A model generated the notes under the pieces. The model worked only from the letters and a program-made list of their open reading frames with translations. It made no database searches and had not been told where the DNA came from. This document shows, in pieces, positions 1-50,459 of a DNA stretch of 50,459 nucleotides. Within the stretch, counting starts at the first letter, position 1. The number at the start of each line of letters is the position of its first letter. The position numbers were made by a program, and so were the translations under genes. This DNA is from Desulfobacula sp. (GTDB taxonomy: Bacteria > Desulfobacterota > Desulfobacteria > Desulfobacterales > Desulfobacteraceae). The stretch is from the NCBI GenBank assembly GCA_013792075.1, contig VMSR01000084.1, positions 1-50,459 of the forward strand, read 5' to 3'.

Positions 1-2034
1 ATCCAGGGGATTGGACAGGGTCACAAAGGCAGAAAGCCCCTTGGCCGCAAGGATACTTGCAATGGCCTCCCGGGTTTCCGGCGCAAAATCTGCAAGTTCC
101 ATGGAAAAATCATCGGACTGGATGGAATCGGCCATGCCCACGGCTTCAAATCCTGCGCCGCTTAATGCGGCCAGCCGGTTGCCCCGGATGGGTTTCAGGC
201 TTAAGGTTCCAGACAAAAGCATGAGTTCCTGGAACTCGGAAAAATTTCTGGCCACAATGGCACCGGCCTGGGACACGCAGCTTTCACAGACCATGTAGTC
301 CCCGGCCAGGGATGCCGTGTGACTGCTGGTGGCAGCCTTTCCCTCCAGGGTCCTTCCGGCCTTGTAAAAAACCACTTCCTTTCCGGACAGGACTGCCCCT
401 TTGACAGCCTGGCAGAACATAAGCCCGTCCAGATCGTTAAATCCTTCGGCATAGACTGCGATCACATCCACCTGGTCGGAATCCTTAAAATAATGGACCA
501 TGTCTCCCAGGGTCAGGTCGGTCTGGTTGCCCATGGAGATCATATAGGCCGGCCGCAACTCCGGGCATTGATGGCTTCTGTGGAGCATGAAGGCCCCGCT
601 CTGGCTTATCAAAGCCGTCCTGTTTGCCTTGTCCGAGCGCATCTTGGGAAGCTTTTCTTCCGGTATAAACCAGGTATCGTAACACCCTGGCTTTGAGATC
701 ACGCCCATGCAATTTGCCCCGAGAAAGACCGGGCCACCCCCTTTCCCGGAAGGGTCAAGGCCATGGGCCGCATCAATTTGTGCCATAACCCCATCGGCCC
801 TGTCTTTACTACCCTGGGTCTCCCCCATGCCCCCGGGGATGAGCATGACGCTGTTGGCCGCATCCAGACGGATTACCTCTTCCACCAGATCCGGCACCTG
901 GGCCGCCCCTACGGCCACGATGAACAGATCGAGCTTTTCTTTGAGCATCCCAAGGCCGGCAAGGCATTTCACCCCGTCCAGTTTATCCTGTCCTTGCTTA
1001 AAGACAATGATATCTTCCCGGGCAAACCCTTCTGCCAAAATATTGTCCAGAATGATCCGCCCAAAATTCTTACGGGTGGCAGAGACACCGATGATCCCAA
1101 TTTTTTTAGGATGGAGCAGATGGTCAATCTTTACCACGGGCCGTTTCTCGGGCAGATTTGCGGCATGGCCGAACCGGCACATGCCGTCCAGGGGTACCAT
1201 GAGGTAATCAGTAAAAGCAAAGGGATTGATTTCCAGCTCTTCAATGACAAAGGGAGTGTTGGTGTTGGCCTGGGAATAAAAGTTACCGATGCGGACAAAA
1301 GATTCAAAGCATTCAATGAGCTGTTCGTCGGTGACAATGCGCCGCTGTCCCCGGGTCAGCCCGGCCAGCTTTTGATAGGAAATGGTCTGTTTAAACAGCT
1401 GGAAAAAACTTTGGCCATCGTTCATGGCCGTGGAGGCGGCCACAATGGCCTGGCCTTTTCTGAACCGCCTGGCATAAAGTTCCGTGTCTGTCCCTCCCAG
1501 GCCTGCACTGAGGATGGTGCCGAACTCCCGGGTATGGCGCAGTCCCACAATGAGTTCGTTGCCAAAGGTATCTGAATCCGGAGGCATGAACTGGACCTGA
1601 AGCACGCCCCTCACATCCCGGCTGACGGCTGCGGTCAGGGCATTGCCGGTCAGACCCTTATAATGAACCGGTGCCCCGTCCGGGTTCTGCTGAATCCAGG
1701 CCGCATATCTTTCAGGCACCTCATAAAACATCCGCCGGACAGCAGACCGGATCTGATTGGGTTCTTTTGTGACAATCCGCACCCCGCCCACCTCGGTCTT
1801 GTGTACAATAAAGGGAGAGACAATTTTCAATACCGCCTTTTCCCCCGGCAGGGCCATCAGCTGTTCATCGGAAGACCTTGCCCCCTTGGGGATAAAGCTG
1901 CTTTTGGGCGGTGTTTCCGCTCCGGATCGGGCCAAAAGGGAATAGACTTCATATTCATATAAAAAAGAGCGTCCTTCCTGGTCAGCCCGGGCAAAGGTAT
2001 CTGTAATACTGTCAAAATCGATCGGAATATCCAC
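1..2034 (-). CDS. Acyl-CoA synthetase (NDP-forming), beta-alpha domain order, 3' end cut by window edge
   Basis: Probably interconverts an acyl-CoA plus ADP/Pi with the free acid plus ATP (ADP-forming acetate-CoA ligase family). An open frame of about 678 codons runs off the left edge. The N-terminal ~250 residues are an ATP-grasp domain (LKIVSPFIVHKTEVGG). A CoA-binding Rossmann domain starts near residue 305 (KKIGIIGVS), followed by the succinyl-CoA-ligase-like part with ALISQSGAF and, near residue 570, SHTASLAG, whose His corresponds to the phosphohistidine of ACD enzymes. Most fused family members place the alpha part first; here ATP-grasp comes first. Start choice: an ATG at 2055 opens the frame just after a stop, but GGAGG lies five bases before the in-frame GTG at 2034, so GTG is preferred. 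No acetyltransferase domain is visible, though the C-terminus is missing. The family is clear; the substrate is not. Confidence 0.88.
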   Translation of the reverse strand, partial: MDIPIDFDSITDTFARADQEGRSFLYEYEVYSLLARSGAETPPKSSFIPKGARSSDEQLMALPGEKAVLKIVSPFIVHKTEVGGVRIVTKEPNQIRSAVRRMFYEVPERYAAWIQQNPDGAPVHYKGLTGNALTAAVSRDVRGVLQVQFMPPDSDTFGNELIVGLRHTREFGTILSAGLGGTDTELYARRFRKGQAIVAASTAMNDGQSFFQLFKQTISYQKLAGLTRGQRRIVTDEQLIECFESFVRIGNFYSQANTNTPFVIEELEINPFAFTDYLMVPLDGMCRFGHAANLPEKRPVVKIDHLLHPKKIGIIGVSATRKNFGRIILDNILAEGFAREDIIVFKQGQDKLDGVKCLAGLGMLKEKLDLFIVAVGAAQVPDLVEEVIRLDAANSVMLIPGGMGETQGSKDRADGVMAQIDAAHGLDPSGKGGGPVFLGANCMGVISKPGCYDTWFIPEEKLPKMRSDKANRTALISQSGAFMLHRSHQCPELRPAYMISMGNQTDLTLGDMVHYFKDSDQVDVIAVYAEGFNDLDGLMFCQAVKGAVLSGKEVVFYKAGRTLEGKAATSSHTASLAGDYMVCESCVSQAGAIVARNFSEFQELMLLSGTLSLKPIRGNRLAALSGAGFEAVGMADSIQSDDFSMELADFAPETREAIASILAAKGLSAFVTLSNPLD

Positions 2035-2055
2035 TGATTCCTCCACTCTTTCCAT

Positions 2056-2418
2056 AGGGGGGTGTTGATGTCAGGTTGACGGCACCCAAAAAAACGGAAG
2101 GGAACCCACGCCCATCATTAAAGTCATACTTTTGATACCATTCCCGGCAAGATATGTCAATATACACACGCCTCTCCCAATTTTTCAAACAGGACCAACC
2201 CGGAAAAAATGCGATATGCCAACACGGGATAAAATGAAATTCTAAGGATGGATTGTTTTTATAATATCCATGTGTTACCTATTGTGGTGGATTGACACTG
2301 ACCCTCGCAAAATACTGTCATGGAAAAACCCCGGGTTCCCACGCTTTCAGTATCCTTCCACCCAGCAGGTAATACCTTTTAGGGCCACAGCCTTTAACGA
2401 TCGCAAATGGAGGGTATC
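2056..2418. other. Divergent intergenic region between acyl-CoA synthetase and ABM protein
   Basis: About 360 bases without a gene. It holds the minus-strand promoter at 2132-2160 and a short inverted repeat, ATGGAT at 2248-2253 with ATCCAT at 2266-2271, around an A/T-rich loop. A plus-strand TTGACA at 2292 has only a badly spaced -10 (15 bases to TACTGT), so the promoter for the plus-strand genes is not clear. I see no RNA gene here. Confidence 0.4.
2132..2160 (-). promoter_or_regulatory. Sigma70-type promoter for the acyl-CoA synthetase
   Basis: Read on the minus strand, TTGACA (2160-2155), a 17-base spacer and TATCAA (2137-2132) with an upstream TG (extended -10). The predicted start near 2125 leaves a leader of about 90 bases before the GTG at 2034. 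Pattern match only. Confidence 0.55.
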
Positions 2419-2763
2419 ATGCTTGTAAAAGTCATCATCAAAAGAGACATAACCCCAAACAGGGAGAAAGATTTTTTTTCCCAGCTTAAAACGCTGCGTT
2501 TCAATGCAATGGATCAGAAAGGCTATATTTCAGGAGAGACGCTGATTTGTGCTGAAAACACAAACAAGGTGGTGGTGATCAGCCAATGGGAGACACTGGA
2601 AGACTGGAACAATTGGAAGACAAATAAAAAAAGAATCCAACTTGATGCCGGGCTGAGCGAACTCCAGGACAACCCGACCATTTATGAACCCTATGTTTTT
2701 GGCAAGTACAAGGCTGCCGCCGGACAAGGGTTTCCGCCCCCGCTCCAGCGGCAGCGTTCCTGA
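2419..2763 (+). CDS. Antibiotic biosynthesis monooxygenase (ABM)-domain protein
   Basis: A 114-residue protein with the small dimeric alpha-beta barrel pattern of ABM/YgiN-like proteins: a beta strand at the start (MLVKVIIKRDI), a helix with a phenylalanine-rich segment, a central strand (NKVVVISQWETLEDW) and a terminal strand (YEPYVFGKY). The last ~18 residues form a proline- and glutamine-rich tail. ABM-domain proteins include quinol monooxygenases and heme-degrading enzymes, but many have no known substrate. Start choice: ATG at 2419 follows GGAGGG by four bases; the ATG at 2407 overlaps that Shine-Dalgarno and is less likely. It is the first gene of a co-directional run with uspA and the deacetylase, 65 bases upstream of the former. 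Function unassigned. Confidence 0.75.
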   Translation: MLVKVIIKRDITPNREKDFFSQLKTLRFNAMDQKGYISGETLICAENTNKVVVISQWETLEDWNNWKTNKKRIQLDAGLSELQDNPTIYEPYVFGKYKAAAGQGFPPPLQRQRS

Positions 2764-2828
2764 CACGTTATGAATCTGAGTTACCAAAAGGCGCACCATA
2801 AACCGCTGACACAATCCAAGGATCCGGG

Positions 2829-3698
2829 ATGCCATTGATAAAAAAAATACTTTGTGCAACAGATTTGTCCGGATTTTCCGATGATCTGCTTTCCGCCTGC
2901 ATCGCGCTTTGTTTGCGGTTTGACGCTTCCTTGATTGTCTTTCATGCAGTACCGCCCCCCCACGGTTCAGTTGCCAGACAAATTGAATTTGAAAGGGGCG
3001 GCGAACGACGGGAAAAGATCTCTATTGCCCAAAAACAAATCAAAAAGACCATGGCGCATTTGGATATAAAATGGGAGTCAATCGTAACCTATGGCGATCC
3101 TGTGCTTGAAGCGGCAAAGGCTGCCGAAGAGGCCAACCCGGATATGGTCGTTGCCGCAAGCCATGGGTTATCTGTCTTCCAGCAGTTTTTTTTGGGGTCG
3201 GTCATAGGGCGCATGGCACAAACCATTTTACGGCCGCTCTTGGTGCTCCCCCCCGGCAACACCGTTTTTGATACCACCTGTCCCAAATTAAAATCTGCCC
3301 ATATCGTCATCGCCTGTGGCTTGACACCATCCGATGCAAGACTGAAAAAATATGCCGCAGCTTTTTCCGAAGGATTCAATTGGAAACTCCATTTGGTTCA
3401 TGTCATGGAATCTCCGGTGAACGAAAAGCTGATGGCGGTTCCTTTTGGGCGGTATGATGAAACCCAAAGGCTTTTGGAAGATAAAATAAAGACAAACCTC
3501 AACCGCCTGATGCCCGGCGAGGCCATCATTCTCCATGGCGTTCCCGGTGAAGCCCTGGCAGACTACGCAAGCCCCCATGGAATCGCGTTGATAATAGCCG
3601 GTGGGGATGCGCGCCCGGACGGAATCATCCCCACCACAAGTGCAACCTTGCTTCGGCACTTACCCTGCGCCGTGCTGATAATTCCCGTTAAACCTTAA
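2829..3698 (+). CDS. Tandem universal stress protein (UspA family)
   Basis: A 289-residue cytoplasmic protein of two fused Usp domains. Domain 1 (about residues 1-142) opens with KKILCATDLSGFSDD and ends with a nucleotide-loop-like segment, HGLSVFQQFFLGS, matching the G-x9-G-S part of the ATP-binding motif, then RPLLVLPPG. Domain 2 (about 155-289) is more diverged and ends CAVLIIPVKP, with a weak loop motif. Two-domain Usps bind ATP or AMP in at least one half and act in stress adaptation; the partner is unknown. It ends 17 bases before the deacetylase gene and is probably co-transcribed with it. Confidence 0.88.
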   Translation: MPLIKKILCATDLSGFSDDLLSACIALCLRFDASLIVFHAVPPPHGSVARQIEFERGGERREKISIAQKQIKKTMAHLDIKWESIVTYGDPVLEAAKAAEEANPDMVVAASHGLSVFQQFFLGSVIGRMAQTILRPLLVLPPGNTVFDTTCPKLKSAHIVIACGLTPSDARLKKYAAAFSEGFNWKLHLVHVMESPVNEKLMAVPFGRYDETQRLLEDKIKTNLNRLMPGEAIILHGVPGEALADYASPHGIALIIAGGDARPDGIIPTTSATLLRHLPCAVLIIPVKP

Positions 3699-3715
3699 CT
3701 TTTGGAAGGGGATAA

Positions 3716-4765
3716 ATGGCATTGAAAACCGGTATCGTAAAAGGGGATATCTTTTTAAGGCATATTCCGGGAGATGGATGCCCGGACATTCCCCAAAGGC
3801 TGAACAGTCTGTACCGAATGCTCAAGGATCCGGACATGAAGAATCTCTTTGTTGACGTGGTTCCCCAAAAAGCCCCAAAAGAGGACATGCTTTTGTTTCA
3901 CACCCCCGGGTATTTTGAAAAAATTGCTGAAACCAAAGGCAAAGACCCCATCGCATTTACGGCGGACACCCATGCCAGTGAACACAGTTTTGAGGCCGCA
4001 CTGTATGCCACAGGCGGGCTTTTGACCGCCATCACCCAGGTTGTGGCCAAAACCCTGGACAATGCCTTTGCCATGGTAAGACCCCCGGGGCACCATGCAG
4101 AAAAAAGCCGGGCCATGGGCTATTGCCTGTTTAATCATGTTGCCGTGGGGGCTTTTTTTGCCCGAAAACATTTAAACTTAAGCCGGATACTGATAATCGA
4201 CTGGGATATTCACCATGGAAACGGCACCCAGCATGCATTTGAAAAAGATCCCACTGTTTTATTTTTTTCCGTTCATCAGGCCGGTCTTTTCCCGGGCACG
4301 GGCAGTTTTACAGATACAGGTTCAGGTCCGGGAGAGGGATATACGATCAATCTGCCCCTTCCCAAAGGGTATGGCGATGCCGAATATACCGCCATTTTTG
4401 AGCGATTGCTCGGACCTGTGGCCCAACAATTTGCACCGGAACTGATTCTGGTTTCAGCAGGGTTTGATACCCACACGGATGACCCCATGGGGGGCATGCG
4501 CATGACAGCGGATGGGTTTGCAGGATTGACCGCCTCGGTAAAAAAAATAGCCGACAAGGTGTGCCAGGGAAAACTGGTGATGTCCCTTGAAGGGGGCTAT
4601 AACTGCGAGGCGCTTTCGACATCAATAAAAGCGGTGTTAAAAGAGATGGCGGGCATTACCTGCTGTGATGTCACTGCAATGGCGGCAAAAGCGGACAAAA
4701 AAAAAATGGCCCATGTCATTCGGCGCTGCACGGATGTACACAGGCATTATTGGAATTTTATTTAA
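3716..4765 (+). CDS. Histone deacetylase / AcuC-family zinc deacylase
   Basis: A 349-residue arginase-fold zinc hydrolase that should remove acetyl or other acyl groups from protein lysines or small amines. Diagnostic motifs are all present: RPPGHHAE with the His-His pair of the charge relay, DWDIHHGNGTQ with the Asp and His zinc ligands, SAGFDTHTDDPMGG with the second Asp ligand, and LEGGYN with the catalytic tyrosine. A Shine-Dalgarno GGAAGGGG precedes the ATG. Bacterial relatives such as AcuC deacetylate acetyl-CoA synthetase. Here an acyl-CoA synthetase lies a few genes away on the other strand, which makes regulation of acyl-CoA metabolism plausible but unproven. The family also includes acetylpolyamine amidohydrolases, so the substrate remains open. 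Confidence 0.92.
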   Translation: MALKTGIVKGDIFLRHIPGDGCPDIPQRLNSLYRMLKDPDMKNLFVDVVPQKAPKEDMLLFHTPGYFEKIAETKGKDPIAFTADTHASEHSFEAALYATGGLLTAITQVVAKTLDNAFAMVRPPGHHAEKSRAMGYCLFNHVAVGAFFARKHLNLSRILIIDWDIHHGNGTQHAFEKDPTVLFFSVHQAGLFPGTGSFTDTGSGPGEGYTINLPLPKGYGDAEYTAIFERLLGPVAQQFAPELILVSAGFDTHTDDPMGGMRMTADGFAGLTASVKKIADKVCQGKLVMSLEGGYNCEALSTSIKAVLKEMAGITCCDVTAMAAKADKKKMAHVIRRCTDVHRHYWNFI

Positions 4766-4787
4766 TGGGATAGAATCAAGGATCATC

Positions 4788-5132
4788 ATGAATAAAATCA
4801 AAATCATGGAAGCTGCGGTAAAAAAATGGCAACGTATTATCGACAAAAAAGGATCTGACGGCGGGGTATTGGATTGTCCTCCGTGCAGAATATATTATTT
4901 CACTATCTGCATCGGGTGCCCCATTGCCCAATATACAGGGCAAAAATTTTGCAAAGGCTCTCCCTATATTCCGTGGTTTCGGCACCAGCTGGAACAACAC
5001 GACAAACTGTTCAAAAAAATATATTGTCCGGAATGTGAAACCCTTGCCCGGGACATGCAGAATTTCATGAAAGAGATACGGGATCATCTGATAGAAAAGC
5101 AAGCGCAACAAGCAGGGACCAAAGAGTGCTGA
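4788..5132 (+). CDS. Small cysteine-rich protein with three CxxC motifs, unknown function
   Basis: A 114-residue soluble protein. Cysteines lie at 30/33 (CPPC), 41/44 (CIGC), 55, 80/83 (CPEC) and 114. The pattern CxxC-x7-CxxCP...FCKGSPY..W resembles a group of uncharacterised small bacterial and archaeal proteins and suggests a zinc site or Fe-S cluster. The rest is charged and helical. Start choice: ATG at 4788 follows AAGGA; the open frame continues upstream into the deacetylase gene, but no start there has a ribosome site. It sits 22 bases after the deacetylase stop and overlaps the next gene by seven bases, so it is translationally linked to both. Function not recognised. Confidence 0.75.
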   Translation: MNKIKIMEAAVKKWQRIIDKKGSDGGVLDCPPCRIYYFTICIGCPIAQYTGQKFCKGSPYIPWFRHQLEQHDKLFKKIYCPECETLARDMQNFMKEIRDHLIEKQAQQAGTKEC

Positions 5133-6661
5133 CCTCCGTAAAGCATGGCATGCTGATAAACACGCTGTTTTTTGCATATGTTTTCAGCCTGTGTGCCGCA
5201 GCTTTTTTTTTGTTTCGCAGAAAAGACAATACCTTTGCAGAATCCGCTTCATATGCCATTATCACGGTTTTTATGCTTTTGTCTTTTGTCCGTCAGGTAT
5301 CGTTTATAACAGGGTATCCCGCCATTTCAACAACAATAGAGTCTTTATTGCTATTGGCTTCCTTGGGTCTTATCACAAAAAATCGTTCCCATATTCCCTG
5401 CATATTTGCCACCTTAAAACGCTTTGGAGATACAAATCCCCTATCCTTCGCCTGTGTGGGGCTTTGTCTTTTATACATGGCAGTCCATGGGCTGTTGCCT
5501 TTCCCAAAAGAATTTCAGAATGAACTTTACACCCTGACCCTTTATACAAAGAACGGATTTTTCCCACTGGCCGAAGCTTCTGACTTCCCGGGTTTTTTAC
5601 CGGTGAATCATCTTTTTTTATTCAATAGTTTTCCGGGGCTTGGCCCCCATGCCGGTACGGGAATCTTTTGTTTTTTAGCCTATCTTTCCATAGGGTTTTC
5701 CACCTATGCCCTTGCCAGGCGATATTCATGGCAGACCACGGCCTTTACCACAACCCTTCTGGTCATGTCCATGCCCAGGCTTGTGGTCCAGGCAATCTAT
5801 CCGGGCACCCAGATCATATCTGTTGCAATTGCCTTGTTTTGTATTCTGGCCTTGTATCGATCCTGCGAGCTGCCAACCCTGACGGATCTTATCTTATTGA
5901 TCCTGGGATTGTTTTTCTCCATATCTGAAAATATTTCCAGCATGGTCTTTGCACCGATTCTTTTTGCACTGTCCTGTGTGGTTCTTTTCAGAAGACATGG
6001 CATTATGGAATGGAAGCGCCTCCTGGGTAAAAACAGGTACACCTTTTTGGCCATTGTGCCGGCCATGGTTTTCTCGCAATCCTGGCTTTTCTTGTCCAAT
6101 CACTTGAATAAAAAATTTTGGCCGGGCTTTTTTTCAACCACCCCCTTTAATCCGGATGGGATACAAGGCGCACTGGCAAATTTTATACGGCATCTGTTTG
6201 AAAGTTTTAATTCTGCAATGCCCATTGAACTTTTTTCCGACAAACTTTTTAAATGGAGCATGTCAAAAAACCTGGAATCCCTGTACGATTTTTCTGTCAT
6301 CCCCGTTTGGGGCAAAAGTGGCGCAAGCCAGGTCTTTCATTTGACCTGGAGCCCGGCCGGACTGTTTTCCTTCGGGCCTGCCGGGTTCTTTCTGGTGCTT
6401 CCGGCCCTGGTGTATGCCCTGGTAAAAGGCCCCAGAAGGCTAAAATCAGTTGCCATCGCCTTTTTTGTATATTTTTACCTGATCTCTTTGATACTGGCAT
6501 GGGCACCGGGCAGTGCGAAATTTTTCGAAATTTTTTACGTCTGTTCAGGGTTCAGTATTGCCTTTTTTTTCCCGCCATGGCGATTCACAAAAACAAAAAA
6601 ACAAATTTTCCAGACAGCGGGATGCGCTCTCTTGTTTTTAACACTTTTGGCGGCCTGGTAA
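5126..6661 (+). CDS. Polytopic membrane protein, possible GT-C-like, unknown function
   Basis: An integral inner-membrane protein of about 511 residues with roughly 11-12 hydrophobic segments spread over the whole length and short charged loops. One longer hydrophilic stretch, at about residues 325-405, contains aromatic residues. The overall shape resembles GT-C glycosyltransferases of the dolichyl-phosphate-sugar type, but I cannot identify a convincing catalytic DxD/ExD motif in the first loop, so this is only a guess. The start is GTG at 5126, overlapping the preceding stop, with AGGGA upstream; ATG at 5150 is the alternative. It ends a five-gene co-directional run and converges on the downstream oxidoreductase gene. 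Function unknown. Confidence 0.7.
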   Translation: MLTSVKHGMLINTLFFAYVFSLCAAAFFLFRRKDNTFAESASYAIITVFMLLSFVRQVSFITGYPAISTTIESLLLLASLGLITKNRSHIPCIFATLKRFGDTNPLSFACVGLCLLYMAVHGLLPFPKEFQNELYTLTLYTKNGFFPLAEASDFPGFLPVNHLFLFNSFPGLGPHAGTGIFCFLAYLSIGFSTYALARRYSWQTTAFTTTLLVMSMPRLVVQAIYPGTQIISVAIALFCILALYRSCELPTLTDLILLILGLFFSISENISSMVFAPILFALSCVVLFRRHGIMEWKRLLGKNRYTFLAIVPAMVFSQSWLFLSNHLNKKFWPGFFSTTPFNPDGIQGALANFIRHLFESFNSAMPIELFSDKLFKWSMSKNLESLYDFSVIPVWGKSGASQVFHLTWSPAGLFSFGPAGFFLVLPALVYALVKGPRRLKSVAIAFFVYFYLISLILAWAPGSAKFFEIFYVCSGFSIAFFFPPWRFTKTKKQIFQTAGCALLFLTLLAAW

Positions 6662-6706
6662 TCAAGTTTACGTGTTCAGAAGCGTCATCCCTTCAAGAAA
6701 ATTGAC

Positions 6707-7744
6707 CTAGCTTTCGCCGTTAATCCGGATAACCAGTTTACCGAAATTATGGCCTTCCAACAGGCCGATAAAAGCCATGGGTGCACTCTCCAACCCATCC
6801 ACTATCTGCTCACGGTATTGAATCTTCCCTGTGGCAAGCCATTGGGACATGTCCCCTGCAAATTCATTGTAGCGATGGCCATAATCATCAAAAATGATAA
6901 ACCCCTGGATCTTTATCCGCTTGACCAGAAGACTGCCCATGAGAAGGGACAGGCGATCGGGTCCGTCGGGAAGCTTTGTGGCATTGTACTGGGAAACCAG
7001 ACCGCACAAGGGAATCCTCGCCTTTGTATTGAGCAGGGGCAGGACCGCATCAAACACCTTGCCCCCGACACTCTCAAAATAGATATCAATTCCCCCGGGA
7101 CAGGCCTGGCCCAGCTGCAGGGCGAAATCCGGTGCAGTATGGTCCAGGCAGACATCAAAGCCCAGAACCTTTTTTGCATGGGTACACTTCTCACTGCCCC
7201 CGGCAACACCGACGACGCGGCACCCTTTTAATTTTCCGATTTGTCCCACCGTGGCACCCACAGGACCTGTGGCAGCAGCAACCACCAGGGTTTCTCCCTT
7301 TTTTGGCTGTCCGATATCCAATAACCCCATATAGGCGGTAAACCCCGGCATCCCCATTATTCCCAATGCATGGGAAGGATTTTGGGGACTCTTGCCCAAG
7401 AAGGTCAGGCCGGACCCGTCGGACAGTGAATACTCCTGCCAGCCGCCCTGGGCAAGCACCCAGTCGCCTTTCGTGTAATCCGGGTGACAGGATAGATCAA
7501 CCCTGCAAACCGTTGCCCCCACCATGACTTCATCAATTTTGACCGGTTCTGCATAGGAGGGCGCATTGCTCATCCTGCCCCGCATATAAGGATCCAGGGA
7601 AAGATAAATTGTGCGCAGCAGCACCTGGCCGTCACCGGGTTGGGGTATCGGTGTCTTCTCCAGGCGAAAATTTTCTAAAACCGGTGCGCCATGGGGACGG
7701 GACGCCAACACGATCCTGCGGTTTTGTTCTCTGTTTTGGCACAT
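6707..7744 (-). CDS. NADP-dependent MDR-type ene-reductase (CurA/YncB, prostaglandin-reductase family)
   Basis: A 345-residue zinc-independent medium-chain reductase that reduces alpha,beta-unsaturated carbonyls with NADPH. The N-terminal GroES-like part carries LSLDPYMRGRM. A Rossmann domain follows with AAATGPVGATVGQIGKLKG (coenzyme loop) and VVGVAGGSEKC. The C-terminus has FDDYGHRYNEF and GKIQYREQIVDGLE, typical of E. coli CurA and leukotriene B4 12-hydroxydehydrogenase. No catalytic or structural zinc cysteines are seen, as expected for this subfamily. It starts three bases after the stop of the upstream flavin-dependent ene-reductase, so the two are one operon. Natural substrate unknown. 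Confidence 0.9.
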   Translation of the reverse strand: MCQNREQNRRIVLASRPHGAPVLENFRLEKTPIPQPGDGQVLLRTIYLSLDPYMRGRMSNAPSYAEPVKIDEVMVGATVCRVDLSCHPDYTKGDWVLAQGGWQEYSLSDGSGLTFLGKSPQNPSHALGIMGMPGFTAYMGLLDIGQPKKGETLVVAAATGPVGATVGQIGKLKGCRVVGVAGGSEKCTHAKKVLGFDVCLDHTAPDFALQLGQACPGGIDIYFESVGGKVFDAVLPLLNTKARIPLCGLVSQYNATKLPDGPDRLSLLMGSLLVKRIKIQGFIIFDDYGHRYNEFAGDMSQWLATGKIQYREQIVDGLESAPMAFIGLLEGHNFGKLVIRINGES

Positions 7745-7747
7745 GAT

Positions 7748-8869
7748 TTATTCTTTTTCCTTCTTGGCTTGTTTTTCTTTTTTTTCCTGGGCACAATGCA
7801 AAGCCTCTTCGGTGGAAAGGGTTAAAAAGCAACGATTGCAGGAAATGCAGGACGCTTTTTCATGGTCGTTTGCAGCCCATCTTTTGACAAGGCCAGGCTC
7901 CCGGATAAGCGGCCGTGCCAGGGCAATATAATCGGCATCCCCCGAACGGATGACCGCTTCGGCAAGAGGATAGGAAAGAAAACCACCTACCAGAATAAGG
8001 GGTATCCTGATTTTTTTCTTGAACGCCTGGGCAGCCTTTCGATAGTAGACTTCCCTGTCTTCTGATTTTGATGTCCCCCCCCTGGACGGGATGCGCTTTC
8101 CGGATTCAAAGGTCCCGCCGCTCATCTCAATGGCATCCATCCCCAGATCTTCCAGCATTTTGGCAACCCTTATCATCTCCTCCAGTGTAAACCCGCCTTC
8201 AAGGAAATCCTCGGAATTGATTTTTACCATGATGGGAAAGGACCCGCCAACCCGTTGCCGGATCTCCCGGTAAACTTGGATCAGCAGCCGTGCCCTGTTC
8301 TCAAGACTTCCCCCATAGTCGTCATCCCGGAAATTATAATAGGGAGATAAAAACTGACTGAGCAAATAGCCATGGGCCCCATGGATCTGAACTGCATCAA
8401 ACCCGGCTTTCACAGCCCTTTGGGCGGCATCTCCAAAGGCCTTCACCGTTCTTTTGATATCTTCTGTTGTCATTGCCGAGACTGTTTTACTGTCCTTTTC
8501 AAACACGTCCGAAGGTCCCATGGGAGCATGGGCCTGTTTTCCGATACCCCTTTTCCCGGCATGGGCCAGCTGGACGGCCACAACCCCGCCATTGGCATGA
8601 ACCGCCAGGGCAACTTTTTTCAGGCTGTCTATCATTGCATCGGAATAGATGCCCATCTGCCGGGGGCTTGCCTGGCCTTCCAATGTCACATGGGCATGCC
8701 CTGTAATCACAAGACCTATCTCTCCTTTGGCAAGATCTGCCATGCAGGCGAGCAGCCGGTCATTGGCAACCCCGTCAAGGCCTGCCATTGCCTCGTGGGT
8801 CGCGGATCTTACAAAGCGATTTTTCAATTCCATGCCATTTATCCGGGTAGATTCAAATAGGGGGGACAT
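7748..8869 (-). CDS. NADH:flavin oxidoreductase (Old Yellow Enzyme family) with C-terminal Cys cluster
   Basis: A 373-residue FMN TIM-barrel ene-reductase. Motifs: NRFVRSATHE near the start, AHAGKRG, QIHGAHGYLLSQFLSP (His-Gly-Ala-His substrate/FMN region), NRARLL, and a C-terminal phosphate-binding segment ending DADYIALARPLIREP. The tail has CISCNRC followed eleven residues later by another Cys, like the 4Fe-4S loop of 2,4-dienoyl-CoA reductases but with CX2CX2C spacing. There is no second flavin/NAD domain; the protein ends in a lysine/glutamate-rich tail. Start choice: ATG at 8869 follows AAGGAGA and gives the usual N-terminus. The frame extends to 9013, with an alternative ATG at 8941 that falls on the predicted -10 box. 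Upstream partner of the CurA-like gene. Confidence 0.88.
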   Translation of the reverse strand: MSPLFESTRINGMELKNRFVRSATHEAMAGLDGVANDRLLACMADLAKGEIGLVITGHAHVTLEGQASPRQMGIYSDAMIDSLKKVALAVHANGGVVAVQLAHAGKRGIGKQAHAPMGPSDVFEKDSKTVSAMTTEDIKRTVKAFGDAAQRAVKAGFDAVQIHGAHGYLLSQFLSPYYNFRDDDYGGSLENRARLLIQVYREIRQRVGGSFPIMVKINSEDFLEGGFTLEEMIRVAKMLEDLGMDAIEMSGGTFESGKRIPSRGGTSKSEDREVYYRKAAQAFKKKIRIPLILVGGFLSYPLAEAVIRSGDADYIALARPLIREPGLVKRWAANDHEKASCISCNRCFLTLSTEEALHCAQEKKEKQAKKEKE

Positions 8870-8936
8870 ATCTCTCCTTTTTTCAAAAAATTCATCGTCC
8901 GTAAAAAACGATGGAAGTGGTTGTTTCATGGGTGTT

Positions 8937-8965
8937 AACATATGACCGGTCTCCTTGCTCGTCAA
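8937..8965 (-). promoter_or_regulatory. Sigma70-type promoter for the ene-reductase pair
   Basis: Minus strand: TTGACG (8965-8960), a 17-base spacer and TATGTT (8942-8937). The start would fall near 8930, about 60 bases ahead of the ATG at 8869, which supports that start over the longer open frame. Pattern match only. Confidence 0.45.
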
Positions 8966-9129
8966 GGAACTTGTTTCAGTGCATCCGCCAACGCTTGGCT
9001 CAGATGGACCCATTGCATTTTTAATGTTTGCCCGTCTTTTTTGTTTGTGTTACAAAAAAGCAGGGGCATCATTGGCCTTTCAACTTCCCATGGTTTTATC
9101 AAAACTGAATAAAAACAAGGAGGGAGCGT

Positions 9130-9870
9130 ATGAAAAAAAACAAACCATCCTGCATTTTTGCCCTTGGGTTGTTTTTGGCCCTGGCGTCAATTTCGACCTG
9201 CCATGCTGAATGTGAAATCATCTCGCTCCTTTATCATGAAAGGCCTCCCTATGCTGACACTACTGAAACCGGGGCGAAAGGCCTGACAGCAACCCCGGCC
9301 GGCCAGGCGTTCGAAAGAGCCGGTATACGGTTTCAATGGGAGCTTACCCCCTCAAAGAGACAAATTAAACTCATCCAGAATGACAAAGGATGTTTTTGTG
9401 CCATCGGCTGGTTTAAAAATCCGGACCGTGAAAAAATTGCCAAATTCACAGATGCAATCTATCAGGACAAACCCCAGATTGCACTGGCAAAATCAGACAA
9501 CAAAAAATTAAAAACCGGGATGAGCCTGGACGAGGTGCTGTCCGATCCTGATATCATAGTGGAGATCAAAGACGGATATTCCTATGGCAGTTTCCTGGAT
9601 GCAAAAATTGCACAGCACGCCCCCAAAACGGATGTAACCACACAAGAAAATACCCATATGTTGAAAAAGATTCATTTAAACCGGGCTGATTTCTTTTTTA
9701 TCGCACCGGAAGAAGCGGACATATTGATAAATGCCTCCGGTCTGCCAAAAACAGACTTCAAATATATTTCCTTCCCGGATATGCCTTTGGGAGAAAAACG
9801 CTATATCATGTGCTCCAAGAAAGTCAAAGACGCGGTTATCCGGCGCATAAATACAGCAAGTAACAGATAA
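9130..9870 (+). CDS. Periplasmic solute-binding-like protein (SBP_bac_3 type)
   Basis: A 246-residue exported protein. The signal peptide (residues 1 to about 26) has a KKNK n-region, a hydrophobic core and a CHA-E cleavage site. The mature part reads as a family 3 extracellular solute-binding domain: a first strand with the local pattern ERPPYAD, later GWFKNPDREKIAKFTDA and a second-lobe hinge region. Such single-gene versions without ABC permease genes are common in deltaproteobacteria and often serve as sensory or orphan binding proteins. Two cysteines two residues apart (CFC) sit near residue 90. A good AAGGAGGG ribosome site precedes the ATG. No permease or ATPase lies nearby, so ligand and role are open. 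Confidence 0.75.
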   Translation: MKKNKPSCIFALGLFLALASISTCHAECEIISLLYHERPPYADTTETGAKGLTATPAGQAFERAGIRFQWELTPSKRQIKLIQNDKGCFCAIGWFKNPDREKIAKFTDAIYQDKPQIALAKSDNKKLKTGMSLDEVLSDPDIIVEIKDGYSYGSFLDAKIAQHAPKTDVTTQENTHMLKKIHLNRADFFFIAPEEADILINASGLPKTDFKYISFPDMPLGEKRYIMCSKKVKDAVIRRINTASNR

Positions 9871-9960
9871 ACCGTCCCCGCTTCCTGGGACTGTCCTTCA
9901 TATGCTTCAGACCCCGGAAAAATTCATCGGGTATTTTCCAAGGTCCTTTAAAAAAACGGA

Positions 9961-12456
9961 TCAGTCGCATGCTTTAATCTCGGGACCGCTCACAATGTGA
10001 AGATCCCGCTGGGGAAAGGGGATGACCACATCATGTTCCCTGAAAAGCCGGTCAATTTCAAATCTTAAGTTGCTTTCCGCCTCAACAAAATCGTCAATGG
10101 TCGACCAGAACCTCAACCTGAAATCAAGGGAGCTGTCGCCAAAGTTGATAAATTGCACCACAGGTTTCTTGGGATAGGCATAAACCTGCGGCACAATGTC
10201 TGCCGCCTGCAACAATAGTTTTTTGACAAGTTCGGTATCTGAGCCGTAAGCCACACCGACTGCAAGATCCTTTCTGAGGTGGGGATCCTTATGGCTCCAA
10301 TTGGTCACTGTGGCAGAGATGAACTCGGAATTGGGTATAATGAGGGATGAATTGCTATAGGTCTGAACCAGGGTTGCCCGGACATTGATTTTTTTCACCT
10401 CTCCCCAGACCCCTCCCACTTCCACAATATCCCCCACCTGTATGGGGCGCTCAAACAGCAGGATCAGTCCGCTGACAAAATTGTTGGCAATGTTCTGCAG
10501 CCCGAACCCAAGCCCGATACTCAGGGCACCAAAGGCAACGGTAATGGATGTGGTGTTCAGCCCGAAAACGCTCAGACTGATCAGAATCCCTACGGCCCAG
10601 ATAAGATATAAGGAGATGGTAATGACCGTTTCCTTTGCACCTTGGGACAACCCGCTTTTTTTCAAGGCATGTTCTGTGACCACGCTTCTCCATATCCGGG
10701 TCGCAAGATAGGTGAATAGGATCACCAGAAGTGAATAGGCAACTCCGGCAAGGCTTAGTTCGACTTCCCCCATCATGTATTTTTTATGAAACATCTCCAT
10801 GGCCCCGGTAAAAAGGACGCCATAAATACCCCATGAAAAGGCCAGGCCTACCATCCCAAGGGCAATAATAAAAAAATAAACACCGTTGGACAACACCCAA
10901 TAAAACGGACTGGACAGACCGGAAGAAGACGCGGATTTTGATTCAAGTTTTTTCTTAAATTTTTGATCGATCTCTTTGATTGAATACATCAACATGACGC
11001 AGACACAGACAACCACAATGGAGATGCCCCAGGAAACATACCAAAAGGCGGCCAATGATCCGTATCCGGCAATATCTGCAAAAAGGCCGAAAATCACGAC
11101 TGCCGTTGACCACAGGCGCAGCAGCATTGACTCCAGGCCCTTGGACGGGCTGTCCATGCGTTTATAGGCCTGCCAGAACAAGAACACCCCCGCCACCAGC
11201 ACGGCTTCTGAAAAAATCCGGACAGATACCAGAAACAGGGTTTCCAAAGAAAGCAACCGATAGATCAGCAGATACACAAAGGAATAGATCCGGATCCCGT
11301 AGATAAATTTATTTCTCCACCGGTACAGGGCGTCAAAGAATACAGGTCCCTTTTCCTTGGCAATCAGGCGGATGGAATCAGATGCGATCCGGGTCATCAG
11401 GATAATCATTAAAAAGCTTTCAAAAAAGTTGACTGCGTCGGGAAAAATCAAATAAACCTGGGTTTTTGAAAGGGTTGTGGCCAGGAGTATCCAGAAAATA
11501 AGCCCCAGGGACCGTTCAAGAACGACGAGGGGATATCCCGTCCGCCGGGTGAGAATCTTCTGATAGGACGCTTTTTCGCGAAGCAAAGACACCCCTCGGA
11601 AACCCAATAGACTGATCAGCAGGAACCCGGCAATGATCACAATGGTCTTGAGATTCATGTGTTCTTTGAACAGGGACCATTTTATTGACACTTGTTTGTA
11701 GGTAAACAAGTGTCTGACACTTGTGAATGAAAGGGGAATCTCTCGCTTGAACATTTGGAAAAACAAGGTTTCCAGTTCGACTTCATTCCGCTGGAGCAAA
11801 AGCCCCCCTTTTTTATCTTTGATCTCCTTGATCAGGGTCGCTCTGATATCTTTAAACCCATTGAGCAGACTAGTGTTGATCTGTTTCTGGGAGGCCAGCA
11901 ACTCCGTAATACTTAGAAGAACTTTCTGCTGTTTTTCCTTGATTGCCCGGTACTCTTTGAAGGCTTTAATACCAGGCTTTCTGACAATTGTAGTATCTTT
12001 GACAGATGCTATCTCACTGATTCTTTGATCAATTAATATTATTTTTTCGTTTACCAGGGAAAAAATCTGACCGGCTTTTTTTTCTCTCTCCTCAATTTTT
12101 TGGATCCTTGACTGGATTAAAGACAGTGAAATATCAACTTCCCCAATGCCGTTTTCGAGCACGGAAACCCTGATTTCAGGAACGATGAGAAAATTTCTAA
12201 GGGAATTCATCTGGGTTTTGTAAATCTGCTGCTGGCGGAGCTCTTCCCCTAGTAATTTTTTTTCAGCATTCAGGTCGGCCTCCAGAATATCAAGCTCTTT
12301 CCCGGCCGCCTCAACGGCCTGTTCAAACTGAACCAGAGACGTTTCATCCCCGGAATTGGCCTGCACATTGATGTCTGCCCACCCGGCGGACGTCAGAAGA
12401 CAAACAAGGATCATACATAATAACACCGGAATCAGTTTCTTGGGCTGCACAGACAT
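9961..12456 (-). CDS. Large MscS-family mechanosensitive channel (MscK/KefA-like)
   Basis: An 831-residue inner-membrane channel. The signal sequence or first membrane segment (about residues 8-27, ending AGWAD) leads into a ~220-residue periplasmic, mostly helical region rich in coiled-coil heptads. About ten membrane segments follow, then the MscS core from roughly residue 630. The pore-lining helix is SIGLGFGLQNIANNFVSG, and the beta domain has ERPIQVGDIVEVGGVWGEV and IIPNSEFIS. The C-terminal alpha-beta vestibule ends with RDLHIVSGPEI. This architecture matches the large potassium/osmotic-stress channels rather than the short MscS. ATG at 12456 has AAGGAG seven bases upstream; an upstream ATG in the same frame lacks a ribosome site. 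It diverges from the unknown gene at 12569. Confidence 0.92.
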   Translation of the reverse strand: MSVQPKKLIPVLLCMILVCLLTSAGWADINVQANSGDETSLVQFEQAVEAAGKELDILEADLNAEKKLLGEELRQQQIYKTQMNSLRNFLIVPEIRVSVLENGIGEVDISLSLIQSRIQKIEEREKKAGQIFSLVNEKIILIDQRISEIASVKDTTIVRKPGIKAFKEYRAIKEKQQKVLLSITELLASQKQINTSLLNGFKDIRATLIKEIKDKKGGLLLQRNEVELETLFFQMFKREIPLSFTSVRHLFTYKQVSIKWSLFKEHMNLKTIVIIAGFLLISLLGFRGVSLLREKASYQKILTRRTGYPLVVLERSLGLIFWILLATTLSKTQVYLIFPDAVNFFESFLMIILMTRIASDSIRLIAKEKGPVFFDALYRWRNKFIYGIRIYSFVYLLIYRLLSLETLFLVSVRIFSEAVLVAGVFLFWQAYKRMDSPSKGLESMLLRLWSTAVVIFGLFADIAGYGSLAAFWYVSWGISIVVVCVCVMLMYSIKEIDQKFKKKLESKSASSSGLSSPFYWVLSNGVYFFIIALGMVGLAFSWGIYGVLFTGAMEMFHKKYMMGEVELSLAGVAYSLLVILFTYLATRIWRSVVTEHALKKSGLSQGAKETVITISLYLIWAVGILISLSVFGLNTTSITVAFGALSIGLGFGLQNIANNFVSGLILLFERPIQVGDIVEVGGVWGEVKKINVRATLVQTYSNSSLIIPNSEFISATVTNWSHKDPHLRKDLAVGVAYGSDTELVKKLLLQAADIVPQVYAYPKKPVVQFINFGDSSLDFRLRFWSTIDDFVEAESNLRFEIDRLFREHDVVIPFPQRDLHIVSGPEIKACD

Positions 12457-12568
12457 TGGTTCTCCTTGTGGATCTGTTGACGGTATTGTAATTTCAATCA
12501 ATCAATTGTAATAGAAAAGAAAGAAATAATAAAGGGGAGACACCCTGATAATTTTTGGATCCGCCCAT

Positions 12569-13189
12569 ATGGCTGAAAACCACAAACCCATGGGGATTGA
12601 AAGGCCGAGAAGAAATAAGATGCACAAAGAAATAAAGAAACGCATCCAGTCAATGGATGTTAAAAAGGACAGGGAAGATGCCCATATCAAGGCCCAGGAG
12701 ATTTATCAAATGGGGCCGGAGGCCATGGATGTGCTTGTCGAACTCGGTCGTGGGGCAAATGCCGACCAGGGAGACCTGACCGCAAGGACCCGCTTGATCC
12801 GCGGCATTATTTTTTCCCTGTCAAAATTTGCAAAAAAAAGGCTGTTCCGCAAACCCCGGCTGTTCAAAAATCCGGATGCTTTGGATTTGCTCTGTGAATT
12901 CTCCGCCCAGGAATTTAATTCAGCAAGGACCCTCCTTCATCAGGTTGATTTTTCAGATACAGATATCCTGAAAAGAATCCTGATGTCGCTTCCCGTGGTT
13001 GACAAAAGAGACAATGATCGTGAGGTCACCCTGGGCGAAGCGGTTCTGGAAATCAATTATCTTGAACCTGAGTATCGAGTGAAAAAAATACAAAAACAAG
13101 GCTATATCATCGGCATTCAGGACAAATATGCCCACGGGATCTTCAGGACCGGAAAAAACAGCTTTGCCTACAGGATACGCAGGGTGTGA
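12569..13189 (+). CDS. Hypothetical protein, about 206 residues
   Basis: I do not recognise this protein. It is soluble, with no signal peptide or membrane segment. The first 100 residues are charged and helical, with repeat-like helices (EAMDVLVELGRGAN, LIRGIIFSLSKFAKKRLF). The last third turns to beta strands and ends in a basic segment (FAYRIRRV). The middle contains LPVVDKRDNDREVTLGEAVL. The start is uncertain: 12569 gives the longest frame, 12590 is possible, and 12620 has a weak GAGAAG seven bases upstream. The gene converges on zntB with only 22 bases between stops and diverges from the channel gene. The helical N-terminal part might be HEAT-like, but this is a guess. Confidence 0.6.
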   Translation: MAENHKPMGIERPRRNKMHKEIKKRIQSMDVKKDREDAHIKAQEIYQMGPEAMDVLVELGRGANADQGDLTARTRLIRGIIFSLSKFAKKRLFRKPRLFKNPDALDLLCEFSAQEFNSARTLLHQVDFSDTDILKRILMSLPVVDKRDNDREVTLGEAVLEINYLEPEYRVKKIQKQGYIIGIQDKYAHGIFRTGKNSFAYRIRRV

Positions 13190-13211
13190 CATCCCTTGCA
13201 GGTGACGCTTC

Positions 13212-14186
13212 TCAAAGCCACTTGATCCGTCTGAACCATAGAATCAACCCACCTGCAATTGCAATAATCCCAAGGCTAACAAGGGGAAAGGCCCAGCGAC
13301 TTTCAGCACCCGGTATCCCTCCCACATTTATGCCCAGAAGCCCGGTCAAAAGCCCCAGGGGCAGAAAAATTACCGTTACGATGGAAAGCAGATAAACAGC
13401 CTTGTTCATCTGCCGTGACATACGGCTGTTGACCTCCTCCTGGGCGATAATCGATCTTTCCCTTGCCGAATCGATATCCTCAACAAAACGGGCAGTTTGC
13501 TCGGCTGCCTCATGGAGGTGGATTCTGTCCTTGTCTGAAATCCAGGAAACCCGCTCGCCGGGCAGACGTATCAGCACATCCCTCTGGGGATAAATATAGC
13601 GCCTCAGGTGAATGGCAATTCGCCTGATATCTGAAATTTTTGGCTGCAGGTCAGCCGAATCAGCTGACAATAGCAGGTCTTCCAGGTCATCCACTGTCTC
13701 GTCAAGTTCCTGGATCTCGTCTGCGATCCGATCGGCAATCCGCTCGGCAACCATGACCAGAAAATCCCCCTTTGAACGGGGCCCGTTGCCCGTTTCAAAA
13801 AGGGTTTCCATATCATGAACCGCCATGCTTTTTCGGTTGCTCAAGGTAAAGATGCGGGTTTCACAGAACAGCATTCGAAGGGCCACCATGTCCTCTGGAT
13901 CATGGCCCGGGTTGGTATTCACGCCCCTGAGAATCACCAGAAGTCCATCGTTTGTAAGGGCCGTTCTTGGCCGCGTCCCCTTGTCAAAAAGCGATTCACA
14001 GGTTAGGCGGCTGATGCCGAATTTTTTTTGCAGCCATTCAGATGCCATTTCATTTGCGGAATTCAGGTGTATCCAGACCAGACCCTGGTCAGGGACCTGT
14101 TTTTCAACATCCGCAATGGAAAGCAAACTTCTTTTCCCATTGCCTTCAATTTTTGAGGCATGAACCACTATACCCTGGTCATCCAT
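13212..14186 (-). CDS. zntB: ZntB/CorA-family divalent cation transporter
   Basis: A 324-residue CorA-superfamily protein. The N-terminal ~260 residues form the cytoplasmic funnel (WIHLNSANEMASEW; a long coiled region with ELDETVDDLEDLLL). Two C-terminal membrane segments follow. The signature loop is GINVGGIPG, the ZntB type with Ile in place of the Met of CorA's GMN motif; ZntB family members usually read GVNVGGIPG. The last residues RRIKWL are also ZntB-like. E. coli ZntB imports zinc with protons, and the same role is likely. Start choice: ATG at 14186 follows GAAGGAAACGATT; the frame extends 47 codons upstream into the preceding gene but without a ribosome site. It starts 16 bases after the SLC12-like gene and is probably co-transcribed. 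Confidence 0.9.
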   Translation of the reverse strand: MDDQGIVVHASKIEGNGKRSLLSIADVEKQVPDQGLVWIHLNSANEMASEWLQKKFGISRLTCESLFDKGTRPRTALTNDGLLVILRGVNTNPGHDPEDMVALRMLFCETRIFTLSNRKSMAVHDMETLFETGNGPRSKGDFLVMVAERIADRIADEIQELDETVDDLEDLLLSADSADLQPKISDIRRIAIHLRRYIYPQRDVLIRLPGERVSWISDKDRIHLHEAAEQTARFVEDIDSARERSIIAQEEVNSRMSRQMNKAVYLLSIVTVIFLPLGLLTGLLGINVGGIPGAESRWAFPLVSLGIIAIAGGLILWFRRIKWL

Positions 14187-14202
14187 AATCGTTTCCTTCG
14201 GT

Positions 14203-16728
14203 TTAGGGAGACTCTGTCGAAATCCCCTGTTCTTTTGCCTTTCTGGATGCCGTTTCCAGCTTTGCCTTTTCTTTGATCGCCTTTTCCCTGGCAAGGGTTG
14301 CCTTTTTTCGCATGGCAATGGACGCATTTATTTTTCCCATGATATCTTCGGTTTTCCCGGCAGTTTCAGACCCGATGGATGCCATTATGCCGCCGGCAGC
14401 CTCCGCCAATTCCATGGCCCTTTTTTCAGCCATTTCCGCTCTTTTTTCCGCATGGATCAAGGCATCGTACACCGCCGTAAGCTCTTGTACCTCTCCCTCT
14501 TCAGGCGCTGCGTCAAGATTGATCTTTTCCCCGGCCATGGCCATGGCGGCAACCTGGATATTGGGCAAAAGCGCTTCAAAAGAATCACCGGTAAAACAGA
14601 CCGGCTCTTTTTGCACCAGGATAAACGGAACAAATACCAGATGAGAATCCCTTGATTTTTCCCTGATGGTGCCGGCACTCACCCCGATGACAATATGGGG
14701 CTGGGCATTTATCCGAATGTCTTCCAAAATTCCCAGTAATTGTGCCTTGTTTTTTTCGGAGTCTGACGGATAATTTACCGCCAGCAGACGGATCTGGGCG
14801 GATTCCCATGCCGGGTGTCTTGTCATCAGGTAGGCAAGCAGAAGCATCAGGCGGCTGGTATCGTCTCCCTGCCACCAGACATCTATTTGAATGTTTTCAG
14901 ACGGCCCGGGATAGGCCAAAAGGTCCTTTATCTTTCGGGTATCCAGCAGGACGGCATTGTAACCGTCCATGATGGCCCGGTGGATATGGTGCTTATAATT
15001 CAGGCCACCTGCCGTCTGGGCGTTTGCATTTGTCTGCTCATTCCAGTTGACCAGAAGGGTATTGGCCTTTACAGGACCGATACCATAGGCCTGGAGCACC
15101 ACTTCAAATCCGGTTTCGATATCCGGGGTTGAAATGACCAGGGGGAATGCCTGGGATTCAAGGCTTAAGATATCCTGGCGCAATTGCTGTGTCAAATTTT
15201 GTCTTGCCTTTGTGGCCCTGACCCCCTGGCGGACAACCATGTCCACGGTGGTGGTCAGGCCGCTTCCCCCCTCAATAAGAGAAGCAAACCAGAGCAGAGG
15301 GAGCCGATGCTCGCTGCTGCCGGACAATGCCAGAATGGAAGGCCGCCATTCTCTGGGATGGGCAATGTCTTCCTGGGTGGCCAGCAGATTCTTCCGAATC
15401 TGCTGAAGGTGATAGGACCGCTGACTGTCGGCCCATCGGGATGGCCCGGCGCTTGCCTGCAGGTATTGGTATATGGCAAACAAAATGGCAATAGCAGCGA
15501 TCCCCATTTTCAAATCAATGGCCATCATGACCCCGAGGCAGACCAGAAACCCCAGTAAACTCAGATTTTTATGATACCAGCCAAACCTGGGCCTGAAGGA
15601 AGGGCTTTGGGTGGCGGCTTCAAAATAGGTGGCATAGTTGAGCAGGCCGTAGGAAATCAAAAAAAACATGGAGACTATTCTTGCAATCAGGTCCAGCTGT
15701 CCCAGTCCGATGGTGCACAGGGAAATCACCAAAGAAAATAGAATCGCCCGCCTGGGATTGTCCGAAGGGCCTACGCCCCTGGCAAAGGGGTTCAAAAAGC
15801 GAAAAATTTTATCCCGGGCCAGGGACTGGAGGATCCTGGGGGCACCCAGGAATGAGGCCATGGCAGACGAAAGGGTGGCGGATATAACCCCGACATCAAT
15901 GAGAAATCCCCATCGGGCCGTCTCTTTCATACTGCTGTAATTACCCGCAAGATTCTCCAGGGAAGTGGAGGCTGCATAAACAACGGCAACCGCCAGATAG
16001 ACCAGAATGGACAGAGCAACGGCCAGAAAGGTTCCCAATGGAAGACTTTTCCCCGGGTCTTTAAGATCTCCTGACATACTGACCCCCTGGGTGAATCCCG
16101 TGACTGCCGGAAAGAAAATGGCAAACAGCACCCAGAAACCGGTTCCCCTGGTTTGGGGCACCCAGCTTGCCATCAGAAGCCCGGTGTCCCATTTCTGGAT
16201 GCCGCCCATAAAAAAAGAGCCCAGGGCCAATACCAGAAAAACCATGACCCCATATTGAAACTTTGTCGCCAGATCCGCTCCCACCCAGGCAAGGGAAAAT
16301 AACAGCAACAGGGCGACGGCGGCAATCACCTGGGGCAGAAAGGCCATATCTCCAAAGTATCCCATACCGGCAAGGGCTTCTCCGAATCCAATGCAGTAAA
16401 AGGCAATGGAGACCGACTGTGCCAGGAACAGGACAATGCCGATGGCCCCGCCAAACTCAAGACCCAGGGTGCGTGAAATCAGATAATAATCGCCCCCTCC
16501 TTTAACCTTCAGGTTTGTGGCAATGGCGGCCAGAGAAAAACTGGTAAGAATGGAAATCAAATTGGCAATACACATGATGAGCAAGGTTTGTGCAAGGCCT
16601 GCCTCGCCCAGGACATATCCCATCCTTCGAAAGAGGATGATGCCCAGAATGGTCAGGACACTGGGGGTGAACACACCGGCAAAGGTTCCCAGGGAGCCCG
16701 TGCTTTTTGGATGAACAGCGTCTGACAT
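14203..16728 (-). CDS. SLC12/cation-chloride-cotransporter-like APC permease with large C-terminal domain
   Basis: An 841-residue transporter. Residues ~15-430 contain about twelve membrane segments of the APC fold; TM1 carries TPSVLTILGIILF, the pattern of bacterial and eukaryotic Na-K-Cl cotransporter relatives. Residues ~440-740 form a cytosolic alpha-beta domain resembling the C-terminal domain of SLC12 proteins. The last ~90 residues are an alanine/lysine/glutamate-rich predicted coiled coil (AEKRAEMAEKRAMELAEAAG). The transported ion or amino acid cannot be told from sequence. The ribosome site CGGAGAG precedes the ATG by four bases. It is followed after 16 bases by zntB, suggesting joint ion homeostasis. 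Confidence 0.82.
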   Translation of the reverse strand: MSDAVHPKSTGSLGTFAGVFTPSVLTILGIILFRRMGYVLGEAGLAQTLLIMCIANLISILTSFSLAAIATNLKVKGGGDYYLISRTLGLEFGGAIGIVLFLAQSVSIAFYCIGFGEALAGMGYFGDMAFLPQVIAAVALLLLFSLAWVGADLATKFQYGVMVFLVLALGSFFMGGIQKWDTGLLMASWVPQTRGTGFWVLFAIFFPAVTGFTQGVSMSGDLKDPGKSLPLGTFLAVALSILVYLAVAVVYAASTSLENLAGNYSSMKETARWGFLIDVGVISATLSSAMASFLGAPRILQSLARDKIFRFLNPFARGVGPSDNPRRAILFSLVISLCTIGLGQLDLIARIVSMFFLISYGLLNYATYFEAATQSPSFRPRFGWYHKNLSLLGFLVCLGVMMAIDLKMGIAAIAILFAIYQYLQASAGPSRWADSQRSYHLQQIRKNLLATQEDIAHPREWRPSILALSGSSEHRLPLLWFASLIEGGSGLTTTVDMVVRQGVRATKARQNLTQQLRQDILSLESQAFPLVISTPDIETGFEVVLQAYGIGPVKANTLLVNWNEQTNANAQTAGGLNYKHHIHRAIMDGYNAVLLDTRKIKDLLAYPGPSENIQIDVWWQGDDTSRLMLLLAYLMTRHPAWESAQIRLLAVNYPSDSEKNKAQLLGILEDIRINAQPHIVIGVSAGTIREKSRDSHLVFVPFILVQKEPVCFTGDSFEALLPNIQVAAMAMAGEKINLDAAPEEGEVQELTAVYDALIHAEKRAEMAEKRAMELAEAAGGIMASIGSETAGKTEDIMGKINASIAMRKKATLAREKAIKEKAKLETASRKAKEQGISTESP

Positions 16729-16817
16729 AACACTCTCCGATAATAAAGGTCAAAAAAAGCGATTGCAAAAAACCCAAAGCGTGATCATACGCTATCTTGT
16801 CCGCCTTTTCAAACTGG

Positions 16818-16838
16818 AAAAAACAGCATCCGAATGCT
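16818..16838 (-). terminator. Rho-independent terminator after the MFS gene
   Basis: On the minus strand a short stem AGCAT-TCGG-ATGCT (16838-16825) is followed by G and six T (16823-16818), just downstream of the MFS stop at 16853. The stem is only five pairs but is closed by a stable TCGG-type loop. Confidence 0.5.
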
Positions 16839-16852
16839 CTAAAATATAGGAT

Positions 16853-18103
16853 TCAATGTGCTGCCGGAGGCGGTTTCAAGAAAAAGCTCACTGCCGCTGC
16901 CAGGGCCGTCAGAACGGCGCAGAGCCAGAAACCGGCACTGAAACTGCCGGTGACATCCGCCAGAAACCCTGCCATAGCAGGGCCGGCAATCTGGCCGGCC
17001 CCGAAAAACAGGGTGATAAACCCCAGAGCCCTGACCGCCCTGGCCGGGCCCATGTAATCCCCCACTGCCGCAGACATGATAGTGGGGATACTCCACACAA
17101 TGAGCCCAAAAATCACGATGGACGCATACAAGAACAGATCCGGCAGGGGAGCCGCCGCCAGGGTATAGGCAATGGTAAACAGACCATAGACCATCATCAG
17201 ACCCTTCCTGCGCCCGATCCGATCGGACAGCCCGCCGAACAGGGGCCCTGAAAAAATACTCAGGCCCCCGACCACGGCCCAGAAGAAACCGGCGGCCCCT
17301 TCCCCGAGCCCATGGTCCTTGACCAGGGCCGTTACAATAAAGGTGACATAAACCGAGTAGGTGGCCCCGAAAAACAGGTAAATACACCCCAGGTAGACCA
17401 TTGTTCCTTTGGCGGTCTTTTCTGAATGTTGACGGAGAGCTCCCCCTGCCCCACCCTGGCCGCCTGTATTTTCTCCCAGCGGTGCCAGGCCTTTCTGGGC
17501 CGGGTCATTGCGCAAAAGAACCAGGGCGGCCACGGCAATGACAAGGCAGATAGCGCCCATGGAAATCCAGGCGATACGCCAGCCCCCGGCACCTGCGGCT
17601 CCATTGATCCAGGGGACAAACACACCGGCAAAGACAATGGCCAGTCCATTGCCGGACAGCATGGTGCCGGCGGCTCTTCCCCGGATGCTCTTTAAAAACC
17701 AGTGGGAGATCAATCCCATGAGGGGCACATTGGCAAGACCGGTACCGATTCCCGTGACCGTATAGAGAGCCAGCACCTGGAAAAAGGCCGTTGCCTGGCT
17801 GATCAGGGTAAGGGTGAAACCCACCAGCAACAGCCCTATAAAAATGGTGTTCCTGGCCCCCAGACGATTGGCCACCATGCCGGAAAAGAGCACCGATACC
17901 ATATACCCGACAAAGTTTCCCGTCCCGATAAACCCCATCTGGGAATAGTTCAGGTCCAGGGACAAACCCATGGAGGGCAGGAGCATCCCAATGGCAAACC
18001 GGCCCAGCCCCAGACAGGCGAACAGAATGGCCACTCCCGTAAACACAATAATCCAGCCATAGTGAAACGGCTTTTCGGCTTTGGAAATGTCTGATTCCTT
18101 CAT
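16853..18103 (-). CDS. MFS transporter (YbfB/YjiJ-like)
   Basis: A 416-residue major facilitator with twelve predicted membrane segments. HYGWIIVFTGVAILFACLGLGRFAIGMLLPSM is the opening region; its LGLGRFA segment is typical of the YbfB/YjiJ and oxalate/formate-antiporter-like branches (positions 18050-17950). Loop 2-3 has NRLGARN, and the second half has GGLSDRIGRRKGL, the repeated MFS signature. The central loop is glycine-rich (about residues 205-220). The substrate is unknown. AAAGGAAACCC precedes the ATG. It stands alone: a terminator follows it and the divergent apbE gene lies 220 bases away. Confidence 0.88.
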   Translation of the reverse strand: MKESDISKAEKPFHYGWIIVFTGVAILFACLGLGRFAIGMLLPSMGLSLDLNYSQMGFIGTGNFVGYMVSVLFSGMVANRLGARNTIFIGLLLVGFTLTLISQATAFFQVLALYTVTGIGTGLANVPLMGLISHWFLKSIRGRAAGTMLSGNGLAIVFAGVFVPWINGAAGAGGWRIAWISMGAICLVIAVAALVLLRNDPAQKGLAPLGENTGGQGGAGGALRQHSEKTAKGTMVYLGCIYLFFGATYSVYVTFIVTALVKDHGLGEGAAGFFWAVVGGLSIFSGPLFGGLSDRIGRRKGLMMVYGLFTIAYTLAAAPLPDLFLYASIVIFGLIVWSIPTIMSAAVGDYMGPARAVRALGFITLFFGAGQIAGPAMAGFLADVTGSFSAGFWLCAVLTALAAAVSFFLKPPPAAH

Positions 18104-18254
18104 GGGTTTCCTTTCTGGCGATAAAAGATTAAGACACTTGTACCGACTGCTGCAACCCGAACGGAAAATACTTCCTTTATAATGGGATTGTTTTCTTTAT
18201 TCAAGAAAAAGCCCTGGCCTTGCCACATTTTATCCCAAACAGGCCAAACTTGGC

Positions 18255-18282
18255 TTGACCATTCTAAAATAGAAGGTAAAAT
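18255..18282 (+). promoter_or_regulatory. Possible promoter for apbE
   Basis: TTGACC (18255-18260), a 16-base spacer and TAAAAT (18277-18282). The start would be near 18289, about 35 bases ahead of the ATG. Pattern match only. Confidence 0.42.
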
Positions 18283-18323
18283 ACCAGGCAGATTGCCCTT
18301 AACCCATTTTTTCCAAGGAATTC

Positions 18324-19364
18324 ATGATGCAGATGACCTTTAGATCCCATATCACCCCCATGATTTTAATTGTCCTTTTCTGCCTGCTGACCATGGATAT
18401 CCTTCCTGCCATCGCCAGACAATACGCCATCACCGGCAGAACCATGGGCACATTTTACAGTGTTAAATTCATTTCAACGACAGAACAATCCCCATCCCTC
18501 TGGCAGGAAAAGGTGAATACCCGGCTCAAAGAAGTCAATGCCAAACTTTCCATGTATGATCCCACGAGTGAAATTTCCAGGTTTAACCAATATCCGGCAA
18601 ACCGCCCCTTTAAACTCTCAACTGATTTTTACCAGGTACTTCTGGAATCCTCCCACCTTTACACGATAACCCATGGCGCCTGGGATGGAACCGTAAAACC
18701 CCTGGTGGATCTCTGGGGATTTGGCACAAAACAAAAAACAGACACCCTGCCGGAAACCGGCCAGATTCAAGAAGCCCTGGCCAGGACCGGATTCCACAAA
18801 CTGGCATTGACGGATCACCAATTAATAAAAAATGAAGCCACTATTACCCTGGACCTTGGTTCCATCGCCAAGGGATATGGGGTGGACGCCATTGCACGGC
18901 TTTTTTCTGCCTTTGGGATCAAAAATTTTCTGGTGGAAATTGGGGGCGAACTTGTGGGCTCCGGAACGAACAAGCACGGAGACCCCTGGGTGGTGGGTAT
19001 CAGCAAACCTGAAAAAAACGGCCTGAGCCAGGAACTATACAAAACAATTGTCCTAAAGGACATGGCCATTGCCACCAGCGGCAATTATCGAAATTTTTTT
19101 GAACAGAACGGCCGCGTCTTCTCCCACATCATCGACCCCAAGACCGGAGTTCCCGTTGGGAACCAGGTGGTCAGCACCTCGGTGATTGCAAAAAACTGCA
19201 CCCTTGCCGACGGGCTTGCCACGGCACTCATGGTCATGGATATCCAAAAGGGCATCGCCCTTGTCAATTCCCTGGTCAACACCGAATGCCTGATCATCCA
19301 AAAGCAGGGAAATGAATTTATATCCACCCGGTCAGACGGATTTGAGGTATTTGAAAAAAAATAA
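18324..19364 (+). CDS. apbE: FAD:protein FMN transferase (ApbE)
   Basis: A 346-residue exported flavin transferase that attaches FMN covalently to a threonine of target proteins such as NqrC, RnfG or other periplasm-facing flavoproteins, using FAD and Mg2+. Residues 1 to ~31 form a signal sequence without an obvious lipobox. Family motifs: GRTMGTFYSVKF, AWDGTVKPLVDLWGFG, LDLGSIAKGYGVD, VEIGGELVGSG, ATSGNYRNFF, FSHIIDPKTG and ADGLATALMV, the last two around the metal and FAD site. AAGGAATTC precedes the ATG. No Rnf or Nqr genes lie next to it, so the acceptor must be encoded elsewhere. It ends at a hairpin terminator. Confidence 0.94.
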   Translation: MMQMTFRSHITPMILIVLFCLLTMDILPAIARQYAITGRTMGTFYSVKFISTTEQSPSLWQEKVNTRLKEVNAKLSMYDPTSEISRFNQYPANRPFKLSTDFYQVLLESSHLYTITHGAWDGTVKPLVDLWGFGTKQKTDTLPETGQIQEALARTGFHKLALTDHQLIKNEATITLDLGSIAKGYGVDAIARLFSAFGIKNFLVEIGGELVGSGTNKHGDPWVVGISKPEKNGLSQELYKTIVLKDMAIATSGNYRNFFEQNGRVFSHIIDPKTGVPVGNQVVSTSVIAKNCTLADGLATALMVMDIQKGIALVNSLVNTECLIIQKQGNEFISTRSDGFEVFEKK

Positions 19365-19384
19365 TCCCTGCCCCTCCCAGGCTT

Positions 19385-19411
19385 GCTGGAATTTCCAGCT
19401 GAATTTTTTTT
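19385..19411 (+). terminator. Rho-independent terminator after apbE
   Basis: The stem GCTGGAA/TTCCAGC (19385-19399, self-complementary with a minimal loop; realistically GCTGG-AATTT-CCAGC) is followed by TGAA and eight T. It lies 20 bases after the apbE stop. Confidence 0.7.
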
Positions 19412-19565
19412 ACCCCGAACTTTTTCTTAAAATGGATGATTTTGGCGTGCTACCATGAGCCAAAGACATTGTTTAAGCTATTTCTCATCGTTTTATTTAA
19501 TATTTCCAGATTATTAACCGGGTCGATCTATTTTATTATTCAGCATTCTAAACACCAAAAAACAT

Positions 19566-19595
19566 TTGACAACATCACCTAAAGTCTTTTATAAT
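19566..19595 (+). promoter_or_regulatory. Consensus sigma70 promoter of the HMG-CoA-lyase-like gene
   Basis: Perfect hexamers: TTGACA (19566-19571), an 18-base spacer and TATAAT (19590-19595). The start would be at about 19602, which is the first base of a palindromic operator. The leader to the ATG at 19659 is about 57 bases. It is the best promoter match in the window. Confidence 0.75.
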
Positions 19596-19601
19596 TACTT
19601 G

Positions 19602-19619
19602 TGACTGAGCGCTCGCTCA
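19602..19619 (+). promoter_or_regulatory. TetR-type palindromic operator over the transcription start
   Basis: An 18-base imperfect palindrome, TGACTGAGCGCTCGCTCA, with a perfect central GAGCGCTC and perfect outer TGA/TCA; 14 of 18 positions are symmetric. The layout resembles TetR-family FadR-type sites (TGAATGA...TCATTCA in Bacillus). It sits directly after the -10 box, where a bound repressor would block initiation. No TetR gene lies in the window, so the regulator is unlinked here. Confidence 0.6.
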
Positions 19620-19658
19620 TAAAGATATGTTGAACCGTTGAAAGAAAAGGAAAAGAAA

Positions 19659-20837
19659 ATGACAGACGTCTATATTAGCAAAAATCAATTGGCAGGAAAA
19701 AAAGTGGAACTAAGTGATATCAGCATCAGAGACGGCCTGCAGTCGCTGGAGACCGTTATTGATACTGACACCAAGGTCAAATATCTGGAAGGCTTGATTC
19801 TGGCAGGATTCAAGCGCATGGAGGCCACCAACTACGGCCACCCCAAATTTGTACCCTTTTTTTTCGATGCAACGGAAGTATTAAAGCGCTTGCTGAACAG
19901 TGAAACCAAGGGACCGGACGGCAGAACCATTGGTCAAATGATGAAACGCAACGGCGGAGATGTTGAACTGACTGCGGTCTGCATCCATGAAAGTGGTGCT
20001 GAAAGGGTTTTTAAAGATGTTGATGCAGGCCTTGGGCCAGACCGTATCCTGCAAATGACCTCAACCTGCCCGGAACATCAGAAGGCCAACTCGGGAAAAA
20101 CCCATGACCAGTACTTTGCCATGACCGAACAGGTCATTAAAGCCGCACACAGCCGGGGATTGCTGGTAAACGGCACGGTCAGCACCATCTGGGGCAGCCC
20201 CTTTGAAAAATTCAATAAACAATACTCCATGAAAGAGAAACTGGATATTGCCATTAGCTTTGTCAAACGATATCTGGATTGCGGGGCCGACGACATAGAA
20301 CTTGCCGACCATGATGGATCGGTTACGGATTATCACAAATCCTATGAATTTTTCAGCCGCGTACTTGATCCCAAGGAGATGGGAAAAGGGCCCGATGGCC
20401 GGGACTATTCCGATCCCAAGCTTTACATCGCCCACTTTCACACCAAAAACATGGCATCGGCCCTTAGAAATGCTGCCGCCGCTCTTAAAGCCGGCATTAT
20501 CCGGTTTGAATCCTGCATGTCCGGCATAGGCGGCCAACCGGCCAACACAGTGGACGGTGTTGTCATTCAAGGCCGTGAAGGCGATTATTACAGCGATCAC
20601 TTTAACCATGGGCTCATTTCAACAGAGGACATGGTGACCATGTTCCATGAAATCGGAGTCGATACCGGTATCAATCAGGAAATGCTGATTGCCCTGGCAA
20701 AAAGCTTTAAGTCCGATGTGGTGGATATGTTTGCTGCCAACCAGAAAAAACTTGGCCGGGAGTTCATGAACTGCCGCTCTTTTATGCTGACAAAAGGAGC
20801 GCTGCCCGAAAGCGTTACCAAACTATACACCGAGTAG
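19659..20837 (+). CDS. HMG-CoA-lyase-like DRE-TIM metallolyase family protein
   Basis: A 392-residue TIM-barrel enzyme of the HMGL-like family, which makes or breaks C-C bonds next to a CoA thioester or keto acid with a divalent metal. ISIRDGLQS supplies the first metal Asp and the RDGLQ motif of HMG-CoA lyases; IAHFHTKN supplies the HxH metal ligands. The loop that in HMG-CoA lyase reads GGCPYA here reads GIGGQPAN, so the catalytic cysteine is replaced by glutamine. The protein is also about 90 residues longer than typical HMG-CoA lyase. A different reaction is therefore possible. Start choice: ATG at 19659 follows AAAAGGAAAAG; a TTG at 19638 lies in the ribosome-site region and is rejected. 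It is monocistronic, with a strong regulated promoter and a terminator. Confidence 0.82.
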   Translation: MTDVYISKNQLAGKKVELSDISIRDGLQSLETVIDTDTKVKYLEGLILAGFKRMEATNYGHPKFVPFFFDATEVLKRLLNSETKGPDGRTIGQMMKRNGGDVELTAVCIHESGAERVFKDVDAGLGPDRILQMTSTCPEHQKANSGKTHDQYFAMTEQVIKAAHSRGLLVNGTVSTIWGSPFEKFNKQYSMKEKLDIAISFVKRYLDCGADDIELADHDGSVTDYHKSYEFFSRVLDPKEMGKGPDGRDYSDPKLYIAHFHTKNMASALRNAAAALKAGIIRFESCMSGIGGQPANTVDGVVIQGREGDYYSDHFNHGLISTEDMVTMFHEIGVDTGINQEMLIALAKSFKSDVVDMFAANQKKLGREFMNCRSFMLTKGALPESVTKLYTE

Positions 20838-20903
20838 AACTTGGGAAAACATTCAAAAATCAAAATTTTACCATGGTCACTTAATCGATAGGCTGACCGG
20901 CAT

Positions 20904-20952
20904 CGAGCACCGTGCAATTAAACCTTAATTTGATTGCACGGTGCTCGCTTTT
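20904..20952 (+). terminator. Strong hairpin after the HMG-CoA-lyase-like gene
   Basis: A perfect 15-pair stem: CGAGCACCGTGCAAT at 20904-20918 and its complement at 20933-20947, with a 14-base A/T-rich loop that can pair further. It is followed by CTTTTC. The T tract is short, but the stem is long and GC-rich. It starts 66 bases after the stop. Confidence 0.7.
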
Positions 20953-20990
20953 CAGGACCGATGTGGTGGCTTTAGGGCAAAACATCTTGG

Positions 20991-21020
20991 TTGATTTTCC
21001 CGCCATAAAAAGCGTATAAG
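20991..21020 (+). promoter_or_regulatory. Possible promoter for the nuclease gene
   Basis: TTGATT (20991-20996), 18-base spacer, TATAAG (21015-21020). The leader to the predicted TTG start would be about 105 bases. Pattern match only. Confidence 0.38.
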
Positions 21021-21134
21021 GATATTTTGCTCATCTTTCCCCTGGCTGGAAAAGATCTTCAATTTTGAAATGGAAAAGGAAGTGGACTAGACGCTGCCCA
21101 TGCTAAAAACTGACGCTGTGACGACCTCTCTGAT

Positions 21135-21818
21135 TTGCTGACAATAGAAAAAAAAACGCTGGTTGTACTTTTCCTGCTGTTTTCCTTGGTACTGCCCTGT
21201 TTTGCCGACCCGTACAAGGTGATGCGGGTGGTGGACGGCGACACCCTTGATATTGATTATCAGGGAAAACGCGAAAGAATCCGCCTCCTGAATGTAGACA
21301 CACCCGAATCGGTCCACCCGGACAAAACCCGGAACACCCTTCTGGGAAAACAGGCTTCTGACTATACCCGCAAAAGACTTGCCGGCAAATCTGTATCCCT
21401 GGAATTTGAGGGCAAGAAAAGGGGCAAATACGGCAGACTCCTGGCCTATGTCATCCTGGACAGAAAAAACTTCAACCTTGAACTGGTCCAAAACGGCTGG
21501 TCTCCCTATTACACAAAGTACGGACAAAGCCAAACCCTCCATGGAAACTTTATCGATGCCCAGGCCCATGCAAAGGCCCAGCAACTGAATATCTGGGCAG
21601 ATCCACCCCCAAGGTCCATTGCTGCCAAACCGTCTGCCACTGCCCCGGAGCAGATGACCGCAACCAGACGCTTCCACGGGAATACCCAAAGCCATAAATT
21701 CCATGGTCCCGGCTGCCGGTATTTTCACTGCAGCACCTGTACCCGGATTTTCTCTTCCCGCAATGCTGCAAAGGACGCCGGGTTTTTTCCCTGCCAAGTT
21801 TGCTTACCGGGCCGTTAA
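21135..21818 (+). CDS. Secreted thermonuclease-like (SNase) protein with C-terminal Ada-like zinc motif
   Basis: About 227 residues. The N-terminal hydrophobic signal (LVVLFLLFSLVLPCFAD) is followed by a staphylococcal-nuclease domain (residues ~27-160). VVDGDTLDI carries the Ca2+-binding Asp, RIRLLNVDTPES the catalytic Arg and Glu, and GKYGRLLAYV the second active-site Arg. A low-complexity Pro/Ala linker leads to a ~45-residue module (SHKFHGPGC, CSTC, AAKDAGFFPCQVC) like the zinc-binding domain of Ada. The enzyme likely degrades DNA/RNA outside the cytoplasm. There is no ATG ahead of the signal peptide: an in-frame stop lies at 21111, so TTG 21135 (or CTG 21138) must start it, without a clear ribosome site. 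It converges on the DJ-1 gene. Confidence 0.82.
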   Translation: MLTIEKKTLVVLFLLFSLVLPCFADPYKVMRVVDGDTLDIDYQGKRERIRLLNVDTPESVHPDKTRNTLLGKQASDYTRKRLAGKSVSLEFEGKKRGKYGRLLAYVILDRKNFNLELVQNGWSPYYTKYGQSQTLHGNFIDAQAHAKAQQLNIWADPPPRSIAAKPSATAPEQMTATRRFHGNTQSHKFHGPGCRYFHCSTCTRIFSSRNAAKDAGFFPCQVCLPGR

Positions 21819-21912
21819 TGAAAAAGAGTCTTCCCAATTTAGGGGGTATGAACCTGGATTTCTCACCTTTTTCATGGTCAACAGCCCCCTTAGAAATTCG
21901 TTCCCCCAACCA

Positions 21913-22470
21913 TCAGGCGGTCACCAATGCAAGGCCCCGGGCCACCTGTTGTTTCTTTTCCATTGAATACAAAAGCGCCACCAGGGTGAGTGCAAACTCA
22001 CAGGCAGTGCCGGCCCCCCGACTGGTGATGCAATTGTTGTGTATCACCACATTTTGTTCAACAATGTTCTCCTTGCCAATCAAATCCACAAACCCGGGAT
22101 GACAGGTGACCTTTCCCGGGGTTATAAGACCGTGGCGGTGCAGGACCAGAGCCGGAGAGGCGCAGATCGCCCCGTAAAATTTTTTCTGAGCGGCCTGTTT
22201 TTTTAGCAGAATTTCAAGCTCTTTTGAGTCCCGAAGATTTTGGGCACCGGGAATACCGCCGGGAAGAACAATCAGATCAAATTCCTCGTCCATGCACTCT
22301 TGGATCAACCGGTTCGCCTTAAATTCAATGCCGCTGGAACCTTTGACATGGATATCATCCACAGATGCGACAATAACATGCGCACCTGCCCTTCGAAGAA
22401 CATCAATGATGGTGATGGCCTCCATTTCTTCCGTGCCCTGGGCCACCGGGACAAGGACTTTTTTTTCCAT
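21913..22470 (-). CDS. DJ-1/PfpI family protein (YajL-like)
   Basis: A 185-residue cytoplasmic protein of the DJ-1 superfamily. Motifs: KKVLVPVAQGTEEMEAI with the conserved glutamate that contacts the reactive cysteine, VLPGGIPGAQNL, the nucleophile elbow YGAICASPALVL with the cysteine, and CITSRGAGTACEFAL. The order and length match the DJ-1/YajL branch, to which chaperone, glyoxalase III and deglycase activities have been assigned, with the deglycase claim disputed. An AAAGGAGC ribosome site precedes the ATG. It is preceded by its own promoter-like sequence and separated by 120 bases from the radC-DUF3047 unit on the same strand. Confidence 0.9.
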   Translation of the reverse strand: MEKKVLVPVAQGTEEMEAITIIDVLRRAGAHVIVASVDDIHVKGSSGIEFKANRLIQECMDEEFDLIVLPGGIPGAQNLRDSKELEILLKKQAAQKKFYGAICASPALVLHRHGLITPGKVTCHPGFVDLIGKENIVEQNVVIHNNCITSRGAGTACEFALTLVALLYSMEKKQQVARGLALVTA

Positions 22471-22510
22471 AATCTGCTCCTTTTTTTAAAGTTAAAAAAG
22501 AAAACAATAA

Positions 22511-22539
22511 AACCTAACAGGGGTTTTCCCGGAAGTCAA
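22511..22539 (-). promoter_or_regulatory. Sigma70-type promoter for the DJ-1 gene
   Basis: Minus strand: TTGACT (22539-22534), 17-base spacer, TAGGTT (22516-22511). The start near 22504 gives a leader of about 35 bases to the ATG at 22470. Pattern match only. Confidence 0.45.
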
Positions 22540-22590
22540 TCCATTGAAATATTAACACGGCAGTCCCTTGAAAGGGCCGGACTTCAGTCA

Positions 22591-23262
22591 TTATTTTTCT
22601 GAAAAATATATATCGCCATAGTATGTTTTGGCATGTCCATGGGTATTATCGGTGTCGGTCATGATGGCAATGGCATCAATGAAGTGAAATTGAGTTCCAA
22701 ACACTTGCTTTAAATCCTCATATACATTTCTTTTTTCAACGCACCAGGTGGACACTGGATCCTGCCGGTTCCGCAGGGCCATCATTTGCGCGTTTTTACC
22801 GGCAAAGGCATTGGCCCATATTTCGCCTTTGGCGGCCCGGTTAGCCCACACATAGTTCACGGCCCTGGTTCTCCACAAAAAAATTCCGCCGTCAATAACC
22901 ACATAGATTCTGGCAGCATAATCATCGCCGTATTTTGTTCGTTCGTCTTGTGTGTCCAGTCGATTTTCAATGCGCCAACTCCAGTTTAAAAACGGGAATT
23001 TTTCAATATCAATACGGACTTTTTTAATGAGCGCAGATGCCGTGTTTCGACTTTGGGCCAATAAAACCTGACGGTTCTCCAGTTGAAACAATTGATAGGA
23101 AGTGGACTCTTGAAATTTTTTTTCTTCCCATCCGGCAAGGCCGGATGCAGGAAAGTCTGCTATATAAAGGGGCCCTGCCGAGGCCATGGCCCCCATACAT
23201 AAAAAAAACAAAACACACCCACACAGGCGGGCATAAAAAAAGGCAGTTCCCCTATATTTCAT
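22591..23262 (-). CDS. DUF3047-family exported protein
   Basis: A 223-residue protein with a signal peptide (hydrophobic LCGCVLFFLCMGAMASAG, cut after ASA). The mature domain has the DUF3047 pattern: GWEEKKFQESTSYQLF, LNWSWRIENRLDTQDE, then GDDYAARIYVVIDGG and NYVWANRAAKGEIWAN, ending with ITDTDN-like IAIMTDTDNTHGHA and YYGDIYFSE. This beta-rich family is widespread in proteobacteria and of unknown role, probably periplasmic. Start choice: ATG at 23262 overlaps the radC stop (ATGAAATATAG); an upstream in-frame TTG at 23274 is less likely. The 11-base overlap implies translational coupling to radC. Confidence 0.85.
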   Translation of the reverse strand: MKYRGTAFFYARLCGCVLFFLCMGAMASAGPLYIADFPASGLAGWEEKKFQESTSYQLFQLENRQVLLAQSRNTASALIKKVRIDIEKFPFLNWSWRIENRLDTQDERTKYGDDYAARIYVVIDGGIFLWRTRAVNYVWANRAAKGEIWANAFAGKNAQMMALRNRQDPVSTWCVEKRNVYEDLKQVFGTQFHFIDAIAIMTDTDNTHGHAKTYYGDIYFSEK

Positions 23263-23911
23263 TTTTTTCCGCAAAAGAATAATATCCCTTTGTATTAAAA
23301 ATGATATGGTCCAACAGGTTCAACCCCAGTATTTCTGCAGCCGCTTTTAATCTTTTTGTGATGGAACGGTCTTCTTTGCTGGGGTTTAATTGGCCACTCG
23401 GGTGATTATGGGCCACAATCACGGCAGAAGCCCTTTCGGAGATGACATCGGCAAACACTTCCCTGGGATGCACCTGGCTTTTATTGACAAGCCCAATGGT
23501 CACCACCCGGACCGTCATGACCTCGTTTGCACCGTTTATGGAAACGCAGATGAAATGTTCCTGTTTCCGGTCGCCATAGTGCCGGATGAGCGGCAATATA
23601 TCGGCCGGAAATTTTATTTTCATCCCTTCCGGTTTGATCCGCCTGCGGACAAATTCAAATGCCGCACAAATCAATGTTGCTTTGGCTTCCCCGATGCCGT
23701 CCATTTCCATGATCTCTTTTGCCTGGAAATCCAAGCCAATGCCATCGATGACTTTTATCATCTTTTTTGACAGGGACAGCACATCTTCTTTTTGTGTGCC
23801 GCGTCCCAGAATAACGGCCAGCAATTCCTGGTCGGAAAGGGTTTTGGCCCCCTTTTCCATAAGCTTTTCCCGGGGCCGTTCTTTCTTGGGCATTTCTTTT
23901 TTTTTTTTCAT
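23252..23911 (-). CDS. radC: RadC-family JAB1/MPN domain protein
   Basis: A 219-residue protein. The N-terminal part (RPREKLMEKGAKTLSDQELLAVILGRGTQ) is the RadC helix-hairpin-helix region, with a second HhH segment IMEMDGIGEAKA. The JAB/MPN metalloprotease-like domain has AHNHPSGQLNPSKED, the JAMM zinc motif. RadC's original repair role is not supported by genetics, and its biochemical function is unsettled. The start codon is followed at once by twelve A residues (A12, 23908-23897 on the minus strand), so a slipped transcript would shift frame; an in-frame ATG at 23893 just after the run could serve instead. It overlaps the DUF3047 gene downstream. Confidence 0.92.
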   Translation of the reverse strand: MKKKKEMPKKERPREKLMEKGAKTLSDQELLAVILGRGTQKEDVLSLSKKMIKVIDGIGLDFQAKEIMEMDGIGEAKATLICAAFEFVRRRIKPEGMKIKFPADILPLIRHYGDRKQEHFICVSINGANEVMTVRVVTIGLVNKSQVHPREVFADVISERASAVIVAHNHPSGQLNPSKEDRSITKRLKAAAEILGLNLLDHIIFNTKGYYSFAEKNEI

Positions 23912-24020
23912 TGTTTTGCCTAACTCCCGGCTTTTACTTTTTGACCTGTCCTCCTTTTTCTTCTCCCCCTTTGAACGCCCTCGATACCTTTTTCAAAGGT
24001 CTATTTATTTGGAAGTTCAA

Positions 24021-26081
24021 TTAATTGGTTTCATACTCTATGGTAATGGTCACTGTCCGGTTAAACGAGCGTCCTTCCGGACTAGCATTATCATATGGCG
24101 GATTGGACGGCCCGTTTCCATTGGAAACAATCCTCCCAGTCATTGGGATGCCATTGTCACCAATCTTTTGATAAACTGCGTTGGCTCTTCGCATGGAAAG
24201 CAGGACATTGTACTCTTCCTTACCAATTATATCCGTGTGTCCCATAATCGTTACCTTGGCTTCCGGCAGTTCTCTAATCCTTTTTACAACACGGTCTATA
24301 ACGCTTGTATTTTGTTGCTTTATGGCCGAACTATCATAGTCGAACAGGATTAAAGCATACTTTTCTATAACTTTATATTCAAGCTTCTGGGCCTCACGTT
24401 CCACTCTTTCCATGTATTTAATGGAAGTGTTTGCCGTTTCTGTTGTAAAGGACTGGCCTGTAATATCTGTCATGGTTGCACTTATGGAAATAGTATCCAT
24501 CGTGGCCATTTCGTCGAGTCCATAGTCAACAAGACTAAAAGAAGAAACAGGGATACCATTCCCCTGGCCTTCAATGGATTTTAAAAGTTTTCCATCGCCT
24601 TTAATTTCAATGGTCCAGTCTTTTAAATCATATCCTATCAGGATATCGGGCCGAATATTGATTTCATTAAAATCGGAAACGGCAAACGTATATATGCTTT
24701 TTATGGAATCAAAAATTTGAGGTGAATCAGAATGAATCTCCACCCGTTGATTTTCAACCATTCCTTCTTCAACACTATTGGTACTGGGTAATTCCGGCAA
24801 TTTTCTGGCACTGACCTTTATCCTGTCAGGGTCAATCTCCCATATATACTGAAGATATGCCCGCACTGCTTCAGCACGTGCCTGGGAAAGGGCAAGATTG
24901 TCTTTTTCTTCACCCCTGTTACTGATACACCCCACAAGTTCAATGCTTGCCTGGGTATTTTCAGAAAACCGTTTGCCCAGAATATTCAACACATGATGAT
25001 ACTTTGCAATGGTGTCCTGCAATCCCTTTTCATCAAAATCCTTTGCCTCGGTCTGATTTTTCAACAATTTGTAACGCTCTGGAATTTTGCTTTGGCCTGT
25101 GTCAAAAAAAATATAATTCAGCAAAGGAGAACTATTGATGACTGTAATTTCCTCAATGGTTACTTCCGATGGATCAACAGTTATTGAACCTTTGGGTGGA
25201 TTTACAAAATTATATTCAACAACATACTGATGGAGCAACGTCGTAGAAACTTTTTGAAAAACGGACAACAAATTTGTCGCAGAAGTTGCTTTCCAGATTT
25301 TTCCACCATTTGTTTCAGAAAAAACGCTTAAAAATTCATCCGTTTCTTCAGACGGCATAAAATCAATACTATACACATTAAAATTCTTTAACCCCTGTGC
25401 TTTAGGCGCTAGTATTTCTTTTTTTATCTCACTGTTTAAGTCCTCACCATCTGTAAAAACCACTAAAAACTTGTTGTTTTTTTCAGGCATTTTTGAAATC
25501 AGATCCAAACCCCCCAGAATACCTTCATACAAAAAAGTTTGGCCGCTCATTTCTTTTTTGAAACTTTTTTGGAAAAAATCTTTTAATTCGGAAACCTTGT
25601 TTGATTTAAAGGTGTTTAATCGTAAATTATGGCCATCGACCAAAAATTTCTTTTTTCTATCAAAAACCACCACCTGGACACTATCAAAAGGCCTGACAAT
25701 TTTTAAGAACTCGTCCAGGGCAGACAAAAGAGGCTCAACCGCTTTACGTTCCTCCATTGAAAAGGAGTTGTCCACCATCAGAACATAATCTATCCCAACA
25801 TCTTTCCTGGTTTCCAGGATTTCAACCGCTGTTATCTTTGCCTTTATATCCCCCTTTTGTATCTTAAAATCATCCGGCATCAACCCTTTAACAGGAGCGC
25901 CTTCGGCATCCAGGGCAGAAACCAGAATCTTATTTTCGTCAATCTGTTGAAATGTTATTTTGGCTTCGCGGTTTGCTACAAGAACCTGTAATTCTCCTTC
26001 CGGCGTATATCCAAGACACACACCAGAAAACAAAAAACCCATGACCACCATCATAAACAAAAGAACACTTTTTAATTTCAT
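24021..26081 (-). CDS. Exported von Willebrand A protein with two OmpA-like domains
   Basis: A 686-residue envelope protein. Signal peptide at residues 1-24. A short beta domain (about 30-90) is followed by a VWA domain starting near residue 97 with the MIDAS sequence DNSFSM and, later, VVFTDGEDLNSE. Near residue 320 a first OmpA-like peptidoglycan-associated domain begins (YIFFDTGQSKIPERY, then LSQARAEAVRAYL and NQRVEI). A beta-sandwich linker follows. A second OmpA-like domain starts near residue 575 (LILFDYDSSAI, VTIMGHTDIIGKEEYN, LSMRRANAV, RSFNRTVTITI). It is predicted to sit in the periplasm and hold peptidoglycan, with the VWA domain binding a partner through a metal. A strong GGAGGAAAG precedes the ATG. 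Only the second OmpA domain has the classical GHTD loop. Confidence 0.85.
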   Translation of the reverse strand: MKLKSVLLFMMVVMGFLFSGVCLGYTPEGELQVLVANREAKITFQQIDENKILVSALDAEGAPVKGLMPDDFKIQKGDIKAKITAVEILETRKDVGIDYVLMVDNSFSMEERKAVEPLLSALDEFLKIVRPFDSVQVVVFDRKKKFLVDGHNLRLNTFKSNKVSELKDFFQKSFKKEMSGQTFLYEGILGGLDLISKMPEKNNKFLVVFTDGEDLNSEIKKEILAPKAQGLKNFNVYSIDFMPSEETDEFLSVFSETNGGKIWKATSATNLLSVFQKVSTTLLHQYVVEYNFVNPPKGSITVDPSEVTIEEITVINSSPLLNYIFFDTGQSKIPERYKLLKNQTEAKDFDEKGLQDTIAKYHHVLNILGKRFSENTQASIELVGCISNRGEEKDNLALSQARAEAVRAYLQYIWEIDPDRIKVSARKLPELPSTNSVEEGMVENQRVEIHSDSPQIFDSIKSIYTFAVSDFNEINIRPDILIGYDLKDWTIEIKGDGKLLKSIEGQGNGIPVSSFSLVDYGLDEMATMDTISISATMTDITGQSFTTETANTSIKYMERVEREAQKLEYKVIEKYALILFDYDSSAIKQQNTSVIDRVVKRIRELPEAKVTIMGHTDIIGKEEYNVLLSMRRANAVYQKIGDNGIPMTGRIVSNGNGPSNPPYDNASPEGRSFNRTVTITIEYETN

Positions 26082-26439
26082 TTTATCTTTCCTCCATGGA
26101 AAATATCAATTTTAAATCTAATATCAAATACTTATACGATAATTATTTCATCAATCCCCGTATTAAACTTAAATTAGCGGAATTATACCCTGTTGCTGCA
26201 TAAAAAATCCATAGAAATCCCGAAATCCAGTTCAAAGACCGGCAGCTGACTTTCTTTTCCGGCATCTTAATTTTTCAATTGTTATCTTAACGATGCCGGG
26301 TCTTCTCCCTGGCATTCGTTTTTACCATGACTTCCCTCTTACTTGCATATATTTTTTGCAATGCATGGAATTTTGAGGTAACCTGTTTTCAACATTTTTC
26401 ACAGTTATAATTTGAATCCTTTGATGATGTGGAGATGGC
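26082..26439. other. Divergent intergenic region between VWA-OmpA and sensor kinase genes
   Basis: About 358 A/T-rich bases. An inverted repeat CCGGCATC (26259-26266)/GATGCCGG (26292-26299) surrounds an A/T-rich loop, and a TATAAT lies at 26406-26411 ahead of the kinase gene without a good -35. No coding or RNA gene is seen. Confidence 0.35.
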
Positions 26440-29319
26440 ATGGACAAAAGAGTGTTCTCGTTTCATACCAAACTTATTCACCTGATAACAGCAATCTGTC
26501 TTGGGGGTGCCGTTTGCGCGGGCTGGCTCGGTGCAACCGAACCAAACCCTTTGGGTACTATCAAGCAAGATATTCAACAATTGCTTACAGACAAGGAAAA
26601 AGCCTGGCTATCGGAACATAAAACCATACGGATAGCCGGCCCCAAAGCCTTCCCGCCTTTTCATTATTACGAGGAAGACGGAACATTAAAAGGGATGGCC
26701 TCAGATTATATCCATCTTATTTTTGAATGCCTGGCGATACAGCCTGAAATTCGAAGCAACTTGGAATGGCCCAACGTGCTAAAAGAAGCAAAAGAAAAAA
26801 AAATAGATCTTATTTCCTGTGCTGCAAAAACCATGGACCGGGAAGTGTATCTGGCCTTTACAGAACCGTATCTGTCTTTTCCCCTGGTCATCATTACAAA
26901 AACAAATGCGCCCTTCAGCGGCGGACGTGATGACCTACATGGGAAAAAAATAGCGTTTATACAGGGGGCTGCAGCCTATGACTGGATCAGGCGTGATAAA
27001 ATCGACGCAAACCCGTATTTTGTAAAAACGCCCCTGGATGGATTAAAGGCCGTCTCATTGGGCCATGCTGAAGCCCATATCGAAAACCTGGCAACCGCCA
27101 CCCATTTGATCCAAAAATACGGATTGGCAAACCTCAAGGTCGCGGCACCCGTATCCCATGAAAATTATAATTTGTATATCGCCGTTCGAAAGGACTGGCC
27201 TGAATTGGTTACCATTATCAACAAAATATTTACGGCAATAACAGCCCAACAGCGCTCGACCATACGCAACAGATGGCTGTCCGTAAAATATGAATACGGT
27301 ATTTCCAAACCCGATGTTTTCAAATGGGGCTTGGTCATAGGTGGTATGGCCATCACCCTGCTTGCCGTAATTTTAATGTGGAACCGGAGATTGAGCAGAG
27401 AAATTCACGAACGCAGACGGGTCGAGGCCGAATTAAAGAAGAGCAAAGAAGAAGTGACCAGTATATTCCGGGCGGCACCGACGGGTATCGGATTGGTCTA
27501 CAATAGGGTTCTTCAACAGGTGAATGACCGCTTCTGCGAAATGACGGGATACACAAAAGATGAGTTGATCGGGCAAAATGCAAGAATCTTATACCCAAGT
27601 GATGAAGAATATGAATATGTGGGCAAGGAAAAATACAGACAGCTTAAGACAGACGGAACGGGTACTGTTGAGACGCAATTCAAACGCAAAGACGGTCGGA
27701 TCATTGATGTTCTGATGAGTTCAACCCCACTTGATCCAACGATTCTTTCAGCAGGCGTCACTTTCACGGCCCTGGATATTACCGAACGAAAGCAGACCGA
27801 AGCAAAGTTAAAAGAAAGTGAGGAACAATATCGGGAATATTTTGAAGAAAACATTTCCGGAACTTATATCTCAACCCCAGACGGCCAACTGATCGCCTGC
27901 AATAAAGAATATGAAAGAATTTTTGGATTCACCAGTACCCGGCAGGCACTGGAAACGCCCATTGAAAAATTTTTTGTATCGCCAGATCAACGAATTGAGT
28001 TCCTGGCGCTTCTTAAAAAAGAAAAACGGGTGACCGGTTACCGGCCCATTGTCAAAAACGTCGATGGAAAAACCATTCACCTGATTGAAAATGCTTCAGG
28101 CGTCTTTTCCGACACGGGTGCGTTAAACCATATCAGAGGTTTTTTATTGGATGTCACCGAGCAAAAGAAACTTGAAACACAACTTCAGCAAGCACAAAAA
28201 ATGGAAACCATCGGCACACTGGCAGGCGGAATTGCCCACGATTTCAATAACATTCTGTTTCCTGTACTGGGTCACACAGAAATATTGCTCCAGGATATAC
28301 CCGAAGACAACCCTGCACACGACCGGCTGAAAAAAATTTATACGGGTGGCATAAGGGCCAGAGATCTTGTAAGACAGATTCTTACATTTTCTCGTCAAAA
28401 TCAATTCGAAATCAGAACAATAAAGCTGCAACCTGTCGTCAAGGAGGCATTAAAATTAATAAGGTCCACAATCCCCACAACAATAGAGCTGGTTCAGGAT
28501 ATTTCCAATGACTGTGGAAGTGTCAAGGCAGATGCCATACAAATCCATCAGATCGTAATGAATCTTGCAACCAATGCCTATCATGCCATGGATGAAACCG
28601 GTGGAAAATTGAAAGTGACCCTTGAAGAAATTAAAATTGATGGGCGTAACAGGAGAGCGTCTGATCTGGGCCAGGGTATTTATGCCTGCCTCAGGGTTGA
28701 AGATACCGGCATTGGTATGGACAAGGAATTGACAGAAAAAATTTTTGATCCTTTTTTCACGACCAAAGAAAAAGGCAAAGGTACAGGAATGGGACTTTCT
28801 GTTGTGCACGGGATTGTCTCAAAAATGAATGGAATTATACAGGTCCATAGCAACCCGGGCAAAGGGACTGAATTCAATGTTTATTTTCCAGTTGAAGTCA
28901 GGTCTTTGGAAGAACAAATTTTCCGGGCCAAAACACCCGTCCGGAAGGGGACTGAAATGATTCTGCTTGTGGATGATGAAGACGACATCGTTGCAATGGA
29001 AAAACAGATGCTGGAACGTATGGGATACAATGTCCTCCCATGTAATGGCAGTATAAAGGCTCTTGAGGCTTTTCGCGCAGCCCCTGACACCTTTGACATG
29101 GTTATCACGGATATGGCAATGCCGAACATGTCTGGAGAAAAACTGGCAGCGGAATTGATTGCTATCCGTCCTGATATTCCCATATTGCTGTGTACGGGGT
29201 TCAGCGAAACCATATCAGAAGAAAAATTTCCACGCCTTGGCATTCGGGGATTTTTAATGAAGCCCATCGCAATGAAGGATCTTGTCCAAAAAGTTCGTGA
29301 GATGCTGGATGAGGCCTAA
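26440..29319 (+). CDS. Hybrid sensor histidine kinase: SBP3-TM-PAS-PAS-HisKA-HATPase-REC
   Basis: A 959-residue membrane sensor. The N-terminal signal anchor is followed by a periplasmic family 3 solute-binding domain (about residues 55-290; IRIAGPKAFPPFHYYEEDG, MDREVYLAFTEPYL). One membrane segment spans ~300-318. Two PAS domains follow (about 335-455 and 465-580; GYTKDELIGQNARIL, then the S-box end LDITERKQTE). The dimerisation/phosphoacceptor helix has GGIAHDFNNIL, with the His near residue 598. The ATPase domain carries NLATNAYHAMD, VEDTGIGMD and GTGMGLSVVHG. The C-terminal receiver has LVDDEDD (841-847), the phospho-Asp in VITDMAMP (~888) and Lys in LMKP. It likely senses a small periplasmic ligand; the output partner is not adjacent. 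GGAGATGGC precedes the ATG. Confidence 0.93.
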   Translation: MDKRVFSFHTKLIHLITAICLGGAVCAGWLGATEPNPLGTIKQDIQQLLTDKEKAWLSEHKTIRIAGPKAFPPFHYYEEDGTLKGMASDYIHLIFECLAIQPEIRSNLEWPNVLKEAKEKKIDLISCAAKTMDREVYLAFTEPYLSFPLVIITKTNAPFSGGRDDLHGKKIAFIQGAAAYDWIRRDKIDANPYFVKTPLDGLKAVSLGHAEAHIENLATATHLIQKYGLANLKVAAPVSHENYNLYIAVRKDWPELVTIINKIFTAITAQQRSTIRNRWLSVKYEYGISKPDVFKWGLVIGGMAITLLAVILMWNRRLSREIHERRRVEAELKKSKEEVTSIFRAAPTGIGLVYNRVLQQVNDRFCEMTGYTKDELIGQNARILYPSDEEYEYVGKEKYRQLKTDGTGTVETQFKRKDGRIIDVLMSSTPLDPTILSAGVTFTALDITERKQTEAKLKESEEQYREYFEENISGTYISTPDGQLIACNKEYERIFGFTSTRQALETPIEKFFVSPDQRIEFLALLKKEKRVTGYRPIVKNVDGKTIHLIENASGVFSDTGALNHIRGFLLDVTEQKKLETQLQQAQKMETIGTLAGGIAHDFNNILFPVLGHTEILLQDIPEDNPAHDRLKKIYTGGIRARDLVRQILTFSRQNQFEIRTIKLQPVVKEALKLIRSTIPTTIELVQDISNDCGSVKADAIQIHQIVMNLATNAYHAMDETGGKLKVTLEEIKIDGRNRRASDLGQGIYACLRVEDTGIGMDKELTEKIFDPFFTTKEKGKGTGMGLSVVHGIVSKMNGIIQVHSNPGKGTEFNVYFPVEVRSLEEQIFRAKTPVRKGTEMILLVDDEDDIVAMEKQMLERMGYNVLPCNGSIKALEAFRAAPDTFDMVITDMAMPNMSGEKLAAELIAIRPDIPILLCTGFSETISEEKFPRLGIRGFLMKPIAMKDLVQKVREMLDEA

Positions 29320-29974
29320 CGCCTTGGCATTTATAGAATACCTGTCCTCCACCTGGCAATTTTTGTTTGATGAAAATGAACAAAAACCCAAAATGGCCCT
29401 GCCAGTGATGCCCGTTGACCTGTCTTTTTTTGAAGATCGGGACACGCTTCAATTGAACAGCACCTGGCTGGGACATTCCTCATTGCTTATCAATATCGGC
29501 GGATATCGGGTTCTCACTGATCCGGTATTTGAAAAAAAAATCTCCCTTGTCGGCCCGACCCGGTTTAACGGAGATATGCCGTTGGATATAGAAACGCTTC
29601 CTGATATTGACCTTGTGATTATTTCCCATGATCACTATGACCATTTAAATAAATATTCCATACGCCTATTAAACCCCATCACTAAAAAATTTATCACTCC
29701 CCTGGGGGTCGGCAAACGGCTCAAATCCTGGGGAATCCCCGATGACCGCATCCATGAACTGGACTGGTGGGAAAGTTACTCGTTTGGTCACCATCTGAAG
29801 ATCACCGCCACCCCTGCCCAGCATTAACCCATGCAGCGCCTGGCAGATGCAGCCCGATCACAGACCATTGCCATTGCAACCCCGGTGGTCGGGGAAACCA
29901 TTGCCGGCACTGCACAAATGCTGGGTTCTCGCTGGTGGGAAAATGATTTTTCAAAAAGAAAAAAATCAGGATAG
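29309..29974 (+). pseudogene. MBL-fold metallo-hydrolase pseudogene (internal deletion, in-frame stop)
   Basis: The N-terminal half of a metallo-beta-lactamase-fold hydrolase of the NAPE-PLD/Zn-dependent type is intact: STWLGHSSLLINIGG, VLTDPVFE, the HxHxDH motif in SHDHYDHLN, ELDWWES and ITATPAQH, where relatives continue with FSGR. Instead, a TAA stop at 29825-29827 follows directly. In the same frame, 29828-29974 then encodes PMQRLADAARSQTIA and ends near GSRWWEN, which looks like the usual C-terminus of the same family. About 100-130 central residues, including later metal ligands, are therefore missing. The start ATG at 29309 overlaps the kinase stop by 11 bases. The family match of the C-terminal part is from memory of the pattern, not a search. 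Confidence 0.7.
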
Positions 29975-30030
29975 CATTGATGAATACAGAGCATGCCCCA
30001 TTCTGATAAAGTTGCTGTGGTTTCTTCCAA

Positions 30031-30964
30031 TTATCCGGAGTCTTTTGCCTTGTATTTTTGACCCTGGAAAGAGTCCCGCAGCTCAAGGGTCTGCTGGATC
30101 ATGTTAAAGGTTTCCCGGTATCGGCCTGCCCAGGCAGGCGCCCTGAGCTCTTCCCCATGGGGATCTCCTGTGATGCGCTGGATGATGATGTCCTTTGGAA
30201 GCAGTTCTAAAAAATCACAGACCATGTCCACATAGGCCTGCTGTTCCATGCAGGTGTAGTCGCCTTTTTGCCACATCCGGTCCAGGAGGGTCTCCTTGAT
30301 CACATAGAGCAGGTGAATCTTCACCCCGTTGATCCCCATATCGGCAAGAACCCTTGCACTTTCCAGCATCATGGCCCGGTCTTCTCCGGGCAGCCCCAAG
30401 ATAATATGGCAGCAGATGTTGATCCCCCTGCCCCGGGTCATGACAACAGCCCTGGCAAAATCCGCAAAATCATGGCCCCGATTGATCAGGGAAAGAGTGA
30501 CATCATGGACGGACTGAAGTCCGTATTCCAGCCAGACCAGATACTGGTTTGTATAGGATTGAATCAGGGCTATTTTTTCTTCGTCCACGCAATCGGGCCG
30601 GGTGCCAATGGCCATGCCCACCATGCCGTCGCAGGCAAGTGCCTGGTCATACAATTGCTTCATATGGGCACAGGTGGTATAGGTATTGGAATAGGACTGA
30701 AAATAGGCAAGAAATTTTTTGGCCTTGTATTTTTTGGTCATCCCGATCTTACCGGCTTCTATCTGCTGGGCGATGGAAAGTCCCCGGCCAAAAGCCCCGG
30801 ACCCGGATCCCTTTGAATTGCAATAGATGCACCCTTTTTGGGAAAGGGTCCCATCCCGGTTGGGGCAGGAAAGTCCTGCATCCACGGTGATTTTCTGCAC
30901 CCGCTGGCCAAATAAATTTCTTAAATACCCATTGTAATCCGAATATCGTTTTTTTTTTATCCAT
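30031..30964 (-). CDS. Radical SAM protein, TIGR01212/YhcC family, frame broken at an A10 run
   Basis: A radical SAM enzyme of the YhcC/YtqA family of unknown reaction. Residues LSCPNRDGTLSQKGCIYCN contain the Cys-rich cluster-binding loop (C..GC..C). RPDCVDEEKIALI, WLEYGLQS and LPGEDRAMM are further family motifs. The uninterrupted frame starts at about 30900 with GTG. Upstream in that frame lies RYSDYNGYLRNLFGQRV, which matches the expected N-terminus, but the only ATGs (30964, 30976) are in another frame. The two frames join if the run of ten A (minus strand, 30958-30949) is read as nine: ATG GAT (AAA)3 CGA TAT. So either a one-base sequencing/assembly error, a real frameshift or slippage at the run. 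It converges on the MBL pseudogene. Confidence 0.8.
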
Positions 30965-31008
30965 CTGAAAATTCATTTCCTGTAAAAATTGGCTATTCTG
31001 TTATGGGA

Positions 31009-31037
31009 AATGTATCACCATCCCAGTCACAAATCAA
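31009..31037 (-). promoter_or_regulatory. Possible promoter for the radical SAM gene
   Basis: Minus strand: TTGATT (31037-31032), 17-base spacer, TACATT (31014-31009) with an upstream TG (extended -10). It lies about 45 bases ahead of ATG 30964. Pattern match only. Confidence 0.4.
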
Positions 31038-31063
31038 AGACAGATTGGTTGACAAAATTTGCC

Positions 31064-31092
31064 TTGACTCTCTTTTTTTACTAAGGTATAGA
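31064..31092 (+). promoter_or_regulatory. Sigma70-type promoter for the porin leader
   Basis: TTGACT (31064-31069), 17-base spacer, TATAGA (31087-31092). The start is predicted near 31099. The leader to the porin ATG would be about 170 bases and contains three hairpins. Confidence 0.55.
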
Positions 31093-31098
31093 CCACAT

Positions 31099-31188
31099 TT
31101 ATCAACGCGCAATATGAAATTGCGTCTTTTGGGTTCCAGCGAACCCGCCTGAACAAGCAATACGCTATATTTATAATACGCCGGAAAA
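31099..31188 (+). promoter_or_regulatory. Structured 5' leader ahead of the porin gene (candidate riboregulator or small RNA)
   Basis: Two clear hairpins: CGCAAT (31108-31113)/ATTGCG (31119-31124) with a five-base loop and a following TCTTTT, and GGGTTC (31131-31136)/GAACCC (31141-31146) with loop CAGC. A third element, GCCGGAAAAG (31180-31189), is nearly complementary to the 3' arm of the downstream terminator and could act as a competing pairing. I do not recognise a known riboswitch class. Confidence 0.4.
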
Positions 31189-31236
31189 GCGGAAAAAGGA
31201 GTGAACTCCTTAACACCCTTTTTCGGCTTTTTTTTT
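31189..31236 (+). terminator. Terminator-like hairpin between promoter and porin start
   Basis: GCGGAAAAAGG (31189-31199) pairs with CCTTTTTCGGC (31217-31227) with one mismatch and is followed by nine T (31228-31236). An inner helix AAGGAGT/ACTCCTT (31196-31211) is an alternative. It lies only 32 bases before the porin ATG, so it is either an attenuator or the end of a short RNA. Confidence 0.6.
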
Positions 31237-31268
31237 ATTGTAAACACTCCAACAAAAGGAAACACCCC

Positions 31269-32510
31269 ATGAAAAGAGTTACCCCTTGCCGTATAGTGTT
31301 TTTTTTGGCCCTTTTTACCCCTTTTTTACTGGGTTTTGCCGTTCAGCCCGCCCTTGCCGTTGAATCTGATTCCGGCCTTGAACAGCGACTTCTGAAGATC
31401 GAACAAGCCCTGGGGCTGCAACCGGATACCGCTTCCTCCCCCTCCCTTGAACAGCGGATATCTGCCATTGAACATCAATTGGCATCTGCCCCGAAACCCG
31501 CGGCACCCCAACGGGCAGACACGCTCTCCCATGCCATGGACAGCCTTTCCGACAGGATCACCCTGTCCGGTGCCCTTGAACTGGATTATTCCCATGCAGA
31601 TGACGCTGATCCGGCAGACAACACCAAAAACGATTCAAGCTCCGACCTGGATATCGGCACCATTGAACTGGGATTGGAAGCCCGGCTCCATGAATATGTC
31701 ATTGCCAATGTCCTGCTGAAGGGAGAAAACCTGGATTCAGATAACAAGATTTTCTGGGACGAAGTTTTTTTCACCCTTGCACGGGACAATTATCCCCTGT
31801 ATTTTGTGGGCGGCAAACGGGTCCAGCCCTTTGGGGCCTTTGAAAGCCTGTTCATCAATGACCCCATTACCCAGGATCTTTATGAAATCAATGCCGGCGG
31901 CGCAACAGCAGGCTTTTTGGTTTCTTCCCTGGGTCTGGACATTTCCGGGACCCTTTACAAGGGAGAAACCCTCATGAACCGGGCGGGTGAAACCGGATAC
32001 GGCCTTGGCAGAAATCCCTCCCACACAACCACCAATGATGTCAATTCCTTTATTGTGAATGCCAGTCTCGGCCTGGTGGATGACATGACGGTCTCCGCCT
32101 TTTTCAGTTCCGAACCCGGGGACGGCCAACGGAACACCACCCTGGGCAGCGCCTTTCACTGGGAGATAGCTGGTTTTATCCTGGACGGAGAATATATCGG
32201 TGCCCTGGGCCGGGAGAATCATTTTTCAGACAACAGAGAATACAGGGAAAACGCCTGGGCCGCTTCCCTGGGGTATCAGATAAAAGACCCCCTGCTCATT
32301 GCCATCCGGTACGAAAGCTTTGATGCCGATAAAGACCAGGCAGGGTTTCTGGAATACCGGTACAGCCTGGGTGCCACTTACACCCTGTTTAAAGACAAAA
32401 ATTTTACCTGCAATCTGATGGGAGAATACCGCAGATCCGAATATGCCTCTGACAGCAGCACAGACCCTGATTTAAATGAATTTTTTACCCGTTTGGCCCT
32501 GGAATTTTAA
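31269..32510 (+). CDS. LbtU-family outer-membrane porin
   Basis: A 413-residue outer-membrane beta-barrel. The signal peptide (hydrophobic core, AVQPALA-V cut near residue 30) is followed by a short coiled-coil region (LEQRLLKIEQALGL, LEQRISAIEHQL), then a barrel of alternating strands starting with RITLSGALELDYSHAD. The last residue is phenylalanine (FFTRLALEF), the usual Bam recognition signature. The pattern fits the LbtU siderophore-porin family; a role in iron uptake is the family suggestion, not shown here. An AAAAGGAAAC ribosome site precedes the ATG. The 3' end overlaps the convergent glgB by 26 bases. Its promoter leader carries a terminator, so expression may be controlled by attenuation. 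Confidence 0.85.
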   Translation: MKRVTPCRIVFFLALFTPFLLGFAVQPALAVESDSGLEQRLLKIEQALGLQPDTASSPSLEQRISAIEHQLASAPKPAAPQRADTLSHAMDSLSDRITLSGALELDYSHADDADPADNTKNDSSSDLDIGTIELGLEARLHEYVIANVLLKGENLDSDNKIFWDEVFFTLARDNYPLYFVGGKRVQPFGAFESLFINDPITQDLYEINAGGATAGFLVSSLGLDISGTLYKGETLMNRAGETGYGLGRNPSHTTTNDVNSFIVNASLGLVDDMTVSAFFSSEPGDGQRNTTLGSAFHWEIAGFILDGEYIGALGRENHFSDNREYRENAWAASLGYQIKDPLLIAIRYESFDADKDQAGFLEYRYSLGATYTLFKDKNFTCNLMGEYRRSEYASDSSTDPDLNEFFTRLALEF

Positions 32511-34560
32511 CCGCTGTCTTCAATTTCAGCACCAGAGCCGTTCGCGTGGGCAGATACAGGCGGATAAAATTTTGCCGGCCTGTTTTTGCAGGATCATACA
32601 AGGTAAAATGGGACTGGTCTTCGAGCAGGCGATGTTGCCCGCCAAACCGTGTTTCATCGGAATTGAAAACCATCCGGTACTCACCCGGCGGAAGATCAAT
32701 CCCATAATCCGTGAAAGAGGAGGACGGGTGAAAATTGAACACAAAAATCAAGTGATTTCTTTTAAAGGCAATGACCTTATCCTCCTCGTGGATGTGCAGA
32801 AGATTGATTTCGGTTGATCCGAACAGGCCATGGGCCTTTACAAGGGCCACCATGTGTTTGTCAAATTCAAAAAGACAGGAGAAAAACAGCCGGTCATTAT
32901 ATTTGAGAGACCATTGCCGCCGGGCATGGGCATAGGAAAAATTGTTTTCCTTTGACGGGAAATCCACCCACTCGGGATGGCCGAACTCATTTCCCATGAA
33001 ATTCAGGTAACCTGCATCTGCCGTGGCAATGGTGATCAGACGGATCATCTTGTGCAGGGCCACCCCCCGGATGGTTTCCATGCTCGTATTGCTCTTTTCC
33101 ATGGCCGAATAGATATGGCTGCCCATCAAATGCATCATCAGGGTCTTGTCCCCCACCAGGGCCTGGTCATGGGATTCGGCATAGCTGATGGTTTTTTCTT
33201 CCGCTCTCTTGGTTGTCAGTTCATGCCAGAGGGTGCCCAAATGCCAGTGCTCGTCTCTGAAATCTTTTAACAGGCGGATCCAGAAATCGGCAATTCCCAT
33301 GGCATACCGGTAATCAAAGCCTGTTCCCCCTTTGGCAGCAGGTGCCGCCAGGCCAGGGTATCCGCTCACATCTTCGGCAATGGTGATGATCTCGTTTCCC
33401 AGATCATGGGCCAGTCTGTTGACAAGGTAGAGGTAGGACAGGGCATCTGTATCCACATCCTTCTTGTAATATTCTCCATAATGGGTAAAGGCCCTGCCAA
33501 GTCCGTGGTCCTCAAACAGCATGCTGGTGATGCCGTCAAACCGGAATCCGTCCATGTGAAATTCTTCGATCCAGAATCTTAAATTGGACAGAAGAAATCT
33601 TAAAACTTCTGGCTTGCCATAATCAAAACACCGGGAATCCCATTGCCGGTGGAACCCTTTGGGCCCATCGTGGAAAAACTGAAAACAGGTGCCGTCAAAG
33701 TTTGAAATGCCTTCCACTTCATTTCGAACAGCATGGGAATGAATGATATCCATGAGTACCCGGATTCCCATTTTGTGGGCGCTGTCCACCAGGGATTTCA
33801 ATTCATCAGGGGTGCCGAATCTGGAAGAGGGTGCAAAAAAACTGGAAACATGGTACCCGAAGGACGCATAATAAGGATGCTCCTGGATGGCCATCAGCTG
33901 GATGGCATTATACCCGGCATCTGCTATTTTGGGCAGGATGTGGTGTTCAAATTCACGATAGGTTCCCACCCGGCGCTCCTCCAGGGCCGTGCCCACATGG
34001 GTTTCATAGATCAGGAGCGGCTCTTTGGACGGCGAGAAATCAGTTGTCTCCCATTGGTAGGAAACTTCCGGCTGCCAGACCTGGGCATTGAAAATAAGGG
34101 TGACAGGATCCTGAACCACACGAAGGGCAGCCGTCGGAATGCGGTCCCCTTCTCCTGTCTGCCAGACCATTTTAAGCCTGAAAAGATCCTGGTGGGCAAA
34201 GGTCTCTTTGGGAAACCATCGTTCAAACACATGGTCTTCTCGTCTTTCAAGCTGAAAATCCGGATGCTTCTGCCAGGCGGTTTTTTCACACACAAGGTAC
34301 AGGGCGCTGGCATTGGGTGCCCATTCCCTGAAAACCCAGGAGTGTGTACCCGTATCCTTTGCCTTTTCAAAATGAAGGCCAAAGATTTCATGGTAATTGG
34401 CAAACGCGTGTAAAGATCCCCTGTTTGCCTGTTTTATCTTGTCCTCAAGCGCAAGGGCAGCAAGTCTCCTTGACGATATGATACCGGCATAGGCCAGCAG
34501 ATGCGGGTCATTGAAAATTCCCGGATTAGACAAGGAAGGGTCTTTTGAGCATTTTTCCAT
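32485..34560 (-). CDS. glgB: 1,4-alpha-glucan branching enzyme (GH13, GlgB-like)
   Basis: A 691-residue GH13 enzyme that forms alpha-1,6 branches in glycogen. Early CBM48-like region: HSWVFREWAPNASALYLV. The catalytic barrel has ELKSLVDSAHKMGIRVLMDI and HSHAVRN, FRFDGITSM with the nucleophile Asp, EDVSG with the acid/base Glu and ESHDQ with the third Asp. Length and N-terminal form resemble the eukaryotic-type (GH13_8-like) branching enzymes more than the E. coli type. The C-terminal all-beta domain ends LPTRTALVLKLKTA. Its start overlaps the glgA end by 35 bases, indicating coupling, and its stop overlaps the convergent porin gene. Confidence 0.92.
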   Translation of the reverse strand: MEKCSKDPSLSNPGIFNDPHLLAYAGIISSRRLAALALEDKIKQANRGSLHAFANYHEIFGLHFEKAKDTGTHSWVFREWAPNASALYLVCEKTAWQKHPDFQLERREDHVFERWFPKETFAHQDLFRLKMVWQTGEGDRIPTAALRVVQDPVTLIFNAQVWQPEVSYQWETTDFSPSKEPLLIYETHVGTALEERRVGTYREFEHHILPKIADAGYNAIQLMAIQEHPYYASFGYHVSSFFAPSSRFGTPDELKSLVDSAHKMGIRVLMDIIHSHAVRNEVEGISNFDGTCFQFFHDGPKGFHRQWDSRCFDYGKPEVLRFLLSNLRFWIEEFHMDGFRFDGITSMLFEDHGLGRAFTHYGEYYKKDVDTDALSYLYLVNRLAHDLGNEIITIAEDVSGYPGLAAPAAKGGTGFDYRYAMGIADFWIRLLKDFRDEHWHLGTLWHELTTKRAEEKTISYAESHDQALVGDKTLMMHLMGSHIYSAMEKSNTSMETIRGVALHKMIRLITIATADAGYLNFMGNEFGHPEWVDFPSKENNFSYAHARRQWSLKYNDRLFFSCLFEFDKHMVALVKAHGLFGSTEINLLHIHEEDKVIAFKRNHLIFVFNFHPSSSFTDYGIDLPPGEYRMVFNSDETRFGGQHRLLEDQSHFTLYDPAKTGRQNFIRLYLPTRTALVLKLKTAVKIPGPNG

Positions 34561-36025
34561 ATAAATTTATATAGGACTCCGCACATCTGGTGTGGTTAAA
34601 TTCAAGGACACTGTCAATCATGATTCGGTTAATCTGGGCTTCCTTCAGATCCGGGTCAAGGAAATGAAAGGCCATGGCCTGGTCTATGGCCCATTTGAAC
34701 CCGTTGGCATCATGGGAATTGAACAAAAAACCGTTCCCGGTATTTTGGTGGGGGTCCAGGTGGCGGACCGTGTCATGCAATCCCCCTGTGTCGTGGACAA
34801 TGGGCAAGGTGCCGTAAAGGCCTCCCACCATCTGGGGAAGACCGCAGGGTTCAAAGGAAGAGGGCATGAACAAAAAGTCGCTTGCAGCAAATGCCTGGTG
34901 GGAGAGTCCCTCGTTAAAGCCGCAGATGGCGATCCGTTTCCCCAGACCATGGAACCTTACAATCTCATGGAAATGTTTCAGATAGTCGCCGCTGGCCACA
35001 GAGACAATCTGGAGGTTGGCATCCCAGTATTGGGAAACGATATCGTACATGATCTGGGCCAGCAGCTGGCACCCTTTCTGGACCGGATCAAGGCGGGAGG
35101 GCCAGAAAAAAAGGACCGCATTCTCATCCTGTTCCATATCCAGTATCTTCTGGAGATATCCTTTGTTCCGTGCTTTTATCTTTCGATGATTCTTCGGCCC
35201 GTAATTATACCGGATCATCTCATCTACCGCCGGGTTAAACTCAGGTTCCGGGGCATTTAAAATACCCGTGGCGCAACCTGCATAATATTTATGGCTCAGT
35301 TCATTTTTCAGGCAAGTTTCCACAAAAGGATGGCGGTTTTCCACAATCTCGGTTAAAAATGTCGGACTCACCGTATTCACATAATGGGCGGCAAACACAC
35401 CCGAAGATAAAAAATCCACCCGGTTCCAGTCCCGGCTCTGTTCATAATTTTCCGGCGGGGTTTTAAAATACAGCCATTTCCAGAAGGAGGCCGCATCAAT
35501 TCCCCTGTCCTCGATTTCTGCCATGGTAGATGTCATGGTATGGATATTATGGATCGTGAACAGACAGGGAATTTCAAGGTACCGGGCCATGGCGGGAATC
35601 AGGCCTGTCATCCAGTCATTGCAATGGATGATATCCGGTTGAACCCTTGGAATAATATTGTTGATCACCTCTCTTTGAAATGCCAGAGAAACCTTAAGGT
35701 CCTGATCCGAATAGCCTGAATACACATTGTCCAGATAATAAAACGCCCGGTCTGCCGCCAGGTGAATTCGTTCCTCATCCAGGCGTTTCCGGATTTTTTC
35801 AAGCTCCAGGTTATGGGTCTTTGTGGAAATCCCATCAAAAATAGACCGATAATCCGGCAGGGCCACATGGACGTCACAGCCAAGGTCAAACAAAGCGCTG
35901 ATCAGAGCGGCGGATACATCGGCAAGTCCGCCGGCCTTTGCAGAATAATTGGACGCACTCCCCATATCCTCGGGCAGATAGGTCACCTCCGGCGTCACAA
36001 TCAAGATCCTTGGTTTTTTTACCAT
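34526..36025 (-). CDS. glgA: Glycogen synthase (GT5, GlgA-like)
   Basis: A 499-residue glucosyltransferase that extends alpha-1,4 glucan from a nucleotide sugar. N-terminal half: ILIVTPEVTYLP, AKAGGLADVSAAL (the K-x-G-G-L nucleotide-binding motif appears as AKAGGL) and HCNDWMTGLIPAM. C-terminal half: PSRLDPVQKGCQLL and SSFEPCGLPQMVGGLYGTLPIVHDTGGL, with the conserved Glu and glycines. Start choice: ATG at 36025 has AGGAAAA just upstream; the frame continues 28 codons further without a ribosome site. The sugar donor is not known; no ADP-glucose pyrophosphorylase is present in the window. It overlaps glgB and starts about 190 bases after the phosphorylase stop on the same strand. Confidence 0.92.
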   Translation of the reverse strand: MVKKPRILIVTPEVTYLPEDMGSASNYSAKAGGLADVSAALISALFDLGCDVHVALPDYRSIFDGISTKTHNLELEKIRKRLDEERIHLAADRAFYYLDNVYSGYSDQDLKVSLAFQREVINNIIPRVQPDIIHCNDWMTGLIPAMARYLEIPCLFTIHNIHTMTSTMAEIEDRGIDAASFWKWLYFKTPPENYEQSRDWNRVDFLSSGVFAAHYVNTVSPTFLTEIVENRHPFVETCLKNELSHKYYAGCATGILNAPEPEFNPAVDEMIRYNYGPKNHRKIKARNKGYLQKILDMEQDENAVLFFWPSRLDPVQKGCQLLAQIMYDIVSQYWDANLQIVSVASGDYLKHFHEIVRFHGLGKRIAICGFNEGLSHQAFAASDFLFMPSSFEPCGLPQMVGGLYGTLPIVHDTGGLHDTVRHLDPHQNTGNGFLFNSHDANGFKWAIDQAMAFHFLDPDLKEAQINRIMIDSVLEFNHTRCAESYINLYGKMLKRPFLV

Positions 36026-36153
36026 TTTTCCTATTCCTGGTTTGGGTTGGACAATTGTGAACCTGCATCTATCAATAACAGAAGGCAATAACGATGCCAC
36101 TGAACGCAAAGAATGAACTTTTACCGTTTGCCTAGGAAAACTCCTTACAATAT

Positions 36154-36182
36154 ATTATAAAATTTTCCCCCTGGCAAGTCAG
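36154..36182 (-). promoter_or_regulatory. Possible promoter of glgA-glgB
   Basis: Minus strand: CTGACT (36182-36177), 17-base spacer, perfect TATAAT (36159-36154). The -35 overlaps the downstream arm of an inverted repeat at 36178-36212. The leader would be about 120 bases. Pattern match only. Confidence 0.42.
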
Positions 36183-36212
36183 GATGGTTTACATTCAAAA
36201 AAACATCCTGAC
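36178..36212 (-). repeat. Inverted repeat between phosphorylase stop and glgA promoter
   Basis: A perfect nine-base inverted repeat, GTCAGGATG/CATCCTGAC (arms 36178-36186 and 36204-36212), beginning four bases after the phosphorylase stop on the minus strand. The loop holds seven T. It could be a weak terminator for the upstream gene, a regulatory hairpin or an operator overlapping the -35 of glgA. Confidence 0.5.
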
Positions 36213-36215
36213 ATC

Positions 36216-38777
36216 CTAATCCGTTCCATTGGCCCAGGTGATCAGACCCGGTGTATGGCTTAACACCTCATCTCCCCTGGGGATCACCCGGGCCGTATAG
36301 CCGAAACGACCGGAATCCGAACAGGTAATCGTGCAGGCATAGATGTGGACCCCCTGGGACAGGGTTTCATGGAGCCACATGCTTTCCGCCCGGCTGCCTT
36401 CAAACTCATCGGACACCCTTAGTTTGCCGTGATATACCTGGACCTCAACTTCTTCCGGGGTCAGTTCGCCAAGGAAGATCTTGAGGGTAATCCGGAAGGT
36501 GTCCCCAACCGTAAAATCAGAATCTGTGACAAGGACCGGTTTTGACACGACAATCGTGTGCCAAAGGGACGAAAGCCTGGACTGGGTCTGGGCAAGTTCC
36601 CGGGCTTTTGCAGCCCCATCCGCTGTCAATTGTTTGAAATTTGCAGAGGCCGGACCATAATACCGGGTTGAATATTCTCTGACCATCCGGTCACTGGAAA
36701 AATCAAATATGGCCATGCGCATGGCCTCTTTCATCATGGCGATCCACTTGAGGGGGGGTTGGCCTCTTTTTCTGTCATAAAACAAGGGGATAACATCATT
36801 TTCAAGCGTATTGAACAGGGCCTGGCTTTCCACCTCATCCTGGTATTCATGATTGTCAAAGGCATCACCGTTCCCAATGGACCATCCCCGGCTTTCCCTG
36901 AACCCTTCACACCACCAGCCGTCAAGAATGGAGACATTCAATCCGCCATTGGCCGAGGCCTTCATCCCGGATGTTCCGCAGGCTTCATTGGGTCTTCGGG
37001 GCGTATTGAGCCATACATCACATCCTTGGACCATGTATCTGGCGATATTGATATCGTAATTTTCAAGAAAGGCCACCCGATGCCGGACATCCGGTCCCTT
37101 GGCAAATTCGATGATCTGTCTGATGATTTCCTTTCCTTCCCTGTCATTGGGGTGGGCTTTGCCTGCAAAGACAAGCTGGATCGGCCGGGTTTCGTCGTTG
37201 ATAAGCCGTGTCAGACGGGGGATGTCCTTGAGCAGGAGACCTGCCCGTTTATAGGTGGCAAACCGCCTTGCAAAACAGATGGTCAGTACATGGTGATCCA
37301 ATAACCCCGAAACGTCGTCCAATTCATTTCTGGGGGCATTCCGGCGTTCGTGTTGGGCCAGAACCCATTGCCGGCATTTTCGAATCAAGGTGGACCGGTC
37401 CAGTTCATGGACATGCCACAGATCTGAATCTTCTATGGTTTCGATTCTTGAGATCAGTTCCGGGCTGGACAGCCGGTTGGACCAGTCCGAGGATAAATAC
37501 CGTTCAAACAGGGCATTTTTATGCCGGGAAAGATAAGAACAAATATGCACCCCATTGGTGATATGGGAAATCGGTATTTCTTCCACATGCCGCCTGGGCC
37601 AAAGGGGCTGCCACATCCTTCGGGCCACCTGACCGTGGAGTCGGCTGACCCCGTTGATATAGCCGGACAATTTGACACCAAAGATAAACATGGAAAACTT
37701 GCCTGTGTCCTGACTGCCGTGGGGCTCTCCCCAGGCGAGCAGTTCTGCGGGCGAAAGGGAAAATTTATCCGCATAGGGTTTGATATAGGGTAAAATCAAT
37801 TCTTTGGGAAATTCATCATGGCCCGCAGCCACAGGCGTATGGGTGGTAAAAATACCGCTTCGCTTACAAATCTGAAGGGCGCTTGAAAAATCCACCTGGA
37901 ACATATCCATGAGTACGGAAATTCGTTCCAGCCCGGCAAAGGCGCAATGCCCTTCGTTCATGTGGCAAATATGGGGAAACAGGCCCATGGCCTGCAAGGC
38001 CTTGATGCCGCCGATACCCAATAAGATTTCCTGGGCAACCCTGGTTTCGCCATGGCTGGCGTAGAGCCGGGATGTAATATCCCGGATATTTTTGGGATTG
38101 CCCGGTAAATTTGTGTCCAGCAACAACAGCCTTATTTTACCGACCGCAACTCGCCAGATGCAGGCCCGGATCACCCCGGCAGGACCTGGAATTTCTAAAA
38201 TTATGTCAAACCCGGAAGCATCTTTTACCTGTTCAACGGGCAGGTCAAACACATCGTTGGCAGGATAGGTTTCCTGCTGCCACCCGTGGTGGTCAAGAAA
38301 TTGTCTGAAATACCCTTCCCGAAAAAACAGGCCGATTCCGGTCAAAGGGATTCCCAGGCTGGAGGCGGCCTTGAGATGATCACCGGCCAGAATCCCAAGG
38401 CCCCCTGCAAAAAAAGGAAGTGATTCGTGGAGGCCGAATTCCATGGAAAGATAGGCAATGGTCTCTTTGGGGGGCAGATCAATTTCCTTAATCTGGGTGA
38501 CAGAAGAAACCATTCTGTCAAATTTTGCCTTTACCCGTCCCAGATGTCCCAGAAAGCTGTCATCTTTGGACAGGGCGTCAAACCGTCTCTGGGATATATC
38601 GGAAAGAAATGCCACAGGGTTTTTCCCGATTTTTTCCCATTGACTTGGGTGTATCCTGCGGAACAATTCAATGGCTTCATGATTCCAGCACCACCACAGG
38701 TTCCGGGCAAGATCATCCAAAAACGACAATTGTTCGGGAATAGCAGGATATACTTTGTAAATCTGCATTTTTTCCAT
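36216..38777 (-). CDS. Alpha-glucan phosphorylase, MalP/TIGR02094 type (GT35)
   Basis: An 853-residue phosphorylase that releases glucose-1-phosphate from alpha-1,4 glucans with pyridoxal phosphate. The N-terminal region LDDLARNLWWCWNHEAIELFRRIHP is typical of the archaeal/bacterial TIGR02094 group, as are IAYLSMEFGLHESLPFFAGGLGILAGDHLKAAS and HMNEGHCAFAGLERI (positions 38467-37930). The PLP region is PNEACGTSGMKASANGGLNVSILDGWW, with the conserved GMKA lysine (near 36970-36900). This branch is distinct from the classical GlgP encoded at 44958. The start is ATG 38777 or ATG 38768, with GAGGAG upstream. It begins 20 bases after the debranching fusion, so the two form an operon. Confidence 0.9.
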   Translation of the reverse strand: MEKMQIYKVYPAIPEQLSFLDDLARNLWWCWNHEAIELFRRIHPSQWEKIGKNPVAFLSDISQRRFDALSKDDSFLGHLGRVKAKFDRMVSSVTQIKEIDLPPKETIAYLSMEFGLHESLPFFAGGLGILAGDHLKAASSLGIPLTGIGLFFREGYFRQFLDHHGWQQETYPANDVFDLPVEQVKDASGFDIILEIPGPAGVIRACIWRVAVGKIRLLLLDTNLPGNPKNIRDITSRLYASHGETRVAQEILLGIGGIKALQAMGLFPHICHMNEGHCAFAGLERISVLMDMFQVDFSSALQICKRSGIFTTHTPVAAGHDEFPKELILPYIKPYADKFSLSPAELLAWGEPHGSQDTGKFSMFIFGVKLSGYINGVSRLHGQVARRMWQPLWPRRHVEEIPISHITNGVHICSYLSRHKNALFERYLSSDWSNRLSSPELISRIETIEDSDLWHVHELDRSTLIRKCRQWVLAQHERRNAPRNELDDVSGLLDHHVLTICFARRFATYKRAGLLLKDIPRLTRLINDETRPIQLVFAGKAHPNDREGKEIIRQIIEFAKGPDVRHRVAFLENYDINIARYMVQGCDVWLNTPRRPNEACGTSGMKASANGGLNVSILDGWWCEGFRESRGWSIGNGDAFDNHEYQDEVESQALFNTLENDVIPLFYDRKRGQPPLKWIAMMKEAMRMAIFDFSSDRMVREYSTRYYGPASANFKQLTADGAAKARELAQTQSRLSSLWHTIVVSKPVLVTDSDFTVGDTFRITLKIFLGELTPEEVEVQVYHGKLRVSDEFEGSRAESMWLHETLSQGVHIYACTITCSDSGRFGYTARVIPRGDEVLSHTPGLITWANGTD

Positions 38778-38797
38778 ATGAAAAGCGATCTCCTCTG

Positions 38798-41700
38798 CTA
38801 GTTTTTGTTCAATAGTTTGTGCATTACCCTGGCGGCCTCACTTGCCCCCCAGGCCTGGGCATCACATCCCCTGGGGGTATGGGGAAAATTGCCGTCAAGG
38901 ATTTCAGGGATATATCCGGCGGCCCCTTTTCTCATCAAGCCCATCACACTGCCCAACCATGCCAGACAGGTGGCATGGCTTTTAACACCAAAGGCCTTGG
39001 CCCAGGCCTCACAGAACACTGGGAACTGCCAGGTCCAGGCAGTCCCATTGTGATAGGCCGGCTTTCTCTGGGTATCTTCGTCCCCTTTATATTCTCCTGA
39101 ATAGGGCTGGTGGGGATCTTTTAACCGATTTCCATGGTGAAAAATATCAAGGGGATAGGCAAGTCGTCTGTCCGCCAGACTTCGGATGCCACCTGGGACA
39201 AGCAGTTCCTGGCAAGTTTCCAGGCATTTCTGGGCAATTTTTTTGTCTTCTATCACCCCCAGGGTGAACAAAAGCAACTGGTTCGGTCTCAGGGCATCAT
39301 CTGCACTTGCTGTTTTGGCACTGCCGGGCCCCTGGGCATGGAGGCAATCGGAAAAAAAGCCGGCATCCTCCTTCCAGAACAAATCAATAATATGGGTTTG
39401 AACCGTCATGGCGCTTTTCTGCCAGGCCCCTTCATTAACGTCATCAATGGTCCCCAGAAAAACCAGGGCATTGTGCCACAGCGCCTGGATTTCAATTGGA
39501 TACCCCTGGCGCGGGGACCCGGCTGGAAAATTGGTGTCCATCCACGTAAAATGTGAGGGGCTATAGAGCAACAAGGTCTCAGGGTCTGCCACAACCCCTG
39601 TGGGCGTCCCTTTTATCAGGGAGGTCCCAATGGACAAAAGCACCTGTTTAACCGTCCTTTTATCAAGGCGCTCTTTTAAAAAATCACGATTCCCCTCTTG
39701 GTCAACCAAATCCTTGCAACAGGCAACAAACCATAAGGGTGCATCCGAAGTTTCAACATTTCTTGCGTCCTGACCGCAGATCATGTTGGGCAGGGTCCCG
39801 TGATTTTCAAACCTGCCGAACAATCTTAATATGGATTTTGCTTCTGAAAACCGCTGCAATTGGATCAGGCTTCTGCAGAAGATCAGGCTGTCCCGTCCCC
39901 AATCCAGAAACCAGGGGTAGCCGGCGACCACACTCGTATCTTTTGCACGGTTTACCATAAAGGCGTCAAGACTTTTATAAAGAGCCTCTTGCAACAACAT
40001 GCCCTTATTAAACTTCCTGGATTCAACAGAAGAAAGGTGCCGGTTAAAATCAATCTTTTCGGCCTGAGTTTCAACAACAGCACCAGCAAGCGACAGGGTT
40101 TGTCCCCCCAGACACTCCACCGTAAAATATCCCGGACTGAAAAGGTCTGATTCCGGATCAAGCCCCCGTTGGGCTTCCAGGGGCCGATGCACCATATACT
40201 GCCATTCAGGAGCCGGTACAAACCGGCCTTTTGAGATAAAAACCCCCAAATGCTTCTTGTTTGAAAGGGAAAAAAAGAAACCGTTCCCCAGGGGTGCAAT
40301 TGCAGCCGGCCAGCTCTTTTCAGGCCCGGTAAAGGCTTTGACCGGCTCATGGAAACTTCTGTCTTCAATGTCCGGCCGGATGATCAGGGTCACCCCTCGA
40401 TCATCGGAGAGAAAAGACGATACGCCTTCCCGGGCTTTGCTTCTCACAAGGGTAAGACCCATATGATTTTCCTTCGGGTCCATGGACAAATAGAGTTCCA
40501 GGGCATAATAATTTCCTTCCGAGGTGGGGACATGGAACACCCATTTGCCGCCGTGGTCATAGGAAAAGGAAAAGGTTTCAAGACAATCCGGGGCCAGTTC
40601 CCGGGAATAGCCCTGGAAGATGGCCCATATTCTGCACCGGGACAGGACCATCCACCGGTTCTCGGGTATGGTCGGGTCCATGTTTGCGCCGAGGAAGGCA
40701 TCATAGCGGCTGTCCAATCTACCCCACCAGGCAGCCGCCCGCATCATGCCCCCGCGTTTGGTGGTGCCCAATAATTTTAAAAACGGGGTGTTTATGATCT
40801 CCTTGCGCGTAAAGGTCGACCGCATATACAAACTGTCAAAGGGTGCCAGATACAAGAGGAAAGCCTTCTCAATCCGGGTTCCCTTTGAATCAAACAGTCT
40901 GAGCCCAAGGGTATATTCTTGATGTGTTTTTTTGGCCTCCTGGGGGGGGAAAAGCGCAAAAAAGCCGCGTTTATCATGGGTTGGAAGTCCTTCTTCGTAT
41001 CCCAGGGATGTTTTGACAGTCTGGTCCTCGGCAAAAAGTTCTGCCCTGAACCCGGTTTTGCACCGAACCAACAAAAAGAACCCCGGCGGTACCATCACCT
41101 GACGCTTCAGGTCCTGTTCAACGTCCAATACCACAACCCTGCTCTCTTGGGAAACCGTGTTAAAGGACCGGATGAATTCAATGGGGTTGCGGGCAAAAAC
41201 CAATGCCTCCCGCTGCACATCAACCGTGTCCAAATTTCCGAATCCCTTGAATTGGATATGAATGGACACCACCTTGGCCATGAGTTTTTGCAGATAGACC
41301 CTTGCCGGGATCCGAATCTTGGTGTCCCTGTTTTTCCCAAGAAGGGTGATATCCTCCGGATCCGGTGTCAGGGCCAACACCTGTCCGGGCGCCAGGCCGA
41401 CCCTTAAATGATCGTTGTTTTTTTCTGCCTGGACACTCGCCCCGGAGATCAGATCATAGAACAAAGGATCTGAAAGCCCTGTGCCGCTGCCATGCCAGGA
41501 GGCTTCATTGGAACTTGTGCAATCCAGATTCACAAGAACCAGCAATCTTTTTCCATAGGCTTCATTTTGACGCAGCAGCACCAGACACTCGGATGAATTT
41601 GTCTGAACCAGGGAAAGGCGTGCCTGGTCAAAAAAGGCGGGATGGGTTTTCAATATCAGGGTCAGCTTTGCAATATAATCGACCTGGTTAATCTCATTTC

Positions 41701-43105
41701 CCCAATTGAGGCCGCAGGCTTCATGGACATTGATCTTTTCAGTGGCAAACCATTCCACACCGTTGGCAAATCCGAACCCGCCACATACCGAGAAAAGCGC
41801 ACACATGGCTGTTCTCATTTGGGCATGGGTGGTTGAAACAGATGCCAATCGCTTGTTGTCATGGGTTTCTGCAAAATGGATCATGTGCCCGCAGGAGGCA
41901 GAGATTTCATAGGCAAGCGGCAGGTAGGTCGAAATTTCCTGTCGGGTATGATTCTGGAACAACTCGGAATAGGCCCAGTTTAAATTGGCCCTGTTCAGCA
42001 GATCCCTGGTCGTCTCAACCAGGCCCCCAAGCCCCTCTAAAAAGAAAAGCGTTTCAGGATATTCCTGTCTTACCTTGGCAACCATATACTCCCAGGCCTC
42101 AACCGGGACCATATACCCGGCATCACACCGAAACCCGTCAACCCCCCTGTGGCACCAGAGCAGAAACACATCTGCCATATATTTCCAGAGATCCTTGTTT
42201 GCATAATCCAATTTTGTCAGGTCCGCCCAGACGACACCCCAGGCACCCGGTGCCTCAATCTGCCCATCTTCTCCCCGGATCAGCCACTCAGGGTGGGTTT
42301 CGTGGATGGAAGCAGCCCATCCGGTATGATTAATGGCAATATCCATAAACAGATACCCATTATAAAAATGAACCGCATCTGCCAGTTCCAGAAATTGTTC
42401 CAGGGGGGTTGCCGACGGATCAAAAACAGCCAGGGCCGGATCAACTTCTGTAAAATTCAAGGCAGCATAGGGGCTGCCGAACCGCCCCATCCTGGCATAG
42501 GTAGTGGGGGTGGGATGTATGGGCAGCAAATGCAGGACCCGGCACCCAAGACGGGAAAAGATAAAGGGAACCTGGGCTTTAAGATCCCTGAACTTGCCTG
42601 ACTCGGGAATGACGGTATACCCGTTTGCATCCAGGGTTTCAACAATGGAAGCAAACTTGTTTTCAGAGATCTCATTGGATTTGGACCGACCGAATTGCCG
42701 GACAAAGGCATTGTAAATGATATTGGCACAACAGGTCCCGGCCGGTTCCACATTGAAATAACAATTGCCGCCCGAAGGCCAGATGGGCGTGGTGGATGTT
42801 TCCGGAATAAAAAAACATTTTGCCTGGAAAAACCCTGTCTGGTGGCAGGGAAGAACCACCCGATAAACCGAATCGCTTTCCAATATCATCTGGATGTCAT
42901 ACCAGGCACCGTCCAGCTTGATCTCATTTTTTTCAATCCGGTTGATAATCTCTTTTCTTGAAACATGGGCAGACCCCAGATTGGTCCTCACCCATGCCCT
43001 GCCCGGAATGACAGCCGGAAGATACAATCTAAAGGTAATGCAGTCTCCGCAATACACAACCCGGGAGTCTCCGGGCGGGGGAGATTGGGTCAGCAGTATT
43101 TCCAT
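38798..43105 (-). CDS. Glycogen debranching fusion: GH13 glucanotransferase + GH133 amylo-alpha-1,6-glucosidase
   Basis: A 1435-residue protein joining both debranching activities as in eukaryotic AGL/Gdb1. The GH13 barrel spans roughly residues 170-560, with the nucleophile in DGFRCDAGYM (~325), acid/base Glu in FFLEGLGG (~355) and third Asp in ETHDNKR (~415). Beta-rich linking domains (about 560-1000) have diverged. The C-terminal GH133 (alpha/alpha)6 domain starts near 1030 and contains GYPWFLDWGRDSLI (~1062), then LPNMICGQDARNVETSDAPLW and ending with WGASEAARVMHKLL. All three GH13 residues are present, so transferase activity is likely retained. ATG 43105 is preceded by a weak GGGGTG; a GTG at 43114 is an alternative. 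First gene of the minus-strand operon. Confidence 0.88.
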   Translation of the reverse strand: MEILLTQSPPPGDSRVVYCGDCITFRLYLPAVIPGRAWVRTNLGSAHVSRKEIINRIEKNEIKLDGAWYDIQMILESDSVYRVVLPCHQTGFFQAKCFFIPETSTTPIWPSGGNCYFNVEPAGTCCANIIYNAFVRQFGRSKSNEISENKFASIVETLDANGYTVIPESGKFRDLKAQVPFIFSRLGCRVLHLLPIHPTPTTYARMGRFGSPYAALNFTEVDPALAVFDPSATPLEQFLELADAVHFYNGYLFMDIAINHTGWAASIHETHPEWLIRGEDGQIEAPGAWGVVWADLTKLDYANKDLWKYMADVFLLWCHRGVDGFRCDAGYMVPVEAWEYMVAKVRQEYPETLFFLEGLGGLVETTRDLLNRANLNWAYSELFQNHTRQEISTYLPLAYEISASCGHMIHFAETHDNKRLASVSTTHAQMRTAMCALFSVCGGFGFANGVEWFATEKINVHEACGLNWGNEINQVDYIAKLTLILKTHPAFFDQARLSLVQTNSSECLVLLRQNEAYGKRLLVLVNLDCTSSNEASWHGSGTGLSDPLFYDLISGASVQAEKNNDHLRVGLAPGQVLALTPDPEDITLLGKNRDTKIRIPARVYLQKLMAKVVSIHIQFKGFGNLDTVDVQREALVFARNPIEFIRSFNTVSQESRVVVLDVEQDLKRQVMVPPGFFLLVRCKTGFRAELFAEDQTVKTSLGYEEGLPTHDKRGFFALFPPQEAKKTHQEYTLGLRLFDSKGTRIEKAFLLYLAPFDSLYMRSTFTRKEIINTPFLKLLGTTKRGGMMRAAAWWGRLDSRYDAFLGANMDPTIPENRWMVLSRCRIWAIFQGYSRELAPDCLETFSFSYDHGGKWVFHVPTSEGNYYALELYLSMDPKENHMGLTLVRSKAREGVSSFLSDDRGVTLIIRPDIEDRSFHEPVKAFTGPEKSWPAAIAPLGNGFFFSLSNKKHLGVFISKGRFVPAPEWQYMVHRPLEAQRGLDPESDLFSPGYFTVECLGGQTLSLAGAVVETQAEKIDFNRHLSSVESRKFNKGMLLQEALYKSLDAFMVNRAKDTSVVAGYPWFLDWGRDSLIFCRSLIQLQRFSEAKSILRLFGRFENHGTLPNMICGQDARNVETSDAPLWFVACCKDLVDQEGNRDFLKERLDKRTVKQVLLSIGTSLIKGTPTGVVADPETLLLYSPSHFTWMDTNFPAGSPRQGYPIEIQALWHNALVFLGTIDDVNEGAWQKSAMTVQTHIIDLFWKEDAGFFSDCLHAQGPGSAKTASADDALRPNQLLLFTLGVIEDKKIAQKCLETCQELLVPGGIRSLADRRLAYPLDIFHHGNRLKDPHQPYSGEYKGDEDTQRKPAYHNGTAWTWQFPVFCEAWAKAFGVKSHATCLAWLGSVMGLMRKGAAGYIPEILDGNFPHTPRGCDAQAWGASEAARVMHKLLNKN

Positions 43106-43579
43106 GGATAACACCCCGGCTTTTGATTAAACTGGTTTTTGTTTGGAACGCTCTTTTTATTCCGCAAATTCCGAAAAAGAATATACCATAACCGCTTTAT
43201 TAGTACTATGCCATTTTTCAAAAAACGCTGTTTTTAAACAATCCTAAATTAAAAGGGTTCACTTGAAAAATTTACTTTGTCTTGTTCTATTATCTATTGT
43301 ATACTGTCAATCATTGAATTTAATTTTATTCGATATAGTCACAGCTTTTTGGATTTATCTCTGCTTTTCCATATGAAAAATCATATATATTCGGCATAGG
43401 AAACAAAACATGCGTTATATGAAAATTGCACAGCAAGTTGCGAAAAATCAATGAATACCCATTCTCAAAAAACTTGGAATTCTTATTCTTACAGCAGTTA
43501 ACGGTGTGCAGGCCCTGACGGGAAGACCCTGTTGCAGCAATTGCAACTGATTACTATTAAAGGCAAGGAGAGACAAAAC
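43106..43579. other. Long divergent intergenic region in the glycogen island
   Basis: About 474 bases between the divergent debranching and CBM48 genes. It holds a plus-strand promoter (43277-43305), a weak minus-strand extended -10, TGGTATATT (43188-43180), for the debranching operon, an ATATGA-AAAA-TCATAT hairpin near 43373 and a GTTGCA/TGCAAC hairpin near 43533-43549. No coding gene is seen. As the only gap between the two glycogen operons, it is the natural place for shared control. Confidence 0.45.
43277..43305 (+). promoter_or_regulatory. Promoter of the CBM48-fba-glgP unit
   Basis: TTGTCT (43277-43282), 17-base spacer, TATACT (43300-43305). It predicts a long leader of about 270 bases before the ATG at 43580. 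Pattern match only. Confidence 0.45.
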
Positions 43580-43888
43580 ATGAGCATTAAAAAACAATAC
43601 TTAAAAACCCGGCCTATCTGTAAAACAACCTTCAGGCTTTCCACGGAAGAGGCCCGGAATGCAAAACATGTTTCCATTGTTGGCGAATTCAACAACTGGA
43701 ATAAAACGGCGAATCCCATGAAGCCCCTTAAGGATGGAGGATTTGTTGCGACCCTTGACCTTGAAACAGGCAGGGAGTATCAATTCAGGTATTGTTTTGA
43801 CCGGATCGCATGGGGAAATGATCCCGGGGCAGATACCTATCTCTACTCTTCCTATGGAAACTGTGAAAATTCCATGATTCGCATATGA
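43580..43888 (+). CDS. Stand-alone CBM48 (glycogen-binding early-set) protein
   Basis: A 102-residue single-domain protein. Motifs SIVGEFNNWNKTANPMKPL and ATLDLETGREYQFRYCFD (with the following WGNDPGAD) are the CBM48/AMPK-glycogen-binding pattern, including the tryptophan and asparagine that contact glucan. No catalytic domain is attached. Such small proteins are annotated as isoamylase early-set domain proteins; they could carry partners to the glycogen particle or sense glucan. AAGGAGAGACAAAAC precedes the ATG. First gene of the plus-strand operon, 51 bases ahead of the aldolase. Confidence 0.87.
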   Translation: MSIKKQYLKTRPICKTTFRLSTEEARNAKHVSIVGEFNNWNKTANPMKPLKDGGFVATLDLETGREYQFRYCFDRIAWGNDPGADTYLYSSYGNCENSMIRI

Positions 43889-43939
43889 CAAGGGCGCCCA
43901 AAAAAATCACACCCGTTCCACCAAACATAAGGAAAAGCC

Positions 43940-44932
43940 ATGATAAATTATAAAGACATAGGTCTTGTAAACACCCGTGCCATGTTTGCCAAAGCGGTAA
44001 CGGGCGGGTATGCCGTTCCTGCTTACAATTTCAACAACATGGAACAACTCCAGGCCATTATCCAGGCCTGTGTGGAGACAAAATCACCGGTAATTCTTCA
44101 GGTCTCCTCCGGGGCCAGAAAATATGCCAACCAGACCCTTTTACGATATATGGCCCAAGGGGCGGTTGAATATGCCAAGGAACTGGGGTGCAATATCCCC
44201 ATCGCCCTCCACCTGGACCATGGGGATACTTTTGAGTTGTGCAAAAACTGCATTGAGATGGGATTTTCTTCTGTTATGATCGACGGCTCCCACCATGGAT
44301 ATGAACAAAATATTGAACTTACGGCCAGGGTGGTTGCCTTTGCCCACCAATATGACGTAACGGTTGAAGGAGAGCTGGGCGTGCTTGCCGGTGTTGAAGA
44401 CGATGTGGTGGCAGAAGAATCCACCTACACCAACCCGGCCCAGGTGGAGGACTTTGTCAACAGGACCCGGGTGGATTCTCTGGCCATCTCCATCGGCACT
44501 TCCCACGGGGCCAACAAGTTCACTCCCCGGCAGTGCACAAAAAATGAACAGGGGCAGCTGGTTCCGCCCCCCCTGAAATTTGAAATTCTCCACGAGATTG
44601 AAAAACGGCTAACCCATTTTCCCATCGTGCTCCACGGCTCTTCTTCGGTTCCACAAAAAGAAGTCGCCACCATTAATCAATATGGCGGGAATCTTGACAA
44701 TGCCATTGGTATTCCGGAAGAACAGCTCAGAAAAGCCGCGGCATTATCGGTGAGCAAAATCAATATTGATTCAGACGGAAGGCTGGCCATGACGGCCGCC
44801 ATCCGAAAGGTCTTTTTTGAATCCCCCGGGGAATTTGATCCCAGAAAATACCTGGGACCTGCCAGAGAATCATTAAAGCAGCTTTATATTCACAAGAACA
44901 CAAATGTTCTGGGATCGGCAGGCAAGGCATAA
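43940..44932 (+). CDS. fba: Class II fructose-bisphosphate aldolase
   Basis: A 330-residue zinc aldolase that splits or makes fructose-1,6-bisphosphate. AVPAYNFNNMEQ opens the barrel; ALHLDHGDTFE has the zinc and catalytic residues; VEGELGVLAG, SIGTSHGANKF and PIVLHGSSS supply further zinc/phosphate ligands; INIDSDGRLA closes the active site. The related tagatose-bisphosphate aldolase cannot be fully excluded, but length and motifs favour FBP. AAGGAAAAGCC precedes the ATG. Its place between the CBM48 and GlgP genes links polymer breakdown to glycolysis or, in reverse, gluconeogenic carbon storage. Confidence 0.93.
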   Translation: MINYKDIGLVNTRAMFAKAVTGGYAVPAYNFNNMEQLQAIIQACVETKSPVILQVSSGARKYANQTLLRYMAQGAVEYAKELGCNIPIALHLDHGDTFELCKNCIEMGFSSVMIDGSHHGYEQNIELTARVVAFAHQYDVTVEGELGVLAGVEDDVVAEESTYTNPAQVEDFVNRTRVDSLAISIGTSHGANKFTPRQCTKNEQGQLVPPPLKFEILHEIEKRLTHFPIVLHGSSSVPQKEVATINQYGGNLDNAIGIPEEQLRKAAALSVSKINIDSDGRLAMTAAIRKVFFESPGEFDPRKYLGPARESLKQLYIHKNTNVLGSAGKA

Positions 44933-44957
44933 ACACTCTACTATAAAGGGTTTCAGC

Positions 44958-47420
44958 ATGGATAAAACACACCCCCAGGAGTTAAGCTCGATTTCTGAGG
45001 CAGAACAACTAAAACAGGAAATTTTCCATAATATTCGGTGCAACCTTGGCCTTGATCCCGAAGAAATGAGCCGGTACACCTGCTACATGGGGCTGGCCTA
45101 TAGCTTAAAAGGCCGGTTAATCAATCGATGGATCAACACCCAGAAGGCGTGCAGGGAAAATTTGTCCAAGCGGGTATTTTATCTTTCCCTGGAATTTCTG
45201 CCGGGAAGATTTCTAAAAGATTACCTGATTTCGTTAGGCCTGGAAGACCTGGCACGGAGCGTCTTGGCAGACCTTGGCTTTGACCTGAATGCCCTTGAAG
45301 AGGAAGAATGGGATGCAGGGCTTGGAAACGGCGGCTTAGGAAGGCTGGCATCCTGTTACATGGATTCCATTGCACGGCTGCGGTTGCCGGGTTACGGATA
45401 TGGGATCCGCTATGACTTCGGCATCTTTTACCAGGTTCTAAACGATGGATATCAACAGGAAAAAAGCGACAACTGGATGCGGCGGGGAAACCCCTGGCAA
45501 ATCATCCGCTTTGAAAACGTCCACAAGATCAAATTTTACGGCCAGTCCGAGCCTTACACAGATATTCACGGGAACCGCCGCTTTCACTGGGTAAACACAG
45601 AGGATGTCATGGCCATGGCCTGTGATCTCATGGTGCCGGGCTTTGGGGACGAATTTGTCACCAACATGCGGCTGTGGACCGCCACCTCCAGCCGGGCCTT
45701 TGACCTGGAATTCTTCAACCGGGGAGACTATATCGGAGCGGCAGAGGCAAAAGTGCTGAGCGAATCCATTTCCAAGGTCCTTTATCCCAATGATGCCATT
45801 GAAAAAGGCAGGGAACTGCGGCTCAAACAGCAATATTTTTTTGTTTCAGCCACCTTGCAGGATATCATCCACCAATATTTAACCGACCACCAATCCTTTG
45901 ACGCGTTTTCCGACTGGGCCGCCATCCAGCTCAATGACACCCACCCGGCAGTTGCCATTCCGGAACTGATGCGGCTGCTCATGGACAAGCACGGGCTGGC
46001 CTGGGACGCATCCTGGGACATTTGCCGGAAAACCTTTGCCTATACCAATCATACCGTACTGCCCGAAGCCCTGGAAACCTGGCCGGTGGATCTGTTCAGC
46101 CGATTGCTGCCCAGACACCTGGAAATCATTTATGAAATCAACAAATGCTTCCTTAACGCCTTGGCAAAAGACTATCCCGATGAACCCAATTTATCCGGAT
46201 GGCTGTCCATCATTTCCGAAGGAAATGAAAAACGGATCCGCATGGCCCATCTGGCAATCATCGGCAGCCATACTGTCAACGGGGTGGCCGCATTGCATTC
46301 CACTATTTTAAAAACAAGCCTTTTCAAGGAGTTCAACCGGGTGTATCCCGGCCGGATACGCAACATCACCAACGGGATCACCCCCAGGCGATGGTTGTAT
46401 CAATCCAACCCGGGTCTTTCAGATCTTATCACCACTGCAATCGGCCCTGACTGGGTAGCGGATCTGGACCTTCTCAAGCAGCTGATCCCCCGCGCCGATG
46501 ACGGTTCATTTCAATTGCTTTGGCAACAGGTGAAGCTTGCAAACAAAAAGCGCCTTGCCCGGTATACATTGCGGAAAACAGGACTGGGGGTTAACCCCCA
46601 TACCCTGTTCGATATCCACGCAAAACGCATGCATGAATACAAACGACAGCTGCTCAATATTCTTCATGTGATTCACCTGTACAACCAGATCCGGGAAAAC
46701 AAAGGCGCCACGGACGTTCCCCGCAGTTTCTTCTTTGCCGGCAAGGCCGCGCCTGCCTATGCCCAGGCAAAGCTGATCATCAAACTGATCACCTCTGTTT
46801 CCCAGGCCATAAACCAGGACCCTTTGACCCGGGGAAAGCTCAGTGTCATCTTTCTGCCCAACTATTGCATTTCCCAGGCGGAAAAACTCATTCCCGCAGC
46901 CGATATTTCCGAGCAGATCTCCACCGCCGGTCTTGAAGCCTCGGGCACCGGAAATATGAAATTTTCCTTGAACGGAGCTTTGACCATTGGCACCCTGGAC
47001 GGCGCCAACGTGGAAATCATGGAAGAAGTCGGAGAGGAGAATATTTTTATTTTCGGACTCAAAGCAGACGAAGTCGTTAAAAAAAGACAGGAAGGGTATA
47101 ACCCGAGAAAAGTGTATGAAGAGGATCCGGAACTCAAACGCGTGGTTGACATGATTGATTCAGGCTTTTTTTCTCCCCATGACCCGGGGCTGTTTAAACC
47201 CATTGTCCGATCCCTCGTGGACCAGGGAGATTATTATCTGGTCCTGGCGGACTTCGCTGCCTATTCCAAAGCCCAGCAGGCAGTTGCCATGGCCTATCAG
47301 GACCAGCGCCATTGGACCCGGATGTCCATCCTGAACACAGCCAATATGGGGAAGTTCTCCAGTGACCGGGCGGTTCGGGAATATGCCAGAGATATCTGGA
47401 AGGCTGTCCCGCTTCCTTAA
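44958..47420 (+). CDS. glgP: Classical glycogen phosphorylase (GT35)
   Basis: An 820-residue PLP-dependent phosphorylase releasing glucose-1-phosphate. Motifs: LSLEFLPGRFLKDYLIS, GLGNGGLGRLASCYMDS (nucleotide-sugar-like loop), YGIRYDFGIFYQ, NDTHPAVAIPELMRLL, and the PLP site EASGTGNMKFSLNGALTIG with the catalytic lysine, then LDGANVEIMEEVG. Length is standard. It is a different branch from the TIGR02094 enzyme at 36216, so the island has two non-redundant phosphorylase types. Start choice: ATG 44958 with AAAGGG seven bases upstream. Third gene of the plus-strand unit; 31 bases ahead of the EAL-HDOD gene. Confidence 0.93.
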   Translation: MDKTHPQELSSISEAEQLKQEIFHNIRCNLGLDPEEMSRYTCYMGLAYSLKGRLINRWINTQKACRENLSKRVFYLSLEFLPGRFLKDYLISLGLEDLARSVLADLGFDLNALEEEEWDAGLGNGGLGRLASCYMDSIARLRLPGYGYGIRYDFGIFYQVLNDGYQQEKSDNWMRRGNPWQIIRFENVHKIKFYGQSEPYTDIHGNRRFHWVNTEDVMAMACDLMVPGFGDEFVTNMRLWTATSSRAFDLEFFNRGDYIGAAEAKVLSESISKVLYPNDAIEKGRELRLKQQYFFVSATLQDIIHQYLTDHQSFDAFSDWAAIQLNDTHPAVAIPELMRLLMDKHGLAWDASWDICRKTFAYTNHTVLPEALETWPVDLFSRLLPRHLEIIYEINKCFLNALAKDYPDEPNLSGWLSIISEGNEKRIRMAHLAIIGSHTVNGVAALHSTILKTSLFKEFNRVYPGRIRNITNGITPRRWLYQSNPGLSDLITTAIGPDWVADLDLLKQLIPRADDGSFQLLWQQVKLANKKRLARYTLRKTGLGVNPHTLFDIHAKRMHEYKRQLLNILHVIHLYNQIRENKGATDVPRSFFFAGKAAPAYAQAKLIIKLITSVSQAINQDPLTRGKLSVIFLPNYCISQAEKLIPAADISEQISTAGLEASGTGNMKFSLNGALTIGTLDGANVEIMEEVGEENIFIFGLKADEVVKKRQEGYNPRKVYEEDPELKRVVDMIDSGFFSPHDPGLFKPIVRSLVDQGDYYLVLADFAAYSKAQQAVAMAYQDQRHWTRMSILNTANMGKFSSDRAVREYARDIWKAVPLP

Positions 47421-47451
47421 ATAGTTTAAATTATATGGACACGGAGGAGTG

Positions 47452-48702
47452 ATGAAACCAAACACGAGCGACCCCAATTTGAATCCAGTTGCCTTTGCCA
47501 GGCTCCCGATATTTGACGGCAAAAAAAATCTCTGGGGATATGAACTGGTCTATTATTCTGCCGATGGGGATCAAGGATCAACGTCAGGCTCAAGCGATCG
47601 GATCACACCGGATCTGATGTCAGGCACCTCCCTGGCCCTTGACCAGACAATGGACAGGGAAAAAAAAATCATGGTGAATTTTTCCCGGAAAAATCTATTG
47701 GATAACCTTCCCTATACCCTTCCGCCGGGCCGCACCACCGTTAAAATTGCAGACCCGTCAAGCCTGTCGGAATTACATATCAAGGCCCTTTCCAAGCTGC
47801 AACAGGATGGGTACCAGATGACAATAACCTGGAGTAAAAACCATGGGAACTTTCCCATAATTTTCGGTCTGGCAGATATTATCTGTATGGATATTTCAAA
47901 CCGGGTGCTGCCCGACCTTGTGGAGATTTGCAGCAAAGCCGCAGACTATGGCTCTGTGATGCTGGCAAATCAGGTGGATAACCAGACCCGATTCGACATC
48001 TGCCACAAAGCGGGGTTTTCTTTTTTCCAGGGGTCTTTTTTCAAACAGCCCGAGGATATCTCCGTTAAAAAAATAGTGTCCGGAACCATTTCCAAATTTG
48101 AACTTTTGAAAGCCATAGAGCAGAAAGACCCTGATTTTTCAAAGCTTGCCGCCACCATCCAGGCCGATGTGGCCATCAGTTTCCGCCTGCTCTCCTATCT
48201 GAACTCAGCTTCATTCGGGGTTCGGAGAAAAGTGGATTCCATCAAAGATGCCATTACCATGCTCGGATGGGACAATCTGAAAACGTGGCTCAGGGTGGTG
48301 CTCCTTGCCGAAGTCTCAGAGAACCGGCACGCCCCGGAACTGATCTTTCTTTCCGCCCAACGGGGGAAATTTTTAGAGCAGGTGGGCCTGGCCCATGATT
48401 TCTGGGGATTTGAACCGGACTCCCTGTTCCTTCTGGGCATGTTTTCCCTTTTGGATGCGCTGCTGAACCAGCCCATGGCCGAGGTCGTAAAATACCTGCC
48501 CCTTGCCGACAAGCTCAAAGGGGCCCTTTGCATGGTGGACAACAATGAATATGTTCCCCTTTTGAAACTGGCACGATTTTTTGAGGAGGCTGCATTTGAA
48601 CAAAGCGATACCATGATCAATCAGCTGGGGCTTGATACCATAAAAACAAAACAAGCCTATTGCAGCGCCATTGACTGGGCCAACAAACTGAGCAAAATGT
48701 AG
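47452..48702 (+). CDS. Degenerate EAL + HDOD protein (YuxH-like)
   Basis: A 416-residue signalling protein. The N-terminal ~220 residues are EAL-like: ARLPIFDGKKNLWGYELVYY opens the domain, then VNFSRKNLL, ADIICMDIS and FFQGSFFKQPE. Where active EAL enzymes have DDF and EKVE, this sequence has TWS and NQVD, so c-di-GMP hydrolysis is probably lost; binding is still possible. The C-terminal HDOD domain (from about residue 225; FELLKAIEQKDPDFSKLAATIQADVAIS, LSYLNSASFG, MLGWDNLKTWL) is typical of signal-integrating proteins. GGAGGA precedes ATG 47452. It may be co-transcribed with glgP, only 31 bases upstream. Output is unknown. Confidence 0.87.
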   Translation: MKPNTSDPNLNPVAFARLPIFDGKKNLWGYELVYYSADGDQGSTSGSSDRITPDLMSGTSLALDQTMDREKKIMVNFSRKNLLDNLPYTLPPGRTTVKIADPSSLSELHIKALSKLQQDGYQMTITWSKNHGNFPIIFGLADIICMDISNRVLPDLVEICSKAADYGSVMLANQVDNQTRFDICHKAGFSFFQGSFFKQPEDISVKKIVSGTISKFELLKAIEQKDPDFSKLAATIQADVAISFRLLSYLNSASFGVRRKVDSIKDAITMLGWDNLKTWLRVVLLAEVSENRHAPELIFLSAQRGKFLEQVGLAHDFWGFEPDSLFLLGMFSLLDALLNQPMAEVVKYLPLADKLKGALCMVDNNEYVPLLKLARFFEEAAFEQSDTMINQLGLDTIKTKQAYCSAIDWANKLSKM

Positions 48703-48727
48703 GCACAAAAATTAATACCATCGCATC

Positions 48728-48756
48728 TTGACCAAACCCATGGGAAATCCTATATT
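48728..48756 (+). promoter_or_regulatory. Promoter of mnmG, start almost at the ATG
   Basis: TTGACC (48728-48733), 17-base spacer, TATATT (48751-48756). The predicted transcription start (~48763) lies two bases before the mnmG ATG, and no Shine-Dalgarno sequence is present, so the mRNA may be leaderless. Confidence 0.55.
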
Positions 48757-48764
48757 GCACGGTT

Positions 48765-50459
48765 ATGAATTTTTATAAAAACACCTATGATGTCATTGTG
48801 ATCGGTGCCGGCCATGCCGGGTGTGAGGCTGCCCTTGCAGCGGCAAGAATGGGGTGCAGCACCCTTTTGCTGACCATTGACATGGACAAGATTGCCGCCA
48901 TGCCCTGCAGCCCTTCCATCGGCGGCATGGCCAAAGGACAGCTGGTAAAGGAAATCGATGCCCTGGGCGGCCAGATGGCCAGGATCTCGGATTCCTCCGC
49001 CATCCAGTACAGAACCCTGAATACCCGGAAAGGACCTGCGGTTCACTCCACCCGGACCCAGAACGACAAGTCCCTGTATTCACGGAACATGAAGGCTGTC
49101 CTTGAAAGCACCCCGAACCTTGACCTGAAACAGGCCATGGTACAGTCCCTGGTTATTAAGGACCGAAAAATTGCGGGCATCATTGACCAGACCGGGTTTG
49201 AATATGAGACAAGTGCCGTGGTCATTGCCACGGGTACCTTTTTGCGGGGAACGGTCCATATCGGCCCCGCCCAGATAGCGGCCGGACGGGCCGGAGAATT
49301 TGCATCCATCGGTCTTGCCGAAAACCTTGGGCAAATCGGCCTTAACATGGGCCGGATGAAAACCGGCACCCCGCCTAGACTCCACGCAGACACCATTGAT
49401 TTTTCCCAATTTAATGTCCACGGCTCGGACGATGTTCCCAAACCCTTTTCCTATTCCACCCGAGCGATCACAACGCCCATGCTCCCGAGTTTCATGGGGG
49501 AGACCAATCCTGTCACCCATGAAATCATCCGGCAGAACCTTAAGTTTTCAGCCCTCTACGGCGGGCAGATCAAGGGCAGGTCTGCCCGGTATTGCCCTTC
49601 CTTTGAAGATAAAATTGTCAAATTTCCGGAAAGGGACAGCCACCACGTTATCCTGGAATATGAAGGAATTGATTCCAAGGAAATCTATGCCTCCGGCCTT
49701 GGCAACAGCATGCCCCTTGGTATCCAATACCAGATCGTAAGATCTGTCAAAGGCCTGGAACAGGCCCAGATCATGCGTCCGGCCTATGCCATTGAATATG
49801 ACTATGTCAACCCCCTTGAGCTCACCCCGGGCCTGGAAGTCAAAAAAATGAACGGTCTTTTTCTGGCCGGTCAGATCAACGGGACCTCGGGCTATGAAGA
49901 AGCAGGGGCCCAAGGCGTATGGGCAGGCGTCAATGCCGCCTGCAGGGTGCAGAAAAGAGCTCCCTTTGTTCTGGACAGATCCCAGGCCTATATGGGGGTA
50001 ATGGTGGACGACCTTGTGACCCGGGGGACCCAGGAACCCTACCGCATGTTCACCTCCCGGGCAGAGTACCGTTTGATGCTGCGGGAAGACAACGCAGACT
50101 TGAGACTGGCCCAGATAGGATATGATTACGGACTCATCGACAAAGACCGCCTGAAATTGTGTAATGAAATCGCACTTCAGACCCGAAAAGAAATTGAACG
50201 GGTGAAAAACACGGTGATCAAACCCAGTGACAGGGTCAATGCATTCCTTGCAGATCACAAGACCAATCCCATTTCAAACGGCGTGAAGCTTGAACAATTG
50301 TTAAAACGGGCGGAGCTTTCCTATGACGCCTTAAAAGAAATCTGTCCCCCCTCTGAACCCATAAATGCCAGGGCCCAAACCCAGGTGGAAATTGAAATCA
50401 AATATGAAGGCTATATCCAGCGCCAGCTCAATGAAATAAAAAAATTCAAAGACCTGGAA
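48765..50459 (+). CDS. mnmG: tRNA uridine-5-carboxymethylaminomethyl synthase MnmG (GidA), cut by right edge
   Basis: FAD-dependent enzyme that with MnmE modifies U34 in several tRNAs. The visible 565 residues include the FAD-binding start YDVIVIGAGHAGCEAALAAA, CSPSIGGMAKGQLVKEID, AVHSTRTQNDKSLYS, GRMKTGTPPRL, SARYCPSFEDKI and GYEEAGAQGVWAGVNAA, all MnmG signatures; TSRAEYRLMLREDNADLRL begins the C-terminal part. About 60 residues should lie beyond the window. ATG 48765 has no ribosome site; the promoter directly upstream suggests leaderless translation. Confidence 0.96.
   Translation, partial: MNFYKNTYDVIVIGAGHAGCEAALAAARMGCSTLLLTIDMDKIAAMPCSPSIGGMAKGQLVKEIDALGGQMARISDSSAIQYRTLNTRKGPAVHSTRTQNDKSLYSRNMKAVLESTPNLDLKQAMVQSLVIKDRKIAGIIDQTGFEYETSAVVIATGTFLRGTVHIGPAQIAAGRAGEFASIGLAENLGQIGLNMGRMKTGTPPRLHADTIDFSQFNVHGSDDVPKPFSYSTRAITTPMLPSFMGETNPVTHEIIRQNLKFSALYGGQIKGRSARYCPSFEDKIVKFPERDSHHVILEYEGIDSKEIYASGLGNSMPLGIQYQIVRSVKGLEQAQIMRPAYAIEYDYVNPLELTPGLEVKKMNGLFLAGQINGTSGYEEAGAQGVWAGVNAACRVQKRAPFVLDRSQAYMGVMVDDLVTRGTQEPYRMFTSRAEYRLMLREDNADLRLAQIGYDYGLIDKDRLKLCNEIALQTRKEIERVKNTVIKPSDRVNAFLADHKTNPISNGVKLEQLLKRAELSYDALKEICPPSEPINARAQTQVEIEIKYEGYIQRQLNEIKKFKDLE

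Follow-up and report, generated by a model that had tools for sequence, protein, structure and literature searches.

BkaR (Rv2506 / MSMEG_4718) is the mycobacterial TetR-family repressor of the branched-chain keto-acid operon (PMC3920632). In Bacillus, FadR acts on several fad operons through operator boxes in their promoters and is released by acyl-CoA (PMC4525379), and AibR of Myxococcus xanthus is a TetR protein that binds isovaleryl-CoA (PMC6018408, PMC9131029). Branched-chain amino acid utilisation is controlled by LiuR and LiuQ, as described in PMC5343134. LiuR belongs to the MerR family whereas the regulator described below is a TetR protein, and identity with LiuR was rejected; LiuQ is of the TetR type like our regulator, but it was reported in the same source as unique to betaproteobacteria, while the host here belongs to the Desulfobacterales. 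For deltaproteobacteria, orthologues of only five of the regulators studied were given (PMC5343134). In the regulatory networks of Desulfobacteraceae published in 2025, TetR-family regulators are linked to p-cresol and to sulfate uptake, with a 16-bp palindrome as operator in the sulfate-uptake case; the terms isovaler-, isobutyr-, butyrate, leucine and mutase are absent from the main text of that paper (PMC11887813). Reconstructed regulons are still few in this large group of anaerobes, and among the open-licence PMC papers listed, no title or abstract opening names the TetR regulon described here.

The window, i.e. the whole stretch of 50,459 nucleotides that was analysed, is contig C72 of a Desulfobacula sp. 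genome (5.3 Mb, 308 contigs, 98.9% complete). It carries an HMG-CoA-lyase-like gene of 392 amino acids at 19659..20837 (+ strand, ATG at 19659), with no same-strand gene directly 3' of it among the long ORFs. The sequence-only reading had described a consensus TTGACA-18-TATAAT promoter upstream of this gene. The -35 box is located at 19566..19571 and the -10 box, after an 18-base spacer, at 19590..19595 (both on the + strand). This is the only 12/12 promoter-like site in the window (spacing 16–18, both strands), and 20 mononucleotide shuffles of the window gave none. The palindrome TGACTGAGCGCTCGCTCA, said in that reading to follow the promoter directly, lies at 19602..19619 (no strand assigned); it is adjacent, but six bases separate it from the -10 box, and it is imperfect with 7/9 pairs. 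It ends 39 bases 5' of the lyase-like ATG. Transcription starts about seven bases after a -10 box, and by this spacing rule the expected start would lie at the very beginning of the palindrome, in agreement with the reading that the palindrome covers +1. A putative ribosome-binding site, the purine-rich AAAGGAAAA at 19646..19654 (+), was recognized by eye 5' of the start codon. Because a terminator-like hairpin (19385..19399, +, consensus match only) is situated 3' of the upstream ApbE gene, the promoter would be insulated from read-through. From this arrangement we infer that the lyase-like gene is probably tightly repressed and inducible. Symmetry alone was not taken as evidence for an operator, since palindromes of this grade are common in the window (95 18-mers with ≥7/9 pairs versus a mean of 69 in shuffles). 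The sequence TGACTGAGCGCTCGCTCA itself occurs, at ≤3 mismatches, in one place in the window (expected 0.00).

The whole-genome scan at ≤3 mismatches that had been proposed located TGACTGAGCGCTCGCTCA in four places including C72:19602, and its reversed control in one. The symmetric pattern GANYGAGCGCTCRNTC found the same four at 0 mismatches and two further places at two mismatches, with nothing at one. Its reversed control gave five at ≤2 mismatches, so that only the four strict sites stand out. Besides the site upstream of the lyase-like gene (C72:19602), one is placed at C205:419, approximately 45 bases upstream of a 216-aa TetR gene (C205:481-1131) that is followed by genes for IcmF, a thiolase, a 3-hydroxybutyryl-CoA dehydrogenase and an M24-peptidase-like protein. 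Another, C205:22830, precedes an acyl-CoA-ligase-like gene and then Liv-type transporter genes, and the fourth, C241:8313, precedes genes for an acyl-CoA dehydrogenase, an enoyl-CoA-hydratase-like protein and a carboxyltransferase. The curated cut-offs were passed by the IcmF, thiolase and 3-hydroxybutyryl-CoA dehydrogenase of the TetR operon, and were missed by the ligase, hydratase, carboxyltransferase and binding protein of the site-bearing operons. At all four sites, TTGACA begins 35–44 bases 5' of the operator. The four sites are copies of one motif, three standing before predicted acyl-CoA catabolism genes and one before the TetR gene. The sequence-only reading had named the lack of any further site near a TetR gene or related operons as refuting; the outcome was the opposite. 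It is this recurrence, and not the symmetry, that carries weight, since such symmetry is common by itself.

The product of the TetR gene on C205 contains a TetR_N helix-turn-helix domain (54 bits, cut-off 24). TetR_N matches number 31 in the genome; none is on C72, consistent with the earlier statement that the window holds no regulator gene, and C205 is the only strict-site contig with such a match. A near-palindromic operator is common to the regulator's own promoter and the targets. The best named sequence match of the regulator is Bacillus FadR, but its score of 50.5 bits against the FadR equivalog model NF053878 is below the cut-off of 200. Identity with FadR was rejected; the proposed FadR/TetR-type likeness thus stands as a general likeness and a TetR site, and not for FadR proper. 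The operator of Bacillus FadR is TGAATGA..TCATTCA, 18 bases long. A structure model of an orthologue of the regulator, built from three sequences, gave TM values of 0.46–0.72 to numerous TetR-family members whose ligands differ (among the matches listed), and for this reason no ligand was assigned from the fold. Acyl-CoA sensors are found both as the nearest named sequence (Bacillus FadR) and among the nearest folds (AibR). In a relative (L017), a second TetR-like gene is located at L017:1588-2199, directly 5' of an acyl-CoA dehydrogenase gene; it scored 64 bits with the FadR model (cut-off 200).

The distribution of site and regulator was examined in 242 genomes of the order, in which TetR orthologues were called at E 1e-30 with at most 12 candidates scored per genome. 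The strict site was present in 130/242 genomes and the TetR orthologue in 148/242; the reversed control of the strict site gave zero among the matches listed. TetR-bearing genomes had the strict site in 123 of 148 cases versus 7 of the 94 genomes without TetR. Site and TetR occur together in 123 genomes, TetR without the site in 25, the site without TetR in 7, and 87 have neither (Fisher p 8e-34; neither the counts nor p are corrected for kinship). A proximity count of 30/31 was set aside because its TetR genes had been chosen for having a listed site. Among the matches listed, the top 30 TetR loci, that of the window's genome among them, have the strict site upstream of TetR in 26 and IcmF beside TetR in 25. 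The four loci lacking the strict site comprise L068 and L084, with a 16/18 variant behind TTGACA, L088 with a 15/18 match, and L069 with nothing; the variants at L068 and L084 show that the strict pattern undercounts. Their cores are changed (TGACTGAGCGGTCGTTCG and TTAATGAGCGATCGTTCA, respectively). At L055/L067 and L087 (two genomes), a thiolase gene and not IcmF comes after the TetR gene, and IcmF is therefore not an obligate neighbour.

The sites were also inspected for their position relative to promoters. There were 85 site/orientation rows, 63 of which have TTGAC within 60 bases upstream. After assigning each site to its nearest gene within 200 bases and dropping identical 78-mers, 59 oriented sites were retained, their orientation depending on this rule. 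Exact TTGACA was found 28–45 bases upstream in 56/59 oriented sites (shuffles: mean 0.3, max 3), a placement in which the operator could interfere with the promoter. With ≤1 mismatch allowed, TTGACA was found there in 59/59 (shuffles: mean 6.2, max 12). Across the order, the motif, the predicted TetR regulator and the TTGACA promoter thus form a recurring set. The two halves of the operator differ, and the same half faces the promoter in most of the 59 oriented sites: the promoter-proximal half has TGAC at position 4 in 52/59 and T at position 5 in 46/59, and the opposite half-site arrangement was seen in three. The search pattern is symmetric and therefore did not cause this asymmetry; shared ancestry is one possible explanation. 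On the combined observations, we consider it highly probable that the palindrome is the operator of the TetR-family repressor at C205:481-1131 and that the signal is an acyl-CoA.

Orthologues of the lyase-like gene were scanned at 17 loci, of which 15 include the gene start (L027 and L028 were left out). These loci are labelled as metagenome-assembled Desulfobacterales, Desulfobacteraceae, Desulfamplus or Desulfosudis, or only as Proteobacteria/Deltaproteobacteria. L092 and L095 look like repeats of L016 and L020, with the same operator and distance, and were counted once. Absence of the palindrome upstream of orthologues had been set beforehand as grounds for refuting the operator reading. 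The stand-alone orthologues (L015, L016, L018, L020, and L026) have kept it in 5/5 cases, at 17–18/18 positions and 63–172 bases upstream of the gene. Together with that of the window, the six stand-alone promoters match the consensus at 12/12 positions in four cases, 11 in one and 10 in L026, and the operator lies 6–7 bases 3' of the -10 box in all six. Two operators are present at L026:908-1070, where an acyl-CoA dehydrogenase gene and the lyase gene diverge, and each is oriented to a separate TTGACA promoter. The other ten orthologues are operon-borne, following the carboxyltransferase gene in nine and the hydratase gene in one (L029), and the best operator match within 300 bases upstream of these ten lyase genes reaches just 10–15/18 positions. 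At L017, L029, and L030, the TetR orthologue is divergent from ACAD-ECH-(CT)-HMGL genes, with IcmF behind TetR in two of them. As judged from gene order, the lyase gene in the window is outside the operon that holds it in most of the relatives found, and it has its own predicted promoter and operator.

The lyase-like protein was rejected as a canonical HMG-CoA lyase by score (111.6 bits, below the NF004283 cut-off of 246). In canonical HMG-CoA lyase, the cysteine of the GxGGCP loop is catalytic. The cysteine is absent from this loop in the lyase-like protein: the alignment places Gln293 where the human enzyme has it, and this glutamine is invariant in 14 orthologues, as is Cys286 seven residues before it. 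The RDG motif and the H-x-H pair (AHFH) are present in the sequence. The top 14 fold matches of the protein model are HMG-CoA lyases with a TIM-barrel. Because the mean pLDDT of the model is 67 and the stretch 287–320 is below 50, no structural claim is made on the missing cysteine. The lyase-like gene occurs in 7/242 genomes at E 1e-100. A canonical lyase is also encoded in two of the seven genomes (G135 and G141) at E 1e-40, and at the same threshold none was detected in the other five (the window's genome, G206, G128, G217, and G230). The window's genome also has no match above the canonical HMG-CoA lyase cut-off. The organism may have no HMG-CoA lyase other than the lyase-like protein, or this protein may have a different function.

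The genes behind the sites bear on the nature of the signal. The IcmF of the TetR operon scored 1870.7 bits against NF045497 (cut-off 1500) and 1473.8 bits to 4xc6; its assignment as methylmalonyl-CoA mutase was rejected because its score exceeds the IcmF cut-off and falls far short of the PRK09426 cut-off. Phe and Gln, which we take to be the isobutyryl-type residues of IcmF, are kept in the alignment as mapped by hand. The best match of the carboxyltransferase is methylcrotonyl-CoA carboxylase beta (430 bits). M. tuberculosis AccD1 and a single chain annotated as propionyl-CoA carboxylase beta come next with 426 bits each, and other propionyl-CoA carboxylases reach ≤188 bits. In two scanned relatives (L017 and L023), an acetoacetate-CoA ligase above its cut-off is encoded behind the lyase gene, which fits since an acetoacetate-releasing lyase would need one. 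The acyl-CoA dehydrogenase is nearest to short-chain/butyryl-type enzymes; it has glutamate at the short-chain position, which we presume to distinguish the short-chain from the isovaleryl type, and glycine at the isovaleryl position. In relatives, the site is also found before other acyl-CoA-ligase-like genes (fragments that end at locus ends and are below curated cut-offs). Together, the predicted targets fit short, partly branched acids. The short-chain-type dehydrogenase, the 3-hydroxybutyryl-CoA dehydrogenase and the other ligase-like targets speak against a purely isovalerate-responsive circuit and led us to name the signal more broadly as a short, probably branched acyl-CoA.

The same operator and TetR could instead serve a general fatty-acid regulon, the signal being an unbranched acyl-CoA of short or medium chain length. 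The character of the dehydrogenase, the 3-hydroxybutyryl-CoA dehydrogenase and thiolase of the TetR operon, and the ligase-like targets in relatives would all suit such a signal, but straight-chain beta-oxidation needs neither the IcmF that is beside TetR in 25/30 best loci nor a dehydrogenase operon with a methylcrotonyl-type carboxyltransferase, a lyase and, in two relatives, an acetoacetate-CoA ligase. We regard the straight-chain signal as a real but lesser possibility, and lean slightly towards a branched rather than a straight acyl-CoA.

In the reading that we favour, a TetR dimer bound on about +1 to +18 would prevent initiation by RNA polymerase at what is a very strong sigma-70 promoter, and TetR would be autoregulated via the site before its own gene. 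A short, probably branched acyl-CoA (isovaleryl-CoA, isobutyryl-CoA or a near relative) would bind and release TetR. The ligase (activation), the transporter (uptake), the IcmF mutase, dehydrogenase, carboxyltransferase, hydratase, lyase and thiolase would then be induced jointly. The likeness to AibR does not tell in which direction the signal works, because AibR represses when ligand-bound (PMC6018408, PMC9131029). TetR could by this precedent act in reverse here, repressing when acyl-CoA-bound, or could be an activator, with the product switching the gene off; but the AibR operon is biosynthetic while the genes here are for breakdown, for which release driven by the substrate would be the usual logic, and an activator would not be expected to bind at +1 where the promoter already has the full consensus, so that we judge a reversed TetR improbable. 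A chance inverted repeat, or a hairpin at the 5' end of the transcript that involves no regulator, is extremely unlikely: imperfect 18-base palindromes are indeed common, but here the sequence, and not mere symmetry, is kept across the order beside TetR and promoters, and the site is kept between divergent genes too.

The predicted repressor that releases its targets on binding an acyl-CoA looks like an ordinary kind of repressor circuit, in an example that carried no label. It is compact, with four sites in the genome, and provides a predicted regulator, operator and targets for the oxidation of short-chain and branched acids in a large group of anaerobes. It also places IcmF and the cysteine-less HMG-CoA-lyase-like enzyme in one pathway context. 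Its main interest is that it links IcmF, throughout the order, to a carboxylating route for branched acids. We put forward only tentatively, and with some doubt, that an order-wide TetR regulon of the Desulfobacterales connects IcmF with a leucine/isovalerate-type carboxylating route, such that one switch would govern how isobutyrate, isovalerate and possibly pivalate are degraded, and that in a few lineages the lyase step would be filled by the divergent HMG-CoA lyase without the loop cysteine.

Among the described systems, AibR offers a precedent for the proposed isovaleryl-CoA-type signal and is a fold match of our regulator; however, AibR controls isovaleryl-CoA biosynthesis and acts as repressor in the ligand-bound form, whereas the targets here are for breakdown (PMC6018408, PMC9131029). 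Control of several operons through operators in their promoters with release by acyl-CoA, as we propose here, is shared with Bacillus FadR, but FadR senses C14–C20 acyl-CoA while our targets are short-chain and carboxylating (PMC4525379). BkaR, a fold match of our TetR at rank 7, is likewise described as autoregulated and as binding a palindrome as a dimer, and its gene diverges from an operon that encodes carboxylase, acyl-CoA dehydrogenase, hydratase and lyase-type proteins, a set similar to the one found here (PMC3920632). M. tuberculosis AccD1 is in addition a top match of our carboxyltransferase. The BkaR operator GTTA(N)T(N4)A(N)TAAC (PMC3920632) is unlike TGACTGAGCGCTCGTTCA by eye, and membership of our regulator in the BkaR group was rejected on the operator. 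IcmF is beside TetR here, but was not found among the BkaR genes described in PMC3920632. The system nearest in logic to the circuit is BkaR, and the nearest named sequence is Bacillus FadR.
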